DNA from: Halolamina sp. CBA1230
GTDB lineage: Archaea; Halobacteriota; Halobacteria; Halobacteriales; Haloferacaceae
DNA length: 64,000 nt
Assembly: GCF_002025255.2 (NCBI RefSeq)
Contig: NZ_CP054587.1
Coordinates: 1,550,001 to 1,614,000, forward strand
Direction: 5' to 3'
The translations under genes were made by a program, and so were the position numbers. Below are positions 1 to 64,000 of this stretch, piece after piece; within the stretch, counting starts at the first letter, position 1, and each line of letters opens with the position of its first letter. The notes under the pieces are model-generated. The model was given only the letters and a program-made list of their open reading frames with translations. It searched no databases and had not been told where the DNA came from.

Positions 1-322
1 CGAACGTGAACTCGTAGGTGTGGCCGGAGTGGTGGATCTCGGGTTCCCCCTCCCAGTTCGCGTCCGCCGGCTGATCCCGGACGGCGACGTTGTGGTTGGC
101 CGAGCGCCAGGCCCAGCGGACGCGGGTCCCGACCTCGACGCGGAGCGGTTCGTTCGTCCCCGGCGAGAAGACGTTCCGGCCGTCCGGGCCGACCTCGACG
201 ACCGGTCCGTCGAAGCTCTCCGTCTCGGTCGTCGCGTCGCCACCCGAACAGCCCGCGAGGAGGGTCGCCGACGCGATCGCTGCGGTGCCGCGGCGGAGGA
301 ACGCACGGCGGGAGTTGCGCAT
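1..322 (-). CDS. Halocyanin-like blue-copper lipoprotein (3' end outside window)
   Basis: Probably a membrane-anchored cupredoxin that carries electrons on the outer face of the cell membrane. The first 107 residues are visible. The N-terminus has a Tat-type twin-arginine motif (SRRAFL) followed by a lipobox (LLAGC at about residues 21-25), so the Cys would be lipidated. The mature part has the cupredoxin-like pattern 'VGTRVRWAW', then 'SANHNVAV', where the His is the expected first copper ligand, and then 'HSGHTYEFTF'. The downstream Cys/His/Met ligands lie beyond the window edge, so copper binding is inferred. The ATG at 320-322 is chosen because it places the Tat motif directly at the N-terminus. 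Diverges from topA. Confidence 0.8.
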   Translation of the reverse strand, partial: MRNSRRAFLRRGTAAIASATLLAGCSGGDATTETESFDGPVVEVGPDGRNVFSPGTNEPLRVEVGTRVRWAWRSANHNVAVRDQPADANWEGEPEIHHSGHTYEFTF

Positions 323-412
323 ACGCGAGCGTGGGCAGGCGCGAAGGAACTGCCTTCCGATCCCGGAGCGCGAAACGTTTAGGCCGGGGAGCAGTCTACT
401 GACGGGTAGCGA

Positions 413-3400
413 ATGGAACTCATCGTCACCGAGAAGGACAACGCGGCCCGTCGCATCGCGGAGATCCTCAGCGACGGCACCGCCGACGCCGAGCGGGTCA
501 ACGGCGTCAACGTCTACGGCTGGGGGGGCAAACGGGTGATCGGCCTCTCGGGCCACGTCGTCGGCGTCGACTTCCCGCCGGAGTACGACGACTGGCGGGA
601 CGTCGAACCCCACGAACTCATCGAGGCGCCGATCGAGACCGAGCCCACCCAGGAGGCCATCGTCGCCGCCCTCCGCCGGCTCTCCCGTGACGCCGACCGC
701 GTGATCATCGCGACCGACTACGACCGCGAGGGCGAACTCATCGGGAAGGAGGCGTTCGACATCGTGCGCGGCGTCGACGAGTCGGTCCCCATCGAGCGCG
801 CCCGCTTCTCCTCCATCACCGAGAACGAGGTGCAGGAGGCGTTCGCGAACCCGGGCGACCTCGACTTCGATCTCGCGGCGGCGGGGGAAGCCCGCCAGAC
901 TGTGGATCTGGTGTGGGGCGCCGCACTCACGCGGTTCCTCTCGCTCTCCGCAGGTCAGCTCGGCGAGGACTTCATCTCCGTCGGTCGCGTCCAGGGGCCG
1001 ACGCTGAAGCTGCTGGTCGACCGCGAACGCGAGATCCAGGCGTTCGACCCCGACGACTACTGGGAGCTGTTCGCCGACCTCACCAAGGACGGCGGCTCGG
1101 GGTTCGAGGCGCAGTACTTCTACCTCGACGACGACGGCAACGAAGCCCGGCGCATCTGGGACGAGTCCGCCGCCGAGAACGCCCACGAGGCGCTTTCCGC
1201 CGCGTCGGCGGCCGCCGTCGAGGAGGTGAACCGCCGGACGCGAACCGACGAGCCGCCGGCGCCGTTCAACACCACGCAGTTCATCCGCGCCGCGAGTTCG
1301 CTCGGCTACTCCGCCCAACGTGCGATGAGCATCGCCGAGGACCTCTACACCGCCGGCTACATCACCTACCCGCGGACCGACAACACGGTCTACCCGGACG
1401 ATCTCGACCCCGAGGAGCTGCTCGAAGCGTTCTCGGAGACGTTCTTCGGCGACAGCGTCGAGGAGCTGTTGGAGCAAGAGGCGATCGAGCCCACCGAGGG
1501 CGACGAGGAGACGACCGACCACCCGCCGATCCACCCGACCGGCGAGATGCCGACCGATCTCGACGACGACGAGTGGGAAGTGTACGAACTGGTCGTGCGG
1601 CGCTTCTTCGCGACCTGTGCGCCGTCGGCGACATGGGAGCACCTGCGCGTCGTCGCCGGTGTGGAGAGCGAGGTGAGCCTTCCGTCGGGCGGCGAGCGCG
1701 GCCTCTCGCTGAAGGCCAACGGGAAGCGCCTGCTCGAGGAGGGGTACCACTCGGTCTACCCCTACTCCTCGGCCGACGAGACGGTCGTGCCGGACGTCGA
1801 GCGCGACGAAGAGCTGGCGGTCAGCGACGTCCACCTCGACGCCAAGGAAACCCAACCGCCGCGGCGCTACGGCCAGTCGCGGCTGATCGAGACGATGGAG
1901 GAGATGGGGGTTGGGACGAAATGTCTGACTGAGGATACAGAGGTGCTCGTTCGGAGCGGAAACGACATCAAGCGCCGGAAGATCAGTGCGGTTTTCGAGG
2001 ACGAACAGGTCGTCCTCGCCGACGGTGATACGGAAATCGCAACGACCAGTGGTGCACCGAAAACCATCTCTGTCGAGGAGGCGACAGACCGAGCCATCGA
2101 AGCCGAGGGAACGCTTGTCAGCAAGCGTGAACTCGGTCCGGACGAAGAGGTGGTACGCCTCCGTACGGCGAACAGTTCGTTCTCGGTCACGTCGGACCAC
2201 CCGCTGTACGTACGGAACGAAGGGACACAGATCGTTCAAGCTGGGGAGGTAGAACCCGGTGACAAACTACTGAGCATCCGTCCCACGACCGACCAGACCG
2301 AATCAGACAGCCTCGATCCGGTACTGACGTGGGAAACGTTCGCGGCGGAGTCCGACCGATGGACGAAGCTCTACGGGACCGACTCCAACGACGCTCTCGC
2401 GGAAACGCGAGCGAAAACCGGGCAAACCCAGCGAGAACTTGCGGACCAACTCGACATCGACAGGGCGGAGATCAGTGCATGGGAGAACAGCTACCGGGAC
2501 GTTCCAGTGTGGGTTCTGGGCCGAACCGGGATTCGTCCCGACGAACTACACGGACTAAATGAGGGAGTGACCTTCGAGAATCCCTTCCCTATTCGCTGGT
2601 CCCCCAACCTCGCTCGGGTGCTCGCAAATCTCTTCGGAGACGGTTCGGTCCACGTCGACGAATCCGAAAATGTCGTCGACGTGAGATACCACAACACCGA
2701 TAAGCAACTCATCGAGCGGTTCGCTTCGGACATCGAGGCGATATTCGGTGTACGTCCGTCAGTGAGCGATCGACCGGGGCGTGAGTCTCATCACCAGATG
2801 AAGTATCAAGCGAACGTTCCCTCCAGTGTCAGCCGGATTCTTCATCACCTGCTCGAAACCGTCGAAGACTCTGGTTGTCCCGCCGTGCCTGACGAGTACG
2901 TCCCATCGTTCGTTGGTGCACTGATGGACGACGAGGGTCACGTTTCTCGGGAACGAAAGGCGTTCATCTCGAACACGAACCATGAACTGCTCGCCGGAGT
3001 CGGAGAAATGCTCGAGGACCGGGGTATCGAGACGAAACTTGCGGAATCCCAGCACAAGCTCCACATCCGAGGTCGAGAGAACTTAGAGCGCTTCTTCGAC
3101 CAGATGCCGGTGGCTATCGACGAAAAGTACCATAGAGCGCTCGATGCACTCCGGAGTTATGACGTAACGCGGCACAAAGCACGAATACTCGAACTGACCG
3201 TTGAGCAGCCGAGGTCGACCAGCGAACTGGCTGCCGAACTCGGTCTTTCCGAAGGTCGGGTCGGGAGTATTGTCAGCGCACTTCGCAGAGAGAACTACCT
3301 CGAGAAACAAATCAGTGGAAGCAACCGGAGCCACGACGGAAACAGAACGATTCGGTATGTTGCGAGCGCGTTCGAGGGGTCGATATACGGTGCGGTTCTC

Positions 3401-4531
3401 GGAAAAACGAGCGGGCAGACCGTTCTAGAGGTGACGGAACGGGAGTACGACGGCCCTGTTTACGACCTCACAGTCGACGACGACGCCCCGAATTTCGCCG
3501 TTGGGGGTGGAGTAGTCGTCCACAACTCCACCCGCCACAACACCATCGAGAAGCTGTACGACCGCAACTATGTCGAGGGCGACCCGCCCCGACCCACACA
3601 GCTCGCTCACGCGGTCGTCGAGGCCGCCGAGGAGTTCGCCGACCACATCGTCAGCGAGGAGATGACCGCACAGCTGGAGGCGGACATGCGCGCCATCGCG
3701 GCCGGCGAGAAAGGGTTCGACGAAGTGACCGAGGAGTCCCGCGAGATGCTGGACACCGTGTTCGACGAACTGCAGGAGTCCCGCGAGGAGGTCGGCGACC
3801 ACCTGCGGAAGTCGATGAAGGCCGACAAAATCCTGGGGCCGTGTCCGGAGTGTGGCGAGGACCTGCTCGTCCGGAAATCCCGCTACGGCAGCTACTTCGT
3901 CGGTTGTGACGGCTACCCCGACTGCGAGTACACGCTGCCGCTCCCCTCCACGGGCAAGCCGCTGATCCTCGACGAGGAGTGTGAGAAACACGGGCTCAGC
4001 CGCGTGAAGATGCTCGCCGGGCGGAAGACGTTCGTCCACGGCTGTCCGCTCTGCAAGGCCGAGGAGGCCGACGCCGAGGCGGACCGGATCATCGGCGCCT
4101 GTCCCGAATGTGGAGAGGATGAGGGGGGAGAGCTGGCGATCAAGCAGCTCCGTTCAGGCTCCCGACTGGTCGGCTGTACGCGCTACCCGGACTGTGACTA
4201 CTCGCTGCCGCTGCCCCGCCGCGGCGAGATCGAGGTGACGGAGGACACCTGCGAGGAGCACCACCTCCCCCATCTGGAGGTCCACGGCGACGACGACGAG
4301 CCGTGGGAGCTGGGCTGCCCGATCTGTAACTACCGGGAGTTCCAGGCCCGCGAGGCGAACTCGGAGCTGGAGACCGTCGAGGGGATCGGCGAGAAGACCG
4401 CCGAGAAGCTGGCGGAAGCGGGCGTCGAGGACGTCGAGGGGCTGAAGGAAGCGGACCCGGACGACCTGGCCGAGAGCGTCGAGGGCGTGAGTGCGGGGTC
4501 GGTGCGTGACTGGCAAGCGAAAGCCGACTGA
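413..4531 (+). CDS. topA: DNA topoisomerase I, intein-containing
   Basis: Type IA topoisomerase that relaxes negative supercoils by cutting one strand through a 5'-phosphotyrosine. The precursor is 1372 aa. Removing the intein (residues 504-1038) leaves about 837 aa, a normal haloarchaeal size. The TOPRIM acidic motif is seen as 'TDYDREGE', and the active-site Tyr lies in 'ITYPRTD' at residue 319. After the intein come the end of the core, two four-Cys zinc modules (starting 'CPECGEDLL' and 'CPECGEDEG'), and a C-terminal helix-hairpin-helix ('VEGIGEKTAEKLAEAG'). The intein splits the conserved 'GVGTK/STRH' motif. A TTTA box near 378-382 suits a start at 413. It ends 3 nt before the end of the convergent toxin remnant. 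Confidence 0.97.
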   Translation: MELIVTEKDNAARRIAEILSDGTADAERVNGVNVYGWGGKRVIGLSGHVVGVDFPPEYDDWRDVEPHELIEAPIETEPTQEAIVAALRRLSRDADRVIIATDYDREGELIGKEAFDIVRGVDESVPIERARFSSITENEVQEAFANPGDLDFDLAAAGEARQTVDLVWGAALTRFLSLSAGQLGEDFISVGRVQGPTLKLLVDREREIQAFDPDDYWELFADLTKDGGSGFEAQYFYLDDDGNEARRIWDESAAENAHEALSAASAAAVEEVNRRTRTDEPPAPFNTTQFIRAASSLGYSAQRAMSIAEDLYTAGYITYPRTDNTVYPDDLDPEELLEAFSETFFGDSVEELLEQEAIEPTEGDEETTDHPPIHPTGEMPTDLDDDEWEVYELVVRRFFATCAPSATWEHLRVVAGVESEVSLPSGGERGLSLKANGKRLLEEGYHSVYPYSSADETVVPDVERDEELAVSDVHLDAKETQPPRRYGQSRLIETMEEMGVGTKCLTEDTEVLVRSGNDIKRRKISAVFEDEQVVLADGDTEIATTSGAPKTISVEEATDRAIEAEGTLVSKRELGPDEEVVRLRTANSSFSVTSDHPLYVRNEGTQIVQAGEVEPGDKLLSIRPTTDQTESDSLDPVLTWETFAAESDRWTKLYGTDSNDALAETRAKTGQTQRELADQLDIDRAEISAWENSYRDVPVWVLGRTGIRPDELHGLNEGVTFENPFPIRWSPNLARVLANLFGDGSVHVDESENVVDVRYHNTDKQLIERFASDIEAIFGVRPSVSDRPGRESHHQMKYQANVPSSVSRILHHLLETVEDSGCPAVPDEYVPSFVGALMDDEGHVSRERKAFISNTNHELLAGVGEMLEDRGIETKLAESQHKLHIRGRENLERFFDQMPVAIDEKYHRALDALRSYDVTRHKARILELTVEQPRSTSELAAELGLSEGRVGSIVSALRRENYLEKQISGSNRSHDGNRTIRYVASAFEGSIYGAVLGKTSGQTVLEVTEREYDGPVYDLTVDDDAPNFAVGGGVVVHNSTRHNTIEKLYDRNYVEGDPPRPTQLAHAVVEAAEEFADHIVSEEMTAQLEADMRAIAAGEKGFDEVTEESREMLDTVFDELQESREEVGDHLRKSMKADKILGPCPECGEDLLVRKSRYGSYFVGCDGYPDCEYTLPLPSTGKPLILDEECEKHGLSRVKMLAGRKTFVHGCPLCKAEEADAEADRIIGACPECGEDEGGELAIKQLRSGSRLVGCTRYPDCDYSLPLPRRGEIEVTEDTCEEHHLPHLEVHGDDDEPWELGCPICNYREFQAREANSELETVEGIGEKTAEKLAEAGVEDVEGLKEADPDDLAESVEGVSAGSVRDWQAKAD
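1922..3526 (+). other. Intein in TopA with LAGLIDADG endonuclease and HTH modules
   Basis: A 535-residue in-frame intervening protein. It starts with Cys ('CLTEDTEVLV') and ends 'VVVHN' before Ser, so all class 1 splicing residues are present, including block B 'TSDHPLYV'. Between the splicing halves are an Xre-like HTH ('QTQRELADQLDIDRAEISAW'), two LAGLIDADG-type motifs ('NLFGDGSVH' and 'ALMDDEGHVS') and a winged-helix segment ('STSELAAELGLSEGRVGSIV'). Its base composition is visibly less GC-rich than the flanking topA exteins, which fits later arrival by homing. Autocatalytic splicing is inferred. Confidence 0.95.
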
Positions 4532-4534
4532 GCG

Positions 4535-4865
4535 TCAGATCGCACCGATGTAGTCGGCCGCGGCGGTCGCGATCTCGTCCGTCGTTTCCTCGTCGAGCAG
4601 GCCCTCCCGTTCTTCGAGATCCGCGTGTCGGATCGAGACGACCGTCCACGGGTTCCCGTAGCTCTCCCGCGGGAGTCCACCGGCGACGAACGCCTCGTCG
4701 GGGAGTTGGATCGCGTCCGGTCGTTCAGTCGTCGTGACCGCGGCGTAGAGCGCTTCCTCGTCGCCGAACGGATGGCTGTCGTCACTGAGCCGGACGTACG
4801 GTCGGTAGTTGTGGTCCGCGAACAGGTCGGGCCTCCTTGACGACCGCGCCTCGTTCCGGCGTCAC
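4535..4865 (-). pseudogene. PemK/MazF-like toxin, frameshifted
   Basis: Reading from a GTG at 4863-4865, the frame gives 'VTPERGAVVKE' and then drifts into a stop. Shifting by one base restores 'PDLFADHNYRPYVRLSDDS', which continues without interruption to the TGA at 4535-4537. That continuation ('LYAAVTTTERPDAIQLPDE', 'GLPRESYGNPWTVVSIRHAD') resembles the haloarchaeal PemK/MazF-type endoribonuclease toxins. The break is one extra C on the + strand at about 4832 (span 331 nt, or 3 x 110 + 1). The GTG overlaps the stop of the upstream winged-helix gene (GTGA), as in a translationally coupled pair. It may be a real null allele or a sequence error. Family assignment rests on recalled family patterns. 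Confidence 0.72.
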
Positions 4866-5179
4866 TCGTTGCCGTAGTAGTCGTCTGTCGTCGACGCCGA
4901 ACTCGCCCCAGCCTGCGCTGCGAAGGAGGCGAGTCGGTCGTCCTCGGCGATCGCCCAGTAGCGCCCGCGGTGGCGGACCAGCCCACGATCCTCCAGCCGC
5001 GAGAGCACGGCACCCACGCTGCCGCGCTTGATGTCGGTGGCCTCGTGGATCTCGGTCTGGGTGAACGCCTGGTCGTCGTTCCGCGCGAGGAACTGGAGGA
5101 CGCGGTAGGGTTGGGTCCCCTCCTGCAGGTCGAGGACGTCGTCGGGTTCGTCGTCGAAGCGGTCGATGCTGATGGGCAT
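4862..5179 (-). CDS. Winged-helix regulator, likely partner of the adjacent toxin
   Basis: A 105-aa protein with a MarR/ArsR-like winged helix: 'GTQPYRVLQFLARNDDQAF', the recognition-helix region 'TQTEIHEATDIKRGSVGAVL', and a wing 'GLVRHRGRYWAI'. The last 20 residues are an acidic, Ser/Thr-rich tail. The ATG at 5177-5179 is preferred over the in-frame TTG at 5185. The gene overlaps the toxin-like frame by GTGA, so it probably acts as the regulator or antitoxin of that module and represses its own promoter. Two direct repeats lie immediately upstream. The DNA-binding role is inferred from the fold. Confidence 0.8.
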   Translation of the reverse strand: MPISIDRFDDEPDDVLDLQEGTQPYRVLQFLARNDDQAFTQTEIHEATDIKRGSVGAVLSRLEDRGLVRHRGRYWAIAEDDRLASFAAQAGASSASTTDDYYGNE

Positions 5180-5190
5180 GTGCAATAGTT

Positions 5191-5209
5191 CGTAATAAGT
5201 CGTAATAAG
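5191..5209 (-). promoter_or_regulatory. Tandem 9-nt direct repeat, likely promoter/operator
   Basis: The sequence CGTAATAAG occurs at 5191-5199 and again at 5201-5209, spaced 10 nt (one helical turn) and 12 nt upstream of the winged-helix gene start. On the minus strand it reads CTTATTACG twice and includes TATA-like TTATTA. Its place and AT-richness fit an autoregulatory operator overlapping the promoter. This is inference. Confidence 0.5.
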
Positions 5210-5260
5210 CGTGTGGGCGGTCGCGAGTGGGAGGGGTGTTGATTTCGCTGGAGTGGTAGT

Positions 5261-5590
5261 TCAGGCGTACACTATCTCGCCAGAGAGGTCGCGGTCCGCG
5301 TTCCGCTCTAACGCTGCGTGGATACGGCGAACGAGTTCACCGACATCGCGACGGTGCTGGGAGATGAACACGATCCCCGAGTGGTCGATATCGAACTCGC
5401 CACCCTCGGCAAGTCGGAGGAAGTCGTCGTCGAGCGTCAGTAGCGTCCAGTCACGTTCAGTAGCGTAGCGGAGGTGCTCGCGGTCGGTCCAGCCGAGCGT
5501 CCCCTCTGCAGTCGCAGTAGTCACCTCCCACCCACGACGATCGAGACCGTCCACGACGGGCTGCCAGACGTTCTCGTCGGCGTAGATCAC
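5261..5590 (-). CDS. DUF5615 PIN-like protein, probable toxin
   Basis: A 109-aa protein with a PIN-like (Mut7-C type) pattern: 'IYADENVW' at the N-terminus (acidic D4 and E5), 'LGWTDREHLRYATERDWTLLTLDDDF', and a conserved 'SGIVFISQ'. Members of this family are often paired with a DUF433 protein as a toxin-antitoxin-like module, as here. It starts at a GTG (5588-5590) that overlaps the TGA of the DUF433 gene, implying translational coupling. RNase activity is inferred from the family, and no interruption is seen. Confidence 0.82.
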   Translation of the reverse strand: MIYADENVWQPVVDGLDRRGWEVTTATAEGTLGWTDREHLRYATERDWTLLTLDDDFLRLAEGGEFDIDHSGIVFISQHRRDVGELVRRIHAALERNADRDLSGEIVYA

Positions 5591-5832
5591 GCCGGCGCCT
5601 CGTCGTCGCTTCGTGCCTCCGGCGTCGAGTCGAACTCCTCGGGATGTCCGTAGAAGTACGCGAGCGCAGCGTGCACGTCCTGCAACGTCAGCACCGGGTA
5701 GAGGTCCACGATCTCGTCAGGGGAGTAGCCACTGTACTCGTAGGCGTCGGCAACGTTCTCGACGCGGATCCCGGTGCCGCCGATGGTCGGCGCCCCGTCG
5801 CTGTGGTCGTCGTCGTGGACGATCTCGGTCAT
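5587..5832 (-). CDS. DUF433 protein, probable antitoxin
   Basis: An 81-aa protein with the DUF433 pattern: 'GAPTIGGTGIRVENVADAYEYSGYS' (given in parts: 'APTIGGTGIRV', 'YEYSGYSPDEIV') and the helical 'LTLQDVHAALAYFYGHPEEF'. It probably neutralises the downstream PIN-like protein and binds DNA as a repressor. An ATG at 5830-5832 is chosen because it begins just ahead of the conserved core. A TTAAG-type box at about 5858-5864 lies some 28 nt upstream, consistent with leaderless transcription. The longer upstream frame reads through noncoding sequence and is rejected. Confidence 0.8.
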   Translation of the reverse strand: MTEIVHDDDHSDGAPTIGGTGIRVENVADAYEYSGYSPDEIVDLYPVLTLQDVHAALAYFYGHPEEFDSTPEARSDDEAPA

Positions 5833-6009
5833 ACTGGCAGATTGGGCGCTTTCGGACTTAAGCTTCCGGCCCCACCTTTTACTCGTCGGGTGCGCCTGCG
5901 GCGCACCGCTCCTCGCAAAAGCTGGAGCAAAAGTGCGCTCACTCGCTTCGCTCGTTCGCGAGCAGCATCGGTGTCCACGGCTCACTAGTGGCTCGACCGC
6001 ACCACGACG

Positions 6010-6273
6010 CTACGCCACGTTCTCCTCCACGATCTCGATTTCCTCCTCGGTCAGCCCGTACAGCTCGTACACGATTTCGTCGATCAGGTCGTCGGTGCGC
6101 TTGATCTTCTCGTCCAGTTCGTCGGCGCGCTCCTTCGTCTCGCGGTACTGCGACAGCCCGTCGGCCTCGTCGACGACGACGGGGACAAACGCCGCAATCA
6201 GGTCAGCCTCGGTTTCGGTGAGGTCGATGATCCGCAGCGCCGGCAGGAGGTCGGTCTCGGTGGTCGAGAAGTA
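6010..6273 (-). pseudogene. 3' remnant of a DNA methyltransferase / restriction-modification protein
   Basis: Only about 87 codons of plausible coding sequence remain, ending 'LIDEIVYELYGLTEEEIEIVEE'. In parts, the 'DEIVYELYGL' and 'TEEEIEIVE' motifs are typical of the C-terminal end of Eco57I/TaqI-like N6-adenine methyltransferases and fused restriction-modification enzymes. A coiled-coil-like stretch 'YRETKERADELDEKIKR' precedes it, as in those proteins. No catalytic NPPY motif is present, and upstream the frame enters a 31-nt tandem repeat, so this is a truncated leftover. The family call is moderate, from the C-terminal signature only. Confidence 0.6.
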
Positions 6274-6279
6274 AGCCCG

Positions 6280-6389
6280 AACCACGGTCCGCGCCTCTTC
6301 CCGCGGCCCAAACCACGGTCCGCGCCTCTTCCCGCGGCCCAAACTACGGTCCGCGCCTCTTCCCGCGGACCAAACCACGGTCCGCGCCC
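6280..6389. repeat. 31-nt tandem repeat, about 3.5 copies
   Basis: Head-to-tail copies at 6280-6310, 6311-6341 and 6342-6372, plus a partial copy at 6373-6389. The unit begins AACCACGGTCCGCGCC and ends CCCGCGGCCCA. Copies differ by only one or two bases, so the array is recent or homogenised. It lies between the methyltransferase remnant and the GGGP synthase start at 6420, with a TTTTTA stretch at about 6389-6394 that may be the promoter. There are no spacers, so it is not a CRISPR. Confidence 0.9.
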
Positions 6390-6419
6390 TTTTTAGCCAC
6401 AGACCGAACACCGGACTCC

Positions 6420-7121
6420 ATGACCGGCCCGTGGGCGGAGTGGGACCACGTCCTGAAGGTGGACCCCGACAAGGAGCTACGTGAAGGCGAGACGTTCGAG
6501 GACGTCGCCGCGACGGGCACCGACGCCCTCGAGATCGGCGGCACGATGGACGTGACCAGCGAGAAGATGCAGCGGGTCGTCGACGCCTGCGCGGCCCACG
6601 ACGTGCCGATCTACCAGGAGCCCTCCAACCCCGGCGTGGTGATCGAGCACGACGCGCTCGATGGCTACCTCGTCCCCACGGTGCTCAACGCGGGCGACCC
6701 GTTCTGGATCACCGGCGCCCACAAGGAGTGGGCCCGGATCGACGACGACCTCGACTGGCCCAACACCCACACCGAGGCGTACGTCGTGCTCAACCCCGAG
6801 GCCTCCGTCGCGGCGTACACCGACGCCGACTGCGACCTGACGGCCGAGGACGTGGCGGCGTACGCGGGCGTCGCCGAGCGCATGTTCGGGCAGGATATCG
6901 TCTACCTCGAGTACTCGGGCACCTACGGCGACCCGGAGACCGTCGCGGCCGCGGCCGAGGAACTCGACGACGCGACGCTGTTCTACGGCGGCGGGATCCA
7001 CGACTACGAGAGCGCCCGGGGGATGGGCGAACACGCCGACACGGTCGTCGTCGGCGACCTCCTCCACGACGAGGGCGTCGACGCGGTGGCGGAGACCGTC
7101 GACGGCGCGAAAGAGGCCTAG
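6420..7121 (+). CDS. Phosphoglycerol geranylgeranyltransferase (GGGP synthase)
   Basis: Catalyses the first ether bond of archaeal membrane lipids, joining geranylgeranyl diphosphate to sn-glycerol-1-phosphate. The 233-aa protein has the PcrB/GGGPS TIM-barrel landmarks: '[11 protein letters not shown]' near residue 37, '[11 protein letters not shown]', '[15 protein letters not shown]', the phosphate-binding '[11 protein letters not shown]' and '[11 protein letters not shown]', and a C-terminal '[10 protein letters not shown]'. Length is normal for the family. The ATG at 6420 is about 25 nt after a T-rich box. Its 3' end overlaps the last bases of the convergent lipoprotein gene. Confidence 0.93.
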
Positions 7122-8002
7122 GTATCCCACTCCGTCAGCGAGAGCCGGGAGCGCTCGCCGTCGAACGCGACGTACCAGTCGTCCGGGTAGGGTTCCGGGA
7201 GCGTCGGCTCGTCGGCCAACCGCTCGCGCAGCGCCGCGGGCGTGTCCGATCGCGGCTCGCACGCGCCGTAAACGTCGCCGCGCGCCTCGCGAAGGATCTC
7301 CAGTTGGGGTTCGGGCGCGTCCGAGAGGTCGACGAGGTACTCCTCGACGAGGTGTGATCGAAACGTCGCCTCGTCGGCGGCGACGCGTTCGGCCGCGATG
7401 TCATAGGTGATCCGCTGGACCGTGTCGGTCCGCTCGTCGGCGACGTCGACGCGGACCGTCTTCCCCTCCCACTCGACCCACGACGTCCCCCCGACCAGCA
7501 CCGAGCCGTCGCCGCCGTCGGGGTACGGCGCTGGGAACTCGTTCACCTCGAACCCCTCGGGTGGGTGGCCGTCCGGCGGCGGCGCCACGATCAGGAACGC
7601 CCGGCGGTCGTTCTCGGGGAGCGCCTCGAACCGGACACCCTTGGTGCCGGCAGCAGTTTTCTGCTCCAGATGCCAGTCGACGGAGAACGCGAACGCCGGG
7701 ACGTCGACGCTGTCGACGGTGCGCTGGCGCACGCGGTACACCGCCCCGTCGTGGGGGACGAGCGTCGGTTCCGTGAACGGCGCGGCGCGGTAGACGGTCA
7801 CCCGCGGGTCGTCGCCCTCGATCGCCTCGGCCGCGATCCGCCGCTGGCGACGGACCACCCGCCCGCCGAGTTCGGCGAACGGGTCGAACTGGTGGAGTTC
7901 GACGTTGACCCCCGAGTCACAGCTCCCGCTGACGACGCTGAGACAGCCGCCGGTCAGGAGCGAGGCCGCAAGCGATAGCGTGCCGCGTCGGTGGAGGGAC
8001 AT
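7118..8002 (-). CDS. Putative lipoprotein of unknown function
   Basis: A 294-aa protein starting '[20 protein letters not shown]'. This is a Tat-like RR signal followed by a lipobox with Cys at residue 20, so it is probably lipid-anchored outside the cell membrane. The rest is a soluble, beta-rich domain without a motif I recognise ('[20 protein letters not shown]', '[19 protein letters not shown]'). The ATG at 8000-8002 puts the signal peptide at the very N-terminus. It diverges from aspS, and the roughly 119-nt gap holds both promoters. No function is proposed. Confidence 0.75.
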
Positions 8003-8091
8003 GAATCGGGTAACGAAACGCCGTTACTATACCTCTTTCCGTTGGCCGCGGCGGCGGCGCGCTGGGCCGGCTCCGCCCCAGAAACGCGGCG

Positions 8092-8097
8092 TTTAAA
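8092..8097 (+). promoter_or_regulatory. TATA box of aspS
   Basis: TTTAAA lies 25-30 nt before the ATG of aspS, the spacing expected for a leaderless haloarchaeal transcript. There is no Shine-Dalgarno sequence between the box and the start. Confidence 0.6.
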
Positions 8098-8121
8098 GAC
8101 GCCCCGAGCGAACGCTCGCCC

Positions 8122-9423
8122 ATGCAGGATCGAACTTACGCGACGGACGTGGACGCCGGCGAGTCGGCCACGGTGGCCGGCTGGGTCCACGAGATCCGTG
8201 ACCTGGGCGGCATCGCCTTCCTCATCCTCCGGGACAAGAGCGGCAAACTCCAGATCAAACTCGAAAAGGACGAGATGGACGACCAGCTGGTCGAGACCGG
8301 CCTCGACGTCCACCGCGAGTCGGTGATCACGGTCACCGGCGACGTGAAGGAAGAACCGCGGGCACCGACCGGCTTCGAGCTCGTCCCCGAGTCGATCGAC
8401 GTGATCTCGGAGGCCGACCCCGAACTCCCGCTCGACCCCTCCGGCAAGGTCGACGCCGAGCTCCCGACGCGACTCGACAACCGGACGCTCGACCTTCGCA
8501 AGCCCGAGGTCAAGGCGATCTTCGAGATCCGCGCAGAGGTCATGCGCGCCGCCCGGGAGACGTTCCGCGACCTGAACGCAACGGAGATCAACACGCCGAA
8601 GATCGTCGCCACCGGCACCGAGGGTGGGACGGAGCTGTTCCCGATCACCTACTTCGGCGAGGAGGCCTTCATGAACCAGAGCCCGCAGCTGTTCAAGCAG
8701 CTGATGGCCGGCTCCGGCCTCGAGACCGTCTTCGAGATCGGCCCGATCTTCCGCGCCGAGGAGCACAACACCCCCCGCCACCTGAACGAGGCGACCTCGA
8801 TCGACTTCGAGTCGGCCTTCGCGGACCACCACGAGGCGATGGACGCCGCCGAGGAGATCGTGGTCTCGGTGTACGAGGCTGTCGCGGAGAACTGCGAGGA
8901 GCAGCTCGACCTGCTCGGCTACGAGGAGTTCGACGTGCCGGCGGGCGACTTCCCGCGGCTGAGCTACGAGGAGGCGATCGAGCGCGTCAACGCCACCGGC
9001 GAGCTCGACGAGCAGCTCGTGTTCGGCGACGACCTCTCGACGGAGGCCGAGCGCGCGCTGGGCGACGACGTCGGGACGTTCTACTTCATCACCGGCTGGC
9101 CCAGCGAGATCAAGCCGTTCTACATCAAGGACCAGGACGACGACGACTCGCTCTCGACGGGGTTCGACATGATGCACCCCCGGATGGAGCTGGTGTCGGG
9201 CGGCCAGCGTGAGCACCGCCACGAGAAGCTGGTCGAGGGGTTCGAGCAGCAGGGGCTCGACCCCGAGCAGTTCGAGTACTACACGAAGATGTTCAAGTAC
9301 GGGATGCCGCCCCACGCCGGCTGGGGGATGGGTGGCGAGCGGCTCGTGATGACGATGCTCGGGCTGGAGAACATCCGGGAGGCCGTCCTGTTCCCGCGGG
9401 ACCGGCAGCGTCTGAGTCCGTAG
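8122..9423 (+). CDS. aspS: Aspartyl-tRNA synthetase, archaeal type, non-discriminating signature
   Basis: Class II synthetase (433 aa) that charges tRNA-Asp. The N-terminal OB-fold binds the anticodon. Motif 2 '[15 protein letters not shown]' and motif 3 '[10 protein letters not shown]' are intact. Compared with the discriminating Thermococcus enzyme (Trp26, Lys85), this protein has His23 in 'GWVHEIRD' and Pro82 in 'RAPTGFE'. That pair is known for archaeal AspRS that also charges tRNA-Asn, with Asn made later by GatCAB. The relaxed specificity is inference. The 3' end ([10 protein letters not shown], stop) is followed by two degenerate copies of itself. Confidence 0.96.
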
Positions 9424-9579
9424 GACGAAGACCTGGCGAGACGCGAGACGAAGTCTCGCGGAACCGGCAGCGACTGAGCCCCTAGGGCGAGGGAGCAACT
9501 GTCGAGCGGGAGTCAGAGGAACGAGCGAAGCGAGTCTCTCGTGTTCCCGCAGGATCGTCAACGTCTGGCGGAACAGTAG
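9395..9579 (+). repeat. Three successive copies of the aspS 3' end
   Basis: The true aspS end (9395-9423) is followed by a degenerate copy at 9457-9485. Both begin CGCGG, share ACCGGCAGCG and end in TAG, with about five mismatches over 29 nt. A third copy at 9541-9579 reads VFPQDRQRLAEQ and then TAG, and it differs from the true end mostly at synonymous codon positions. Such arrays form when integrating elements use the 3' end of a conserved gene as attachment site and carry a replacement end. Integration is inferred, and no integrase gene remains nearby. Confidence 0.75.
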
Positions 9580-9719
9580 ATGGTAGCGCGAGTCCGTTGC
9601 TCAGTTTCGACTCCAGATCGACGCATTCGGGTTCGGTAAGTAGCTACTGCGTCTGTATCAATATCGGGGTCAACGCCTGGTCCTCACGAACACACTAAGC
9701 TCGGCAAAAGCTGCCGTGA

Positions 9720-9875
9720 TTACTTTTGCTCATCAACTATCTGGCTCCCGAGTGCTGCCCCAATACCACCGCCCAAGACGGCGAAAAGGATACCGCCCGG
9801 CACACCAAACAGAAGTAACCCCCCTACTAAGCCGAACAGAAGGAAGAACAGGAACGGGACTGGGTGAAAGTTCAC
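9720..9875 (-). CDS. 51-aa hydrophobic glycine-zipper peptide
   Basis: A short frame starting at GTG 9873-9875 behind a good Shine-Dalgarno (AGGGGTGA, 3-4 nt before the start). It encodes VNFHPVPFLFFLLFGLVGG, then a hydrophobic stretch with GVPGGILFAVLGGGIGAALG, ending IVDEQK. It should form two short membrane helices packed through GxxxG motifs. The composition is AT-richer than the surroundings and it sits just beyond the aspS-end copies, so it may be cargo of a decayed element. A perfect palindrome lies upstream at 9896-9916. Function unknown. Confidence 0.6.
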   Translation of the reverse strand: MNFHPVPFLFFLLFGLVGGLLLFGVPGGILFAVLGGGIGAALGSQIVDEQK

Positions 9876-9895
9876 ATTTTCACCCCTTTATCTTA

Positions 9896-9916
9896 GAATC
9901 AAAATTGTTTTGATTC
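9896..9916 (-). promoter_or_regulatory. Perfect 9+3+9 inverted repeat upstream of the 51-aa gene
   Basis: GAATCAAAA, then TTG, then TTTTGATTC: a perfect palindrome 21-41 nt upstream of the GTG at 9875. Its location suits an operator or promoter element for the small peptide gene. It could alternatively be a terminator for the convergent hemolysin-type gene, but it lies almost 200 nt beyond that stop codon. Confidence 0.5.
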
Positions 9917-10112
9917 GGTTCACTGTACTAACCGCTACGCCAACCCTCTATATTCAGCCGTAATTCTTCGGAACCCTTTGCGCGAAGAAACCCTGACCAA
10001 CGGCTTGTACGGCGGAGAACCACCTGTCGGCGGGACGAACGAACTGAGGCGAGAGTACGTCCCGGTTTCTCTCGAGTTTCGGCGGAACACCCACAACCCC
10101 AAGCGTCGCCGA

Positions 10113-11519
10113 CTACTCCGTGTCGGCGGCGTCGACGTCCGTCTCGGCGATCTCCTCGTCGACCTCGTCGGAGTCGTCGTCCTGGTAGTACTCCTCGGTC
10201 ACCGTCACCCGGGCGCGCTTGATCCGGGTCGTTTCGACCTCTTCGACGCGGATGCGGACGCCGTCGTACTCGATCGTCTCGTCCTCCTCGACCAGGCGGC
10301 CGGCGCGGTTGAAGATGAACCCCGCGAGCGTCTCGAACTCCTCGCCCTCCGGGAGTTCGAGGCCCAACGCCTCGTTCACTTCGTCGATGTTGACCTCGCC
10401 GCGGATGAGGGCGGTGTCGTCGTCGAGGAACTCGATCGCCTCCTCCTCGTCGCCCTCCAGGATGTCGCCGACGATCTCCTCGACCATGTCCTCCAGCGTG
10501 ATCAGCCCCTCCGTGGTGCCGAACTCGTCGATCACGATCACCATCTGGAGGCGGTTGTCCTGGATCTCCTGGAGCAGTTCGTCGACGTTCTTCGACTCGG
10601 GGACGTGGAGGGTCGGCCGGACGACATCCTCGAGCTGGGGCTCGCCCTCGCCGTAGTGGGCTGCCCGCACCAGATCCCGAACGTTGACGATCCCGATGAT
10701 GTTGTCGAGGTTCCCCTCGTAGACGGGGATGCGCTCGTGGTCGGACTGGACACACTCCTCGATCGCCTCCTCGACGGTGGCGTCCTTCGGGACCGCGGTC
10801 ATGTCCAGCCGCGGGGTCATCACCTCCTTGGCGATGGTCCGGTTGAACCGGAAGATGCGCTGGAGCATCTCCCGTTCCTCCTCGTCGATGACGCCCTCGC
10901 GCTCCCCGGTCTGGATCATGTTCTGGATCTCGTCACGGGTGACGTAGGACTCCTCGATCGCCGAGCCGCCGCCGGTGATGCGGTTGATCACCTGCGTGAG
11001 GTAGTCGAACACGACGATCAGCGGGAGCAGCCCGCGCTCGGCCCACTTCAGCGGCCGGGCGATGCGCAGCGACCACGACTCGGTGTTCTCGACGGCGTAG
11101 GATTTCGGCGCGCTCTCGCCGAACAGCAGCACGACCGTCGTGATACCGAACGTCGCCGCCAGCACGGCCTGCCCGTCCGCGAGGTAGAAGCTGAACAGCC
11201 ACGTCGCGATCGAGGACATCGCGACGTTGGCGATGTTGTTCCCGACGAGGATCGTCACCAGCAGCCGGTGGGGGTCGTCGAGGAGGCTCTGAACCATGTT
11301 CGCGCCGGGAACGCCCTCCTCGACGAGCGAGTCGACCCGGTGGCTCTCGAGCCCGAACATCGCGATCTCCGACGAGGAGAAGAAGGCGGAGAACCCGATG
11401 AGGACGGCGATCATCGTGACACCGAACACCGTCTTGACCTCGATGGACAGCTGTCCGAGTGCCGGTAGCTGCAGAACGCCCCTGCTAAGAGCGGGGATGA
11501 CCGTGGGAAGCAAGCCCAT
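10113..11519 (-). CDS. DUF21/CBS/CorC-domain membrane protein (hemolysin-C / CNNM family)
   Basis: A 468-aa membrane protein related to CNNM/CorC magnesium exporters. The first about 190 residues form the DUF21 transmembrane domain ('FSAFFSSSEIAMFGLESHRV', 'ILVGNNIANVAMS', 'TTVVLLFGESAPKSYAV'). Next come a 'MTPRLDM' linker, a CBS pair ('VPVYEGNLDNIIGIV' region, 'VIVIDEFGTTEGLITLEDM'), and the CorC/HlyC C-terminal domain ('FLDDDTALIRGEVNIDEVNE', 'TLAGFIFNRAGRL'). An acidic Asp/Glu tail ends it. Mg2+ transport is inferred from the family, and no hemolytic role is implied. Confidence 0.92.
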   Translation of the reverse strand: MGLLPTVIPALSRGVLQLPALGQLSIEVKTVFGVTMIAVLIGFSAFFSSSEIAMFGLESHRVDSLVEEGVPGANMVQSLLDDPHRLLVTILVGNNIANVAMSSIATWLFSFYLADGQAVLAATFGITTVVLLFGESAPKSYAVENTESWSLRIARPLKWAERGLLPLIVVFDYLTQVINRITGGGSAIEESYVTRDEIQNMIQTGEREGVIDEEEREMLQRIFRFNRTIAKEVMTPRLDMTAVPKDATVEEAIEECVQSDHERIPVYEGNLDNIIGIVNVRDLVRAAHYGEGEPQLEDVVRPTLHVPESKNVDELLQEIQDNRLQMVIVIDEFGTTEGLITLEDMVEEIVGDILEGDEEEAIEFLDDDTALIRGEVNIDEVNEALGLELPEGEEFETLAGFIFNRAGRLVEEDETIEYDGVRIRVEEVETTRIKRARVTVTEEYYQDDDSDEVDEEIAETDVDAADTE

Positions 11520-11651
11520 TTCCCGTCGGGATAATCGGCCATCCGGATTAAGCGTTCCCCTCCCGGTCGATATACGTTAGTTTCGGCCGGGCGCGTCCCG
11601 ACCCGTGCCGTCGCCGACGACTTTAGGCGCCGGGCGCGCCAACGAGCAGGT

Positions 11652-11912
11652 ATGTCCGAGGACCCACCGATCACGCTCTACCGGCTCCAGGCCTGCCCGT
11701 ACTGCGAGCGGGTGGTGCGGACGCTGGACGAGTACGGCCTCGACTACCGCTCCCGGTTCGTCGAGCCGATGCACTCCGACCGGAACGTGGTCAAGCGGCT
11801 CAGCGGGAAGCGCTCGGTGCCCGCCATCGTCGACGAGAACACGGGGCTCACGATGTCCGAATCGGGCAACATCGTCGAGTACCTCGAGAAGACCTACGGG
11901 GGTGAGGCCTGA
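11652..11912 (+). CDS. Glutaredoxin / GST N-terminal-like protein
   Basis: An 86-aa thioredoxin-fold protein with redox motif 'CPYC' at residues 15-18, a cis-Pro region 'RSVPAIVDENTG', and the glutathione-binding-like end 'MSESGNIVEYLEKTYGG'. It probably reduces disulfides in the cytoplasm. Haloarchaea lack glutathione and use gamma-glutamylcysteine, so that is the likely thiol partner (inference). It overlaps the next gene by one base (TGATG), indicating a two-gene redox operon. Confidence 0.9.
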   Translation: MSEDPPITLYRLQACPYCERVVRTLDEYGLDYRSRFVEPMHSDRNVVKRLSGKRSVPAIVDENTGLTMSESGNIVEYLEKTYGGEA

Positions 11913-12418
11913 TGCCCGACTTCGACGTCGTCGACCTGCCCGGGACCGACCACGTCGAGGAAGGTGACACCGCCCCCGACTTCACCCGACCGCTGGTGAA
12001 CGAGGAGTACTGGGAGGACCGCTCGCTCTCCTCGCTGACCGAGGACGGGCCAGTCCTACTCGTCGCTCATCCGATGGACGGCGCGTTCCCGTCGACGTAC
12101 GTCTGGAACGAGATCGACGACCGCGAGTGGGCCGACGCGGTCGACGTGGTGGGACTGTCGATCTCCACCCCCTACGAGCACAGATCCCTGCTCGCCGAAC
12201 GCGGCGCGGACGCACGGCTGTTCTCGGACCCCGGCGCCGGCGTCGCCGCGCAGTACGGCATCGAACACGATCTCGACGGGATGGCCGGCGTCACCGAGCA
12301 CCGGCCCGCCGTCTTCCTGCTCGACGAGGACCGCACCGTCGAGTACGCGTGGGTCGCCAGCGAGTGGCCCGACTTCCCCGAGTACGACGAGATCGAGGCC
12401 GCGATCGAGGAGCTGTAA
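11912..12418 (+). CDS. Peroxiredoxin-fold protein without cysteine
   Basis: A 168-aa AhpC/TSA-like redoxin: 'EEGDTAPDFTRPLVNEEYW' at the N-terminus, a 'VLLVAHPMDGAFPSTYVWNE' active-site loop, 'LSISTPYEHRSLLAE', and 'HRPAVFLLDEDRTVEYAWVA'. Peroxiredoxins need a Cys in the P-x3-T-x2-C loop. Here that region reads PSTYVW, and the whole protein contains no Cys. Classical peroxidase chemistry is therefore excluded. A binding, chaperone or regulatory role with the upstream glutaredoxin is possible but unproven. Translationally coupled to that gene. Confidence 0.82.
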   Translation: MPDFDVVDLPGTDHVEEGDTAPDFTRPLVNEEYWEDRSLSSLTEDGPVLLVAHPMDGAFPSTYVWNEIDDREWADAVDVVGLSISTPYEHRSLLAERGADARLFSDPGAGVAAQYGIEHDLDGMAGVTEHRPAVFLLDEDRTVEYAWVASEWPDFPEYDEIEAAIEEL

Positions 12419-12469
12419 CCGACGGCGTCGACCGGTCGCCTTTTTCCTCGCCGCTCCCCGACTCCAGCT

Positions 12470-13054
12470 ATGCGCGACGACCTCGTTCAGGCCACCAGCA
12501 TGCTCGCGATGGGCGAGCTGGTGGTGTACCCGACCGACACCGTCTACGGGCTCGGCGCCGACGCCATCGCCGCCGACGCCGTCGAGCGCGTGTACGATCT
12601 CAAGGGCCGCTCGCGGGACGACCCGCTCTCGATGGCGGTGCCCGACGTCGAGGAGGCGCTCGAACACGTCACCGCGACCGAGCGCGAGGAGCAGTTCATG
12701 CGGGCGTTCCTCCCCGGTCCCGTCACGGTCGTGCTCGAACGCCAGGGCCACGTCCCGGACGTGCTCACCGCCGGGAAGGAGCGGGTCGGGATCCGCATCC
12801 CGGACCACGAGCTCGCGCTCGAACTGCTCTCCGAGTTCGCGCCGATCACCGCCACCAGCGCGAACCGCAGCGGCGAACCCAACGCTACCCACCCCGACGA
12901 CCTCGACGACGCGATCCGCGAGGGCGTCGGCGCGGTCGTCGACGGCGGGGAGCTCCCGGGCGGCGAGAGCACGGTCGTCGACCCCGGGAACGACGAGATC
13001 CACCGCCGCGGCCGGCGGGCCGACGAGGTCGAGCAGTGGCTGGCCGAGCACTGA
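12470..13054 (+). CDS. Sua5/YrdC-family L-threonylcarbamoyladenylate synthase
   Basis: Makes threonylcarbamoyl-AMP from Thr, bicarbonate and ATP for the t6A37 modification of ANN-decoding tRNAs; KEOPS then transfers the group. The 194-aa protein is the YrdC domain alone, without the C-terminal Sua5 domain. Diagnostic motifs are 'VVYPTDTVYGLGADA', 'DLKGRSRDDPLSM', 'LPGPVTVVL', 'VGIRIPDH' and 'ITATSANRSGEPN'. It starts at ATG 12470, about 50 nt after the redoxin stop, and may be cotranscribed with it. It is convergent with the Cas4-like gene. Confidence 0.92.
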   Translation: MRDDLVQATSMLAMGELVVYPTDTVYGLGADAIAADAVERVYDLKGRSRDDPLSMAVPDVEEALEHVTATEREEQFMRAFLPGPVTVVLERQGHVPDVLTAGKERVGIRIPDHELALELLSEFAPITATSANRSGEPNATHPDDLDDAIREGVGAVVDGGELPGGESTVVDPGNDEIHRRGRRADEVEQWLAEH

Positions 13055-13061
13055 TTCCGCG

Positions 13062-13751
13062 TCAGAGCCCGAGTAGCGACTTGAGCGACCGCGTTCTCAC
13101 CCCGCAGGCCTCGCGGTACTCACAGGGCTCACATTTCGTGTCGTCGTCGAGCCGCGGCGGCGGCCCGTCGAGCGTCTCGACGGTCCAGAGCAGTTCGCGA
13201 TAGCGTGCCTTCTTCCGGGTGGTGAGCCGGACCGGCCGCACGACACCGACGGCGGGGTACTCCACGAGCCCACGCGGGACCTCGCGGCCGCGCTCCCACG
13301 CGAGCGCCTTCGCCAGCGCGACCGCGCGGACCGACTGGGGTTCCCAGACGCCCTCCGGCGGCGGAACGCCACCGGAGACGAACACAGGAGTCGGCGGTGT
13401 TGGATCGTCAGCGCCGTCGTCGCCGGCGAGCAGTTTGTGGGCGACGCCGCGGCAGTCCTTCCCCGTCAGGAGCGCGTCGCGCTCGGTAGGGTCGACGAGA
13501 CGGTCCCACAGGTCGTCGGCCGCGAGCGCGTCGAGGTTCCCGCGGTACTCTGCGGGTTCGACCGCGATCGGGCGGCTCTCGAGCGCCGCGTCGTTCGCGC
13601 CCCGGAGTTCGGGGTAGCGGAAGGCGAGATCGCGGCGTGCTTCGACCTCGTCCGGCGGCCCGCGGTCGTCCGACTGGCGGGCGTAGTAGAGCTGGCGGGG
13701 GCAGTACGCGGCGCGGGCGAGGTCGCTGGCGGCGACGAGGGACACGGGCAC
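13062..13751 (-). CDS. Stand-alone Cas4-like PD-(D/E)XK nuclease
   Basis: A 229-aa Dna2/Cas4-type protein. An N-terminal Cys in 'AAYCPRQLYYAR' (residue 17) and a C-terminal triplet 'CEPCEYREAC' form the expected 4Fe-4S cluster ligands. 'GLVEYPAVGVVRPVRLTTRKK' supplies the nuclease-core acidic and basic residues. No CRISPR array or other cas gene is in this window, so it is more likely a genome-maintenance nuclease or a solo Cas4 than part of an adaptation module. The GTG at 13749-13751 is chosen because an AATATTAA box lies about 26 nt upstream. The longer reading frame runs into noncoding DNA. Confidence 0.85.
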   Translation of the reverse strand: MPVSLVAASDLARAAYCPRQLYYARQSDDRGPPDEVEARRDLAFRYPELRGANDAALESRPIAVEPAEYRGNLDALAADDLWDRLVDPTERDALLTGKDCRGVAHKLLAGDDGADDPTPPTPVFVSGGVPPPEGVWEPQSVRAVALAKALAWERGREVPRGLVEYPAVGVVRPVRLTTRKKARYRELLWTVETLDGPPPRLDDDTKCEPCEYREACGVRTRSLKSLLGL

Positions 13752-13765
13752 GGTGGTCCCATTAT

Positions 13766-13785
13766 CCAACTTAATATTTTGTTGG
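13766..13785 (-). promoter_or_regulatory. TATA region flanked by a 5-bp inverted repeat, Cas4-like gene promoter
   Basis: CCAAC (13766-13770) and GTTGG (13781-13785) bracket an all-AT core that includes AATATTAA on the minus strand. The core centre is 25-26 nt before the GTG start, so it is probably the TATA box. The short inverted repeat could let a repressor cover it. Confidence 0.5.
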
Positions 13786-13816
13786 TGGTAATCAGTAATG
13801 TCAAATTGTGATCTTT

Positions 13817-13834
13817 CTCCGCGTGAACGCGGAG
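13817..13834 (+). other. GC-rich hairpin (7-bp stem, TGAA loop)
   Basis: CTCCGCG, TGAA, CGCGGAG forms a perfect stem-loop between the divergent Cas4-like gene and a small membrane-protein gene. It may be the leftover end of an IS1341/IS605-type element, whose 3' ends carry similar short hairpins, or part of a 5' leader. No TnpB frame adjoins it. Confidence 0.35.
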
Positions 13835-13865
13835 GAGTCTCGAGGGGTCCTATCATCGTGCCGAA

Positions 13866-14111
13866 ATGCAAATGAGTCGCTCTCACGAAACACGGCCTAT
13901 GATGGACACGGTTTCACGTCTTCGCAGGAGCCGTGCCGCGACCCTCGTCGCCGCGGTGCTTTTCACCGCCGCGGGCGGCTACGTGGCGTTCGGAGCCACC
14001 AGCCAGCTACAGCTGGCGGCCGGTATCGTGTTCGTGATCGTCGGTTTGCTCGGCCTCTACAACGGGCTGGCCGGCGAGAGCGTGGTGAAAACGCTCCGGC
14101 GAGTCGTTTGA
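13866..14111 (+). CDS. Small two-helix membrane protein
   Basis: An 81-aa protein with a basic N-terminus and two predicted transmembrane helices: 'ATLVAAVLFTAAGGYVAFGA' and 'LAAGIVFVIVGLLGLYNGLA', joined by a short loop 'TSQLQ'. The last ten residues are basic ('VVKTLRRVV'). Several in-frame ATGs (13866, 13872, 13899, 13902) make the start uncertain. No family is recognised. The roughly 230 nt that follow, up to 14341, hold no credible gene. Confidence 0.6.
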   Translation: MQMSRSHETRPMMDTVSRLRRSRAATLVAAVLFTAAGGYVAFGATSQLQLAAGIVFVIVGLLGLYNGLAGESVVKTLRRVV

Positions 14112-14340
14112 GGGGAGCGAACTCTCGCTGCCCCAGCCGAACGGGTCGCAGGGGACAACTCCCCCCTGCCGAGTGGCGTCGGAAGTGCCCGTCTACGACC
14201 GGACCACCTCCGAGGGGGGCTTCGCATTATCGACCGCTGGGGCGACGGTGTCAGCCGAGTCTCGTTTCCCGAGGCGGAGATCCGACGCGCGAGTCACGCC
14301 GCCGACAACCGCTGCCCCGAGATCGCCGCTTGAAAACTGG

Positions 14341-14946
14341 CTACAGCTGGGTGTTTGTCTCGATGTCCTCGGCGGCCTCCTCCAGCCCGGACTCGCGGGC
14401 GTCGGCGGCGTGGCTGTCACGGAGATCCGCGTCGGTCAGCAGTTCGGCGAACTCGTCGGCGAAGCGGCCGTTCGCGCGGGTCGAGCGCAGGTCGGCCTCG
14501 ATCACCTGTGAGTAGTGGTCGACCGTCTCCGCGTCCGCGTCCAGCCGGTCGACGCGCTCCTCGAGCGGCACGTCGGCGACGATCAGCTCCCGGAGCTCGT
14601 CCATCGCGAACGGGGCGTCGCGGTCCGTCTCCCGGGTCAGATGGAGATCCATCCGCGCGTCGAACACCGTCCCCTCGTCGACCGCCAGCGCCTCGGCGAT
14701 CTCGGCGTCGCTCTCGTCGGCGAAAAAGCGCGTCACCACCCGGACGAGCGCGTCGTCGTCGAGCGTCGAGCGGAACTCGTAGCGCTCGTGCATCCGCTCG
14801 ATCAGCTCCCGGACCCGCGCCTCGGCCTCCTCGGCCGGGACCGTGTCGGCGAGGTCGCCCCGGTCCTCCGCCTGGTCCTCGGTCACCTCCTCGGCACCCG
14901 TGGTCTCGACGAACAGGTCCCGGAGCTCCTCGGTTTGTTCGTCCAT
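14341..14946 (-). CDS. Conserved haloarchaeal protein, resembles conditioned medium-induced protein 4
   Basis: A 201-aa acidic, almost wholly helical cytoplasmic protein. The N-terminus 'MDEQTEELRDLFVETTGAEEV' resembles the haloarchaeal family annotated as conditioned medium-induced protein 4; I give this from memory. A central HTH-like segment 'SDAEIAEALAVDEGTVFDAR' suggests DNA binding or a scaffold for it. The C-terminal third ('VIEADLRSTRANGRFADEFAE') is also helical. It diverges from bioY, and the gap between them contains the BirA-type operator, which could influence both. Biochemical function is unknown. Confidence 0.72.
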   Translation of the reverse strand: MDEQTEELRDLFVETTGAEEVTEDQAEDRGDLADTVPAEEAEARVRELIERMHERYEFRSTLDDDALVRVVTRFFADESDAEIAEALAVDEGTVFDARMDLHLTRETDRDAPFAMDELRELIVADVPLEERVDRLDADAETVDHYSQVIEADLRSTRANGRFADEFAELLTDADLRDSHAADARESGLEEAAEDIETNTQL

Positions 14947-15005
14947 AGTGCCGAACAGACGTGCTACGGGCGAATAAGGGTTTGGTAGCGCACGGGAGCC
15001 CGTCC

Positions 15006-15033
15006 GTAAACCGTAGCGTTAACATCGGTTTAC
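15006..15033 (+). promoter_or_regulatory. BirA-type biotin operator upstream of bioY
   Basis: GTAAACC (15006-15012), 14 nt of spacer, GGTTTAC (15027-15033). This matches the published bacterial/archaeal BirA consensus (TTGTAAACC, N14-15, GGTTTACAA) in both arms and spacing. The repeat extends one more base on each side (CG...CG). A TATA-like GTTAACAT lies in the spacer, about 27 nt before the bioY GTG, so biotin-bound BirA would block promoter access. No birA gene is in the window. Confidence 0.85.
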
Positions 15034-15047
15034 GAGAACCGTCGGCC

Positions 15048-15632
15048 GTGTCAACAGCAACCGACTCCGTCGACCTCGTCGGCGACGACGTCGTCGTCAA
15101 CCTCGTCCGCGCGGCCCTGCTGGCGGCGCTGATGGGCGCGTTCGCGTTCGTCTCGTTCCCCAACCCACTGAGCCCGAGCGTCCCGGTCACCGCGCAGGTG
15201 CTGGGCGTGTTCCTCGCGGGGATCTATCTCGGCCCCGCGTGGGGCGGGTTCGCGATGGTACTGTACGTGCTGGCCGGGGTGCTCGGCGCGCCCGTGTTCT
15301 CCGGCGCCAGCGCCGGACTCGGGGAGCTATTCGGTCCGACCGGCGGCTACCTGCTCTCCTACCCGTTCGCGGCCGCGCTGATCGGCGTGATCGTCCACGG
15401 CGTCGACGGCCTCGTCGATCCCCAAACCGTCTCGCTGCCGCGGCTGGCGGGCGCGATGGCCGTCGGCACCGTGGTGATCTACGGGTTCGGTGTCCCCGTC
15501 TACTGGTACTACCTCGACACCAGCTTCGTCGCCGCCGTCTTCGCCGCGGGCGTCGCGTTCGTCCCCGCCGAACTGGTGAAGATGGCCGCCGCGGTCGGGA
15601 TCGTCCGCTCCGACGAGGTGCAGGCGACCTGA
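15048..15632 (+). CDS. bioY: Biotin ECF transporter substrate-binding component
   Basis: The S component that captures biotin in the membrane. The 194-aa protein starts at a GTG (15048-15050) placed about 27 nt after the TATA-like core of the BirA operator. BioY hallmarks include 'FPNPLSPSVPVTAQVLGVFL', 'LGPAWGGFAMVLYVLAGVLG', 'GLGELFGPTGGYLLSYPFAA' and a C-terminal 'FVPAELVKMAAAV'. Six hydrophobic segments fit the fold. It is followed after one base by bioM and then overlapping bioN, so the complete transporter is encoded in one operon. Confidence 0.95.
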   Translation: MSTATDSVDLVGDDVVVNLVRAALLAALMGAFAFVSFPNPLSPSVPVTAQVLGVFLAGIYLGPAWGGFAMVLYVLAGVLGAPVFSGASAGLGELFGPTGGYLLSYPFAAALIGVIVHGVDGLVDPQTVSLPRLAGAMAVGTVVIYGFGVPVYWYYLDTSFVAAVFAAGVAFVPAELVKMAAAVGIVRSDEVQAT

Positions 15633-15633
15633 C

Positions 15634-16356
15634 GTGCTCGAACTCGACGGCCTGACCCACGAGTACGGCGACGCCCGCGCGCTCGACTCCGTCTCGCTCA
15701 CGATCCCGGACGGGCAGTTCCTCGTGCTCTGTGGCGCCAACGGCTCGGGGAAGTCGACGCTCGTCCGCCACCTGAACGGGCTGCTCGAACCGGATGCGGG
15801 CCGCGTGCTCGTCGACGGGACCGAGACGACCGAGGACCCCGTCGCCGCCCGCACGACGGTCGGGATGGCGTTCCAGGAGCCACGCGACCAGTTCGTCGCC
15901 GCGACCGTCGGCGGCGACGTGCGCTTCGGCCCGGAGAACCTCGGCCTCGACCACACGGAGATCGACCGCCGGGCTGAGGAAGCGCTCGCCGCGGTCGGTC
16001 TCGACGGCCGCAAAGACGACCGGATCGAGACGCTCTCGGGCGGCGAACGCGAGCGCCTCGCGGTCGCGGGCGCGCTGGCGATGGAGCCCAGCTACCTCGT
16101 GCTGGACGAGCCGTTCACCGGGCTCGATTCACCCGCATGCGACCGGCTACTCGATCACCTCCGGGATCTCCACGCCGCCGGCACGGGGCTGATCGTGGTC
16201 ACCCACGACCTCCGGGACCTGCTCGCCGACGCCGAGCGCGTGGTCTGTCTCACCGATGGCGACGTGGTCGTCGACGACGACCCGGCGGCCGCTGTGGACG
16301 CGCTTCCCGAGTACGGCGTTCGCGTGCCCGAGACGGTCACGGGCACGGCCGACTGA
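15634..16356 (+). CDS. bioM: Energy-coupling factor ATPase of the biotin transporter
   Basis: ABC ATPase (240 aa) that powers biotin uptake. Walker A 'GANGSGKST', the Q-loop in 'GMAFQEPRDQF', signature 'LSGGERERLAVAGAL', Walker B 'YLVLDEPFTGLD' and the switch His in 'IVVTHDLRDL' are all intact. It starts at GTG 15634, one base after the bioY stop, and its TGA overlaps the ATG of bioN. Only one ATPase gene is present, so it probably acts as a homodimer. Confidence 0.94.
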   Translation: MLELDGLTHEYGDARALDSVSLTIPDGQFLVLCGANGSGKSTLVRHLNGLLEPDAGRVLVDGTETTEDPVAARTTVGMAFQEPRDQFVAATVGGDVRFGPENLGLDHTEIDRRAEEALAAVGLDGRKDDRIETLSGGERERLAVAGALAMEPSYLVLDEPFTGLDSPACDRLLDHLRDLHAAGTGLIVVTHDLRDLLADAERVVCLTDGDVVVDDDPAAAVDALPEYGVRVPETVTGTAD

Positions 16357-17060
16357 TGCTCCGCTACGAACCCGGCGACTCGCTCGCTCACCGCCTCGAC
16401 CCCCGGACGAAGCTGGCGCTCCAGCTCACCTTCGCCGTCGCTGCGTTCGCCCACACCGACCCGTGGGGGCTGGCGGCGCTGACCGGCGTGACCGGGCTGG
16501 CGCTCGCGAGCGCGCGGCTCTCCCCCGTCTCGGTGCTGTGGGGGTACCGCTTCCTCTTCCCGCTGCTCGCCGCGGCGGTGCTGTTCGAGTTGGTGAACCT
16601 CGGCCCGCCGTGGATCGACACCGCGGCCGCGGTCGACCCCCTGCTCGCGAGCTACCGGACGCTGCTGATCGTCGCCTTCGCAGCCGGGTACGTTCGGACG
16701 ACGTCGGCCCGCGAGTCCCGCGCGGCGGTGCAGTGGGCGATCCCGGGGAAGCCGGGGCGACTGCTGGGCGCGGGCGTCGGACTGGTGTTCCGGTTCCTCC
16801 CGCTGCTCCGCCGGGACGTGTCGGCGATCCGGGACGCCGAGCGGGCGCGGCTGGGCGACGAGCGACCGACACGGGAGCGGCTCCGGACCGTCGGTGCAGC
16901 GGGGCTCAACCGGGCGTTCGCGCGAGCCGATCGGCTGGCGATGGCGCTCTCGGCGCGGTGTTTCTCGTGGAACGCGACGCTGCCGCGGATCGCGTTCGGT
17001 CGAGTAGACGCGGTGGGGCTGGTGGTGGCGGTCGGGTTGGTCGTGTCCGTGTTCGGTTAG
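16356..17060 (+). CDS. bioN: Energy-coupling factor transmembrane T component
   Basis: The T component (234 aa) linking the ATPases to BioY. It shows the CbiQ/EcfT family pattern: N-terminal 'HRLDPRTKLALQLTFAVAAF', several hydrophobic helices, and the cytoplasmic coupling helices with 'AIRDAERARLGDE' and 'RAFARADRLAMALSARCFSW', which dock onto the ATPase. The ATG at 16356 overlaps the bioM TGA (ATGA), so translation is coupled. The 330-nt region that follows, to 17391, contains a partial copy of the window's structured intergenic repeat and no gene. Confidence 0.93.
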   Translation: MLRYEPGDSLAHRLDPRTKLALQLTFAVAAFAHTDPWGLAALTGVTGLALASARLSPVSVLWGYRFLFPLLAAAVLFELVNLGPPWIDTAAAVDPLLASYRTLLIVAFAAGYVRTTSARESRAAVQWAIPGKPGRLLGAGVGLVFRFLPLLRRDVSAIRDAERARLGDERPTRERLRTVGAAGLNRAFARADRLAMALSARCFSWNATLPRIAFGRVDAVGLVVAVGLVVSVFG

Positions 17061-17189
17061 TTGCGAGGACTGGATGGGTAGCGGATCGCGGACGGCGACA
17101 GTACCACCGCGGCTGCTGTCGGCGCGAAGCGCGAGTCCCTCCGTGGACGAGCAGGTGCGAGGGATGAGCGAACGGACGTGAGCGAATCG

Positions 17190-17321
17190 GTTGGGGAGGC
17201 CTGAGGGCTGTGCGGGGCGGTGCGGTCGCAAGTGGTCTACGAACGAGTTGCTGTTGCCGTCGCCGTTGCGGTTGCGAACGGTCGAACTGCTGTTGCCGTC
17301 GTCGTTGCAGTTGCCACCGAC
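17190..17321 (-). repeat. Structured intergenic repeat, partial copy C
   Basis: In minus orientation this starts with the terminal sequence GACCACTTGCGACCGCACC (ending at 17237 on the + strand) and runs through the CCCCGCACAGCC and TCCCCAACC blocks shared with copies A and B. Outside the terminus lie two 39-nt tandem units (17244-17282 and 17283-17321, containing TGCTGTTGCCGTCG), like those flanking copy A. The far half, including both covarying hairpins, is missing or too diverged to see. It lies directly upstream of the HdrD-like gene. Confidence 0.75.
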
Positions 17322-17390
17322 CGAGCCACGGTCACGAGCGGGCGCCGTCAGTCGGCACCGTTTTGCCGACGGCGTCGCAGGGTACAGGGT

Positions 17391-19553
17391 ATGATCGCAC
17401 AGACGCGCGAGACGTTCTGGACGATTTCGCCGACGGGGAAGGCGGCCTTCTACTTCCTCGCGGCGGCGGCGATCCTGGTGTTCGCCGTCGGCGTCTACGA
17501 GCGGTTCCGGCGCTACACGCGGGCGAAGGAGGACCCGTTCCCGCGGCTCGATGATCTGCCACAGCGTGTCGTCGACGCGGCGGCGACCGTGCTCTCGAAC
17601 CGGCAGCAGTTCGACCGGGACACCTACGCCGGCGTGATGCACGCGTTCATCATGTGGGGGTTCCTGACGCTGCTGATCGGGACGACGATCCTCGGGTTCG
17701 ACATCGACGTGTACCGCGTCGTCACCGGCTCCTCCTTCTTCAAGGGCGACTTCTACCTCGCGTACTCGCTGGTGATGGACGCGATGGGGCTGCTGTTCGT
17801 CGTCGGCGTCGGGATGGCCATCTACAAGCGCTACGCCCGGCGTGACGGCCGCCTCTGGGGCAAGCACACGAACCTTGAGGACGACGCGTTCGTCTGGACC
17901 CTCTTTGCACTGGGTGTCGGCGGCTACGTGCTCGAGGGGCTGCGCATCCGCGCGACGGGGTTCCCGGAGTTCGAGACGGTCAGTTTCGTCGGCTACTTCG
18001 TCGCGATGGTGATCGAGGCGGTCGGCATCGACGCCGGCGGCGCGCAGGCGCTCTACTGGTGGGGCTGGTGGTCCCACTCGCTGCTCGCCTTCGGCTTCGT
18101 CGCCTTTGTCCCGTACGCCAAGCCGTTCCACATGATCTCGAGTTTCGCGAACGTCGTCGTCAGCGACGACAAGGCGGGCGCTCGCCTCCCCTCGGTTCCC
18201 GCGGACCTCGACGCCGACACCGGCGCCGAGTCCATCGACTCCTTCACCTGGAGCGAGACGCTGGATCAGGACGCCTGCACGAAATGTGGGCGCTGTTCGT
18301 CGGTCTGTCCGGCAAACGCCGCCGGGCGGAACCTCGACCCGCGTGACGTGATCCTCGACCTGAAGAGCTACCGCGAGGAGGTCGACGCCGGCGGCGAGGA
18401 GGTCGACATCATCGCCGACGGCGGCGAGTCCGTCATCGACGCGGAGACGATGGAGTCCTGTCTCTCCTGTATGGCGTGTATGGACGCCTGTCCGGTCGAC
18501 ATCGAGCACCTCACCTCGTTCACGCGGATGAACCGCGAACTGGTCGACTCCGGGGAGGTCAGCCCCGAACTCCAAGACGTCTTCCAGGACGTGATGCAGA
18601 AGGGGAACACGTTCGGCAACCCCAACCGCAAGCGCGGCGACTGGTCGGACGAACTCGAGTTCGACGTCACCGACGCCCGCGAGGAGGAGGTGGAGTACCT
18701 CTGGTACGTCGGCGACTACCCGAGCTTCGACGACCGGAACAAGAAAGTCGCCCGCGCGCTGGCCCGGGTGTTCGAGGCCGCGGACGTGAGCTACGGCATC
18801 CTGTTCGACGACGAGAAACACGACGGCAACGACATCCGCCGGGTCGGCGAGGAGTTCCTCTACCTCGAACTCGCGGGCCACCACGTCGAGTCCTTCGAGG
18901 AGTGTGAGTTCGAACACATCGTCTGTACGGACCCCCACTCGTTCAACACGATCAAAAACGAGTACCCCGAGATCGACTACGCGGAGTTCGCCGACGACCC
19001 CGTGATGCCGTTCGACTACGACGAGGAGTGGAACGCCGACGGCGAGATCGGCGTGTTCCACTGGACGCAAGTGGTCTCTGATCTGGTGGACGCCGGCCGC
19101 CTGGACCTCTCGGGTGCCGACCTCGACTACACCGTCACCTACCACGACCCCTGCCACCTCGGCCGGTACAACGGCGAGTACGAGGCGCCGCGCTCGCTGA
19201 TCGAGGCGACGGGCTGTGAGCTCCACGAGATGCCCCGCAGCCACGACGACTCGTTCTGCTGTGGCGGCGGCGGCGGCGGGCTCTGGATGGAGTTCGACGA
19301 CGAGCCCAAACCCAGCGAGGAGCGCCTGCGCGAGGGGATCGAGGACACCGCCGCGGGCGACGCGATCGAGAAGTTCGTCGTCGCCTGCCCGATGTGTACG
19401 ACGATGTTCGAGGACGGCCGCAAGACCGGCGGGTTCGAGGACGACCTCGAGATCGTCGACGTGGCCGAACTGCTGGAGGAGGCGCTGGACGAGCAGGGCG
19501 CGCTGGCGTCGGTCGGCGCCGACGACGGGTCAGCACCGGCGAGCGCGGACTGA
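17391..19553 (+). CDS. Membrane-anchored HdrD-like Fe-S oxidoreductase
   Basis: A 720-aa fusion. The first about 270 residues form a NarI-like membrane domain with five or so helices and candidate haem His residues ('AGVMHAFIMWGF', 'WWSHSLLAFGFVAFVPYAK'). Next are two 4Fe-4S motifs, 'CTKCGRCSSVCP' and 'CLSCMACMDACPVD'. Two CCG domains follow, ending 'HDPCHLGRYN', 'CCGGGGGGLWME' and 'CPMCTTMFEDG'. This layout is that of ETF:menaquinone oxidoreductase/HdrD-like proteins, which move electrons from electron-transfer flavoprotein to the quinone pool. The ATG at 17391 is chosen because it begins the membrane domain. The acyl-CoA dehydrogenase at 30.5 kb could feed it (inference). Confidence 0.9.
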   Translation: MIAQTRETFWTISPTGKAAFYFLAAAAILVFAVGVYERFRRYTRAKEDPFPRLDDLPQRVVDAAATVLSNRQQFDRDTYAGVMHAFIMWGFLTLLIGTTILGFDIDVYRVVTGSSFFKGDFYLAYSLVMDAMGLLFVVGVGMAIYKRYARRDGRLWGKHTNLEDDAFVWTLFALGVGGYVLEGLRIRATGFPEFETVSFVGYFVAMVIEAVGIDAGGAQALYWWGWWSHSLLAFGFVAFVPYAKPFHMISSFANVVVSDDKAGARLPSVPADLDADTGAESIDSFTWSETLDQDACTKCGRCSSVCPANAAGRNLDPRDVILDLKSYREEVDAGGEEVDIIADGGESVIDAETMESCLSCMACMDACPVDIEHLTSFTRMNRELVDSGEVSPELQDVFQDVMQKGNTFGNPNRKRGDWSDELEFDVTDAREEEVEYLWYVGDYPSFDDRNKKVARALARVFEAADVSYGILFDDEKHDGNDIRRVGEEFLYLELAGHHVESFEECEFEHIVCTDPHSFNTIKNEYPEIDYAEFADDPVMPFDYDEEWNADGEIGVFHWTQVVSDLVDAGRLDLSGADLDYTVTYHDPCHLGRYNGEYEAPRSLIEATGCELHEMPRSHDDSFCCGGGGGGLWMEFDDEPKPSEERLREGIEDTAAGDAIEKFVVACPMCTTMFEDGRKTGGFEDDLEIVDVAELLEEALDEQGALASVGADDGSAPASAD

Positions 19554-19626
19554 GTCGCGTTCCCGAACGAGACCGCCTCACGCCCCGCACCACACGCGTT
19601 TTACCCCTCCACCGACAAACCCGTCC

Positions 19627-21348
19627 ATGACCGACCCCGGTTCGCTCTCCGTCACCATCGTCGACGGCTACGTCGACGAGCCGGCCCACTTCGGGGTGCC
19701 CCCCTACATCTCCACCTACCCCCGGTTCACCGCGGGCGCGCTCGTCGACGCCGGCGTCCCCGCCGAGAACGTCACCTACCACACGATCGACGAGCTCCGC
19801 GAGGATCGGATGAAGTGGGGCGACGTGTCGACCGCCGACCTGTTCATCTACGTCGGCGGGATGACCGTCCCCGGCTCCTACGTCGGCGGCACGCCCGCCG
19901 AGCCCGACGAGGTGAAGGAGCTCGCCTGGACCGCCGACGGAACCACGCTGCTCGGCGGGCCCGTCCGCTTCGGCGTCGGCGAGGAGAACGCCGGCGCCCA
20001 GGAGATGGAGCGCAAGGACCTCGACTACGAGTTCGTCGCGAAAGGCGACATCGAGGCCGCGGCGTACGACTTCGTGGACTCCGGGCTGGAGGGGTTCAAC
20101 GACCGGATGCGCGACAACGACGAGCTCGACCGTTGGGCCGCCAAAGGCGCCTTCGTCGTCGAACAGCACCCCAACCACCCGGAGTACCTGATCGCGGAGA
20201 TGGAGACCTCGCGGGGCTGTGCGTACCGCTGCTCGTTCTGTACGGAACCGCTGTACGGCGACCCCGCGTTCCGGACGCCGGCATCGGTCGTCGACGAGGT
20301 GGACCGACTCTCGAACCACGGCGTCGAACACTTCCGCCTCGGCCGGCAGGCCGACATCCTCGCGTTCGGCGGCGACGGCGAGGCACCCAACCCGGACGCC
20401 CTCCGGGAACTCTACGGCGGAATCCGCGAGGTGGCGCCCGATCTCCAGACGCTCCACCTCGACAACATGAACCCCGTGACGATCACGGACTACCCCGAGG
20501 CGTCGAAGGAGGCGATCGAGATCATCGCCGAGCACAACACGCCCGGGGACACGGCCGCGTTCGGCCTCGAGAGCGCCGACCCCGTCGTGCAGGAGCAGAA
20601 CAACCTCCTCGTGACGGCCGACGAGTGTCTGGAGGCCGTTCGCGTGGTGAACGAGGCTGGGGGGTGGCGCCCGGACGAGAACCGCCTGCCGAAGCTCCTG
20701 CCGGGGATCAACCTCGTCCACGGCCTCGAGGGCGAGCGCCCGGAGACGTACGACCACAACCGTCGCTTTTTGCGGCAGGTGTACGACGAGGGGTTGATGC
20801 TCCGCCGGATCAACATCCGGCAGGTGATGGCCTTTGCCGGCACGGAGATGAGCGAGACGGGCGCGGAGATCGCCGAGGAGCACAAGGAGCAGTTCCAGGA
20901 GTACAAACGCGAGGTGCGCGAGCAGGTGGACAACCCGATGCTCCAGCGCGTGGTGCCGCCGGGGACGGTGCTGCCGAACGTGTATCTGGAGTACCACGAG
21001 AACGGGACGACGTTCGGCCGCCAACTCGGGACGTACCCGCTGCTCGTGGGCATCCCGGGCGAGCGCGAACTCGACCGCGCGATCGACGTCGCGATCGTCG
21101 ACCACGGGTATCGATCGGTGACGGGCGTGCCGTACCCGCTGGACGTGAACGCGGCGTCGATGGACGAGCTCGCGGCGATCCCCGGTGTGAACGACAGTCG
21201 CGCGGGGGATATCGTCGTCTCGCGGCCGTACGACTCGGTTTCGGAGGTGGATGCGGTGGCGGACGTGGATCTCTCGCCGTTCGCGACGGCGGGGGACGTG
21301 GATATCGACTTGACGCGGACGCCCGATGTCGGTGGACGCGCGGACTGA
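19627..21348 (+). CDS. Radical SAM protein with C-terminal helix-hairpin-helix
   Basis: A 573-aa protein. An N-terminal B12-binding-like Rossmann domain ('VTIVDGYVDEPAHFGVPPYI', 'ADLFIYVGGMTVPGSYVGG') precedes the radical SAM core with 'CAYRCSFC' (CxxxCxxC 4Fe-4S site), and an HhH segment 'DVNAASMDELAAIPGVNDSRA' ends it. The order resembles archaeal B12-binding/radical SAM methylthiotransferase-like proteins of unknown substrate. The HhH motif suggests contact with nucleic acid. ATG 19627 is 74 nt after the HdrD-like gene, so cotranscription is possible. Confidence 0.88.
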   Translation: MTDPGSLSVTIVDGYVDEPAHFGVPPYISTYPRFTAGALVDAGVPAENVTYHTIDELREDRMKWGDVSTADLFIYVGGMTVPGSYVGGTPAEPDEVKELAWTADGTTLLGGPVRFGVGEENAGAQEMERKDLDYEFVAKGDIEAAAYDFVDSGLEGFNDRMRDNDELDRWAAKGAFVVEQHPNHPEYLIAEMETSRGCAYRCSFCTEPLYGDPAFRTPASVVDEVDRLSNHGVEHFRLGRQADILAFGGDGEAPNPDALRELYGGIREVAPDLQTLHLDNMNPVTITDYPEASKEAIEIIAEHNTPGDTAAFGLESADPVVQEQNNLLVTADECLEAVRVVNEAGGWRPDENRLPKLLPGINLVHGLEGERPETYDHNRRFLRQVYDEGLMLRRINIRQVMAFAGTEMSETGAEIAEEHKEQFQEYKREVREQVDNPMLQRVVPPGTVLPNVYLEYHENGTTFGRQLGTYPLLVGIPGERELDRAIDVAIVDHGYRSVTGVPYPLDVNAASMDELAAIPGVNDSRAGDIVVSRPYDSVSEVDAVADVDLSPFATAGDVDIDLTRTPDVGGRAD

Positions 21349-21402
21349 GTTCGGGGATTCTTGCTTTCTGGTGGTGACGTCGGCGACGGCGACGGGAGTT
21401 CG

Positions 21403-21832
21403 ATCGTTGGCAACTGCAACGGTGGCGGCAACAGCATCTCAATCGTTGGCAACCGCAACGGCGACAGCAACAGCATCTCGTTCGTAGACCACTTGCGACC
21501 GCACCGCCCCGCACAGCCCACAGACCTCCCCAGCCGACTCCCTCCCTCGTTTCACTCGGTCAGTCGTCCTCCGAGAGAGCAAGCTCTCTCGTGCCCTCGC
21601 TCGCGTTGCTCGCGAGGACCTCGCGCGCTCGTTCGCGCAGGGACGCGCTCACGTCGCGCGCCACAGCTGTCGCAGTGTGGTAGCGGTGGACGCCTCGCGC
21701 TCGCCAGCGGTCGGCGAGCGCGGGGGGAGGGGTGGGGACTCCGGGCTGTGCCGGGCCTCGTGCCCGGCACTTCGCGGTCACAAGTGGTCATGCTTCGAGA
21801 TGCTGGTGCTGTCGCGGTTGCGGTCCCAGAAC
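21403..21832 (+). repeat. Structured intergenic repeat, full copy A
   Basis: Two 39-nt tandem units (21403-21441 and 21442-21480) lead into a terminal GACCACTTGCGACC (21487-21500). The matching inverted end GGTCACAAGTGGTC is at 21776-21789 and is followed by an outward arm CGAGATGCTGGTGCTG. Inside are a 10-bp-stem hairpin (21696-21705 with 21713-21722) and a 9-bp-stem hairpin with a CTCGT loop (21748-21756 with 21762-21770). Both stems covary with those of copy B. The element fills most of the 579-nt gap between the radical SAM and MBL-fold genes and has no coding signal. Confidence 0.85.
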
Positions 21833-21927
21833 CTGACAACCGAACCCCCGCTCGTCACCCAACCAACCACACCACCTAATCGCCCGAGCCCGAGGAACAT
21901 TTACGCCCACCACCGAAACCCCGACCC

Positions 21928-22716
21928 ATGCACGTCGAACGCGTTTCCGTCCCCGTCGAGACCCGCGCGCCGACGGGGGCGACCAACGCCTACGTCGTCG
22001 GCGATTCACCCGCGCTCCTCGTCGACCCCGCCGGCCGAACCGACGAACTCGACGCCCTCGTCACCGAACACGAGATCGACACCATCGCCGTCACCCACAC
22101 CCACCCCGACCACGTCGGCGCCGTCGCCGACTACGCCGCCGAAACCGGCGCCGAGGTGCTCGCCCGCCGCCCCGACCGCTTCCGGGACGCGACCGGCGTC
22201 GATCCCGACCGAGAGATCTCGGAGGGGTCGGTGATTCGAACCGGCACCGGCCCGACAAAAGTACTCGACACCCCCGGCCACGCCGTCGATCACGTCGCGT
22301 TCGACCTCGGCGACGGGACCGTCCTCCCTGGCGACCTCGCGGTCGCGGAGGGCAGCGTCGTCGTCGGCGCGCCGGAGGGCGACATGCGGGCGTACCTCAC
22401 GTCGCTCCGCCGGCTGTGGGCCCGCGATCCCGACCGACTGCTGCCCGGGCACGGGCCCGTCATCGACGACGAGCCGACCCCGCGAGAGACCCTCGAACGG
22501 CTGATCCGCCACCGCCTCGACCGCGAGCAGTCCGTCCTGGCGGCAGTTCAGAATGGTGCGACCGACCTCGATTCGGTCGTCGACGCCGCCTACGAGAAGG
22601 ACGTCTCCGGCGTCCGCGACCTCGCCCGGGCGACCGTGCAGGCCCACGTCGAGAAGCTGGCCGTGGAGGGCCGGGTGACGTGGGAGCCCGAGACGGGACG
22701 GGTCGCGCCCGCGTGA
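21928..22716 (+). CDS. MBL-fold metallohydrolase
   Basis: A 262-aa metallo-beta-lactamase-fold hydrolase with the zinc-binding 'HTHPDHVG' near residue 56, further ligands in 'DTPGHAVDHVAF' and 'GDLAVAEG', and the late 'LLPGHGPVI'. A C-terminal winged-helix-like segment ('VVDAAYEKDVSGVRDLARATV') resembles the LACTB2-type MBL proteins. It probably hydrolyses a thioester or phosphodiester in the cytoplasm; the substrate is unknown. Start ATG 21928. The next gene, a Cys-cluster protein, follows after 55 nt in the same direction. Confidence 0.9.
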   Translation: MHVERVSVPVETRAPTGATNAYVVGDSPALLVDPAGRTDELDALVTEHEIDTIAVTHTHPDHVGAVADYAAETGAEVLARRPDRFRDATGVDPDREISEGSVIRTGTGPTKVLDTPGHAVDHVAFDLGDGTVLPGDLAVAEGSVVVGAPEGDMRAYLTSLRRLWARDPDRLLPGHGPVIDDEPTPRETLERLIRHRLDREQSVLAAVQNGATDLDSVVDAAYEKDVSGVRDLARATVQAHVEKLAVEGRVTWEPETGRVAPA

Positions 22717-22771
22717 CGGGTTCCCGACTGCGCGGCGACGACGTTTTCCCGTCCGCTCCCCGAGTTCGTCC

Positions 22772-23437
22772 GTGTCCCTGACCGACGAGCTCGAACGCGC
22801 CCGCGAGCTCGACACCGCCGAACTCGCCGACGCCATCGAGTCGATCGGCTTCGAGTGCACGCGCTGTGGCGCCTGTTGTACACGTGAGGAGACCGAGGAC
22901 GGCGACACCGAACCCCACACGGCGACGGTGTTCCCCGACGAGGTCCGGACCCTCCAGGAAGCCGGCGACGAGGACCGGGAGTGGCGCGACGTCGCCCGAC
23001 CGATGCCGTACGGGCTCGACGACGGCGAGGGCGAGACGTTCGAGTGGGCGCTCCAGACCGACGCCTGCGGCGACTGTGTGTTCTACGAGGAGGAAGACGG
23101 GCTGGGCGCCTGCACGGTCCACCCGGACCGGCCGCTGATCTGTGAGACGTACCCCTTCAGCGTCGCGCTCGACGGCACCGCCGAGCCGGCCGGCGACCCC
23201 GTCGACTCTGAGGGGATCGTCCGTGCCCACGAGTGCGAGGGGCTGGGCCGGGATATCTCGCGGGAGCACGCCGAGGAGCTCGCTGAATCGCTCAAGGAGC
23301 GGGCCATCCGGGAGCTCGAAGAGGCCATCTCGCTCCGGGAGCAGTACGAACCCGTCGGTGCCGACGGGGAGATCGTCGTCCACGACTCCGAAGGGGCGAA
23401 ACAGCCCGACGGAACGCCGATCGACGGCGGCGACTGA
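22772..23437 (+). CDS. YkgJ-type cysteine-cluster protein
   Basis: A 221-aa protein of the YkgJ/CxxCxxCC (zinc- or iron-chelating) family. 'CTRCGACCTREE' appears near residue 30, followed by spaced Cys in 'TDACGDCVFYEEEDGLGACTV', 'PLICETYPF' and 'HECEGLGR'. These should bind an Fe-S cluster or zinc. The biochemical role of the family is not established. The start is a GTG at 22772. The C-terminal quarter is a charged helix and tail. Likely cotranscribed with the MBL gene upstream. Confidence 0.85.
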   Translation: MSLTDELERARELDTAELADAIESIGFECTRCGACCTREETEDGDTEPHTATVFPDEVRTLQEAGDEDREWRDVARPMPYGLDDGEGETFEWALQTDACGDCVFYEEEDGLGACTVHPDRPLICETYPFSVALDGTAEPAGDPVDSEGIVRAHECEGLGRDISREHAEELAESLKERAIRELEEAISLREQYEPVGADGEIVVHDSEGAKQPDGTPIDGGD

Positions 23438-23510
23438 CCGTCGGCCGTCGGGACCGTGATAGCGGTACACATATTACGCAGGGACGACTGGTCGTAGCCG
23501 AGTCTCAGCT

Positions 23511-23915
23511 ATGGAAATCTCCGACGAACTACTCTGTCTGTTCAGCGCGACGGTGCGCGAGGAAGGCGATCGGTACGTCGTCGAAGTGCCCAAACGCGAG
23601 GTCGAGCGTGGCTCCCTCTCCGCGGGCGACACCTACCGCGTCGCCCTGATCGACGGCGACGCCGCCGACGGCGACACGACGGCGACGACATCGACCAACG
23701 CCGCGACGGGCGAGGGCGAGCCCCAGCCACCCGTCGAGAAGGGGGAGGTGCGCTACGTCGAGGTCGAGGATATCGGCAAGCAGGGCGACGGGATCGCCCG
23801 TGTCGAGCGGGGCTACGTGATCATCGTCCCGGGCGCCGACGTGGGCGAGCGAGTGAAGATCGAGGTGACCGAGGTGAAGTCGAACTTCGCGGTCGGCGAG
23901 ATCATCGAGGAGTAG
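23511..23915 (+). CDS. TRAM-domain RNA-binding protein
   Basis: A 134-aa protein whose C-terminal half is a TRAM domain: 'VEKGEVRYVEVEDIGKQGDG', 'IARVERGYVIIVPGADVGER' and 'VKIEVTEVKSNFAVGEIIEE'. Stand-alone TRAM proteins of archaea bind RNA and may act as chaperones. The N-terminal half ('MEISDELLCLFSATVREEGD') is also beta-rich, with a low-complexity Thr/Asp linker between. ATG 23511. It ends one base before the end of the convergent methyltransferase gene. A second TRAM protein is encoded at 40.6-41.0 kb. Confidence 0.92.
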   Translation: MEISDELLCLFSATVREEGDRYVVEVPKREVERGSLSAGDTYRVALIDGDAADGDTTATTSTNAATGEGEPQPPVEKGEVRYVEVEDIGKQGDGIARVERGYVIIVPGADVGERVKIEVTEVKSNFAVGEIIEE

Positions 23916-24620
23916 CTACACTTCCGCGTTCCACCAGGAGACCGAGCAGAGCTTCTCACCCAGCGAGGAGCCGCCGATCGCGGTGTCGAGCTTGCGGAAC
24001 TGCCCCGCCATCGCGTCGGGGATCTTCCGATAGAAGCCGTAGGGGAGCACGAAGTCGTGCTCGGCGTCGGCGAGCTCGAGATCAGCGGAGTGGAGCAGGT
24101 CGTGAACCTCGTCCCGGCCGTAGAGATGCGACCCCATCGGGAGCAGTCGGTTGTACAGCACGCGCGTGCTGAAATCGTTGAACGTGTCGAAAAACACCTG
24201 TTCCTTCGAGACGCGAGCCATCTCCGCCATGAACTTCCGGGGGGTGGGCGCGAGGTGGAAAAATCGCATCGCGACCACCGCGTCGAAGTGGTCGTCGGGG
24301 AAGGGGAGCCGTGCGGCGTCGCCGCGCATGAACTCCACGTGGTCGGCGACGCCGGCCTGGTGGGCCTTCGCGCGGCCCTGGGCCAGCATCGCATCCGAGA
24401 TGTCCAGTCCGACGATGTCCGCGCCGCGCTCGGCCAGCATCACCGTAAAGCGGCCGGTGCCGCAGGCGATCTCCAGTACGCTCCGATCCTCGACGGGGCC
24501 GACCGCGTCGAGCACCGCCTGCTTCTCACGGCGGTCGATCAGGCGGCCGCCGCGGGAGAACCGCTTCGCGTCGTACTCCTCGGCGACGTCGTCGGCCTGG
24601 TACCACTCCTTTCCCTTCAC
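23916..24620 (-). CDS. Class I SAM-dependent methyltransferase
   Basis: A 234-aa enzyme with the Rossmann methyltransferase motifs: motif I 'VLEIACGTGRFTVMLAERGA' (residues about 48-67), 'DIVGLDISDAMLAQGRAKA', 'FMRGDAARLPFPDDHFDAVV' and a 'FFHLAPTPRKFMAEMAR' post-motif. It is closest to UbiE/Methyltransf_11-type small-molecule methylases. The substrate cannot be read from sequence. It starts at a GTG (24618-24620) because no ATG is nearby and the 'KGKEWYQADDVAEEYD' N-terminus is typical of the family. Confidence 0.88.
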   Translation of the reverse strand: MKGKEWYQADDVAEEYDAKRFSRGGRLIDRREKQAVLDAVGPVEDRSVLEIACGTGRFTVMLAERGADIVGLDISDAMLAQGRAKAHQAGVADHVEFMRGDAARLPFPDDHFDAVVAMRFFHLAPTPRKFMAEMARVSKEQVFFDTFNDFSTRVLYNRLLPMGSHLYGRDEVHDLLHSADLELADAEHDFVLPYGFYRKIPDAMAGQFRKLDTAIGGSSLGEKLCSVSWWNAEV

Positions 24621-24698
24621 GCTACCGGGAGTCGCAGGCCGAGCACTAAAACCGTACTGCTTGGCGGACTGCTGGCGCCGTCCCGCCGAGCGGCTGGG

Positions 24699-25094
24699 CT
24701 ACGGAACACGCTGGTGGCGCCGGTAGCAGTAGTAGCCCAGTAGCGGCGTGGAGAGCAGGCTCAACGGGAGGACCTGCGTCGCGACGAGATGGAGGAGGCC
24801 GACCGCGCCGACGGCGTACCGGTTCGGCGACCACCAGCCACGGTCGGCGAGCGCCCGGGCGTCCATGAACGTCGAGACGGCGACGAGACCCCCGAAGAGG
24901 ATCGCGAGCCACGAGCCGGCGACGGTCAGCAGGAAGGCGGCGATCCCGGCCAGCGCGTCCGCCTCGGAGAACGATCCGGACGAGGTCAGGGCGACGAACG
25001 CCCACATCCCCCCGACGGCGACGAGGCCGAGGAGCAGGGGGAGAGGGAAGAGGTAGACGCCGTACCGCCAGTTAGTGTCGGTGGAGGGGGACAC
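24699..25094 (-). CDS. Membrane protein of unknown function (about 4 helices)
   Basis: A 131-aa hydrophobic protein with helices at about 12-36 ('VYLFPLPLLLGLVAVGGMWAF'), 46-70 ('LAGIAAFLLTVAGSWLAILF'), 95-108 and a final 'LPLSLLSTPLLGYYCYRRHQ'. Between helices 2 and 3 is 'DARALADRGWWSPNRYAVGA', a pattern seen in small haloarchaeal membrane proteins. It starts at GTG 25092-25094. It ends about 78 nt before the methyltransferase gene start and could be in one operon with it. No function can be given. Confidence 0.7.
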   Translation of the reverse strand: MSPSTDTNWRYGVYLFPLPLLLGLVAVGGMWAFVALTSSGSFSEADALAGIAAFLLTVAGSWLAILFGGLVAVSTFMDARALADRGWWSPNRYAVGAVGLLHLVATQVLPLSLLSTPLLGYYCYRRHQRVP

Positions 25095-25181
25095 GTGTCG
25101 ACCGACGACCCGTCACAGTAACAACGTTTCGGCGGAGCGGTCCGTTCGCGGCGTGGACTCGACGCCACCGCCCAGCGCCCG

Positions 25182-25361
25182 TCAAGCGTCGTTCTGCCCG
25201 TCGAGGTACTCGTTCACCAGCGTCGGGATCAGAACGCCGACGCCGAGGACGACCGCCGCAGACTGCCACTGTGCAAGCGTCGTGACCGCGTTCAGCCCGT
25301 ACAGGAGGGCGATCGCGAGCGCGATACAGACGGCGATAATCGTGTTCTCGCGGGAGACCAT
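25182..25361 (-). CDS. 59-aa small membrane protein
   Basis: A short frame of 59 codons from ATG 25359-25361 to TGA 25182-25184. It encodes two predicted membrane helices, 'TIIAVCIALAIALLYGLNAV' and 'AAVVLGVGVLIPTLVNEYL', separated by 'TTLAQWQS', with a short acidic C-terminus ('DGQNDA'). It lies in the same direction between two other minus-strand genes with no competing frame. No family is recognised. Confidence 0.65.
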   Translation of the reverse strand: MVSRENTIIAVCIALAIALLYGLNAVTTLAQWQSAAVVLGVGVLIPTLVNEYLDGQNDA

Positions 25362-25403
25362 ACCCGACGTTGACCGTCCGATCGGAAAGAAGCTACCGGG
25401 AGC

Positions 25404-25796
25404 CTACCCGCTGGTCGTGATCCGGTCCGTGGGGATCTTGATCAGCACGCGCGGGCCGGACTCCTCGCCGTGGTGTGGGTACTCATCGACGTCGAAGTAG
25501 CGCCGCGCGAGTTCGTCGATATGTTCTTTGGCCCCCTCCTCGGTGAGTTCGGCCTCGCCACGGACCGCGACGTAGCGGTAGGGGTCCTCGGGGTCACAGA
25601 CCGAGAGCCCGACCTTGGGGTTGTGGCGGACGTTCTTCTCCTTCCGGCGGCCGCGGGCGGTGTTGACCAGCACGTACTCCTGGTCCTCGTGGTCGACCCA
25701 GACCGGCGTGACGTGGGGGAACCCGTCGGGGCCGACCGTCGAGAAGTGGGCGAACGACTCGGACTCGAAGATGTCGACGTGGGAGTCAGGTATCAC
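25404..25796 (-). CDS. Pyridoxamine 5'-phosphate oxidase-fold (FMN/F420) protein
   Basis: A 130-aa split-barrel protein: 'FAHFSTVGPDGFPHVTPVWV' strand pair, 'YVLVNTARGRRKEKNVRHNP' (flavin/phosphate-binding region) and 'VGLSVCDPEDPYRYVAVRGE'. The order matches the PPOX-class F420-dependent oxidoreductases of actinobacteria and archaea, so it probably binds F420 or FMN in the cytoplasm and reduces an unidentified substrate. The start is GTG 25794-25796. The opposite-strand glycosyltransferase begins 87 nt away. Confidence 0.87.
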   Translation of the reverse strand: MIPDSHVDIFESESFAHFSTVGPDGFPHVTPVWVDHEDQEYVLVNTARGRRKEKNVRHNPKVGLSVCDPEDPYRYVAVRGEAELTEEGAKEHIDELARRYFDVDEYPHHGEESGPRVLIKIPTDRITTSG

Positions 25797-25882
25797 GTTC
25801 GGGGGATGGCGCGGGGGCGACGTAAGCGTTCGCCCGGTCGCAGCCGACCACGTTTTAAGGTTCGGCCGGGTGAAGAAGGGGT

Positions 25883-26797
25883 ATGGATCTCTCGGTCGTG
25901 GTTCCGACGCTCAACGGTCGGGACCGCCTCACGGCCAGCCTCGACTCGCTGGCCGCACGCGCACCCGACGCGGAGGTGGTCGTCGTCAACGGCCCCTCCG
26001 CCGACGGCACCACCGGGATGGTGCGGGAGCGGGCCGACGTGGACGTGCTGGTCGAGGTGGCCGACCGCTGTATCAACGTCGCCCGAAACGCCGGCGTCGT
26101 CGCCGCCAGCGGCGACGCCATCGCGCTGCTGGGGTTCGACCTGCGGATCACCGAGGGCTGGATCGACGCGGTCCGGGACGGCCTCGCGGCCGCGGGCGCG
26201 GTCACCGGGCCGGTGAGACGCGGCGACGAGGGCGACGACGCGCCCGAACGCCGCCGGATCGCCGGCCGGGACGTGACCTACTTCGACGGCGACAACGTCG
26301 CGTTCCGCGCGGCCACGCTGCGGGAGACGCTGGACGGGTTCGACGAGTACCTGCGCACCGGCGGCGCCCGCGACGCCGCCCACCGCATCGCCGGCGCGGG
26401 GGGCGAGGTGGCGTGGCGCGACGGGATGGCCGCGACGCGGGGGGACGACGACGGGAGCGGTGGCCCGGGACCACACGGCCCGGACGAACAGAACCGGCGC
26501 TGGAAGTACCGATCGCTCAGCTACCGGCTGGCGAAGAACTACGGGCCGCGGCCGACAGTCGCACGGCGCACGCTCTCGCACGCGTTCGGCGACGCCGCCG
26601 CGGCCGCACGGGCCGTCCTCGGCGGCGAGGCCAGCCCCTCGGCGTGGTTCGGTAACGGCCGGGACGTGATCGCCGGGATCGCCCGCGGGGGCGCCGACGG
26701 GCTGGTCGCGCGGGCAAGCGACCGGAGCGACACGCGCAACCCCTACGGGCTCTCCATCGAGACGGAGCGGGCGGTGGCGACGTACGATCGACGGTAG
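25883..26797 (+). CDS. Family 2 glycosyltransferase
   Basis: A 304-aa GT-A enzyme: 'LSVVVPTLNGRDRLTASLDS' N-terminus, 'EVVVVNGPSADGTTGMVRE', and a 'RCINVARNAGVVAASGDAIALLGFDLRIT' region (in pieces: 'INVARNAGVVAASGD', 'LGFDLRI'), which replaces the usual DxD with FDLR. 'FDGDNVAFRAATLRETLDGF' is the acceptor-side motif. No membrane helix is evident. It probably transfers a sugar to a lipid or glycan carrier. The altered DxD leaves catalysis to be shown. ATG 25883 follows an AAGGTT box by about 25 nt. Confidence 0.85.
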   Translation: MDLSVVVPTLNGRDRLTASLDSLAARAPDAEVVVVNGPSADGTTGMVRERADVDVLVEVADRCINVARNAGVVAASGDAIALLGFDLRITEGWIDAVRDGLAAAGAVTGPVRRGDEGDDAPERRRIAGRDVTYFDGDNVAFRAATLRETLDGFDEYLRTGGARDAAHRIAGAGGEVAWRDGMAATRGDDDGSGGPGPHGPDEQNRRWKYRSLSYRLAKNYGPRPTVARRTLSHAFGDAAAAARAVLGGEASPSAWFGNGRDVIAGIARGGADGLVARASDRSDTRNPYGLSIETERAVATYDRR

Positions 26798-26837
26798 GAG
26801 GCGGCGACCGGCAGCCGCCGGACTCCGCAGGTAGGGC

Positions 26838-27659
26838 TCAGAGGTCCGGCAGCAGCCCCGGCACCACCCGCGCCGGGTTTTTCGTGAACGCGCGGCGCAT
26901 CGCGTCCTCCGAGACGTCGAGGGTGAGGATCTCCATGACGCCGACGTTGGGGTGGACCGACGGCGCGCCGCTGCCGAAGAGGATCCGGTCGGGGTGTTCG
27001 AGCAGCCCCCGCTCCAGGATGTCCCGGTCGGGGACGTACGCGGTGTCGAGGTAGAGGTGGTCGTACGTCTCCAACAGCGCGAGCGCCGAGCGCATCAGCT
27101 CCTCGTTCAGCGGGTAGCCGCCGAAGGAGGTGAGCACGACCGGGAAGCCGCGGTCGAGCAGCGTGTCGGCGACGGCACGTGGCGGGCAGTCCTCGCCCGC
27201 GTGAACGAGCACCGGGTCGCCGACGGCGGCGAGCTCGTCGACGACCGCCTCCGTCGGCAGGCCGTCGTGGGCGGGGTCGAGCGTGAACCCGTGGTAGCGG
27301 TCGTCGTAGGCGTACTGCTCCACGTCGCCTGCGGTGGTGTGGTGGGATTTCGGCCGCGCCACGGCGTTGACCAGCGGGCCGACGACACGGTCGACGCGTC
27401 GGGGGCCGCCGAGGCGGGCGAACGCCAGCAGCGGGCGGTCGACGCTCAGCCGCGCCACCGCGTTGTTCGCCCGGAGGTACCCCTCGCCGGCGGGCGTTCG
27501 ACCGGGCGAGGCCGCCGCACGTTCGACGCCGGCCTGGTGCATCTCCCGTTCCAGCCGTTCGGGGGAGACCTGCCGGCCGCGGACCGCGACGGCCTCTTCG
27601 TCCGGGTCGAGCCGAGTGTGCACGTCGACGACCCGGAAACCGTGTTCCAACTCCAGCAT
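26838..27659 (-). CDS. Amidohydrolase / TatD-like metal-dependent hydrolase
   Basis: A 273-aa TIM-barrel protein. The first motif is 'RVVDVHTRLDPDE', where Arg stands in place of the second His of the usual HxH. 'KSHHTTAGDVEQYAYDDR', 'DPVLVHAGEDCPP' and 'LYLDTAYVPDRDIL' follow, with 'RILFGSGAPSVHPNVGVMEI' at the last metal-site strand. The family hydrolyses amide or ester bonds. The non-standard first ligand pair makes the activity uncertain. ATG 27657-27659 is chosen because 'MLELEHGFRVVDVHTR' is the compact N-terminus. It diverges from the phosphoribosyltransferase gene. Confidence 0.8.
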   Translation of the reverse strand: MLELEHGFRVVDVHTRLDPDEEAVAVRGRQVSPERLEREMHQAGVERAAASPGRTPAGEGYLRANNAVARLSVDRPLLAFARLGGPRRVDRVVGPLVNAVARPKSHHTTAGDVEQYAYDDRYHGFTLDPAHDGLPTEAVVDELAAVGDPVLVHAGEDCPPRAVADTLLDRGFPVVLTSFGGYPLNEELMRSALALLETYDHLYLDTAYVPDRDILERGLLEHPDRILFGSGAPSVHPNVGVMEILTLDVSEDAMRRAFTKNPARVVPGLLPDL

Positions 27660-27774
27660 CCGTTGAACTGTTCCCTCGGTAACGCAAAAAGGGACGGGTC
27701 GGGACGGGGGGGTGGCGTCCCGGGGCGTTCGGGCTTCTGAACCCTTAACTGCCGGCCGTCCGATGTAGCCACCG

Positions 27775-28485
27775 ATGAGCGACCTCCCCGAGGATTTCGA
27801 CTGTACGATCACCGACTGGGAGTACATCTACGGGCTCTGCCGCGACGTCGCGGAGGAAGTACGCGACGACGAGTTCGAACCGGACGTCGTCGTCGCGCTG
27901 GCCCGTGGGGGGTGGTTCGCGGGCCGGTGCATCTGTGACTTCCTCGGCCTCGACGACCTGGCGAGCCTGAAGATGGAACACTACGTCGGCACCGCCCAGA
28001 AGTCCGGCAGCGCGGAGGTGCGCTACCCGATGCCGGAGGGGAGCGTCGAGGGGAAGGACGTGCTGATCATCGACGACATCGCCGACACCGGCGGCTCGAT
28101 CGAGCGTGCCGACGAGTACGTCCGTGACCGCAACCCCGGGACGGTGCGGACCGCGACGCTGCAGCTGCTGGGCACCTCGGAGTTCGAACCCGACTACGTC
28201 GGCGAGTACCTCTCGGAGTGGACGTGGATGGTGTACCCGTGGAACTTCATCGAGGACATGGTCGACCTGATCTCGGGCGCGATGGCCCAGGAGGACGGCG
28301 ACGAGGCGTTCGACGAGGAGGAGATCCGCAGCCTGCTCGTGGAGCACCACGGGATCGACCGGATCGAGATGGAGATCGCCCAGCCCGACCGGCTGGAGGA
28401 GGTGCTCGAGGAGATGGTCCACCGCGGCTACCTCGAACGCGAGGGCGAGGCGTGGCGGCTCGTGTCGGCGGAGGGCGACGCCTGA
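27775..28485 (+). CDS. Phosphoribosyltransferase
   Basis: A 236-aa type I PRTase. The PRPP-binding loop 'VLIIDDIADTGGSI' is at residues about 99-112, and 'PDVVVALARGGWFAGRCICD' and 'LKMEHYVGTA' are the other core elements, as in archaeal Gpt/Hpt-like purine PRTases. A long C-terminal extension ('FDEEEIRSLLVEHHGIDRIE' through 'YLEREGEAWRLV') looks like a winged helix, so base salvage may be tied to binding of RNA or DNA. Start ATG 27775; a CCTTAACTG element about 30 nt upstream suits the promoter. Confidence 0.87.
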   Translation: MSDLPEDFDCTITDWEYIYGLCRDVAEEVRDDEFEPDVVVALARGGWFAGRCICDFLGLDDLASLKMEHYVGTAQKSGSAEVRYPMPEGSVEGKDVLIIDDIADTGGSIERADEYVRDRNPGTVRTATLQLLGTSEFEPDYVGEYLSEWTWMVYPWNFIEDMVDLISGAMAQEDGDEAFDEEEIRSLLVEHHGIDRIEMEIAQPDRLEEVLEEMVHRGYLEREGEAWRLVSAEGDA

Positions 28486-28491
28486 GCCGGC

Positions 28492-28782
28492 TCAGAGCGC
28501 GCTGACGCCGAAGAACAGCCCGAACAGGACGATCCCCACGGCGGCTAGCGCGAGCGGTACCCGGGCGCCGACCGTCCGACTGGTCCGTGCCGTCGCCGCC
28601 CGCCGGGCACGGGCGGGCGCGAGCACGCCGGCTGCGAGCAGGCTACAGCCCGCAAGCACCGCGAGCGGCGCCTGTACGACCCCCGCCGCGACGTGGACGA
28701 TCCCGATCCCCAGGACGAACAGCGCGACGCCGACCGCGCCGACCCCCGCGACGTACTCGCCGATCCGCACAGTCGTTGCCAT
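28492..28782 (-). CDS. Small membrane protein, about 4 helices
   Basis: A 96-aa hydrophobic protein with helices 'AGVGAVGVALFVLGIGIVHV', 'APLAVLAGCSLLAAGVLAPA' and 'VPLALAAVGIVLFGLFFGVS', and a basic loop 'RARRAATARTSRT' between helices 2 and 3. ATG 28780-28782. It converges on the phosphoribosyltransferase gene with only 6 nt between the stops. No family is recognised. Confidence 0.65.
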   Translation of the reverse strand: MATTVRIGEYVAGVGAVGVALFVLGIGIVHVAAGVVQAPLAVLAGCSLLAAGVLAPARARRAATARTSRTVGARVPLALAAVGIVLFGLFFGVSAL

Positions 28783-28864
28783 ACCGCGGCGTTTGCTTCG
28801 GAGGGGAGTTAACAGTTGTCCGAGTGGGGAAAGCGTCTTTTCGCCGCGCGACCCATCGGCACGT

Positions 28865-29590
28865 ATGAGCCGACTCCGCTTCGCGCTGCTGAACGCCGCC
28901 CACGAGGGTGAGAACACCCGCCGGAACTTCCGGCGGGAGCTGCCCGCGGACATCGCCGAGTTCGACGTGACCGAGGGACAGCTCCCCGCCGACCACGCGT
29001 TCGACGGCGTCGTCGTCACGGGGTCGCGGGCCTCAGTGTACTGGGACGAGCCGTGGATCCCGCCGCTGGTCGACTGGGTCGCCGAGGCCCACGAGCGCGG
29101 CGTGCCGATCCTCGGCGTCTGTTACGGCCACCAGGTGCTCGCGGAGGCGCTGGGCGGCCGCGTCGCCGGCATGGACAGCTTCGAGATCGGCTACAACGAG
29201 GTCCGGCGCCGACCCGAGGCCGACGACGACGAACTGCTCGACGGGCTGGACGAGTCGTTCACCGTCTTCACCACCCACGGCGACGCCGTCGTCGACCTGC
29301 CGGCCGAGGCCGAACTGCTCGCGGAGAACGAGTACGGCGTCCACGCGTTCCGTGCGGGCCACGCGTGGGGCGTGCAGTTCCACCCCGAGTACGACGCCGC
29401 GACCGCCCGGGAGGTGACCGAGGGGAAGCGCGACCAGATCGGGGACGAGCGCGTCGACAGCGTGCTCGAGGAGATCACCCCCGCGAACTACGAGGCGGCC
29501 TGCGAGGCGAAGCGGCTGTTCGAGAACTTCACGCAGTACGCGGATGGCGTTGCGGAAGCGGAAACCGAACCGACGACGAGCGACGACTGA
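28865..29590 (+). CDS. Class I glutamine amidotransferase-like protein
   Basis: A 241-aa protein with the GATase1 fold. Catalytic Cys sits in 'ILGVCYGHQVLAEALGG', and the His/Glu pair in 'VQFHPEYDA'. The oxyanion region is 'DGVVVTGSRASVYWDEPWIP'. It resembles the stand-alone GMP-synthase-like amidotransferases, which release ammonia from Gln or act as gamma-glutamyl hydrolases. No partner synthetase is beside it. ATG 28865 follows 'GGCACGT'. The C-terminal about 40 residues are helical and acidic. Confidence 0.88.
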   Translation: MSRLRFALLNAAHEGENTRRNFRRELPADIAEFDVTEGQLPADHAFDGVVVTGSRASVYWDEPWIPPLVDWVAEAHERGVPILGVCYGHQVLAEALGGRVAGMDSFEIGYNEVRRRPEADDDELLDGLDESFTVFTTHGDAVVDLPAEAELLAENEYGVHAFRAGHAWGVQFHPEYDAATAREVTEGKRDQIGDERVDSVLEEITPANYEAACEAKRLFENFTQYADGVAEAETEPTTSDD

Positions 29591-29652
29591 GCAGTCGTTG
29601 TTTCGTTCCGCAGTTCGAAGTACTGATAGGGGAGGCAGAACCCTCACAGTAC

Positions 29653-30334
29653 GTGACCACGCTGTACGTCTGTATCGACGAGAGCGGCCAGCAGGGTCGT
29701 GGATCGTGCTACAGCGTGGCTGGCTGTTGGTTCGTCTCGGAGCGACGGCCAACCGATACGCTGGACCGAACGAAGGACAAGCTGATCCAAGCGATGTTCG
29801 AGGACGGCAACGGCGTGAACGAGCTTAAAGGGTCGAAAGCGAACATCGATGCTCTGAACACCGGAATCAGCTACTTGCGGGAGGTCGTCTACGACGACAG
29901 TTCGATCGAACGATCACGCCTGCCGTGGTCGATGAACATCCCGGTCGGGTTTAGTCTGGTTGCGTTCACCCCCGGAAACAGTCAGCGAGACAGTGGCAGA
30001 CTACGTCGACGATCTCGACTTGCCGAGAGTCGTGCAGTCGTTCGCACTTGACGCCGTTCTCAAACCGCTCGTCCATCCAGAACAAGTACACATAGACGAG
30101 TCGATCGACACGATCAGTGTGCTGCTCGACTCGACAACGTGGAAGCAGCCTGCGAGCGACTACGTTCGTGAATCAGTACAGGACACTGAGCTTAACCTCG
30201 AAACCCGAGACAGTCGGAGTATCCCGGGTATTCAGATCGCCGATCTAGCCGCGTACTCGTGGCGGCGAAACTACACTGAGGGGGACTGTGGGACCGCAGC
30301 CGGCGTACTCCACGATCTCAGGTTTGCCAGATAG
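29653..30334 (+). pseudogene. DUF3800-family gene broken by a single-base insertion
   Basis: From GTG 29653 the frame encodes 'TTLYVCIDESGQQGRGSCYS', a DUF3800 N-terminus with the acidic DES motif. It continues to 'NIPVGFSLVAFTP', where a five-C run (29969-29973) shifts the frame. Reading with one C fewer continues 'ETVSETVADYVDDLDL', then 'VHIDESIDTISVLLDSTT' and 'PGIQIADLAAYSWRRN', the family C-terminal motif. The span is 682 nt (3 x 227 + 1). DUF3800 proteins are RNase H-like and common in defence and mobile neighbourhoods. A homopolymer sequencing error is possible. Confidence 0.75.
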
Positions 30335-30511
30335 AACCGAGAACCAGGTAGCCGCCGGAGCCTCATACCCCTTCAGAGAGGGATCATCGCCTCCGGTGCC
30401 ACCTGCTGTATGCATAGCTACAGGCTATATCGGTAAAAGAACTTTGCCTGCCGTCTGAGGCGGATACCGGAATTACGAACACCTTTTGTGTGAACTGGCC
30501 CCAATACGACT

Positions 30512-31675
30512 ATGCTCGACTACGTCGGACTGGAGGGCGACCTCGACGAGGAGGAGCGGCTGATCCGTGACACCGCGCGCCGCTTCGTCGAGGAGGAGGT
30601 CCGGGAGGATATCGGCCAGCACTGGCTCGACGGCACGTTCCCCACGGACCTGATCGAGGAGATGGGCGAGCTCGGCTTCTACGCGCCCAACCTCGAGGGG
30701 TACGGCTCGCCCAACGTCTCCGAGACCGCCTACGGCCTGCTGATGCAGGAACTGGAGGCGTGTGACTCCGGCCTGCGCTCGATGGCCTCCGTCCAGGGCG
30801 CGCTCGTGATGTACCCCATCCACGCGTTCGGCAGCGAGGCACAGAAGGAGCGCTGGCTGCCCGACCTCGGCGCCGGCGAGGCGGTGGGCTGTTTCGGCCT
30901 CACGGAGCCGGAACACGGCTCGAACCCCAGCGCGATGGAGACCCACGCGGTGAAAGACGGCGGCGAGTACGTGCTCAACGGTTCGAAGACGTGGATCACC
31001 AACTCCCCGATCGCCGACGTGGCGGTCGTCTGGGCGAAGGATCGCTCCGCCGACGGCGACCCCGTCCGGGGGTTCCTCGTCGAGACGGATCTGGACGGCG
31101 TTTCGACGAACAAGATCGACGAGAAGCTCTCGCTGCGCGCGTCGATCACCGGCGAGATCGGCCTGCAGGACGTCCGCGTCCCCGAGGACGCCGTGCTGCC
31201 CGACGTCGAGGGGATGAAGGGGCCGCTCTCCTGTCTCACGCAGGCGCGCTACGGCATCGCGTGGGGCGCCGTCGGCGCCGCGCGGGACTGCTTCGAGACC
31301 GCCCGGGAGTACGCCACCGACCGCGAGCAGTTCGGCGGCCCGATCGCGCGCTTCCAGCTCCAGCAGCAGAAACTCGCGGAGATGGCGACCCAGATCACCA
31401 CCGCGCAGCTGCTGGCCTACCGCCTCGCGGATCTGAAGGAGCGCGGCGATCTGCGCCCCCAGCACGTCTCGATGGCCAAGCGCAACAACGTCCGGATGGC
31501 CCGCGAGCAGGCGCCGGTCGCGCGGGAGATGCTCGGCGGCAACGGGATCGTCGCCGACCACTCGCCGATGCGCCACATGGCGAACATGGAGACGGTGTAC
31601 ACCTACGAGGGGACTCACGACATCCACACGCTGATCCTGGGGCAGGATCTGACGGGGATCGCGGCGTTCGAGTAG
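30512..31675 (+). CDS. Acyl-CoA dehydrogenase
   Basis: A 387-aa FAD flavoenzyme introducing the 2,3 double bond in acyl-CoAs. Signatures: 'GCFGLTEPEHGSNPSAMETH' and 'LNGSKTWITNSPIADVAVVW', then 'RYGIAWGAVGAARDCFETAR' and 'FGGPIARFQLQQQKLAEM'. The active-site Glu region is 'METVYTYEGTHDIHTLILGQ'. The overall pattern is nearest glutaryl-CoA dehydrogenase-like members; the chain specificity is not certain. Electrons would leave through ETF, for which the HdrD-like protein at 17.4 kb is a candidate acceptor. Its 3' end is duplicated just downstream. Confidence 0.95.
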   Translation: MLDYVGLEGDLDEEERLIRDTARRFVEEEVREDIGQHWLDGTFPTDLIEEMGELGFYAPNLEGYGSPNVSETAYGLLMQELEACDSGLRSMASVQGALVMYPIHAFGSEAQKERWLPDLGAGEAVGCFGLTEPEHGSNPSAMETHAVKDGGEYVLNGSKTWITNSPIADVAVVWAKDRSADGDPVRGFLVETDLDGVSTNKIDEKLSLRASITGEIGLQDVRVPEDAVLPDVEGMKGPLSCLTQARYGIAWGAVGAARDCFETAREYATDREQFGGPIARFQLQQQKLAEMATQITTAQLLAYRLADLKERGDLRPQHVSMAKRNNVRMAREQAPVAREMLGGNGIVADHSPMRHMANMETVYTYEGTHDIHTLILGQDLTGIAAFE

Positions 31676-31734
31676 GTCGTTACGAGCGCTGCGGGGACCA
31701 CCGGCAGCGACGGGGATTGCGGCGTTCGAGTGGG
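31651..31734 (+). repeat. Duplicate of the acyl-CoA dehydrogenase 3' end
   Basis: The gene's last 25 nt and stop region (31651-31676, GACGGGGATCGCGGCGTTCG then AGTAGG) recur at 31709-31734 with two mismatches, one of which changes TAG to TGG. The 32-nt interval between them has no other feature. A full copy of the structured intergenic repeat begins about 30 nt further on. This resembles the aspS 3'-end copies and may mark an old insertion. Confidence 0.75.
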
Positions 31735-31764
31735 CTCAGTCGACCGCTCAGGTGTCGAGGAAAA

Positions 31765-32100
31765 CGATGCGGGGACGACAACTGCGAACGACACCGCGGA
31801 GTGAGCATGACCACTTGCGACCGCACCGCCCCGCACAGCCCTCGAACCTCCCCAGCCGACTCCCTCCTTCGCTTCGCTCAGTCGCTCGTCCCTCGCGCGC
31901 TCGTTCGCGCAGAGACGCGCTCACGTCGCGCGCCGACCGCGACCGCGGTGCGGTGGCGGTGGACGCCTCGCGAGCGCCAACGTGGCGCTCGCGGGGGGAG
32001 GGGTGGGGAATCGGCGCTGTGCCGAGCCTCGTGCTCGGCACACTACGGTCACAAGTGGTCAACGGTCGAGATGCTGTTCGCTGTCGCGGTGGTTACCAAT
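31765..32100 (+). repeat. Structured intergenic repeat, full copy B
   Basis: Termini GACCACTTGCGACC at 31809-31822 and GGTCACAAGTGGTC ending at 32060 enclose 252 nt, about 50 nt shorter than copy A. Hairpin 1 pairs 31969-31978 with 31984-31993 (10 bp) and hairpin 2 pairs 32019-32027 with 32033-32041 (9 bp, loop CTCGT). Stem bases differ from copy A in matched pairs. The arms outside the termini are more diverged than in A, but an outward CGAGATGCTG follows the right end. No open frame is credible. Confidence 0.85.
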
Positions 32101-32163
32101 CCGGATACTGTCGACGGGATAGTAGTCATCCAAACGAACCGACCACGGTGCCACGAGGATGCG

Positions 32164-32418
32164 TCACTGCTCGTCCTCGTCGGTGTCGAGGTCCGGGAGA
32201 TCAGCGTCCCAGTCAGGGTTTTCGTCGTAGTAATCGCCCTCGAACTGCTCCGCGACGATCGCGAGGCGCTGCTCCTCCGCAACGATCTCTCCTACCTCCG
32301 GTCGCTCCACCTCCAGCGCGGGGATCAGGACGCTCCCCACGCGGTCGCGCGGCGCGGGCGCCGCCTCGCGGCCTCGACACGCGAGCGACTCGCGTCGCTG
32401 TGGAACGAAAAGAGTCAC
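32164..32418 (-). CDS. Small acidic hypothetical protein
   Basis: An 84-aa frame from GTG 32416-32418. The N-terminal half is basic ('VPQRRESLACRGREAAPAPR') and the C-terminal half strongly acidic ('YYDENPDWDADLPDLDTDED'), with a helical 'EVGEIVAEEQRLAIVAEQFE' between. A TATA-like GGTATAGTTA lies about 20-27 nt upstream on the minus strand, consistent with leaderless transcription. The gap to the divergent gene at 32444 is only 25 nt, so they would share a promoter region. It is adjacent to repeat copy B. No homology is recognised. Confidence 0.45.
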   Translation of the reverse strand: MTLFVPQRRESLACRGREAAPAPRDRVGSVLIPALEVERPEVGEIVAEEQRLAIVAEQFEGDYYDENPDWDADLPDLDTDEDEQ

Positions 32419-32443
32419 CGAAACGATGCGTAACTATACCCGT

Positions 32444-32803
32444 ATGGATCGCGGAGAGTCGACAAGGCCGATGGTCGACCCGAGACACGACGACGGTGCC
32501 CGCCTCGATCTCGGCGACGAGGAACAGTGGGTGCTGCACGCTGCCCTCCTCGACTACCTCGATCGGCGCGCCGAGGAGACGACGGACGCCGAGGCCGAGA
32601 CGGCGCCCGCGCCGCTCGACGAGGCCGACGGCGACGACGCCGTCGAACTGCTCGACGCGCTGGAGGACGACGAGCCGCTCCGGCTCGACCGGGAGGGGCT
32701 GTTGCTCGTGCGGGAGCTGCTCTCGGAGTACCTCGCGGGCGCGCCGCTGCGGGACCGCGCGACCTGCCGGAGCGTGCTGGCGGAAGTGCGCGACGAGCTA
32801 TAG
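32444..32803 (+). CDS. Hypothetical acidic haloarchaeal protein
   Basis: A 119-aa acidic, helical protein. The recognisable parts are 'LGDEEQWVLHAALLDYLDRR', an acidic linker, 'ELLDALEDDEPLRLDREGLL' and 'RELLSEYLAGAPLRDRATCR'. The start is uncertain between ATG 32426, 32444 and 32471; conserved sequence seems to begin after 32471. It converges on the DCC-family gene with a 6-nt overlap. No domain is recognised; a regulatory or binding role is only a guess. Confidence 0.65.
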   Translation: MDRGESTRPMVDPRHDDGARLDLGDEEQWVLHAALLDYLDRRAEETTDAEAETAPAPLDEADGDDAVELLDALEDDEPLRLDREGLLLVRELLSEYLAGAPLRDRATCRSVLAEVRDEL

Positions 32804-33154
32804 CGAAGCTCTGCTGACGATCTTCCCCCACCAGTCGCGGCGGTCGGCGCCCCAACGGTAGAGCCGTTCCCGCAGCCGGTCGTACCCCGGGACTTTCTCG
32901 AGCAGCCAGAACGCTGCCGCGAAGACGGTGCTCATCCTGACCAGTACGCCCTGTACCGCCGCCCCGCCGGAGTAGACGGCGTCGTCGGTGAGCAGGTGGG
33001 TCGCGTCGCGCCAGTCCTCGGGGAGCCGGGCCGTCTGGTCGGGCGAGAGCTCCGCGAAGCCGACGGCGTCCACGTCGCCGAACCGTTCGCCGACGGCCGC
33101 ACACCACGTACAGAACCCGCAGTCGTCGTCGTACACCAGCCGCGGCTTGGCCAT
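32798..33154 (-). CDS. DCC-family thiol-disulfide oxidoreductase-like protein (DUF393)
   Basis: A 118-aa protein with the family motif 'YDDDCGFCTWC' at residues 8-18, a thioredoxin-like CxxC pair. Further motifs are 'ATHLLTDDAVYSGGAAVQGV' and the C-terminal 'VPGYDRLRERLYRWGADRRD', which are characteristic of DUF393. It probably exchanges disulfides in the cytoplasm or at the membrane; partner unknown. ATG 33152-33154. The downstream 130 nt before the next gene contain a GC-rich repeated CCGCTGCCCACCCC motif. Confidence 0.9.
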   Translation of the reverse strand: MAKPRLVYDDDCGFCTWCAAVGERFGDVDAVGFAELSPDQTARLPEDWRDATHLLTDDAVYSGGAAVQGVLVRMSTVFAAAFWLLEKVPGYDRLRERLYRWGADRRDWWGKIVSRASL

Positions 33155-33288
33155 GGATCCACTTCGGGGGGCAGCGGTTTCGGCCTTGCGGGCGGACGGT
33201 CGGGCGTGCGACGGCCGCTGCCCACCCCTCTTTCCGGTGGCCGCTGCCCACCCCGTTTATGCCTGCGGCGCCCCAACGATCGGTCACG

Positions 33289-33447
33289 ATGCCCGCCACG
33301 AAGGAGGTCAAATGCACGAGCGACGACTGTGAGCTGGACATGTTCGAGAACCACTACACGTACGACATCGCCGACGACCACTCCGTGGAGGACCTCTCCT
33401 GTCCGCTGTGTGGTGGGACCGACTGTCTCGAAGAGATCGAACTATGA
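33289..33447 (+). CDS. Small zinc-ribbon-like protein
   Basis: A 52-aa protein with four spaced metal-binding candidates: 'VKCTSDDCELDMFENHYTYD' gives the first Cys pair, and 'LSCPLCGGTDCLEEIEL' the second. This gives a compact single zinc ribbon. ATG 33289 lies about 30 nt after a CGTTTATG box. It ends with ATGA overlap into the Hsp20 gene, so the two are translationally coupled. Small zinc proteins of this type are widespread in haloarchaea; this one is not identified further. Confidence 0.75.
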   Translation: MPATKEVKCTSDDCELDMFENHYTYDIADDHSVEDLSCPLCGGTDCLEEIEL

Positions 33448-33935
33448 CCAGACTCGGCGAGATCGGCGGCTCGGCGGTCCGCTCGCTGCTCGAGCGCGCC
33501 GGCCGTGGCGTGAGTCGCGTGCAGGAACGCAAACCGCTGCCGTACGACTTACTCGAAAGCGAGGACGCCTACCTCGTCGTGTTCGACGCGCCGGGCGTCG
33601 AACCATCGGACGTGCAGGTGCGGTTCGTCGACGGCGAGGTGCAGGTGCGGGCCGACCGCTTCCGGGAGTTCCACGAGGGGTTCGAGACGCGGTTCCCCGG
33701 CCGCGGGCTGGCGCTCTCGGGCCGGGCACAGCTCCCGCCGGACGCGAGCGTCGACGTCGAGGCCGCCGACGCGACGCTCGCGGAGAACGGCACGCTCGAA
33801 GTCCGCATCCCCAAGCGGACCGACTCGACGGACGTCCCGCTCGACGAGGGCGAGGACGACGAGGCCGAGAGCGACGCTGACGCGGACGGGAGTGAGGAGG
33901 CCGAGCCGGACGACCCCGACGCGGACGAGGAGTAG
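33444..33935 (+). CDS. Hsp20 / alpha-crystallin-like small heat-shock protein
   Basis: A 163-aa protein with a central alpha-crystallin domain: 'PYDLLESEDAYLVVFDAPGV', 'VQVRFVDGEVQVRADRFREF' and the strand pair 'AQLPPDASVDVEAADATLAE' with 'NGTLEVRIPK'. This should act as an ATP-independent holdase. The C-terminal about 35 residues are an Asp/Glu tail typical of halophilic proteins, without an IxI motif. ATG overlaps the stop of the zinc-ribbon gene (ATGA). The next gene converges, with adjacent stops. Confidence 0.88.
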   Translation: MTRLGEIGGSAVRSLLERAGRGVSRVQERKPLPYDLLESEDAYLVVFDAPGVEPSDVQVRFVDGEVQVRADRFREFHEGFETRFPGRGLALSGRAQLPPDASVDVEAADATLAENGTLEVRIPKRTDSTDVPLDEGEDDEAESDADADGSEEAEPDDPDADEE

Positions 33936-35075
33936 CTACAACGACATCCCTTCTTCGACGGCGAACTCGGGCACCCCATCGAACCGGCCGGGGTCGTACG
34001 CCGCGACGGCGTCGCGCTCCCCGAGGACCTGCTCGGCCAGCACCTCGCCCGTCGCCGGCGCCCGGAGGAACCCGTGGCCGTGCCAGCCGGTCGCGACGTA
34101 GAGGCCTGGCTCCACCTCGCCCAGCAGCGGTTCGCCGTCCGGCGTCGCCGTCGCGATCCCGGCCCACGCCGCGGTCGAGCCCTCGTCGAACCCGGTCCGG
34201 TTCTCGATGGCGGCGAGCGTGTCGTCGACGAACCAGTCGTCGCCACGGGGGTCCCAGTCGTCGGGGTCGACCTCCTCGGGCACCGTCCCATCGCCCGCCA
34301 GCAGCCCCTCCGGGTGCGGGCGGAAGTAGACGCCGGCGTCGGCGTCGTGGACCATCGGCCCCGCGTAGTCGGCGCCGGAAACCAGCGCCTGTACGCGGTA
34401 CGGTTTCAGTGGGAGCCGGATCCCCGTCGGCGCGAGTACGCGTTTGGTCCAGCCGCCGCCGGCGACGACGACGGCGTCGAACCGCTCGCGGTCGACTCGA
34501 GGGCCGTCGCCGCGGTGGGAGACGCCCGCCTCGACGCCCGTCCAGCAGTCGACGCCGGCGTCGCGGGCGCGGTCGGCCATGGCCGAGACGTACGCGCCCG
34601 GGCCGGGCGTCGCGTACGCCGCGCGCTCGGTCACGGCCGCGAGCCCGACCTCCGAGAGGTCGAGTTCGGGGAAGCGGTCACGGATCGAGTCGGGGTCGTG
34701 ACACGCCACGTCGACGCCGTGGTCGCGGGCGGCGTCGACCGCCTCGCGGAGCGCGGACTGTTTCAACTCGGCGTCGGCGCCGACGAGCGTGACCTGCGGC
34801 GTCGGTTCGACGTCGAACCGGTGGTCGCGGTCGGCCAGCCACTCGAAGCGGTCCATCGCCCGCTCGGCGATCTCGGCGCCGACGGCGTCGGTGGGCCGGG
34901 GCGCGAGCACCCCCGCAGCGCGGTGGGAACTGCCCTCCACTCGCTCGCGGGGGTGGGTGTAGTCGTCGCCCAGCTCCTCGTCACGCTCGTAGAGGCGCAC
35001 GTCGGCGCCGCCCTGTGCGAGGTCGTGGGCGACGGTGACGCCGACGGCGCCGCCGCCGACGACGGCTACGCGCAT
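33936..35075 (-). CDS. FAD-dependent amino-acid oxidase/dehydrogenase (DAO family)
   Basis: A 379-aa flavoprotein. The N-terminus 'RVAVVGGGAVGVTVAHDLAQ' is a GxGxxG FAD-binding Rossmann motif. 'SHRAAGVLAPRPTDAVGAE' and 'FDAVVVAGGGWTKRVL' follow, and the C-terminal 'GLYVATGWHGHGFLRAPATG' closes the FAD site. This is the pattern of glycine oxidase/sarcosine oxidase/DadA-like enzymes that oxidise amines to imines. The substrate cannot be told. ATG 35073-35075. It converges with the Hsp20 gene. Confidence 0.92.
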   Translation of the reverse strand: MRVAVVGGGAVGVTVAHDLAQGGADVRLYERDEELGDDYTHPRERVEGSSHRAAGVLAPRPTDAVGAEIAERAMDRFEWLADRDHRFDVEPTPQVTLVGADAELKQSALREAVDAARDHGVDVACHDPDSIRDRFPELDLSEVGLAAVTERAAYATPGPGAYVSAMADRARDAGVDCWTGVEAGVSHRGDGPRVDRERFDAVVVAGGGWTKRVLAPTGIRLPLKPYRVQALVSGADYAGPMVHDADAGVYFRPHPEGLLAGDGTVPEEVDPDDWDPRGDDWFVDDTLAAIENRTGFDEGSTAAWAGIATATPDGEPLLGEVEPGLYVATGWHGHGFLRAPATGEVLAEQVLGERDAVAAYDPGRFDGVPEFAVEEGMSL

Positions 35076-35237
35076 CGTGTCACCCCGGCTCGGGAGCGTC
35101 GCTCGCCGGCAGTTGGGTCGGTACGGGTGCGTCGGTCCATACCCGCCCGTGTGTCCGGGGTCACTTAGCCGCTATCGGTTTCTGCGGCGCTGTCGGTCGT
35201 GGAAAGAACTAGGGCGGCCCCGGTGGCCGGGGTCGGG

Positions 35238-35855
35238 CTACGGCGTCGGTTCGGCCTGCTCGTCGGCCTCGCCGTCGGTCTCGGCGTCATCGTCCATCCC
35301 GCGGAGCGCCTCGACGGCGGCCTCGCGGTAGGCGTCGGGGTCGACGTCGTAGCGGTCCGCGGCCATCCGGGCGTACTCGTTCCCTTCGTCGTCGAAGGCG
35401 GCGACGCGCTCGACCGTGCGTTCGGCGGTCTCGACGACCCAGCGGTCCCGGGTCGCGGCGTCGACGACGGTGATCGACTCGGGCCGGACCGAGACGTTCA
35501 CCGAGCCGTCGTCGGTCTCGTACGTACGAGGTTTGCCGACGACGGCGACGTAGGCGGGCGGTTCGAGATCACGCAGCGTGGAGGCGGCCTCGGGCTGATA
35601 CTGGCCGGCGTAGACGAAGAAGGTCCCCGTCGGGTCGACGATGCGACCGCGCCAGTACTCGTTGTCGTCGCCGATGTCCTCCTTCTCGGTCAGGGTGCCG
35701 ACGAAGAACACGCGGTTAGCCTTCTCCCCCGTCGGGAGCAGCTGGTAGGCCGGGGCGCGCTCGTCGTCGGACTCCTTGAACGTGTGGCTGGCGTCGTTGA
35801 ACTCGGTGGCGAAGACGCGGCGGGCGACTTCGCGCATGGGGGCGTTGTTGGACAT
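35238..35855 (-). CDS. RPA-associated OB-fold protein (COG3390 type)
   Basis: A 205-aa protein with 'REVARRVFATEFNDASHTFK', 'RVFFVGTLTEKEDIGDDNEY' and 'VDPTGTFFVYAGQYQPEAAS' (OB fold), and an acidic tail. It corresponds to the RPA-associated protein that lies directly downstream of rpa in haloarchaea (rpap3 in Haloferax). It probably binds RPA and joins in replication and repair. Its ATG abuts the rpa stop codon without any gap, which means one transcript. The assignment to the rpa3/rpap3 pair rather than rpa1/rpap1 is from length and layout. Confidence 0.85.
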   Translation of the reverse strand: MSNNAPMREVARRVFATEFNDASHTFKESDDERAPAYQLLPTGEKANRVFFVGTLTEKEDIGDDNEYWRGRIVDPTGTFFVYAGQYQPEAASTLRDLEPPAYVAVVGKPRTYETDDGSVNVSVRPESITVVDAATRDRWVVETAERTVERVAAFDDEGNEYARMAADRYDVDPDAYREAAVEALRGMDDDAETDGEADEQAEPTP

Positions 35856-36785
35856 TCAGATCGACCTCGCTTTGATCAGCGCGCTCTCGGGATCGACCGA
35901 CCCGTCCAGACGCTCGAACTCGTCGACGAGCACGTAGCGCCCGAACACGGGGCCGGACACCTCGAAGTACTGGCCCAGCAGGTCGCCCTGCATCTCCTCG
36001 ACGACCACGGTGGTGTCGAGGGCGTCGGTGGCCATCTGCTTCGCCTCTTCGAGGTCGATCCCGGTCAGTTCCTCGGTGGTCTCCTTGTCGAAGATGACCT
36101 CGTGGACCTCCTGTCCGTCGTCGAGGACGGCCTTGATGCGGAGGTCGAACTCGCCGTCGACCTGCCCGTGCTCCGAACACCGGCCGTTCTGGAGCACGCG
36201 CGTGCAGTCGTCCTCGGGGCAGCGCTTGATCAGCCCGGAGCCGGACTGCACGTCGACCAGCGCGCCCTCGACGGTGACGGCGTCGTCGCCGACTTCGATC
36301 TCCTCGTCGAGTTCGGTGATCGTCGTGGTCTTGTTGAGCTTCACCGAGTAGCTCCCTTCGTACTCGTCGGTGACGACGTTCGAGAGGGCGTAGCTCACTC
36401 CCTCCTCGAGTTCGGGGAGGTCCGAGGTGTCGAAGGAGACGAACTTCATCGTCCCGCTCTCGTCGCCCAGCAGGCCCACCTGCGCGATGGACTCGTGGCC
36501 GGGCTCCCAGAGGTCGGCGACCTTCACGCGAAGGTCGACCCACTGTTCGTCCTCGTCGATCTCACCCAGCAGGGTGAGCTCGGTGTCGGCGCTGCCCAGT
36601 TCGTCCCGTTCGAGGTCGGCCTCGTCGAGGTACTGGCTCACGACGCTGCGCCGTGCCTCGTCGAGGGGGACGCGGTACTCGTTCACCAGGGTCTCGAGGC
36701 GCTCCTCGACGTCCTCCTGATCGATCTCTAGGTGGTCCGAGAACTGTTCGGCTATCTCCGCTGCGTGACTCTCTAACTCGCTCAT
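35856..36785 (-). CDS. rpa: Replication protein A, single-stranded DNA-binding
   Basis: A 309-aa RPA with two OB folds around a zinc finger. The first OB is 'RVKVADLWEPGHESIAQVGL', the second 'TVEGALVDVQSGSGLIKRCP', and the finger is 'CPEDDCTRVLQNGRCSEHG' (C..C..C..H). An N-terminal helical part ('HAAEIAEQFSDHLEIDQED') precedes. Size and order match haloarchaeal Rpa3. It coats single-stranded DNA in replication and repair. A CTTAAATA box near 36848-36855 would give a 35-nt leader. Forms an operon with the downstream partner. Confidence 0.9.
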   Translation of the reverse strand: MSELESHAAEIAEQFSDHLEIDQEDVEERLETLVNEYRVPLDEARRSVVSQYLDEADLERDELGSADTELTLLGEIDEDEQWVDLRVKVADLWEPGHESIAQVGLLGDESGTMKFVSFDTSDLPELEEGVSYALSNVVTDEYEGSYSVKLNKTTTITELDEEIEVGDDAVTVEGALVDVQSGSGLIKRCPEDDCTRVLQNGRCSEHGQVDGEFDLRIKAVLDDGQEVHEVIFDKETTEELTGIDLEEAKQMATDALDTTVVVEEMQGDLLGQYFEVSGPVFGRYVLVDEFERLDGSVDPESALIKARSI

Positions 36786-36995
36786 GGGTTTGCCTGCCTC
36801 CGCCTGTGTTTCGTCGGGAGGCGTACCGGGCTTGGTGCCTAACAGTATTTAAGATTCCGCCACCGGGGTGGAAGTGAAAGCGGGGGCGAACGGCGTCTTC
36901 ACCCGTGCTCGCGGGCGGCCGGGACGTGCCCGTGGCGTCGTCGACACGGCACCGACGCCGACGGCTCTTTCCCCCGCGGGCCCCACGAACCGCCC

Positions 36996-37274
36996 ATGGA
37001 CGAGCGGCTCGAACGGTTCATCCGGACCAAACTCCGGAACGCCGGCAAGCAGTTCGAGGAGGCCCGCGAGGCGTACGGGGAGGGGAAGGCGCCGGCCGAG
37101 TTCGACCTGCCGAGCGACGACGAGGGGCGGGCGAAGATCGTCTGCCGGCGCCACGCGGACCGGCGGGCGGTCCGGATCGACGCCGAGGGGCGGCCGGCCT
37201 GCTTCGACGGGGATCATCCCGACTGCCGCGGCTGTGCCGAGGACGTCCGCGAGGGCGTCGTGGAAACGTGGTAG
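36996..37274 (+). CDS. Conserved small Cys-containing protein of unknown function
   Basis: A 92-aa protein. The N-terminal half is helical and charged ('RLERFIRTKLRNAGKQFEEA'). The C-terminal half carries 'KIVCRRHADRRAVRIDAEGR' and 'ACFDGDHPDCRGCAEDVREG', giving four Cys and three His that could hold zinc. It is compact and appears intact. ATG 36996 is placed about 27 nt after 'GGCTCTTTCC'. I do not recognise a named family. The next gene, a permease, starts 65 nt downstream on the same strand. Confidence 0.7.
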   Translation: MDERLERFIRTKLRNAGKQFEEAREAYGEGKAPAEFDLPSDDEGRAKIVCRRHADRRAVRIDAEGRPACFDGDHPDCRGCAEDVREGVVETW

Positions 37275-37339
37275 GACAGTCAACGTGAGTGAACAGTCCG
37301 GCCACAATTCTTTCCAAGTCGCGACGGCGGTTCTCCGAC

Positions 37340-38746
37340 ATGAGCGAGGAGTTCGGGCTGACGGAGGCCGTCTCTATCGCGCTCGGAGGGATGATCGGCG
37401 GGGGGATCTACGCCGTGCTCGGCGTCGTGGCCCAGATCTCGATGTACGCCACGTGGTTCGGCTTCGCCGTCGCGGGCGTGGTAGCAATGTGTGCAGGCTA
37501 CTCGTTCAACGCGCTCAACCGAGTCGGCGACCAGCGCGGCGGCGCGGTGTCGTTCGTCCAGGAGTTCGTCGGCAACTCGACGCTCGCGGGAATGATCGGC
37601 TGGTCGCTGCTGTTCGGCTACGTCGGCTCGATCGCCATGTACGCCTTCGCGTTCGCGGAGTTCGCGATCGGGTTCGAGGGCGTCCCAGACGACGTCGGCG
37701 GCGTGCCGCTGCGGCCAGTCGTCTCCGTGCTGGCGGTCGCGCTGTTCGTCGTGCTGAACGTCGCGGGCGCCCGGATCACCGGCTCCGCCGAGAACGTCCT
37801 CGTCGCCGCGAAAATCGGCGTGCTGGTCGCGTTCGGGGTCTGGGGGCTGGCGTATCTCGGCCCCGTGTCGGAGCGGGCGGTGCAGTTCGGCACCGGCCAG
37901 CTCACCGGCGTCACCCCGATCGTCGCCGCCGCCATCTCCTTCGTCGCGTTCCAGGGGTGGCAGCTGCTGTTCTACGATCAGGAGCGCGTCGAGAACCCGA
38001 CGGAGACCATCCGAAAGGCGGTGTACATCTCCATCCCGGTCGCGGTGGCCATCTACGTCATGGTCGCACTGGTGACGACCAACCTCGCGCCCGAGGCGAT
38101 CCAGCAGCGCCCCCACGTCGCGCTCGCGGACGCGGCGTCGGCGATGCTGAGCTACTTCGGCTTCGGCTCGCTGGGGTTTCTGATCATCTCCGGGTCGGCG
38201 CTGTTCTCGACGGGCAGCGCGATCAACGCCACGCTGTTCTCCGCCGGCCACTTCGCGAAGAAACTGGTGTCGGGCGACCTGCTGCCCGACCAGATCGCCG
38301 ACAGTCAGGCTGACGGGGTGCCCGCGAAGACCGTGCTCGTCCTCGGCGGGATCACCGCCGCGTTCACCGCCTGGGGCAGTCTCAACGCCATCACCTCCTT
38401 CGCCTCGCTGGCGTTCATCCTCGTGTTCGGCGGAACGAGCCTCCTCGCACTCCGCGAGCGTGACCGTGCCGAGATCAACCCCCTCCCGCCGGTCGTTGGC
38501 GCGGTCGGTGCGCTCGGGTTCGCACCGCTGATGCTCCGGAACCTCTACACCCGCAAACCCGAGACGTTCTGGATGGTGCTCGTCGTCGGCGCGTTCGTCG
38601 TCGGCGTCGAACTGCTCTACTTCGAGCGCGGGGAGCTGGAGGATCACGTACCGGAGGGGGTCGAGAAGGAGGTCGAATACGTCGAGGAAGCGGTCGAAGC
38701 GGAAGTCCGAACCGCCGAAGACGTCGTCGAGGACGACGAGAGCTAA
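37340..38746 (+). CDS. APC-family amino acid permease
   Basis: A 468-aa integral membrane transporter. The N-terminus 'MSEEFGLTEAVSIALGGMIG' leads into the APC motif 'GGGIYAVLGVVA'. About 12 hydrophobic helices follow, including 'FVAFQGWQLLFYDQERVENP' and 'AVYISIPVAVAIYVMVALVT'. A cytoplasmic acidic coiled C-terminus ('GVEKEVEYVEEAVEAEV') closes the protein. It probably imports amino acids by ion coupling. ATG 37340 is preferred over the upstream 37289 because the family begins here. Confidence 0.92.
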   Translation: MSEEFGLTEAVSIALGGMIGGGIYAVLGVVAQISMYATWFGFAVAGVVAMCAGYSFNALNRVGDQRGGAVSFVQEFVGNSTLAGMIGWSLLFGYVGSIAMYAFAFAEFAIGFEGVPDDVGGVPLRPVVSVLAVALFVVLNVAGARITGSAENVLVAAKIGVLVAFGVWGLAYLGPVSERAVQFGTGQLTGVTPIVAAAISFVAFQGWQLLFYDQERVENPTETIRKAVYISIPVAVAIYVMVALVTTNLAPEAIQQRPHVALADAASAMLSYFGFGSLGFLIISGSALFSTGSAINATLFSAGHFAKKLVSGDLLPDQIADSQADGVPAKTVLVLGGITAAFTAWGSLNAITSFASLAFILVFGGTSLLALRERDRAEINPLPPVVGAVGALGFAPLMLRNLYTRKPETFWMVLVVGAFVVGVELLYFERGELEDHVPEGVEKEVEYVEEAVEAEVRTAEDVVEDDES

Positions 38747-38784
38747 CCCACCGTTTTGAACACCCCAGCCGCCCACGACCGCCC

Positions 38785-39810
38785 ATGCACGTCGTCGCAC
38801 TCGTGCTGGCGGGCGGGATCGGCTCCCGACTCTACCCCGCCAGCCGCGAACATCGCCCGAAGCAGTTCCTCCCGATCGGCGGCGACCGCTCCCTGCTCGC
38901 CCGGACCGTCGACCGCGCCGGCTTCGCCGACGAGACCGTCGTCGCCACCCGCCCCGAGTTCGCCGACGAGATCGACGAGCACGCGCCCGACGCCGACGTG
39001 CTGGTCGAACCGGACGGGAAGGATACGGGGCCGGCGCTGACGTACGCGACCCACCGGATCGGAGAGGAGTACGGCGACTCCGACGAACCGCTCGTCGTGG
39101 TCGCGCTCCCCAGCGACCACTACGTCGGCGACGACGAGGCGTTCCGGGAGACGATGACCAACGGCGCGCGCGTCGCCGCAGAGAGGGACCGACTCGTCAC
39201 CTTCGGCGTGACGCCCGAGCGGCCCGAAACCGGCTACGGCTACGTCGAACCCGGCGCCGCACGCGCAGTCGACGGTGTGGACTTCCACGAGGTCGCGCAG
39301 TTCCACGAGAAACCCGACGCCGAGACCGCCCGCGAGTACGTCGAGGCTGGCTACCGCTGGAACAGCGGCATGTTCGCGTGGACGCCCGAGCGGTTCCTCG
39401 AGGCCGCCGCGGACTCGCCGCTGTCGCCGCTGGTGGACGCGCTGGAGGCGGGCGATCCCGACTCGGGATTCGCGGCCGTCGAGCCAGTCTCCGTGGACTA
39501 CGCGGTGCTCGAACGCGCGGAGAACGTCGCGGTGGTCGACGCCGCGTTCACGTGGGACGATCTCGGAACGTGGGACGCGCTCGACCGCGTGCTCGACCCG
39601 GACGGCGACGGCAACGTCGCCATCGGCGAACACGCCACCGTCGACGCCGCCGACAACGTCGTCGTCAGCGACGACAAACACGTCTCGCTGGTCGGCGTCT
39701 CGGGGCTCGCAGTGGTGGCGTACGACGACCGCGTGCTGGTAGTGCCGAAAGGCGAGGCGGGGCGGGTGCGGGAGCTCGTCTCGCTGCTCGAGGAGCGCGG
39801 GGCGTTCTAG
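38785..39810 (+). CDS. Mannose-1-phosphate guanylyltransferase
   Basis: A 341-aa nucleotidyltransferase making GDP-mannose for glycosylation. The N-terminal signature 'LVLAGGIGSRLYPASREHRP' and Lys in 'KQFLPIGG' are the nucleotide-binding elements. 'EPDGKDTGPALTYAT', 'LPSDHYVGD', 'YGYVEPGAARAVDGV', 'FHEKPDAETAREYV', 'RWNSGMFAW' and 'FTWDDLGTWDAL' complete the type ManC/GMP pattern. No isomerase domain is fused to it. Start at ATG 38785, about 38 nt after the permease gene and in the same direction. Confidence 0.93.
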   Translation: MHVVALVLAGGIGSRLYPASREHRPKQFLPIGGDRSLLARTVDRAGFADETVVATRPEFADEIDEHAPDADVLVEPDGKDTGPALTYATHRIGEEYGDSDEPLVVVALPSDHYVGDDEAFRETMTNGARVAAERDRLVTFGVTPERPETGYGYVEPGAARAVDGVDFHEVAQFHEKPDAETAREYVEAGYRWNSGMFAWTPERFLEAAADSPLSPLVDALEAGDPDSGFAAVEPVSVDYAVLERAENVAVVDAAFTWDDLGTWDALDRVLDPDGDGNVAIGEHATVDAADNVVVSDDKHVSLVGVSGLAVVAYDDRVLVVPKGEAGRVRELVSLLEERGAF

Positions 39811-39813
39811 CGG

Positions 39814-39954
39814 TCAGAACGCCGAGAAATCCGGGACGAACGCCCCGGCGATCAGCACGTCCGCGAGGAAGAGGACGAACGCCATCGTCTGATCGAACTG
39901 GTGCTCCTCGGTCGTGATCGAGGCGTACACGTACGCAGCCAGTGACAGAACCAT
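39814..39954 (-). CDS. 46-aa small membrane protein
   Basis: From ATG 39952-39954 a 46-aa peptide with two hydrophobic helices: 'MVLSLAAYVYASI' and 'FVLFLADVLIAGAFVPDF', joined by an acidic loop 'TTEEHQFDQT'. It is in the same direction as the Tfx-like gene upstream, separated by about 31 nt, and the two may be cotranscribed. Upstream in-frame extension is possible. Function unknown. Confidence 0.55.
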   Translation of the reverse strand: MVLSLAAYVYASITTEEHQFDQTMAFVLFLADVLIAGAFVPDFSAF

Positions 39955-39985
39955 GGCTCCGGGCAGGCCGCCGGCGCGGATGAAG

Positions 39986-40507
39986 CTACTCCTCGTGGGC
40001 CCGGCGGACTCGGACCTGCCCGTCGCCCGTGACGCCGACGAGCAGTTCCGCGCGCACCTCCCGCCCGTGGACGGCGTCGCCGGCGGCGTCGCTGACAACT
40101 TTCATCAGCTCGGGCGCGGCGTAGCCCACCTTCACGCCCGCCTCGTCGCAGGCGTCGTACACCAGGTCGGGCACGTCGTAGAGGTCGGTGCCGTCCTCGA
40201 CCCGGACTCGGACCGGCGCGGAGAGCGCGTCGGCGAACGAGACCGTCTCACGGGCTTTCTCGACGTTCTGTCGGGCGCTGGCCTCGACGCTGGAGACGTT
40301 GGCCCGCGAGGTGCCCAGCCGGTCGGCGATGTCGGCCTGACGCAGGCCGTGCTCCCGGAGCGCGAGCACCTCGGCCTGCCGGCGCGTGAGCACGTTGCCG
40401 TCGGCCTCGAACCCCGCCCGCGTGAGCAGGTCGGCAGCGGTAACGGGGTCGTCCGACCCCGCGTCATGACCGTCGCCGGGGTCGTTCTCGTCGGCGTCGT
40501 CGCTCAT
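39986..40507 (-). CDS. Tfx-family DNA-binding protein
   Basis: A 173-aa archaeal regulator of the Tfx family, first known from the formylmethanofuran operon of Methanothermobacter. A HTH lies at about residues 40-70: 'VLTRRQAEVLALREHGLRQA' and 'DIADRLGTSRANVSSVEASA'. The family C-terminal domain follows: 'DALSAPVRVRVEDGTDLYDV' and 'ELMKVVSDAAGDAVHGREVR'. The first 25 residues form a halophilic acidic leader. ATG 40505-40507. Target genes cannot be inferred from the neighbours. Confidence 0.88.
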   Translation of the reverse strand: MSDDADENDPGDGHDAGSDDPVTAADLLTRAGFEADGNVLTRRQAEVLALREHGLRQADIADRLGTSRANVSSVEASARQNVEKARETVSFADALSAPVRVRVEDGTDLYDVPDLVYDACDEAGVKVGYAAPELMKVVSDAAGDAVHGREVRAELLVGVTGDGQVRVRRAHEE

Positions 40508-40571
40508 GGGACGTGATGGGCGCCGACCGCAGAAAAACCTACAGTTCGGGGCGAACTCTCCGTCGACCGAC

Positions 40572-41045
40572 TCAGGCGCCGTCGCCGCCCCAGAAGTTGT
40601 CCCGGGAGCCCAGCCGCTCGCGGTCGCCGCGGTCGGGTTGGCCGTCGTCGTCGTTGGGTTCGACGCCCTCCTCACCCGCCATCGGCCCGTCGTCCGCGTC
40701 CTCCTCCTCCAGGGGCATCTTCTCGACGACTTTCTTCGCCTTCGCGTGGCTGGACTTCACGCGGTCGATGCGGACCCGTGCGCGACACTCCGGCAGCAGC
40801 CCGTCGATGAGGACGATGAACCCGTCGTCGGTCCGGCCGACGCCGGCGCCGCTCTCGTGGATGTCCGTCACGTCGACGACGACCTCCTCGCCCGGCTTCA
40901 CGGGCTGCTCCTTCAGATCGTCGATGGGCATGTCGTAATGGTTGCACCACTCGGCACCCCCTCTGTCGCCGTAGTGCTGACAGCCCATCCCCTCGATCCG
41001 TTCGGAGAAGCTGGGGCAGTCGTCGGCTAACGGACAGTCCGGCAT
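40572..41045 (-). CDS. TRAM-domain protein with N-terminal Cys cluster
   Basis: A 157-aa protein. The N-terminus has Cys/His-rich segments ('CPLADDCPSFSERIEGMGCQ', 'EWCNHYDMP') that may hold an Fe-S cluster or zinc. A TRAM domain spans about residues 48-105 ('VKPGEEVVVDVTDIHESGAG' and 'VGRTDDGFIVLIDGLLPECR'). An acidic unstructured tail ends it. It probably binds RNA. ATG 41043-41045. The IS605-type element begins only about 50 nt upstream, so the promoter lies within or beside the insertion. Confidence 0.88.
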   Translation of the reverse strand: MPDCPLADDCPSFSERIEGMGCQHYGDRGGAEWCNHYDMPIDDLKEQPVKPGEEVVVDVTDIHESGAGVGRTDDGFIVLIDGLLPECRARVRIDRVKSSHAKAKKVVEKMPLEEEDADDGPMAGEEGVEPNDDDGQPDRGDRERLGSRDNFWGGDGA

Positions 41046-41092
41046 ATAGGAGGGTAGTAAGCCGACGGTCTAAACGGTTTCGAGGGCGAGTT

Positions 41093-41114
41093 CCCCGACC
41101 CACCGGGGTCGGGG
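41093..41114 (+). repeat. Left-end hairpin of the IS605-type element
   Basis: CCCCGACCC, loop ACCG, GGGTCGGGG: a perfect 9-bp stem upstream of the tnpA 3' end. IS605 TnpA proteins recognise such subterminal hairpins. It may also serve as a terminator for tnpA. Confidence 0.7.
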
Positions 41115-41133
41115 GTGAAGCACGACATCCGGC

Positions 41134-41531
41134 TTAGTGTTCTGTCTCCTCGATATACCGTTCAACCACTTCCTCCGACACCGCACCCGTCGTTCCCACA
41201 CCGTATTCGACCTTCCAGAATCCTCCACCCCAGAAATACGACTCCCGAATCTCGGGATACTGCTCCAGTAAATGCTTGCCAGAGTACGACTTGAACTGAC
41301 GAGCGATGTCTGCCGGACTGTGCTTTGGGTCCGTTTGCACGAACAGGTGTACGTGATCGTCCGCAATCTCAACGCCAGAATCTCATGCCCAAAGTGGTCA
41401 GCAGTCTCACCAAACAACTCTCGCATATCGTCTTCCACTACGTCGAGTACAGGGTGAGGGTAGTTAGGGCACTAGACGAAGTGAAACTTGCAGGAACTAA
41501 CAGAATACGCATGACTGCGGTACTCCTCCAC
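41134..41531 (-). pseudogene. IS200/IS605 TnpA transposase, inactivated
   Basis: The reconstructed frame begins GTG 41529-41531 'EEYRSHAYSVSSCKFHFV', then a TAG where family members have Trp ('FHFVW'). It resumes 'CPNYPHPVLDVVEDDMREL' and 'TADHFGHEILAL', and then a one-base loss near 41371-41373 shifts the frame. It resumes 'EIADDHVHLFVQTDPKHSP', which contains the HUH motif (HVH), and ends 'SGKHLLEQYPEIRESYFWGG' and 'YIEETEH'. The catalytic Tyr region is retained. One nonsense and one frameshift mutation make it non-functional, but both termini are intact, so decay is recent. Confidence 0.88.
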
Positions 41532-41575
41532 CCCTAACCCCTACATTTATGACAGTACGAGACAATTATCAAAGT

Positions 41576-42880
41576 ATGGGTGAGGAAGCCACGAAGACGA
41601 TTCAGACGCGCCTTCACGTAGCGTCTGGTGAACGGTCGTGGCTTCACGATGCCCGCCTCGCCTCACGCGAGATCTTCAACGACAGCATCCGACTCAAACA
41701 ACAAGGGGACAATCGCACCGAGATACAGCGGGAGGTTGACCGCGACGACTTCTTGCGAAACAACAAGTGTGCGGTCGTCGGCAAAGCCCTCCAAACGTGG
41801 GACTCCTACCAATCGCTCAAAGAGTGGTGGGAGAATCAAGACGACCCTGATGGCGGCAAACCGACGCCGCCGAGTACGGACAAATCTGGTGCGTACCCGC
41901 TCGTGATGGCGCACACGGAAGGCTACCGCCTCACCGTGGACGACGACACGAGCCGCGTCCAGTTCCGCATCAGCCCGAAACCATACAAGAAGGTGAAGGG
42001 CCACCTGCGCGGCGAACCGGACGCAATGGGCGTGCTTCGAGACGCTATCACGTCGGATGAGGTGGATGTGGGGCAGGCCGAACTCCTGTACCGCGATGGC
42101 GTGTACTACCTACACGTCACGGTCACACGCGAGTTCGACGTGCCCGAACCTGATACCGCCGATACTGTGGTCGGCGTGGACATCAACGAGCGTAACGTCG
42201 CTCTCACTGCCCTTGACCGTGAGACGATGCGGACGAAGGGTACGCTCGTCCTCGACTACGGACGAGTGATACAGGAACGCCAACGCTACCACACCATTAC
42301 CACTCGCTGTCAGGAACACGGCAAGACGAGCATCCACCGGAAGCTCGGTGACAAGGAGGAACGGTTCACCGAGTGGGTACTCCATCGACTCTCCCGTGCT
42401 GTCGTGGAGTTCGCAGACCAGTTCTCGAACCCGGTTATCGTATTCGAGGATATGACCGGTATCCGCGACGAAATCAAGTACGGGTCGTATATGAACCGCC
42501 GATTGCACAAACTCCCGTTCCACAAGTTCGAGAAATTCGTATCGTACAAGGCGACGTGGCGGGAGATTCCGACGGATACGGTGGACGCTTACTACAACTC
42601 GAAGACGTGTTCGTGCTGTGGCGAGCGTGGGTATCGGCAGGGACGGCGGTTCCGGTGTACGAACGACGAGTGTGACGTGGCGCAAGACCACGCCGACCGG
42701 AACGCGTCGGTGAACATCGCGTGGCGCGAGACGGCGAAACTCGACGGTAACGAATCGAATTACCGGACTCACAAAACCCAACCGCAGGTTCGGTTGGTGC
42801 GTCTGTCCGGGTCGGGGCGTGTAAGCCGCCCAACCTCATCCCGTTCCCTCGCGGAACAGGGAGTGCTAGCGCACGGCTGA
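41576..42880 (+). CDS. tnpB: TnpB RNA-guided nuclease of the IS605-type element
   Basis: A 434-aa TnpB. RuvC-type acids are visible: D202 in 'VVGVDINERN', E291 in 'IVFEDMTGI' and D374 in 'DHADRNASVNIA'. A zinc ribbon 'CSCCGERGYRQGRRFRCTND' lies between the last two. TnpB proteins use a guide RNA from the element's right end to cut DNA next to a short motif. No stop or shift is seen, in contrast to the dead tnpA. ATG 41576 is preferred to 41549 because a TTTATG box sits 27 nt before it. Activity is inferred. Confidence 0.94.
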   Translation: MGEEATKTIQTRLHVASGERSWLHDARLASREIFNDSIRLKQQGDNRTEIQREVDRDDFLRNNKCAVVGKALQTWDSYQSLKEWWENQDDPDGGKPTPPSTDKSGAYPLVMAHTEGYRLTVDDDTSRVQFRISPKPYKKVKGHLRGEPDAMGVLRDAITSDEVDVGQAELLYRDGVYYLHVTVTREFDVPEPDTADTVVGVDINERNVALTALDRETMRTKGTLVLDYGRVIQERQRYHTITTRCQEHGKTSIHRKLGDKEERFTEWVLHRLSRAVVEFADQFSNPVIVFEDMTGIRDEIKYGSYMNRRLHKLPFHKFEKFVSYKATWREIPTDTVDAYYNSKTCSCCGERGYRQGRRFRCTNDECDVAQDHADRNASVNIAWRETAKLDGNESNYRTHKTQPQVRLVRLSGSGRVSRPTSSRSLAEQGVLAHG

Positions 42881-42892
42881 GGGAACTACAAA

Positions 42893-42918
42893 AGCCTCGG
42901 GCGCGGTGGCCCGAGGCT
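42893..42918 (+). repeat. Right-end hairpin, probable end of the omega-RNA scaffold
   Basis: AGCCTCGGGC, loop GCGGTG, GCCCGAGGCT: a perfect 10-bp stem 12 nt after the tnpB stop. In IS605-type elements the guide RNA overlaps the tnpB 3' end and this hairpin, and the guide starts where the element ends. It is followed by GTTTACAC, the probable right boundary. It may also terminate tnpB transcripts. Confidence 0.65.
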
Positions 42919-42944
42919 GTTTACACGTTCCCGGTTCGGTGAGG

Positions 42945-43286
42945 TCAGATGAACTCCCGGACCTCCGAGTACCACATGTCGTGGTGGTCGACCGCGCCGA
43001 CGCGTTCGGCGATGTCGACCGCGAGCACGTGCCAGCAGCGCTCGCCCGCCTCGCTGTCGATGTTGTACGCCGAGTCCGCGCAGGTACAGCCCCCGTCCTC
43101 GACCACGTACTCGTCCTCGTGGCCGACGACGACGGTGAAGTCGCGGTACTCCTTCACTCGCCCCTCCGACACCGCCTCGATGGCTCTGGAGCCGCGATCG
43201 CCGTGGGCGTCGAGGATGGCGCCGGCTACCTCGGGGGTGAGCTCCCCCGCCGCCGCGAGCCGTTCGCGCCAATCCTCTTCGGACAC
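42945..43286 (-). CDS. SWIM zinc-finger protein
   Basis: A 113-aa protein. The C-terminal half carries the SWIM motif CxC...CxH: 'GGCTCADSAYNID' and 'GERCWHVLAVDIAERV'. The N-terminal half is helical ('WRERLAAAGELTPEVAGAIL') and 'EYRDFTVVVGHEDEYVVEDG' leads into the finger. SWIM fingers bind DNA or proteins; many haloarchaea have a small stand-alone version like this. GTG 43284-43286. It lies immediately beyond the IS right end and would be the first gene that a guide-adjacent transcript meets. Confidence 0.87.
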   Translation of the reverse strand: MSEEDWRERLAAAGELTPEVAGAILDAHGDRGSRAIEAVSEGRVKEYRDFTVVVGHEDEYVVEDGGCTCADSAYNIDSEAGERCWHVLAVDIAERVGAVDHHDMWYSEVREFI

Positions 43287-43434
43287 GACCCGGATTCAGG
43301 AGGCACGGGCCAAAACGCCACCGACTGGCGGCGTCGCTGGGCAAGGACGACGCCACCGGTTTCGCCAGCCCCGACGCCGCCCACCGAGTGACCGCTTCCG
43401 TCACTGTCAAACCGTGCCCGCGAGAGCTTCGATC

Positions 43435-44832
43435 ATGGACTGGCCCCGCGTCCGCGCGGTCTGGAAGCGGGTCATCTCGCTCGCCTGGCCGGTGATGGCC
43501 GAGCAGACGTTCCGGACGCTGATGCGGACCGTCGACATCGTCATCACCGCGACGTTCAACCCCGCGAGCGTGGTGGCGATCGGGTTGGCAGACCTCTACG
43601 CGCGGCTGCCGCTCCGGATCGGGCTCGGCCTCGGCGGCGGCACCATCGCGCTCTCCTCGCAGGACAGCGGCGCGGCCGCCGACGCCAACCGCGACGAGGC
43701 GATCACGCAGGGGATCCTGCTCGGCGCGCTGCTAGGGATCCCGTTCGTGCTCTTTGGGTTCTTCCTGAGCGAGTCCGCGATCCGCGTGTTCGGCGCCGGA
43801 CAGAACGTCGAGAACCTCGGCCGCGTGGTGCGACTGGGGTCGACGTACCTCGCGATCATCTTCGCCACCGCGCCCGCTCGCCACGTCGCGCTCATCGCCG
43901 CCCGCGCACTCCAGGGCACCGGTGACACCCGGACGCCAATGTACGTCAACGTCGTCGCCAACGCGATGAACATCCTCGGCAGCCTCGCGCTGGGGCTGGG
44001 GTTCGCGCCGCTGGGGATCCCGCGGCTCAAGATCGTCGGCGTCGGGCTGGCGACGGCGGGCGCGAACGTGTTCACCGCGGCGATGCTCTGTCTCGCCATC
44101 TGGACCGACTGGTCGGACGCCTCGTTCTCGTTGCCGAAAGACTGGATCATCGCCAAACAGCTCGTGGTCGTCAGTACGCCGAAGGTCGCCGAGGGGTTCG
44201 CCTCGACGGCCGCGGAGTTCCCGTTCAACGCGATCCTGCTCGGCTTCGGCCAGCCGGTCAACGCCGGCTTCCAGATCGGCCGCCGGATGTACCAGCAGGT
44301 GACCGGCCCGCTCTCGCGGGGGTACAACGTCGCCGCCAGCGTCGTCGTCGGCCAGCGACTGGGGGAGGGCGACGCCGACGGCGCGCGCTTCGAGGGCTGG
44401 GCGGTCGCCGGGCTCGGCCTGCTCACTGTCGGTGGCGTCGGCGTCGGTCTCGTGTTCGTCGCCGACGCGTTCGTCTCGCTGTTCACGAGCAACCCCGCAA
44501 CCGTCGGCTACGCCGTCGCGTTCGCGCAGGTGTACGGGGTCTGTGGCGCCGCGCTGGTGGTGTTCTCGGTGCTCTCGGGCGGGCTCCAGGGCGCCAGCGA
44601 GACGCGCATCCCGCTGGTCGCCCGCACCAGCGGCGTGTTCGGCCTCCAACTGGGGCTCACTTACCTGCTGGGCGTCGTGCTCGGCTGGGGGGCGACGGGC
44701 GCCTACGTCGGCATCGCCGCCACGTACGTCTGGATGGCGCTGATCGTCGCTGCCGGCTTCCACTTCACGGGGTGGGCGGGCCGCGCTGCCGAGATGATGG
44801 AGGAGCGTGGGTCGGACGCCTCGACGTGGTGA
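43435..44832 (+). CDS. MATE-family efflux transporter
   Basis: A 465-aa membrane protein with about 12 helices in two similar halves. The first half has 'RVISLAWPVMAEQTFRTLMR' and 'IALSSQDSGAAADANRDEAI', and the second has 'VVVSTPKVAEGFASTAAEFP' and 'GYNVAASVVVGQRLGEGDAD', the MATE signature in which substrates cross. It probably exports cationic compounds using Na+ or H+. The start is ATG 43435, since upstream frames lack membrane helices. Confidence 0.92.
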   Translation: MDWPRVRAVWKRVISLAWPVMAEQTFRTLMRTVDIVITATFNPASVVAIGLADLYARLPLRIGLGLGGGTIALSSQDSGAAADANRDEAITQGILLGALLGIPFVLFGFFLSESAIRVFGAGQNVENLGRVVRLGSTYLAIIFATAPARHVALIAARALQGTGDTRTPMYVNVVANAMNILGSLALGLGFAPLGIPRLKIVGVGLATAGANVFTAAMLCLAIWTDWSDASFSLPKDWIIAKQLVVVSTPKVAEGFASTAAEFPFNAILLGFGQPVNAGFQIGRRMYQQVTGPLSRGYNVAASVVVGQRLGEGDADGARFEGWAVAGLGLLTVGGVGVGLVFVADAFVSLFTSNPATVGYAVAFAQVYGVCGAALVVFSVLSGGLQGASETRIPLVARTSGVFGLQLGLTYLLGVVLGWGATGAYVGIAATYVWMALIVAAGFHFTGWAGRAAEMMEERGSDASTW

Positions 44833-44889
44833 GAAACGGGAAACGGCGGGCTACCCGTACCGCTCGTCGGTGGCCCGACGGCGACGGGA

Positions 44890-45021
44890 TCAGTAGAGGT
44901 ACTCGTCCTCGAGCGCCTTGTACGCCGTCGCGGCTTCGACCTCCTCGTCTTCGGTCTCGAACCACGAGATCACGCGCTCGAAGCCGGTCTTGCGCCGCAG
45001 GTCTTCGGCACTGATGGCCAT
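44890..45021 (-). CDS. 43-aa conserved-type small protein
   Basis: From ATG 45019-45021, a 43-aa peptide: 'MAISAEDLRRKTGFERVISW', then 'FETEDEEVEAATAYKALEDE' and 'YLY'. It is helical and acidic, without membrane segment. It lies alone between the MATE gene and mcm, pointing away from mcm. The coding look (codon use, no rival frame) is good. No family is certain. Confidence 0.55.
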   Translation of the reverse strand: MAISAEDLRRKTGFERVISWFETEDEEVEAATAYKALEDEYLY

Positions 45022-45153
45022 GACACTCCCACACATGCATCCTGGAGAGATAAACGTTTCTCCGGAACCCCAACGTTGAAACATCGGTCCACGGTCCGGC
45101 CGCGGTTGGGGAGGCGATACGTCTTAACCCATGAGGCCAATAAGCATCGTAAG

Positions 45154-48100
45154 ATGGCTCAGACGGGGAACCAGGAACTCACCGAGCGGTTCATCCAGTT
45201 CTACCGGAACTACTACCGGGAGGAGGTGGGGAAGCTCGCACAGGAGTACCCCAACGAGCGCCGCTCGCTCTACGTCGACTACAACGACCTGTTCACGTTC
45301 GACCGGGATCTGGCGGAGGACTACCTCGCCAAGCCCGAGCAGATGCAGGAGTACGCCGAGGAGGCGCTCCGGCTGTACGACCTGCCCGCCGACGTGAGCC
45401 TCGGGCAGGCACACGTCCGCCTGCGCGGGCTCCCCTCGGAGCAGACCGTCGATATCCGGGACCTCCGGGTGCAGGACGACCACATCGGCTCGATGATCGC
45501 CATCCAGGGGATCGTCCGCAAGGCGACCGACGTACGCCCCAAGGTCACGGAGGCCGCCTTCGAGTGCCAGCGCTGCGGGACGATGAGCTACATCCCCCAG
45601 AGCGACGGCGGGTTCCAGGAGCCCCACGAGTGCCAGGGCTGTGAACGCCAGGGACCGTTCTCCGTCAACCACGACCAGTCGGAGTTCGTCGACTCCCAGA
45701 AGCTCCGGGTCCAGGAGAGCCCCGAAGGACTGCGCGGCGGCGAAACGCCCCAGAACATCGACGTCGACGTCGAGGACGACATCACCGGCGACGTGACTGC
45801 GGGGGATCACGTGACGGTGACGGGCGTGCTCCACATCGATCAGGTCACGCAGGGCCAGGAGAAGACCGCCCTGTTCGATCTCTACATGGACGGGGTGACG
45901 ATCGAGATCGAGGACGAGGAGTTCGAGGACATGGACATCACCGACGAGGACATCGCCGAGATCGTCGAACTCTCCAACGACCCCGACATCTACGAGAAGA
46001 TGGTCGGCTCCATCGCGCCGGCGATCTACGGCTACGACGAGGAGAAGCTCGCGATGGTGCTGCAGCTGTTCTCGGGCGTGACGAAGCATCTGCCGGACGG
46101 GTCGCGGATTCGTGGTGACTTGCACCTGCTCCTTATAGGGGACCCGGGTACCGGGAAGTGTCTCGACGGGGATACACGAGTGACGCTCTCAGACGGTCGT
46201 GAGCGGCCGATACGCGATATCGTCGAAGAGAACCTCGACGATCCGAAACCCGTCGACGACGGCGTCTGGGACGAGGTCGACTTCAAGGTGCCATCGATGC
46301 AGGCGGACGGACGGATCGAACCGCAGCGCGCGACGAAAGTCTGGAAGCGTGAGGCACCCGAGAAGCTCTACCGGATTCGAACCGCGAGCGGGCGAGAGGT
46401 CGAGGTTACGCCGTCACACCCGCTGTTCGTTCCGGCCGGTAGCGGCCCGAACGCGGTGCGAGCAGCCGAACTGGAAACGGGGCAGTTCGTTGCGGCCCCT
46501 CGAACAGTTCCCACAGTCAGCAACGACGAACTGGACGTCGAGTATCGCCGTTCGAAATCGTACAACGCCGTTCGGCTCGACTTACCTGAACAGTGGACGC
46601 CGTCGCTGGCTCGACTCGTCGGCTACATCGTCGCGGAAGGGTACGTCGAGCAGCGGCCGAACGCTACCGGGTTCGTCTCGGTCACGAACAACGATCGCGA
46701 AGTGCTGGACGACGTTGCTGACGCGCTCAGTGCGCTCGGCCTCAACTACTCCGAGCGCGAGCCTCACGAGGGGAAGGATGCCCGCGAGATCATCTGCTCG
46801 TCCGGTGAGTTCGTGAGTTTCCTCGGCTCGCTCTCCCCGGCTCTTCTCGAAGGCTCCGACTCCCAGCGAGTGCCGAACGCTATTAGCACGGCGAGCGATC
46901 GGACCAAGCGAGCGTTCCTCCGCGCGTTCGTCGAAGGTGAAGGCCACGTCGCTGCGAACGAACGCGAGATATCGATCGCGTCCATGAGTGAGGCACTCCT
47001 CGAAGACGTCCGATCGGTGCTTCTCTCGTTGGGCATCGGTTCACAACTGCAACCACGCGCGAACGGCAGCTACCGCCTGCGAATAAGCGGTGACGACTTC
47101 GGCGAGTACGTCGACCGAGTCGGGTTCGTCACGGAACGGAAATCGGTAGCCGTAGGCGATCACGCTGGAACGCCTGGTAACACGAACACGGACGTGATAC
47201 CGGTCGGTGGCGAACTCCGCTCCCTACGTGAATCACTCGGACTTACCCAGTCGGAGTGTGGACTTCCGCGTTCGACGTACCAGCACTACGAGCGAGGGGA
47301 CCGGAACCCGAGCCGAGAGAGCCTCCGAGCGGTCGTCGACGCTTTCGACGCCACGCTTCCCGAGGCACCGGTAGAAGAGCCCGTCGCTGCCGACGGCGGA
47401 TCGACGGTCCGCGAACGCGTCAAGAGTCTGCAGGCACTCACCGACGGCGATCTCGGCTGGGACCGAATCGAGTCCATCGAGAGTGTCGAACCTGACGACG
47501 AATGGGTCTACGACCTAGAGATCGAGGGGACTCATAACTACATCTCGAACGGTGTGGTTTCGCACAACTCCCAGATGATCTCCTACGTCGAACAGGTCGC
47601 CCCCCGTTCCGTCTACACCTCCGGGAAAGGATCGTCCGCAGCGGGGCTCTGTGTCACCGGCGACACGCTGATCCACACCACTGACGGGTTCACGCCGATC
47701 CGCGACCTCGCGACCGACCAGCACCCCGAGCCGGTCGACAAGGAGACGGCGGCGCCGACGGACCGCGAGCTGTACACCTACGACCGCGAATCCGGAGTGG
47801 TCGAGACCAGCGAGAGTTCACACGTCTGGCGGATGCCCGAGAAGCCCTGCCGACGGGTCGAGACGGCCCACGGGAAGGAGATCGAGGCCTCGACGAACAC
47901 GCCGCTTCTCGTCTGTGGCGCGGACGGGCTCGAGTGGAAGGAGATCTCGGAGATCGACGCCGGCGATCACGTGGCCGTCCCGTCGTACACGAACGTCGAG
48001 CGAACGTCGCCCGATCCGATGGCGTTCGTCGAGTTCACCGAAGAGAAACTGAAACCCAGCGAGGAGTCGGCAACGATGCTCGTCGACAGCCTCCGGGAGG

Positions 48101-50241
48101 AGTTCGGAACTCTCCGAGACGCGGCCGCGGCTCTCGATCTCCCGGAAGACTTCGTCTACGACTCGCTACGGAACCGCCACCTGCCCCAGGATCGCCTCGA
48201 CACCGTGCTCGACGCGATCGGCGCGGACCGCGAGGAGATCGATATCGAGCGGGCGATGCTCCGGCACGGCGGAGGTGTCCGAGTACCCGACAGTTTCGAC
48301 GCGGACCTCATGTACCTCGTCGGGTTAGTGTTCGGTGATGGCGACGTAACCGTCTCGCGGCGCGGCGGAAACCGCGGTCAGGTCCGCATCTCGAACAGCG
48401 ACGAGGAACTGCTTCGGGAAGCCGCGGAGATCATGGCCGAGAAGTTCGACAAGCGCCCGGAGATCGAGTACCAGGACGACCGCGTTCCCTGTATCCGCCT
48501 CCACAGCGCGACCGTCGCCCGCTTCTTCAGCAACGTCGGTGTCGAGTCACCCAAAGACGACATCGCACTCGATCCGCGACTCACGACTGCCGAACACGCC
48601 GACGCGTTCCTGCGCGGACTGTTCGACGCCGACGGATCGGTCTGTGGCCGCGACGACGGCGGATCGAGCGTGCAGTTCTCGACCGTCTGCTCACGGCTCG
48701 CCGAGCAGGTCCAACTGATGCTCGAAACGTACGGCATCCGCTCGCGGACGCGCGATCGCGACCGACGCGGGACGTACGAGCGTGCCGACGGCCACGAGAT
48801 CGAGTCCACCTCCGTACAGACCCACCTCGCGATCTACGGCACGGAACTGGACACGTTCGCCGAGGAGATCGGCTTCCGTTCGACCACCAAATCCGACGCG
48901 CTCTCGGAGATCGTCAAGGACGTTCCCCGCCGGGGAGAACGACTCCCAGTCGGGGACGCCCTCCTCCGTGCCGACGGTGCTGGCGGACCGTTCTACCAGA
49001 ATCTCAACCGCGGGGACAACCCGAGCCGGGCCCGCGCGAGGGAGATGCTCGGCGACCGTGACCTCGGCGACATCGAACCGATCGTCGAGGAGGCCGTCGA
49101 GGCCGACCTCGTCTGGGACGAAGTCGTCGCTACGGAGGACACCGGCGAGAAGGAAGTGTTCGACCTGACGGTGCCCGAGACGCACAACTTCCTCGGGAAC
49201 GGTCTCGTCACGCACAACACTGCGGCGGCTGTACGCGACGACTTCGGCGACGGCCAGCAGTGGACCCTCGAAGCGGGCGCGCTCGTGCTCGCGGACAAGG
49301 GGATCGCCGCCATCGACGAACTGGACAAGATGGATTCGGGGGACCGCTCCGCGATGCACGAGGGGCTGGAGCAGCAGAAGATCTCGGTCTCGAAGGCCGG
49401 CATCAACGCGACCCTCAAGAGCCGGTGTTCGCTGCTCGGCGCCGCGAACCCGAAGTACGGCCGGTTCGACCAGTACGAGCCCATCGGCGAGCAGATCGAC
49501 CTCGAGCCCGCGCTGATCTCGCGGTTCGACCTGATCTTCACCGTCACCGACCAGCCCGACCCCGAGCACGACAGCCGGCTGGCCGAGCATATCCTGAAAA
49601 CCAACTACGCCGGGGAGCTCCACACCCAGCGCCAGCAGAACCCCAACTCGGAGTTCACCGAGGAGGAGGTCGAGAACGTCACCGAGGAGGTGGCGCCGGA
49701 CATCGAGGCCGACCTGCTGCGGAAGTACATCGCCTACGCGAAGCGCAACGTCTACCCGACGATGTCCGACGAGGCCAAAGACGCGATCGAGGAGTTCTAC
49801 GTCGATCTACGGGCGAAAGGCGCCGACGAGGACGCCCCCGTCCCCGTCACCGCCCGGAAGCTGGAAGCGCTGGTTCGGCTCGCGGAGGCCTCCGCGCGGG
49901 TCCGGCTCTCGGACACCGTCGAGGAGCAGGACGCGGACAAGGTGATCGGGATCGTCCGGGACAGTCTGGAGGACATCGGCGTCGACCCCGAGACCGGGGA
50001 GTTCGACGCCGACGTGGTCGAGACGGGCACCAGCAAGTCCCAGCGCGACCGGATCAAGAGCGTGAAGGCGCTGATCAGCGACATCGAGGAGGAGTACGAC
50101 GAGGGCGCGCCGGTCGAAGAGGTGCTCGACCGTGCCGGCGAGGTCGGGATGGACGAGGACAAAGCCGAGAAGGAGATCGAGAGCCTGCGCAAGAAGGGCG
50201 AGCTGTACGAGCCCGTCCAGGGCCACCTCCGGACGACGTAG
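45154..50241 (+). CDS. mcm: MCM replicative DNA helicase with two inteins
   Basis: The hexameric helicase that unwinds DNA at the fork. The 1695-aa precursor becomes about 702 aa after removal of two inteins (residues 336-805 and 833-1355). The N-terminal OB/zinc domain contains 'CQRCGTMSY' and 'CQGCERQGP'. The AAA+ domain has Walker A 'GDPGTGK/S', Walker B 'IAAIDELDKM', sensor 1 'SLLGAANPKYG' and the Arg finger 'LISRFDLIF'. The C-terminal winged helix ends 'SLRKKGELYEPVQGHLR'. Intein 1 lies between Lys and Ser of Walker A, so no ATPase is formed before splicing. ATG 45154 starts the family core ('MAQTGNQELTERFIQFYRNY'). Confidence 0.97.
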   Translation: MAQTGNQELTERFIQFYRNYYREEVGKLAQEYPNERRSLYVDYNDLFTFDRDLAEDYLAKPEQMQEYAEEALRLYDLPADVSLGQAHVRLRGLPSEQTVDIRDLRVQDDHIGSMIAIQGIVRKATDVRPKVTEAAFECQRCGTMSYIPQSDGGFQEPHECQGCERQGPFSVNHDQSEFVDSQKLRVQESPEGLRGGETPQNIDVDVEDDITGDVTAGDHVTVTGVLHIDQVTQGQEKTALFDLYMDGVTIEIEDEEFEDMDITDEDIAEIVELSNDPDIYEKMVGSIAPAIYGYDEEKLAMVLQLFSGVTKHLPDGSRIRGDLHLLLIGDPGTGKCLDGDTRVTLSDGRERPIRDIVEENLDDPKPVDDGVWDEVDFKVPSMQADGRIEPQRATKVWKREAPEKLYRIRTASGREVEVTPSHPLFVPAGSGPNAVRAAELETGQFVAAPRTVPTVSNDELDVEYRRSKSYNAVRLDLPEQWTPSLARLVGYIVAEGYVEQRPNATGFVSVTNNDREVLDDVADALSALGLNYSEREPHEGKDAREIICSSGEFVSFLGSLSPALLEGSDSQRVPNAISTASDRTKRAFLRAFVEGEGHVAANEREISIASMSEALLEDVRSVLLSLGIGSQLQPRANGSYRLRISGDDFGEYVDRVGFVTERKSVAVGDHAGTPGNTNTDVIPVGGELRSLRESLGLTQSECGLPRSTYQHYERGDRNPSRESLRAVVDAFDATLPEAPVEEPVAADGGSTVRERVKSLQALTDGDLGWDRIESIESVEPDDEWVYDLEIEGTHNYISNGVVSHNSQMISYVEQVAPRSVYTSGKGSSAAGLCVTGDTLIHTTDGFTPIRDLATDQHPEPVDKETAAPTDRELYTYDRESGVVETSESSHVWRMPEKPCRRVETAHGKEIEASTNTPLLVCGADGLEWKEISEIDAGDHVAVPSYTNVERTSPDPMAFVEFTEEKLKPSEESATMLVDSLREEFGTLRDAAAALDLPEDFVYDSLRNRHLPQDRLDTVLDAIGADREEIDIERAMLRHGGGVRVPDSFDADLMYLVGLVFGDGDVTVSRRGGNRGQVRISNSDEELLREAAEIMAEKFDKRPEIEYQDDRVPCIRLHSATVARFFSNVGVESPKDDIALDPRLTTAEHADAFLRGLFDADGSVCGRDDGGSSVQFSTVCSRLAEQVQLMLETYGIRSRTRDRDRRGTYERADGHEIESTSVQTHLAIYGTELDTFAEEIGFRSTTKSDALSEIVKDVPRRGERLPVGDALLRADGAGGPFYQNLNRGDNPSRARAREMLGDRDLGDIEPIVEEAVEADLVWDEVVATEDTGEKEVFDLTVPETHNFLGNGLVTHNTAAAVRDDFGDGQQWTLEAGALVLADKGIAAIDELDKMDSGDRSAMHEGLEQQKISVSKAGINATLKSRCSLLGAANPKYGRFDQYEPIGEQIDLEPALISRFDLIFTVTDQPDPEHDSRLAEHILKTNYAGELHTQRQQNPNSEFTEEEVENVTEEVAPDIEADLLRKYIAYAKRNVYPTMSDEAKDAIEEFYVDLRAKGADEDAPVPVTARKLEALVRLAEASARVRLSDTVEEQDADKVIGIVRDSLEDIGVDPETGEFDADVVETGTSKSQRDRIKSVKALISDIEEEYDEGAPVEEVLDRAGEVGMDEDKAEKEIESLRKKGELYEPVQGHLRTT
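46159..47568 (+). other. MCM intein 1, in the Walker A motif
   Basis: 470 residues, from Cys ('CLDGDTRVTL') to 'VVSHN' before Ser. Block B is 'TPSHPLFV'. Two LAGLIDADG-type motifs appear as 'GYIVAEGYVE' and 'AFVEGEGHVA', with Glu as the catalytic acid in both. After them comes an Xre-like HTH ('SLRESLGLTQSECGLPRSTY' and 'QHYERGDRNPSRESLRAV'). GC and third-position use are lower than in mcm and intein 2, so it is likely the younger of the two. Confidence 0.95.
47650..49218 (+). other. MCM intein 2, with unusual block B
   Basis: 523 residues, from Cys ('CVTGDTLIHT') to 'LVTHN' before Thr, interrupting the motif 'GSSAAGL/TAAAVRDD'. LAGLIDADG motifs 'VGLVFGDGDV' and 'RGLFDADGSV' have the standard Asp residues. 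The block B position reads 'ASTNTPLLV', lacking the usual His of T-x-x-H. HTH-like segments stand before ('TLRDAAAALDLPEDFVYDSL') and after ('GGPFYQNLNRGDNPSRARAR') the endonuclease. Its composition resembles the host gene, suggesting long residence. Confidence 0.95.
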
Positions 50242-50366
50242 CACCAGTCACGGCTCGTGACCGGCGCCGAACTTCGGTTCGGCGCTCGGAGCGTGCTGCC
50301 GTGACTGTGTAACACTGACCACCGCTCGGGACGCTTATGGTCCCGGCACCGTCACACACCACCGAC

Positions 50367-50642
50367 GTGGACCACATCTCCGCGCTGCGCAACATCGAGG
50401 AAGCGTTGCGGGCGTTCGAGGACGGCGAGGCCGACCTGGCGACCACCCAGCGCCGCGTGCAGTCGGTGCTCCAGAGCTACGCCACCGAGTTCGAGGCCGA
50501 GACGCGCCGGCCCTACCGAGCCCACGGCGAGGCGCCGGCCGACGGTGTCGTCGTGGTCGCGCCGGACGCCGAAACCGCCAGCGAGCGCGTCGAGGCGCTC
50601 GCCGACGCCGAGTCGGCGTCGTTCGACGTCGAACCGCTCTGA
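50367..50642 (+). CDS. Conserved small haloarchaeal protein
   Basis: A 91-aa protein from GTG 50367: 'DHISALRNIEEALRAFEDGE', 'ADLATTQRRVQSVLQSYATE', then 'DGVVVVAPDAETASERVEAL'. It has a helical first half and an alternating beta-alpha second half. It begins the run of genes after mcm and is in the same direction. I recall similar proteins next to mcm or HTR-like genes in other haloarchaea, but no function is known. The upstream in-frame ATG at 50337 is less likely, since the conserved start is at 'DHISAL'. Confidence 0.7.
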   Translation: MDHISALRNIEEALRAFEDGEADLATTQRRVQSVLQSYATEFEAETRRPYRAHGEAPADGVVVVAPDAETASERVEALADAESASFDVEPL

Positions 50643-50713
50643 CTGTTCTCACGACTGAAAAGTCGAAAAGGCTTTGTTACCACCGTGTCACGATACAGCA
50701 GAGAGGCACGCCC

Positions 50714-51361
50714 GTGACTGCAACGCAGACCGACGAGACGCTATCCGAACGCTTGACGGGCGCGAACAGCACCCTGCTCCTCACCTCGTCGTTCACCGAC
50801 GAGGAACACTGCGCGGAGCTCCTCAACCCGGACGCCGCTGCCGAGACGAACGTGCTCTGGGTGTCCTACACCAAATCCCCCGACAAACAGCTCCGGCGCT
50901 GGCGCGAACACACCGACGAGCGGCCGGCGGAGATGGGGATGGTGAGCGTCGAGGACTCCACGCGCTCGGTCGCCGCCGAGACCGGGGGGAACGGCGGTCC
51001 CGGGGGCCCGTCGCTTCCGGAGACGAACGCACCCGTCGAGACGGTGAACAGTCCGAACGATCTGACCGGGCTGGGCATCCGTATGACCGAGTTCCTCACC
51101 GACTGGGAGGGGAACGACAACCGAACCGTCGTCTGTTTCGACTCGCTGACCGCGCTGCTGCAGTACGTCGAACTCGAGACCGCCTACGAGTTCCTCCACA
51201 TCGTCACCGGCCGGATGGCCAAGACCGACGCGTTCGCCCACTTCCACATGGATCCCGAGGCCCACGACGACCAGACCGTCGCGATCGTCACGAGCCTGAT
51301 GGACGCAGTCGTCGAGGTCGACGCGAACGGCGAGAGAAGTATCCGGACACGCAAGTCTTAA
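50714..51361 (+). CDS. HTR-like (RecA-fold/DUF835-type) protein
   Basis: A 215-aa protein resembling the haloarchaeal HTR-like family. 'NSTLLLTSSFTDEEHCAELL' and 'ETNVLWVSYTKSPDKQLRRW' form the N-terminal beta-alpha part. A Gly-rich loop ('ETGGNGGPGGP') follows, then a RecA-like core ('RTVVCFDSLTALLQYVELET') and 'DAFAHFHMDPEAHDDQTVAI'. A P-loop lysine is not evident, so ATP binding is unlikely. It starts at GTG 50714. Possibly a signal-coupled regulator; function is unproven. Confidence 0.75.
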   Translation: MTATQTDETLSERLTGANSTLLLTSSFTDEEHCAELLNPDAAAETNVLWVSYTKSPDKQLRRWREHTDERPAEMGMVSVEDSTRSVAAETGGNGGPGGPSLPETNAPVETVNSPNDLTGLGIRMTEFLTDWEGNDNRTVVCFDSLTALLQYVELETAYEFLHIVTGRMAKTDAFAHFHMDPEAHDDQTVAIVTSLMDAVVEVDANGERSIRTRKS

Positions 51362-51386
51362 TTTCCTCAGCGTGTAGCAGCATCCA

Positions 51387-51725
51387 ATGCTGCTGGTCGC
51401 GACGTACTCGAGAGGGGCACGGACGAGTCTGCGGAACGTCTGTCGAAGCCACGAGGGGACCACGGTCCGGCAGTTCGGCCGGGCGGCGCTGCTCGCGGAA
51501 ACGGAGTTCGGGGCGTTTCTCGCCCTCCGCCTGCGGGAGAAACACGGCGACGACGTCCAGATCGAACGCACCGAGCCGCTGAACGAGTTCGCGTCGGTTC
51601 CCGCGCCGGTGCGCGAGGCCGCGACGGCGTACGAGTCCCGGGACCACCGGAGCACGCCGTATCCGAAGTTCGCGGCCGGCACCGACCACCCCGATCCCGG
51701 AGCGATGCAGGATCGGGAGCTCTGA
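51387..51725 (+). CDS. Conserved haloarchaeal protein of the post-mcm cluster
   Basis: A 112-aa protein: 'LLVATYSRGARTSLRNVCRS', 'GRAALLAETEFGAFLALRLR' and 'RTEPLNEFASVPAPVREAAT', ending in a Pro/Asp-rich tail. It looks like a compact alpha/beta domain. Its TGA overlaps the next gene's ATG by one base (TGATG), and it starts 25 nt after the HTR-like gene, so it belongs to that operon. Family unnamed to me. Confidence 0.72.
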   Translation: MLLVATYSRGARTSLRNVCRSHEGTTVRQFGRAALLAETEFGAFLALRLREKHGDDVQIERTEPLNEFASVPAPVREAATAYESRDHRSTPYPKFAAGTDHPDPGAMQDREL

Positions 51726-52555
51726 TGCGGGTCGTCGCGGAGGGCGGGGAGCGAACAGTCGCCGACGGCCGCGCGGTCGACCTCCGGGAGATGTCGTACT
51801 CGCCGGAGACGGTCCGGACGGCGATACGGAACGAGAGCACGGTGCTGGCGGTCGACTGTCCAACCCCGTCGCGGTGGTGGGAGCAGCTCGGCACCCCGGA
51901 CGACGACACCGAAGCGCTCTCCCGGATCGTCGCCGCCGCACGCTCCCGAGGCCACCGACCGCCCGTCGAACGCGCGCTGGCTGCCGCGGAGCGAGAGCTG
52001 CAGAAGCTCACGGTCGAGGAAGTCGACACCACCTCGACGCGTCGGCGCCTCGCCGAGGCCGGGACCGAGGTCGAACGTCTCCGAGAGGCGGTCGCGAGCG
52101 CGCGCGGCCGGCTCCAGAGCCGCCAGGAGATGGACGCCGACACGACCGACGCCGAGGCGGCGCTCGGGGACGCCACCCGGCAGCTCTCGGAGGCCGAGAC
52201 CGAGCGCGTCGCCGCCGAACAGGCCCACGAGGCCGCACAGCGCCGCGCACGCGAGGCTCGTAAGACCCGCGAACGACGGCTCGAACTGCAGGACCGCGTC
52301 GCCAACCGTCGGCAGGAAGCCCGACGCGCGCTGGTGGAGGCGGTCGACGACGCGTTCGCGGCCGCCGTCGACGCCGTCCCGGGCGATACAACGCTCTCGA
52401 CTGACCCACTGGATGTCGAAGATGACGAGGTGACAGCGGCGCTCGCGGCGGTCCGGATCGCCGATCTCCGTGCGCCCGTCGTCGACGCGACGGGGCGGTT
52501 CGACAGCGCGGCGGCGGCCGCGGACGCGCTCGACGCAGCCGTGATCCGACTCTGA
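51725..52555 (+). CDS. Coiled-coil protein of the post-mcm cluster
   Basis: A 276-aa protein. The first about 75 residues make a small globular domain ('GGERTVADGRAVDLREMSYS', 'TVLAVDCPTPSRWWEQLGTP'). Residues about 90-220 are an uninterrupted charged coiled coil ('VERLREAVASARGRLQSRQE', 'QAHEAAQRRAREARKTRERR'), and the end is a small helical domain ('FAAAVDAVPGDTT'). This may be an SMC-like dimerising scaffold working with the MinD ATPase downstream. Translationally coupled to the preceding gene. No enzyme motif. Confidence 0.75.
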   Translation: MRVVAEGGERTVADGRAVDLREMSYSPETVRTAIRNESTVLAVDCPTPSRWWEQLGTPDDDTEALSRIVAAARSRGHRPPVERALAAAERELQKLTVEEVDTTSTRRRLAEAGTEVERLREAVASARGRLQSRQEMDADTTDAEAALGDATRQLSEAETERVAAEQAHEAAQRRAREARKTRERRLELQDRVANRRQEARRALVEAVDDAFAAAVDAVPGDTTLSTDPLDVEDDEVTAALAAVRIADLRAPVVDATGRFDSAAAAADALDAAVIRL

Positions 52556-52592
52556 CCGCGACCTTTTGGCGGAGTACGCAGCACTCCCACAG

Positions 52593-53318
52593 ATGGATAT
52601 CGACTGGACACAGGAGTCCGTTGCAGGGGTGACGCTGGTCCGCGCACGCCTCCGGAACGAGCGCGCGACCGACCGCCGAGTCAGTCTGCGGAACCGGCTC
52701 GACGGGCCCGTGCTCCCGCCACGTCGGCACGGCACGCCCGAAGCCGGCTGGGATCGCGGGGGCGTGACGACGGTCGTCCCCGCCGGCGACACCGTCGCGC
52801 TGGGGTACGCCTGTCCGGCAGCGACCGCCGAGCCCCCCGTAACTGTCGAGGAGGTCGACCCCGCCGACGGGAGTACGAGCGACAGTACGCCCGAAGCCGC
52901 CGTCCGTGATCTCGGCGATCACCGGCCGCCGCGGGCGGTGCTGGGCGGCGAGAACGACGGCGGGCGGAGGGAGCCGACTGAGTCGGACCCTCGATGCCCG
53001 ACGTCCGACGACGTTCCGAACGCGCCCGACGAACGCCAGAAACCCCAACGCTCGGCCTCGCTCCCCGACGACGCCGAGTCGCTCCTCGACCGGTACCGGA
53101 CGCGGATCCGGACCGCCGAGGCGCTGAACGCCGCCGGGATCGTCGAGGCGACCACGCTGCTGGACGCGAACGGCGGCCTCGGGGGCGTGGAATCGCTCGC
53201 GGTCGGCCTCGACGCCGACGCGCGGGAGCTTCGGACGGTGGCGCGGCTTGCGGACGCGCTGGCCGACCGCGCGGTGGCGACCGCCCCGCCGACCGACGCA
53301 CTCCGGAGGCTGTCGTGA
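52593..53318 (+). CDS. Conserved two-domain protein of the post-mcm cluster
   Basis: A 241-aa protein. The N-terminal half is a beta-sandwich-like domain: 'DIDWTQESVAGVTLVRARLR', 'TDRRVSLRNRLDGPVLPPRR' and 'TTVVPAGDTVALGYACPAAT'. A disordered acidic linker follows. The end is helical: 'LLDRYRTRIRTAEALNAAGI' and 'VGLDADARELRTVARLADAL'. Its TGA overlaps the MinD GTG (GTGA), so these two proteins are probably made in fixed ratio and may interact. ATG 52593 is chosen at 'MDIDWTQES'. Confidence 0.75.
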   Translation: MDIDWTQESVAGVTLVRARLRNERATDRRVSLRNRLDGPVLPPRRHGTPEAGWDRGGVTTVVPAGDTVALGYACPAATAEPPVTVEEVDPADGSTSDSTPEAAVRDLGDHRPPRAVLGGENDGGRREPTESDPRCPTSDDVPNAPDERQKPQRSASLPDDAESLLDRYRTRIRTAEALNAAGIVEATTLLDANGGLGGVESLAVGLDADARELRTVARLADALADRAVATAPPTDALRRLS

Positions 53319-53971
53319 TCCTGGCGGTCGCGAGCGGAAAAGGCGGCGTCGGGAAGTCGACGGTCGCGTACAACCTCGCGGCCGCGCTGGACGCGATCGT
53401 CGTCGACGGCGACCTCGGGATGGCGAACCTCCCGGCCGACCGCGGGCCGACGCTGCACGACGTCCTGGCCGGGCGCGCCGACCCACAGGAGGCCGTCCAG
53501 GCGGGGCCCGTGACCGTGCTCCCCTGTGGCCGCTCGCTGGCGGGCGCCCGCGCGGCCGACGTGTCGAACCTAGGCGACGCGCTGGCTCCGGTCGAACGCG
53601 AGCACGGAACCGTCGTGATCGACTGCCCCGCCGGACTGCGCGCGGACGTGGGCGTGCCGCTGGCGGTCGCTGACGCCGCCGTCGTCGTCGCCGCGCCGGA
53701 GCCGTTCGCGCTCGCGGACGCGCTCCGCACCCGGGAGCTGGCCCGGGAACTCGACGCGCCGCTGTCGGCCGTGGCGCTGAACAGGGTGGTCGACGACCCG
53801 CCGACGCCGACGGTCCGCTCGGCGCTCGGCGCGCCCGTGGCGTCGATCCCGGCCGACCCGCGGCTCGGCCGCTCGATCGAGGCCGAGGAGCCGGTCGTCG
53901 ACGCCGCGCCGGCGAGCGAACCCGCGGCCGCGGTCTCGTCGCTGGCGGCGCAGGTCGAACGGAACAGTTGA
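53315..53971 (+). CDS. MinD/ParA-family ATPase
   Basis: A 218-aa SIMIBI ATPase with a deviant Walker A 'ASGKGGVGKSTVAYNLAAAL' complete with both lysines, 'VVDGDLGMANLPADRG' as the switch region and 'GTVVIDCPAGLRADVGVPLA' as Walker B. It is short and lacks an obvious C-terminal membrane-targeting helix. Archaeal MinD homologues place chemotaxis and motility proteins at poles; this member's cargo is unknown. GTG 53315 overlaps the previous stop. It ends 18 nt before the convergent tfb end. Confidence 0.9.
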   Translation: MILAVASGKGGVGKSTVAYNLAAALDAIVVDGDLGMANLPADRGPTLHDVLAGRADPQEAVQAGPVTVLPCGRSLAGARAADVSNLGDALAPVEREHGTVVIDCPAGLRADVGVPLAVADAAVVVAAPEPFALADALRTRELARELDAPLSAVALNRVVDDPPTPTVRSALGAPVASIPADPRLGRSIEAEEPVVDAAPASEPAAAVSSLAAQVERNS

Positions 53972-53989
53972 TTCGAGAAAGCCGCGGGG

Positions 53990-54844
53990 TCAGTCCTGTA
54001 GCGCCTGATACGTCGTCCGAACGGTGACAGACGTCACGTCGGCCACGGCGGCGGCCTCGGCCTGCGTGACCGTCTCGTTCTCGCGTCGGGCAGCGAGGTA
54101 GAGCGCGCCCGCCGCGACGCCGCCGGGGTTGCGCCCGTTGGCGTGACCCGACTCGACCGCTTCCTCCGCGAGGTCGCGGGCGCGCCGGCGGACCGCCTGC
54201 CCGAGGTCGAGTTCGCTGGCGAAGCGCGCGACGAACTCCGCGGGCTCGGCCGCCGAGACGGGCAGTCCGAGTTCGCGGTTCATCGCATCGTAGGCCGCAC
54301 GGTGTTCGTCGGCGGTGGCTTTCGCCGCGTCGAGCACCTCCGCAGTCGTGCGAGAGACGCCCGCGACCCGGCAAGCGGCGTACACCGCCGCGCTGGCGAA
54401 CCCCTCGATCGAGCGCCCGCGCAGCAGGTCCTCGTTCTGTGCGGACTCGAACAGCGAACAGGACTGGTCGCGGATGCGGTCGGGGAGTTCGAGCGCCCCC
54501 ATCAGCCGTCGGATCTCGGTGAACCCGTACACCTGATTGCGCTCGCGCTTCGAGCGGATCTGCGTCCGGCGGTGCTGACGGCGCAGGCGGGACCACTTGC
54601 GGTTCTTCCCGCGGCCGTCGCGCCCGATCTCCGTCGAGAGCCCCCGGTCGTGGCGGGAGCGAGTGAGCGGGGCGCCACACCGCGCAGGGTTGCGGTCGTC
54701 GTCCTCGAAGCTCCGCCATTCGGGGCCGCGGTCGAGCCGGTCCGTCGAGACGATCAGCCCGCAGCTCGCACAGACCGTCTCGTCGCCGTCGGCGGTCAGT
54801 CTCCCGTCGCATTCCGGACATCCCGTAGAGCGCGTCGTGCTCAT
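53990..54844 (-). CDS. tfb: Transcription initiation factor IIB
   Basis: A 284-aa TFB that brings RNA polymerase to TBP-bound promoters. Zinc ribbon 'CPECDGRLTADGDETVCASC' is at residues 9-28. The B-reader/linker 'WRSFEDDDRNPARCGAPLTR' follows, with 'GLSTEIGRDGRGK'. Two cyclin-like repeats start about 'FTEIRRLMGALELPDRIRDQ' and 'SAAEPAEFVARFASELDLGQ'. Haloarchaea have many TFBs with different promoter sets; this one cannot be ranked. ATG 54842-54844, with a TACATAAAC element about 25-30 nt before it. Confidence 0.94.
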   Translation of the reverse strand: MSTTRSTGCPECDGRLTADGDETVCASCGLIVSTDRLDRGPEWRSFEDDDRNPARCGAPLTRSRHDRGLSTEIGRDGRGKNRKWSRLRRQHRRTQIRSKRERNQVYGFTEIRRLMGALELPDRIRDQSCSLFESAQNEDLLRGRSIEGFASAAVYAACRVAGVSRTTAEVLDAAKATADEHRAAYDAMNRELGLPVSAAEPAEFVARFASELDLGQAVRRRARDLAEEAVESGHANGRNPGGVAAGALYLAARRENETVTQAEAAAVADVTSVTVRTTYQALQD

Positions 54845-55013
54845 ACTCGAAGATCGGTCCCGATCGGATACATAAACCCGGGTGGTTCCGGGGGTTTCGG
54901 AGCCGATCCCGTCCGTCGAACGTACCGATTATCGGTACGTTCTCTGGCCGGCTCAGACAGATGATAGTTCAATAGCAGAAACGTTTAAACTATATCCCGA
55001 AGAACGGTCGCGT

Positions 55014-55511
55014 ATGACGCTCGAGGAGATCGCCGCCGGCATCGAGGTGACCGCCGAGCAGGAGGCCCGCGGCGTCGCCGCCGTCGACGAGACGGGCGAG
55101 GTGCTGGTCGAGCGCCTCCGTCCCCACGCTGGGGCGCTTCCCTGTACGCCGGAGGCGGCGGCGACGGTCGTCGAGACCCACGCGGCCGGGACGAGCGTCG
55201 GCAAGAGCGCACGCGAGGCCGGGGTCGCACCCGTGACGGCCGCGAAGGCGCTGCACCGCTGTGGCGTCTCGGGCGTGACGCCGCTGTCGCCGATGGCCCG
55301 CGAGATCGTCCGTAACTGGCAGGCCGGCGAACTCTCCCGTGCCGAGGCGCTCGAACTGACCGGCGCGAGCGAGGCGGAGTTCGCGCTGGGGAGCTACATC
55401 GAGAGCCACGACCCCGACCCGGAGCTGTCGGCCGCGGTCGCGGACGTCGGGAGCCCCACGGACGACGACCCGCTGGCCGACGCGGTCGGCGACGTCGACG
55501 AACTGTTCTAG
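55014..55511 (+). CDS. HTH-containing conserved haloarchaeal protein
   Basis: A 165-aa protein: 'TLEEIAAGIEVTAEQEARGV' at the start, a Cys-containing helical middle 'RPHAGALPCTPEAAATVVET', a HTH-like 'TSVGKSAREAGVAPVTAAKA' and 'REIVRNWQAGELSRAEALEL', and an acidic end. ATG 55014 follows a clear GTTTAAACTATAT box at 54982-54994, which supports a start there. It converges by 4 nt with the ParA-like gene. Probably DNA-binding; target unknown. Confidence 0.75.
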   Translation: MTLEEIAAGIEVTAEQEARGVAAVDETGEVLVERLRPHAGALPCTPEAAATVVETHAAGTSVGKSAREAGVAPVTAAKALHRCGVSGVTPLSPMAREIVRNWQAGELSRAEALELTGASEAEFALGSYIESHDPDPELSAAVADVGSPTDDDPLADAVGDVDELF

Positions 55512-56287
55512 TCGCGCAGCGAGTCCACCGCCTCCACCAGTCCGCCCTCCGCGAGCGGCAGATCGAGCTCACGGTCGAGAACGGCGTCGGCAGCGACGGC
55601 GAGCGCGTCGACTCCCGCCTCGGTCTCGAGGCCGGCGGGCGTCCCCGCGTCGAACTGGGGGAGCACCGCGTCGGCGTCGTTCTCGGGGAACGCCGCCGCG
55701 CCCGTGCGGTCGACCGCGACCACCGCGTCAGCGCTCGTCTCGACGTCCTGCAGGCGACCGCGGAGCATCTGCGCCGCGTCGACCCCACGTTCCGAGGCCG
55801 GAGTGACGACGGCGACCCGTTCGGCGGCCGTGACGGCCGCGACCGCCGGGTTGGAACCCAGCGGCGGCGTGTCGACCAGCACGCGGTCGAACTCGCTCGC
55901 CGCCTCGTCGATCCGGCGTTCCAGTTCCTGAGCGGCCTCGGCTGTCTTCGCCCGTGCGAGTCGCTCGAACGGCGCCCGAGCCGGGAGGCAGGCGATCCGC
56001 CCCGGCTCGGGGAGTTCGTCCGTATCGAGCGCGGCGCGCTCGGCGTCCGGTTCGTACTCGACCAGCGCCTCGGCGAGCGGTCGGTCGCCCCCGTCGGTGA
56101 CGAGTTCGGTCATGTCAGGGTCGATCCGCCCCGAGAAGTGGCGGGCGAGCCCCTGCATGTCGTAGGCGGCGTCGACGACCGCCACGTCCTCACCGGCCGC
56201 CGCGAGTGCGCCAGCGAGTTCGAGACACGTTCGGGTCGTCCCTGTGCCGCCGGCCGCGCCGACCAGCGCCGCAGTCGTTGCCGACAT
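55508..56287 (-). CDS. ParA/MinD-like protein with degenerate P-loop
   Basis: A 259-aa protein with the ParA/MinD fold: 'ALVGAAGGTGTTRTCLELAG' at the Walker A position, 'EDVAVVDAAYDMQGLARHFS' at the switch and 'FDRVLVDTPPLGSNPAVAAV' at Walker B. The canonical KGGxGK(T/S) is replaced by AAGGTGTTR: both lysines are gone and Thr/Arg stand in their place. ATP binding is thus doubtful or altered. It may serve as a pseudo-ATPase partner to the MinD at 53.3 kb. ATG 56285-56287. Confidence 0.85.
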   Translation of the reverse strand: MSATTAALVGAAGGTGTTRTCLELAGALAAAGEDVAVVDAAYDMQGLARHFSGRIDPDMTELVTDGGDRPLAEALVEYEPDAERAALDTDELPEPGRIACLPARAPFERLARAKTAEAAQELERRIDEAASEFDRVLVDTPPLGSNPAVAAVTAAERVAVVTPASERGVDAAQMLRGRLQDVETSADAVVAVDRTGAAAFPENDADAVLPQFDAGTPAGLETEAGVDALAVAADAVLDRELDLPLAEGGLVEAVDSLRD

Positions 56288-56345
56288 ACGCTTCGTTTCC
56301 CACGGTCCGATTGAAAAACTCTGTGTCGCCGCGTGAATCGAAGCG

Positions 56346-56768
56346 CTACCGCTCGCGTACCGCTTCGGCGATCTCGTCGAGTTCGTCCTCGGATGGCTGC
56401 TCGCTGCTGGGGTTGATCGCGTGGAACGGGCCGCCGCCGTCGCCCTCGAACCGCGGAACGAGATGGACGTGCGTGTGGGGCACCTCCTGGCCCGCCGCCT
56501 CGCCGTCGTTGATCCCGATCGAGACCGCGTCGGCGTCGACGGCGTCCTCGACGGCCGCGGAGAGGTCGTGGACCGCGTCGAACAGGTCGGCGGCCTCGTC
56601 GCCCGGGATCTCGTTCAGGCGCCCGTAATGCTGCTTGGGCACGACGAGGGTGTGCCCGGGCGCGAGCGGGTTCGCGTCGAGGAACGCGACGGCGTGGTTG
56701 GTCTCTCTCACGATCCGGCCAGGGATGTCGCCGGCGACGATGCTACAGAAGATGCAGTCCTCGCTCAT
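56346..56768 (-). CDS. HIT-family nucleotide hydrolase
   Basis: A 140-aa histidine-triad protein. The N-terminus 'DCIFCSIVAGDIPGRIVRET' and catalytic triad 'PHTHVHLVPRF' are both standard for the HinT/HIT branch, which removes AMP from phosphoramidates and dinucleotides. 'PLAPGHTLVVPKQHYGRLNE' is the nucleotide-binding strand. The C-terminus is acidic and longer than HinT. ATG 56766-56768. Gene order with the UDG and Prs genes upstream suggests nucleotide housekeeping. Confidence 0.93.
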   Translation of the reverse strand: MSEDCIFCSIVAGDIPGRIVRETNHAVAFLDANPLAPGHTLVVPKQHYGRLNEIPGDEAADLFDAVHDLSAAVEDAVDADAVSIGINDGEAAGQEVPHTHVHLVPRFEGDGGGPFHAINPSSEQPSEDELDEIAEAVRER

Positions 56769-56810
56769 ACACGGCCGTTGGGTTCGTCGGGGTATGAAGA
56801 TAATGGCGCC

Positions 56811-57491
56811 TCAGCCCTCCACCGCCGCGTCGAGCACCGTGCGCAGATCGTCGAGGTACGCCTCGCGGTCGTACCCGAGCCGCGAGAGCCAGACGTCCCG
56901 GTAGGCGGGGTGGAGGATCGGCACGAGCATCACGTCCAGCGAGTCGAGACGGACCGGTTCGAGCACGCTGTCCACGAACCCGTCGACCGTCCGGTCCTCG
57001 AACGCGAGCATCGACGCCGCGGCGTGTTTACCCGTGGCGACGACGGCGTCGGGGTCGACGTGGTCGATCTCCGTCCGGAGGTGGTCTCGGCAGTTCTCCC
57101 GCTCCGCAGCCGTCGGTTCACGGTTGGTCGATGGGTCGTCCGGATCGGCCGGGAAACACTTCACCGCGTTCGTGAAGAACGCGTCCGGGTAGCCCACCGC
57201 GGCCATCGTCTCCCGAATCCGTCGCCCGGAGTGCTGGGCGGTGTAGGCGAGGCCGGTCCAGTTCCCGCCCCGCCACTTGTCGGACGCCGGCGATGGTCGG
57301 CCGGCGTCGGAGCAGTCGGCGTCCGGTATGCCCGCGCCGGGCGCCTCGCCGACGACGAGCACCTCGGCGTCTTCGGGGCCGTTCCCCCACGCGATCCGGT
57401 TCCGGCAGGCCGCGAGGTCGGGACAACGTTCACAGCCCGGTTCGAGCACGAGCGCCGAGTCCGGGTCCGGGAACGCGGGGTCGTCGGCCAT
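56811..57491 (-). CDS. Uracil-DNA glycosylase superfamily protein (Fe-S type)
   Basis: A 226-aa protein of the UDG superfamily, nearest the family 4/5 group with a 4Fe-4S cluster: 'CERCPDLAACR' near the N-terminus and a later Cys pair ('VKCFPAD', 'ENCRDHL'). Motif 1 is 'VLVVGEAPGAGIPD'. 'NWTGLAYTAQHSGRRIRETM', 'AFFTNAVKCFP' and the final 'LVPILHPAYRDVWLSR' (motif 2) complete the active site. It should remove uracil from DNA after cytosine deamination. ATG 57489-57491, and it is separated from prs by just 2 nt. Confidence 0.88.
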   Translation of the reverse strand: MADDPAFPDPDSALVLEPGCERCPDLAACRNRIAWGNGPEDAEVLVVGEAPGAGIPDADCSDAGRPSPASDKWRGGNWTGLAYTAQHSGRRIRETMAAVGYPDAFFTNAVKCFPADPDDPSTNREPTAAERENCRDHLRTEIDHVDPDAVVATGKHAAASMLAFEDRTVDGFVDSVLEPVRLDSLDVMLVPILHPAYRDVWLSRLGYDREAYLDDLRTVLDAAVEG

Positions 57492-57493
57492 CC

Positions 57494-58360
57494 TCAGACC
57501 AGATCCGCGAGCAGCGGCGCGACCGACACCGTCGACACGTCGCGCTCGACCGTGTCGGTGCCCCAGATGCCCGCGAGGCCGGCCCGCTCCAGTTTCGTCC
57601 GGGCGTTGCCGACCAGCAGCGGGTGGACACAGACGACGAACGCCCGCCCCACGTCGCGGCCGTGGAGCGCGTCGATCGCCTCGCTCATCGTCGATCCCGT
57701 GGCGATCATGTCGTCGACGAGCACGACGTCCCGGCCCGCCACGTCGGCGTTGCCCGGCGAGACCTCGACGTCGCCGGTGTCGTAGTCCCGCTCCTTCTCG
57801 AAGTAGTCCGCGTCGCCCTCGCCGTAGGCGTCCCGGGCGCGCTCGGCGATGTCGATCGCCCCCTCGTCGGGCGCGACGAACACCGGTTCGTCGAGGTCGT
57901 CGGGCAGCGGTTCGGCCAGCCGCGGCGCGCCCTCGACGACCTCGCAGGGTACGTCGAAGAAGTCGGTCACCGCCGGCTCGTGGGGAGAGACCAGGACGAC
58001 ACGATCGGTGCCAGTCGAGATCGCGCGAGCCACCGCGCGGGCCGAGATCGGCTGTCCCGGTTTGAACGCCTCGTCCTGCCGGCCGTACCCCATGTAGGGG
58101 AGCACCGTCGTCACCTCGCTCGCGCCGGCCTCGCGGGCAGCGTCCTGTAGTTGGAGCAGTTCGAGGTGGGCGTCGCTTGTGAGCGTCGACGCGACGACGA
58201 CCGCGTGCTCGTCCGCCAGCGCGTCCGCGTCGGCATCGGCCACCGCCGCGCAGAGTTCACCGTCCGGGAATCGGTCGTAGCGCACGCTCGCGAGGTCGTG
58301 GTCGGTCGCCGCCGCCAGTCGCGCCGCGAGCGACTGGGAGTGCGAGCCCGGGAGTATCAT
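57494..58360 (-). CDS. prs: Ribose-phosphate diphosphokinase
   Basis: Makes PRPP from ribose-5-phosphate and ATP for nucleotide, His and other syntheses. The 288-aa enzyme is the archaeal (class III-like) type. 'LPGSHSQSLAARLAAATDHD' starts it, 'YDRFPDGELCAAVADAD' follows, and the flexible loop 'MGYGRQDEAFKPGQPISARA' gives catalytic residues. The PRPP loop is 'DVVLVDDMIATGSTM'. ATG 58358-58360. It runs into the UDG gene, so both are likely on one transcript. Confidence 0.95.
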   Translation of the reverse strand: MILPGSHSQSLAARLAAATDHDLASVRYDRFPDGELCAAVADADADALADEHAVVVASTLTSDAHLELLQLQDAAREAGASEVTTVLPYMGYGRQDEAFKPGQPISARAVARAISTGTDRVVLVSPHEPAVTDFFDVPCEVVEGAPRLAEPLPDDLDEPVFVAPDEGAIDIAERARDAYGEGDADYFEKERDYDTGDVEVSPGNADVAGRDVVLVDDMIATGSTMSEAIDALHGRDVGRAFVVCVHPLLVGNARTKLERAGLAGIWGTDTVERDVSTVSVAPLLADLV

Positions 58361-58415
58361 GGCCGAGGCTCGCGCCCCCGCCGGTAAACACGTTTCCGTT
58401 GGCCGTGACCTCGCG

Positions 58416-59285
58416 CTACTCGGTCGCGGGCCGCGGCCCCGCCGCGATGGATCGCACGCCCGTCACGCCGACCGCCCGTGACCGCCAGCCCTCGCCCGCG
58501 TTGGCGAGCAGCGATCCCGACTCAGTGGCGGCGACGACAGCCGCGTCGGTGTAGGCGAAATCGACGATCCGGTCGCCGGTGGGCAGCTCGAGTTCGGCCC
58601 ACTCGCCGCCCCCGGTCGAACGCCCGAGGACCGTCCCGTCAGCCGCCACCGCGTGCGCCCGTTCGCCGTCGGTCGCGACGGTCTCGTGTGCCGCCTCACG
58701 GGCGAGCATCCAGCCGTTGCCGAGTTCGTACAGCCCCTCGCCGGTCGCCGCCAGCGGCGCGCCGCGGGCCGCCACGTCCCGGGCGTCGTCGAGGCCGGCG
58801 TGGTCGACTCCCGCCGCGGTGATTCGGTGAACGCCGTCCGCGGCGGCGACGAGCCGACCGTCGAGCGTGCGGGCGTCGTCGACGACTCCGAGGTCGGTCC
58901 AATCGGCCGCCTCAGGGGACGACTCGGGGTCGAACCCCTCGTCGGGGATCTGGAGCCGTGCGATCCGCCCCGACTCGTCGACGGCGACGACCGAGAGCTC
59001 GGGTCCGTCGACGACCGAGACCGCTGTCGCCAGGCCGAACGCCGTCTCGTGGAGGCGGTCCGGGTCGGCGTCGGGGGCGACCAGCAGCGACTCGTCGGCC
59101 GCGACCGCGAGCGTTCCATCGGGGCCGACCGCGACATCGCGGGCGGTTCCCCGACGGGCGAGGCCGAACTCCCCCACGGCGTCGTCGGAGAGCTGGGCGA
59201 CCACCAGCCCCTGCTCGGCGGCGACGAACACCGGCGTCGGCGGCGCGGCGTCGTCGTACACGCGTTTCTCCCTGATGGTGGGCAT
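58416..59285 (-). CDS. Beta-propeller-like protein (HVO_0234 type)
   Basis: A 289-aa protein built of repeated about 40-residue beta units: 'PPTPVFVAAEQGLVVAQLSD', 'ARDVAVGPDGTLAVAADESL', 'PELSVVAVDESGRIARLQIP' and 'AAVVAATESGSLLANAGEGW'. The layout fits a beta-propeller and the haloarchaeal HVO_0234 family, as I recall it. No signal peptide, so it is cytoplasmic. It may be a protein-binding scaffold. ATG 59283-59285, upstream of prs by about 55 nt. Confidence 0.8.
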   Translation of the reverse strand: MPTIREKRVYDDAAPPTPVFVAAEQGLVVAQLSDDAVGEFGLARRGTARDVAVGPDGTLAVAADESLLVAPDADPDRLHETAFGLATAVSVVDGPELSVVAVDESGRIARLQIPDEGFDPESSPEAADWTDLGVVDDARTLDGRLVAAADGVHRITAAGVDHAGLDDARDVAARGAPLAATGEGLYELGNGWMLAREAAHETVATDGERAHAVAADGTVLGRSTGGGEWAELELPTGDRIVDFAYTDAAVVAATESGSLLANAGEGWRSRAVGVTGVRSIAAGPRPATE

Positions 59286-59329
59286 GGCCGGGGGTCCGTT
59301 CCCGGCCGGGAAAAGCGGTGCCCTCTCTA

Positions 59330-59488
59330 CTATTGTGTTATTGACTCTTCGGTCTCCTCTGAGCTCTCCGATAATCCACGAAGGATCTCGTTGATAGTCT
59401 CGCGGTATCCCTCGGGTATCTGACTGTACTCTTCCTCACCGTACGCTTCCGATTGGGTGAAGAAATCTTCCAGCGTGGGTTCACTCAT
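59330..59488 (-). CDS. 52-aa acidic small protein coupled to the DUF1102-like gene
   Basis: From ATG 59486-59488 to TAG 59330-59332: 'MSEPTLEDFFTQSEAYGEEE', then 'YSQIPEGYRETINEILRGLS', then 'ESSEETEESITQ'. The ATG overlaps the TGA of the secreted protein gene (ATGA), so they are translationally coupled. It has no signal peptide or membrane segment, so it must act inside the cell, perhaps as a regulator or a chaperone for its partner. No family is recognised. Confidence 0.65.
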   Translation of the reverse strand: MSEPTLEDFFTQSEAYGEEEYSQIPEGYRETINEILRGLSESSEETEESITQ

Positions 59489-60030
59489 GATGTGGCCTCC
59501 GCGACGATGTCGATCGTTCCGTCGATACTGGGACCTGAAGTGGTTCCGTCCCCGATGCTAGCGATCACGACGTGGAACACCTCCGCGTCACCCACACCGA
59601 GAGTGAACGTTCCGGGGAACGTCGTGCTGGGAACGAGTAGCGCCAACAGGATATCTCCGCTGTTCGTGTCGAAGAACGTTAACGGGGATATTGTCACGTT
59701 TACCTCTTGAGTTCCATTATTCTGGACCTCGAATACCGACTCGAACCACGTGATAGCGTCCGAATTGACTCCGGTTCCACCGGAGATGCTGCTACCGATG
59801 TTGCCGTTGTTTCCCGTGAAATCGAGCGTGAGATCGCCGTCAGTCACGTCCGCGTAGGCACCGTTCGGACCCGACGCAGGGACGAGACCGAGATACGCGC
59901 TCGCGTCTCCAGCCACGTTAACGTTGATACCACGGTCCGCTTGGACACCGCTGAAGGCACCGGTCCCGGCGGTTAAAGCCCCGCCAGCTGTGAGCGTGCC
60001 GAGTAGCGAGAGCATATATCTTCGTTTCAT
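59485..60030 (-). CDS. Secreted DUF1102-like protein
   Basis: A 181-aa exported protein. The N-terminus 'MKRRYMLSLLGTLTAGGALT' is a Tat-type signal, and 'AGTGAFSGVQADRGINVNVA' is the mark of the haloarchaeal DUF1102 family; many carry GTGAFS. The mature beta-rich domain ('SDAITWFESVFEVQNNGTQE') is like the camelysin/TasA type that forms cell-surface fibres, which is inference. Base composition is less GC-rich than the surroundings, suggesting transfer. A paralogue lies 59 nt upstream. Confidence 0.82.
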   Translation of the reverse strand: MKRRYMLSLLGTLTAGGALTAGTGAFSGVQADRGINVNVAGDASAYLGLVPASGPNGAYADVTDGDLTLDFTGNNGNIGSSISGGTGVNSDAITWFESVFEVQNNGTQEVNVTISPLTFFDTNSGDILLALLVPSTTFPGTFTLGVGDAEVFHVVIASIGDGTTSGPSIDGTIDIVAEATS

Positions 60031-60089
60031 TGACCTGATAACCTGTTTAAAATCGAGTATAAGGGACTACTTGATGGCAGTAGTCCTAT

Positions 60090-60707
60090 TTACGCCTCGG
60101 TGTAGATCGTCACTTCACCACTCACGGACCAGTCGCTCGGGTCGTCGATGGCCGGCCAATCCGAACCACCCCCAGAGTTTGTGACTTCTCGCGTGTCGAT
60201 CTCCACGCCGACTGTCTTGTTCTGACCAGCACCGACTGGAACACCAATCTTCTTTTCGCCCTCAGCAGCCGAGTCTTCTTCGCCGTCTTCGAGCGTTTTT
60301 CGTCCACCGGTTTCGGTAGTGTAGAAGCGAATCCGATCCTGTGCCTCCTGAGACAACTCCTCGTCATCGATATGGAGGTTAACTTCCTGCGTTCCCTCGT
60401 TAATAATCATAAACACTTCGTCGAACCGACTGATCGCGTCAGCGTTGACACCGCTCCCACTGTGGCTCGTCGCACTAGAGTCGAACGTAAGACTCAGCTG
60501 ATTACCGGTTTCGCCCGGCCCATCTGCGTACTCTCCGTTCTCGAGGGTGTCAGGGGCCTTCATTTGGAGGTACGCACTTGCGTCACCAGCGACTTCCACC
60601 GAGATATCACGATCCGCCTGCACGCCCGAAAACGCACCAGTACCCATTGCAGCTGCCCCGCCGGCAGCGAGCGATCCGAGTCCGATCACGAACTTGCGTC
60701 GTTCCAT
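60090..60707 (-). CDS. Secreted DUF1102-like protein, paralogue
   Basis: A 205-aa exported protein with a clear Tat motif ('MERRKFVIGLGSLAAGGAAA') and the same 'MGTGAFSGVQADRDISVEVA' boundary as its neighbour. The mature domain has 'NADAISRFDEVFMIINEGTQ', 'EVNLHIDDEELSQEAQDRIR' and 'TVGVEIDTREVTNSGGGSDW'. A 24-residue charged insert ('TLEDGEEDSAAEGEKKIG') sets it apart from the shorter paralogue. Both are probably exported folded. The promoter would lie in the 450-nt gap upstream, where no gene is seen. Confidence 0.83.
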   Translation of the reverse strand: MERRKFVIGLGSLAAGGAAAMGTGAFSGVQADRDISVEVAGDASAYLQMKAPDTLENGEYADGPGETGNQLSLTFDSSATSHSGSGVNADAISRFDEVFMIINEGTQEVNLHIDDEELSQEAQDRIRFYTTETGGRKTLEDGEEDSAAEGEKKIGVPVGAGQNKTVGVEIDTREVTNSGGGSDWPAIDDPSDWSVSGEVTIYTEA

Positions 60708-61159
60708 GGTTATCTCACCTGTGTTCGCGCACCCCCGAAACCTGGCCGTTCAGGTCGGGAGCGCTCGGATAAGCCATATGCAGGGTGATACTTGGTTATG
60801 AGATCCTCGACATGTTGGCGGGGTTGGCTCGATGGATCGTAGTGCCTGATCGCTGGACGACAGGCCACTCTCGTCGCCGCCGCCGAGGGGAGCATGATGT
60901 GCTGAACCGGCGCGAAGGGGCCGCTCGATGCACTCCACAGCCGTAGGCTGAGTTCGAAGACGCAGACAGCTACACAGTTAGGTAGGTCCGAACGCCCATC
61001 AACGACTCCGTTCGCGGACGACGAGGGGAGCCATCTCCTCTCACCATACGGGCAGAAGAGGTTAACTATCTAACTAATTTATGGTACTCTATCACACACG
61101 TACTGGCGAAACTCGCCGGTTCCGAGGTGGGGGGAGATCCGGACTGAGAGGGCCGAAAG
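60708..61159. other. Intergenic region without recognisable gene
   Basis: 452 nt between the divergent secreted-protein and winged-helix genes. Short frames exist on both strands but none has a convincing start, composition or motif. An AT-rich TTAACTATCTAACTAATTTA tract at about 61062-61081 may be a promoter, though it lies some 80 nt before the next ATG. Nothing else is supported. Confidence 0.6.
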
Positions 61160-61747
61160 ATGATGTCAATCACTACCACCGACAACGAGTCGCACTCTGC
61201 GGGAGAGGAGCTGTCCGAAGACGACGTCTTCGAGATGCTCTCGAACCGGCGGCGACGCTACGTCATCCACGCGCTCAAACACGCGGAGGAGCCGGTCGAG
61301 GTCTCGGAACTCTCGCGGGACGTCACGGCGTGGGAGCGCGGCATCAACCCGGCCGACGTGGCGTACGACGACCGGCGGAACGTGTACAGCACGCTCAAGC
61401 GCACCCACCTGCCGAAACTGGCGGAGCAGGAGGTCGTGACCGTCAGCGAGGACCCCTGTCTCGTCGAACCCACGCCCGCACTGGAGAGTTTGGACGTCTA
61501 CGTGGAGGTACTCAGCAGCCAGGAGATCCCGTGGAGCCTCTACTACGTCGGGCTCGCGTGCGTCGCCGCCGCGCTCCTACTCGCGATCAGTACCGGGACG
61601 CCACCCTTCGCAGCGCTCGATCCGGCCGACATCGCGGTGTTCGTCACGACCGCCTTCGGCGTCTCGGCCGTCATCCACTACCTCGTCGGTCGGCGCGCGC
61701 GCCTCGGCAGTACGGAGAAACCGCCCGAACTCCGGAAACGCGAGTGA
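61160..61747 (+). CDS. Winged-helix protein with two C-terminal membrane helices (DUF7344-like)
   Basis: A 195-aa protein. The N-terminal winged helix reads 'LSEDDVFEMLSNRRRRYVIH', 'EEPVEVSELSRDVTAWERGI' and 'NVYSTLKRTHLPKLAEQEVV', a pattern widespread in haloarchaeal regulators. Two membrane helices end the protein: 'SLYYVGLACVAAALLLAIST' and 'IAVFVTTAFGVSAVIHYLVG'. A membrane-tethered regulator is inferred. Two adjacent ATGs at 61160 and 61163 make the start vary by one residue. Confidence 0.85.
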   Translation: MMSITTTDNESHSAGEELSEDDVFEMLSNRRRRYVIHALKHAEEPVEVSELSRDVTAWERGINPADVAYDDRRNVYSTLKRTHLPKLAEQEVVTVSEDPCLVEPTPALESLDVYVEVLSSQEIPWSLYYVGLACVAAALLLAISTGTPPFAALDPADIAVFVTTAFGVSAVIHYLVGRRARLGSTEKPPELRKRE

Positions 61748-61765
61748 GACGCAGCGGCGGGGGCG

Positions 61766-62485
61766 CTACCGGGAACGGAGCCGCGTGACCAGTTCCGCGA
61801 GCGTCTCGAGGTCGTACTGCCCGGGCGCGGTGGCCTCCTCAGCATGAACCGGCGCGTACCCGATCTTCGAGCCGTACAGCGGCGCGACCGCGCGGGTGTG
61901 CCGCCCGACCTCGCCCATCGCCATCGTCGCCACGTGCTCGCCCGCGGCGTCGACGGCGTGGGTCGCCGAGAGCAGCGCCAGCGCGTCCTCCCGGTCCGTG
62001 GCGGTCACGGCCAGTTTCCCCACGTCGCCGGCCGACGCGGCCGCCGAGAGCAGCGCGGCCATCGTCCGCTCCGACGGCGTTCGCTCGAAGTCGTGGACCG
62101 AGACGACCACCGCGACGCCGAGCGACTCGGCCGCCTCGGCTACCGCCACCGCGCGTTCGGAGCGCCGCAGCGCCGCGAGTTCGAGATCCACGGCCGCGAC
62201 GGCGTCGTTGCCCAGCGCGGCGTCGAGCGCGTCGAGGCGGGCAGTCTCCGCGGCTTCGCTGCTCCCGTCGGTCTCGCCGCCCTCCCACGCGGGCCGGTTG
62301 GTCACGAGCAGCGGGAGGTCGCCGTCGTACGCCGCCAGCTGCTCGACGGGGTCGGCCGCGAGATCCATCCGGAACTCCACGAGGTCGGCGACGCCGCGGG
62401 CCGCCCGCTCGTCCGCGAGGTCGGCGGTGGCGGCGACGAGGGTGAACGAGTCGAACACGGACGGGCAGTCGAGCCGAGGAACCAT
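61766..62485 (-). CDS. aroD: 3-dehydroquinate dehydratase, type I
   Basis: Third step of the shikimate route: 3-dehydroquinate to 3-dehydroshikimate through a Schiff base. The 239-aa enzyme has 'VADLVEFRMDLAADPVEQLA', the general base His in 'VVVSVHDFERTPS', and Schiff-base Lys in 'DVGKLAVTATDRED'. 'YDGDLPLLVTNRPAWEGG' and 'SKIGYAPVHAEEATAPGQYD' are further active-site elements. The start is ATG 62483-62485; the longer frame enters the opposite-strand BtuF-like gene. They diverge with a 54-nt gap. Confidence 0.93.
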   Translation of the reverse strand: MVPRLDCPSVFDSFTLVAATADLADERAARGVADLVEFRMDLAADPVEQLAAYDGDLPLLVTNRPAWEGGETDGSSEAAETARLDALDAALGNDAVAAVDLELAALRRSERAVAVAEAAESLGVAVVVSVHDFERTPSERTMAALLSAAASAGDVGKLAVTATDREDALALLSATHAVDAAGEHVATMAMGEVGRHTRAVAPLYGSKIGYAPVHAEEATAPGQYDLETLAELVTRLRSR

Positions 62486-62539
62486 ACCGGTTCGGGGTAG
62501 CCGGGGAGTATTTCCCCCGTCGGCCCCGATCGACGCTAG

Positions 62540-63280
62540 ATGCGACTCGTCTCGCTGGCCCCCAGCGCGACCGCGACGCTTTCGGCGATGGACGCCGGCG
62601 ACGATCTGGTCGGGGTGACCCACCACTGCGACCTCTCGGATGTCGACGGCAACTCGGAACGCGTCGGCGGCTGGCTCAACGCGGATCTCGACGCCGTCGC
62701 GGCGCTTTCCCCAGATCTCGTCCTCACCAGCGACGCGCTCCAGCGCGAGACGCGCGACGCCCTCCGGGAACGCGGGCTGGCCGTCCACCACGCCGAACCC
62801 GGGACGCTCGACGAGGCCATCGAGAGCTTCGCCGACCTCGGGCGCGCGGTGGGCGAGGCGACCGCGGGCGCGGACCTGGCCGCCGACGCGCGCGAGCGGC
62901 TCCAGTCCGTGCGCGAGGCCGTCGCCGACGAACCGCGGCCGACGGTGTACTGCGAGGAGTGGGCCGACCCGCCGATGGCGGCGGGGAACTGGGTCCCGGA
63001 AGCGGTCGACGCCGCCGGCGGCGAGTACCCCTTCGCCGACCCGGGCGAACGCTCCGCCGAGGTGGCTCTGGAGGCGGTGACGGCCGCGAACCCCGACCAC
63101 GTGATCCTCCACCCCTGCGGGAAAGGTGATCGCGCCGACCCCGAGGCGTTCCGGGAGCGAGGCTGGGAGCTCGCCGCCGAGGTCCACGTCGTCGACGACT
63201 CGCTACTGAACCAACCGAGCCCGAACCTGGTCACCGGGGTCGAGCGGCTGGCGGGGGTCCTGCACGGCGTCGACGCGTAG
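62540..63280 (+). CDS. BtuF-like cobalamin/Fe-chelate binding-fold protein without signal peptide
   Basis: A 246-aa protein with the periplasmic-binding fold of BtuF/TroA: 'RLVSLAPSATATLSAMDAGD', 'LVGVTHHCDLSDVDGN', 'LDAVAALSPDLVLTSDALQR', 'RPTVYCEEWADPPMAAGNWV' and 'PDHVILHPCGKGDRADPEAF'. Unlike transport proteins, it has no signal peptide or lipobox, so it would be cytosolic, as in similar archaeal proteins. Cobalamin or haem binding is inferred. No ABC genes adjoin it. ATG 62540. Confidence 0.88.
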   Translation: MRLVSLAPSATATLSAMDAGDDLVGVTHHCDLSDVDGNSERVGGWLNADLDAVAALSPDLVLTSDALQRETRDALRERGLAVHHAEPGTLDEAIESFADLGRAVGEATAGADLAADARERLQSVREAVADEPRPTVYCEEWADPPMAAGNWVPEAVDAAGGEYPFADPGERSAEVALEAVTAANPDHVILHPCGKGDRADPEAFRERGWELAAEVHVVDDSLLNQPSPNLVTGVERLAGVLHGVDA

Positions 63281-63282
63281 GG

Positions 63283-63480
63283 CTACGACAGCGTCCAGAG
63301 CGACCCGGCGACGCCCACGCCGACCGCGAGCGCGGCGATGCTCCCGACCCCGCCGTCGGCGCGGACGAGCAGCGGGATCGCGATCCCGGCGAGCGTGAAC
63401 TGGAGGAGGATCACCAGGCGCTTCAGGTCGTACAGCATCGCGGCACGGAACTCGGCGCTATCGTCGATGTTGGGGGACAT
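63283..63480 (-). CDS. Small membrane protein
   Basis: A 65-aa protein with a charged N-terminus ('MSPNIDDSAEFRAAMLYDLK') and two hydrophobic helices ('LVILLQFTLAGIAIPLLV' and 'IAALAVGVGVAGSLWTLS'), split by 'RADGGVGS'. ATG 63478-63480. Its stop is 2 nt from that of the BtuF-like gene, so they converge. No family is recognised. Confidence 0.65.
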   Translation of the reverse strand: MSPNIDDSAEFRAAMLYDLKRLVILLQFTLAGIAIPLLVRADGGVGSIAALAVGVGVAGSLWTLS

Positions 63481-63557
63481 TGGGGTGTGGGTGGTCCGTC
63501 AGGACCGTAAATTCCGCGACCGAAACCGATACGCCCGCCGCGCCGCCGCTCTCGGGT

Positions 63558-64000
63558 ATGCGAATCGCCGTCGGCAGCGGGAACCCGGTGAAGCGTCGCG
63601 CGGTCGAAGCCGCCGTCGCGGGGACACTCGATAGTCCCGAGATCGAGGCGGTGGCGGTCGATTCTGGCGTCTCCGAGCAGCCGACCGGACAGGAGGAGAC
63701 CGTCGCGGGCGCGCAGAACCGCGCGCGGAACGCGCTCGCCGCGGGCGACTACGACCTCGGCGTCGGCCTGGAGGGTGGCGTCGCGGAGGTTTCTGGTGTT
63801 GATGGGTTGTTCCTGATCATGTGGGTCGCCGTGACCGACGGCGAGGCGGTGGGACTCGGCAGCGGGCCGTCGTTCCGCCTCCCGGCGTCGATCGGTGACC
63901 GCGTGGCCGCGGGCGAGGAGCTCGGGCCGGTGATGGACGACGTGCTCGGGGAGGAGGGGGTGGCGGAGAAGCAAGGCGCCGCGGGCGCGCTGTCCGATGG
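63558..64000 (+). CDS. DUF84 / inosine-xanthosine triphosphatase-like protein (3' end outside window)
   Basis: The first 147 residues of a YjjX/DUF84-type NTPase that hydrolyses ITP and XTP and so guards the nucleotide pool. Motifs: 'RIAVGSGNPVKRRAVEAAVA' N-terminus, 'VDSGVSEQPTGQEETVAGAQ', 'RARNALAAGDYDLGVGLEGG' and the later 'FRLPASIGDRVAAGEELG'. ATG 63558 directly precedes the conserved 'IAVGSGNP'. The window ends before the C-terminus, so completeness cannot be judged. Confidence 0.9.
   Translation, partial: MRIAVGSGNPVKRRAVEAAVAGTLDSPEIEAVAVDSGVSEQPTGQEETVAGAQNRARNALAAGDYDLGVGLEGGVAEVSGVDGLFLIMWVAVTDGEAVGLGSGPSFRLPASIGDRVAAGEELGPVMDDVLGEEGVAEKQGAAGALSD

Follow-up and report, generated by a model that had tools for sequence, protein, structure and literature searches.

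The partner protein of a ParA-family ATPase is usually encoded by an adjacent gene of the operon to which the ATPase gene belongs (PMC8262871). Haloferax volcanii possesses four minD genes, and the functions of MinD1 (HVO_0225), MinD2 and MinD3 had not been described. A strain from which all four have been deleted grows and divides normally (PMC11588486). MinD2 and MinD4 affect motility in this organism, and the quadruple mutant equals the minD2 and minD4 mutants in that respect. Since the quadruple deletion is healthy and its motility is that of minD2 or minD4 mutants, any role of MinD1 must be subtle or conditional. According to a 2024 study, a clear MinE-like partner had yet to be identified for the MinD proteins of H. 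volcanii (PMC11621097).

The genes considered here lie downstream of mcm in a stretch of 64,000 nt from Halolamina sp. CBA1230 (contig NZ_CP054587.1), referred to below as the window. An initial annotation of the window described five genes of unclear role running from mcm to a MinD ATPase, followed by a TFB, an HTH protein and a second ParA-like protein, and suggested that they might form a chromosome-organising or cell-cycle module. All the genes noted after mcm were found by a check of open reading frames and by family searches in Pfam and NCBIfam (Table 1). Five of them lie between mcm and the MinD gene, so the count becomes six when MinD itself is included. The two stop/start overlaps that had been noticed, at 51725 and 53315, are indeed present: TGATG at 51723–51727 joins DUF7855 to DUF7856, and GTGA at 53315–53318 joins DUF7857 to the MinD gene. 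A gene for a HIT protein, on the minus strand, comes after the second ParA-like gene.

Table 1 Features of the mcm locus in the window. Coordinates are positions within the window.
Feature	Coordinates	Strand	Evidence and remarks
mcm, replicative helicase containing two inteins, on which the conserved block is anchored	45154..50241	+	orthologue HVO_0220 in H. volcanii (PMC7776575)
DUF7854, small protein (PF25252)	50367..50642	+	GTG start at 50367, backed by family consensus and the same as in the initial annotation
DUF7504 HTR-like protein, encoded after DUF7854 and before DUF7855 (optional)	50714..51361	+	Pfam
TATA-like box TTAATTT, 29 nt before DUF7855 start	51358..51364	+	A+T peak across loci
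DUF7855, 112 aa, very conserved, first of the DUF7855–DUF7856 pair	51387..51725	+	profile, predicted ferredoxin-like fold
DUF7856, coiled-coil protein	51725..52555	+	profile, predicted structure
CTTTTGG, weakly TATA-like, about 28 nt ahead of ATG 52593	52564..52567	+	much clearer in relatives, TTTAAAT
DUF7857, proposed MinD1 partner	52593..53318	+	ATG 52593 preferred over TTG 52566
MinD1, MinD/ParA-type ATPase	53315..53971	+	intact deviant Walker A KGGVGKS
TFB transcription factor, conserved neighbour with its own conserved TATA-like box	53990..54844	-	family search, upstream averages
DUF7858, conserved neighbour, likewise preceded by a TATA-like box	55014..55511	+	open frame from 54882; conserved part from ATG 55014, probably the start
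Second ParA-like protein	55508..56287	-	P-loop lysine lost family-wide

The Pfam numbers DUF7854 to DUF7858 are consecutive and follow the order of the genes, and Pfam assigns a function to none of them. A literature search found no paper naming these families or HVO_0221–0224, in agreement with the earlier remark that no member has a known role. The MinD protein of the window is the orthologue of MinD1 by position: four genes lie between mcm and MinD1 in the Haloferax loci L142, L144, L146 and L147. As exactly four genes separate HVO_0220 from HVO_0225, DUF7857 should be HVO_0224.

Conservation of the neighbourhood across Halobacteria had been proposed as a check on the suggested module. I examined 60 loci of 20 kb each, with DUF7856 as the anchor, together with 80 named loci for which DUF7855 was the anchor; some of these 80 may share species with some of the 60. 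The loci were searched with profiles built from the genes of the window, DUF7855 and DUF7856 themselves having served to choose the loci. In the 60 haloarchaeal loci the conserved block extends from mcm through the second ParA-like gene. The 31 loci that come from six other families keep mcm (28), DUF7854 (28), DUF7857 (28), MinD1 (27), TFB (26), DUF7858 (25) and the ParA-like gene (20) within range. The genes just outside the block are kept in 0–3 of the same 31 loci on the upstream side, and the distal downstream genes in 0–5 (UDG in none, PRPP synthase in 5, an HVO_0234-like gene in 2). The edges of the block are therefore sharp. The order of genes is conserved far beyond chance and beyond the background set by flanking genes, and the proposed check gave a strongly positive answer.

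Conserved order may still conceal several units, and the spacing of the genes indicates where these lie. The gap between mcm and DUF7854, about 125 nt long in the window, has a median of 0 nt across loci and is at most 30 nt in 98 of 117. The start of DUF7856 overlaps the stop of DUF7855 in 87 of 132 loci, and the stop/start overlap of DUF7857 and MinD1 occurs in 104 of 108. DUF7854, on the other hand, lies within 30 nt of DUF7855 in 0 of 121 loci, and DUF7856 overlaps DUF7857 in only 2 of 116. When A+T content was averaged over the 70 nt that precede each gene, a sharp peak appeared before DUF7855 at about -30 to -24 (131 loci, TTTAATT) and before DUF7857 at about -30 to -26 (107 loci, TTTAAAT), positions as expected if these are TATA boxes of leaderless haloarchaeal messages. 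The averages show no TATA-like peak before DUF7856 or MinD1. The box ahead of DUF7857, weak in this window, recurs before several pairs of DUF7857 and MinD1 that have moved elsewhere. With internal boxes before DUF7855 and DUF7857, the row is probably not one operon, and I read the block, from sequence alone, as separate transcription units.

Spacing, internal boxes, relocation and loss all split the row in the same way, into mcm–DUF7854, DUF7855–DUF7856 and DUF7857–MinD1. The explanation I favor, and consider rather probable as a whole, is that the mcm locus is ancient, is shared across the haloarchaeal class and consists of distinct gene pairs, each translationally coupled, one of which, DUF7857–MinD1, encodes an ATPase and its partner. 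The earlier observation was thus sound, and the conserved order stands, while its interpretation as a single module is only partly right.

The pair DUF7857–MinD1 provides the firmest result. MinD1 genes were defined by their own profile, with scores of at least 226 bits (except for one truncated copy) as against at most 150 for other MinDs. Among 194 Halobacteria, DUF7857 lies directly upstream of MinD1, on the same strand, in 143 of 145 cases. One of the two exceptions falls at a contig break (G146), and in the other (G128) DUF7857 is too divergent for Pfam and was found by a local profile. In raw counts of genomes that ignore kinship, both genes are present in 141, neither in 47, MinD1 only in one (G128) and DUF7857 only in five. 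The last comprise four Natronomonas-type genomes and one genome with a fragment of DUF7857. Since DUF7857 persists in the four Natronomonas-type genomes although MinD1 is absent there, the protein can have a MinD1-independent role. The pair has been relocated intact in four genomes (G013, G065, G135 and G141) and in genomes that lack DUF7854 and DUF7856. No DUF7857 scored over the cut-off in 85 genomes from the rest of the phylum. DUF7857 and MinD1 are an obligate, co-moving pair. Because of this adjacency, and because the pair moves as a unit, DUF7857 is the best candidate for a partner protein of MinD1. The adjacency is that of a ParA-type ATPase and its cognate partner, and the two genes are presumably co-transcribed.

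The MinD1 proteins carry the motif of the MinD/ParA superfamily (KGGxGK[ST] in 108 of 109 orthologues) and, at the level of sequence, its fold. The best matches in the PDB are archaeal MinDs (1hyq, E 4.5e-25). The score of MinD1 against the archaeal MinD family TIGR01969, 147.6 bits, is below the curated cut-off of 201.75. MinD1, a name taken from the literature, is an outlying branch of archaeal MinDs, a separate clade of shorter proteins than MinD2 (HVO_0595) and MinD4 (HVO_0322), always found with DUF7857. There is no conserved C-terminal amphipathic tail for membrane targeting; the alignment ends at the last helix, and the tails beyond vary in length and sequence. None of the ten genes scanned at the locus matches the MinC or MinE families.

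DUF7857 consists of a conserved N-terminal domain, with the motif RLDGPVxPPRRxGVPxxGWD, and a C-terminal helical domain. A PDB sequence search with its profile found nothing significant, and neither a DNA-binding nor a membrane-targeting part was recognised in the protein. As in ParAB, McdAB, MinDE and SegAB, a deviant Walker A ATPase and a lineage-specific small protein form a coupled unit (PMC8262871), and MinD2 of H. volcanii likewise has an operon neighbor, HVO_0596, that has been proposed in the literature as its partner. Unlike the small proteins of those four systems, DUF7857 is encoded upstream of its ATPase, and it showed no detectable similarity to ParB, McdB, MinE or SegB in searches of Pfam, NCBIfam and PDB sequences. 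The partner gene is usually found downstream, a point against partnership.

The pair is best explained, judging from gene arrangement and motifs, as an ATPase plus partner, and by analogy with other ParA/MinD systems one may suggest how it would work. A single leaderless message, in which the stop of one gene overlaps the start of the next, would encode both proteins. MinD1 would dimerize with ATP and, as it has no conserved membrane-targeting tail, would be positioned through a partner or the nucleoid rather than by binding the membrane directly. DUF7857 would bind MinD1, control its ATPase cycle and link it to a cargo, the first candidates for which may be the DUF7855–DUF7856 pair or a complex linked to MCM.

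DUF7855 and DUF7856 are a second obligate pair, usually adjoining the replicative helicase gene. Of the 194 Halobacteria, 119 have both, four have DUF7855 only and none has DUF7856 only. PDB sequence searches with either profile gave nothing significant. DUF7856 is predicted by AlphaFold2 (pLDDT 96) to be an antiparallel coiled-coil hairpin (residues 102–135 and 141–206) on a small alpha/beta head formed by both termini. An antiparallel hairpin whose two ends form one head is shared, in prediction, with SMC and Rad50 proteins, and SMC heads appear among the top rows of a Foldseek search (best E 0.039, with low TM). In contrast to those proteins, DUF7856 has no Walker A motif (GxxxxGK[ST] in 0 of 140 sequences), and VIA-align matches are mainly to coiled coil, in rows spanning mainly residues 76–207. 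DUF7856 was therefore not taken for an SMC, and membership of the SMC/Rad50 group was rejected. DUF7855 is predicted (pLDDT 91) to have a ferredoxin-like core, beta-alpha-beta-beta-alpha-beta, in residues 1–64, and its structural matches are generic only (VIA Z up to 7.4). Cas2/VapD-like nucleases have a catalytic aspartate after the first strand. DUF7855 has a conserved LLVVTYS where that residue would stand and shares with these nucleases only the generic fold, and such an identity was also rejected. A search of viral contigs gave pattern matches to DUF7855 and no relatives.

The initial annotation included a RecA-fold sensor in its module, a part that did not hold up. None of 50 orthologues of the HTR-like protein carries the Walker A motif expected of a RecA/KaiC-type NTPase. 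The Pfam matches of the protein are only to DUF7504, DUF7090 and, below threshold, DUF835, and only 46 of 126 loci have its gene in this position. It was accordingly rejected as a core sensor. The second ParA-like protein has GGxG[TAVG]T, with the P-loop lysine missing in all 77 readable relatives. Its GGxGTT without the catalytic lysine recalls BcsQ (RGGVGTT), among proteins of the BcsQ/McdA type. No cellulose or carboxysome genes are nearby, however, and the likeness is limited to the ATPase fold.

The conserved order could also mean that everything from mcm to MinD1, perhaps with TFB and the second ParA, is one functional module for chromosome organisation or replication-coupled positioning, in which the coiled-coil protein would serve as cargo or tether. 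In its favor, besides the order kept across six other families where the flanks are not, the phylogenetic profiles of DUF7854, DUF7855 and DUF7856 match closely (present in 119, 123 and 119 of the 194 Halobacteria, as against 146 for DUF7857 and 142 for MinD1), and DUF7856 and DUF7857 share one open frame in one genome (L075). The long form of DUF7857, with the C-terminal helical domain, is found mainly where DUF7856 exists (106 of 119 with it as against 1 of 9 without, raw counts that ignore kinship). That the domain strictly tracks DUF7856 was rejected; it is a trend only, with exceptions that include G123 and short forms beside DUF7856. Against a single module are the internal TATA-like boxes, the many genomes in which DUF7857–MinD1 lies away from mcm, and the healthy quadruple minD deletion. 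Moreover, some lineages retain DUF7855 and DUF7856 though MinD1 is absent, and others retain DUF7857–MinD1 though those two genes are absent. The DUF7857–MinD1 pair occurs without DUF7854 and DUF7856 in some 30 genomes, and DUF7856 without MinD1 in eight. I regard a single module as unlikely.

No better placed, in my estimation, is the notion that unrelated pairs remain together only through low rearrangement of the mcm region or through co-expression. The separate boxes and separable pairs would agree with this, as would the conservation of neighbors in opposing orientations (TFB, DUF7858, the ParA-like gene and HIT). However, hardly any locus retains the genes immediately beyond the edges of the block, so the mcm region is not generally frozen, and DUF7857 and MinD1 stay paired after leaving it. 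Least probable, and distinctly doubtful, is that MCM, DUF7854, a DUF7855–DUF7856 hairpin complex and DUF7857–MinD1 constitute a replication-linked positioning system, in which MinD1, acting through DUF7857 and by means of the coiled-coil complex, would position either replisomes or replicated chromosomes.

A locus of separate coupled pairs thus remains the preferred explanation. A chromosome-organising or cell-cycle role is possible, a guess from the neighborhood of mcm, and it stays a guess because the pairs are separable, the HTR-like gene is optional and the quadruple minD deletion shows no defect. The locus is of interest for chromosome organisation in polyploid haloarchaea and for the role of MinD1. 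It contains a second obligate pair, DUF7855–DUF7856, with predicted structures and usually beside the gene for the replicative helicase. For the role of MinD1 it brings DUF7857, which accompanies MinD1 in essentially every genome and is a concrete, directly testable candidate for its partner.

The second ParA-like protein of the window is conserved but lacks the P-loop lysine, which is absent as well from all readable relatives (n = 77), where the motif reads GGxG[TAVG]T. It is similar in this lysine-free P-loop to BcsQ and may be a pseudo-ATPase. The mcm gene carries two large inteins, and its intein content differs from locus to locus, a variability already known in haloarchaea (PMC10643990).

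Coordinates of the features discussed (L, fetched haloarchaeal locus; G, genome)
Feature	Sequence	Position	Strand
TnpB/OrfB-like transposon protein, apparent (named from sequence alone; upstream of mcm)	window	41549-42880	+
mcm	window	45154-50241	
Second ParA-like gene	window	55508-56287	-
Joint DUF7856/DUF7857 frame	L075 (G036)	9205-10863	-

The locus L065 (G099) has a truncated DUF7856, and DUF7857, MinD1, TFB and DUF7858, all retained in relatives of the same genus, are absent between it and the ParA-like gene, which looks like the result of a single deletion. In one Natronomonas-type genome (G036), DUF7856 and DUF7857 are spanned by a single open frame of 553 codons, possibly a fusion or a lost stop, seen in this one case. 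A few genomes carry an additional short-type DUF7857-MinD1 pair that lies apart from mcm (L196 of G160; second copies in G058 and G140).

Natronomonas-type genomes retain DUF7855-DUF7856-DUF7857 (L127, L140, G036, G037, G049, G098). The last four were searched whole, and MinD1 was found nowhere in them; DUF7857 may therefore have a role independent of MinD1.
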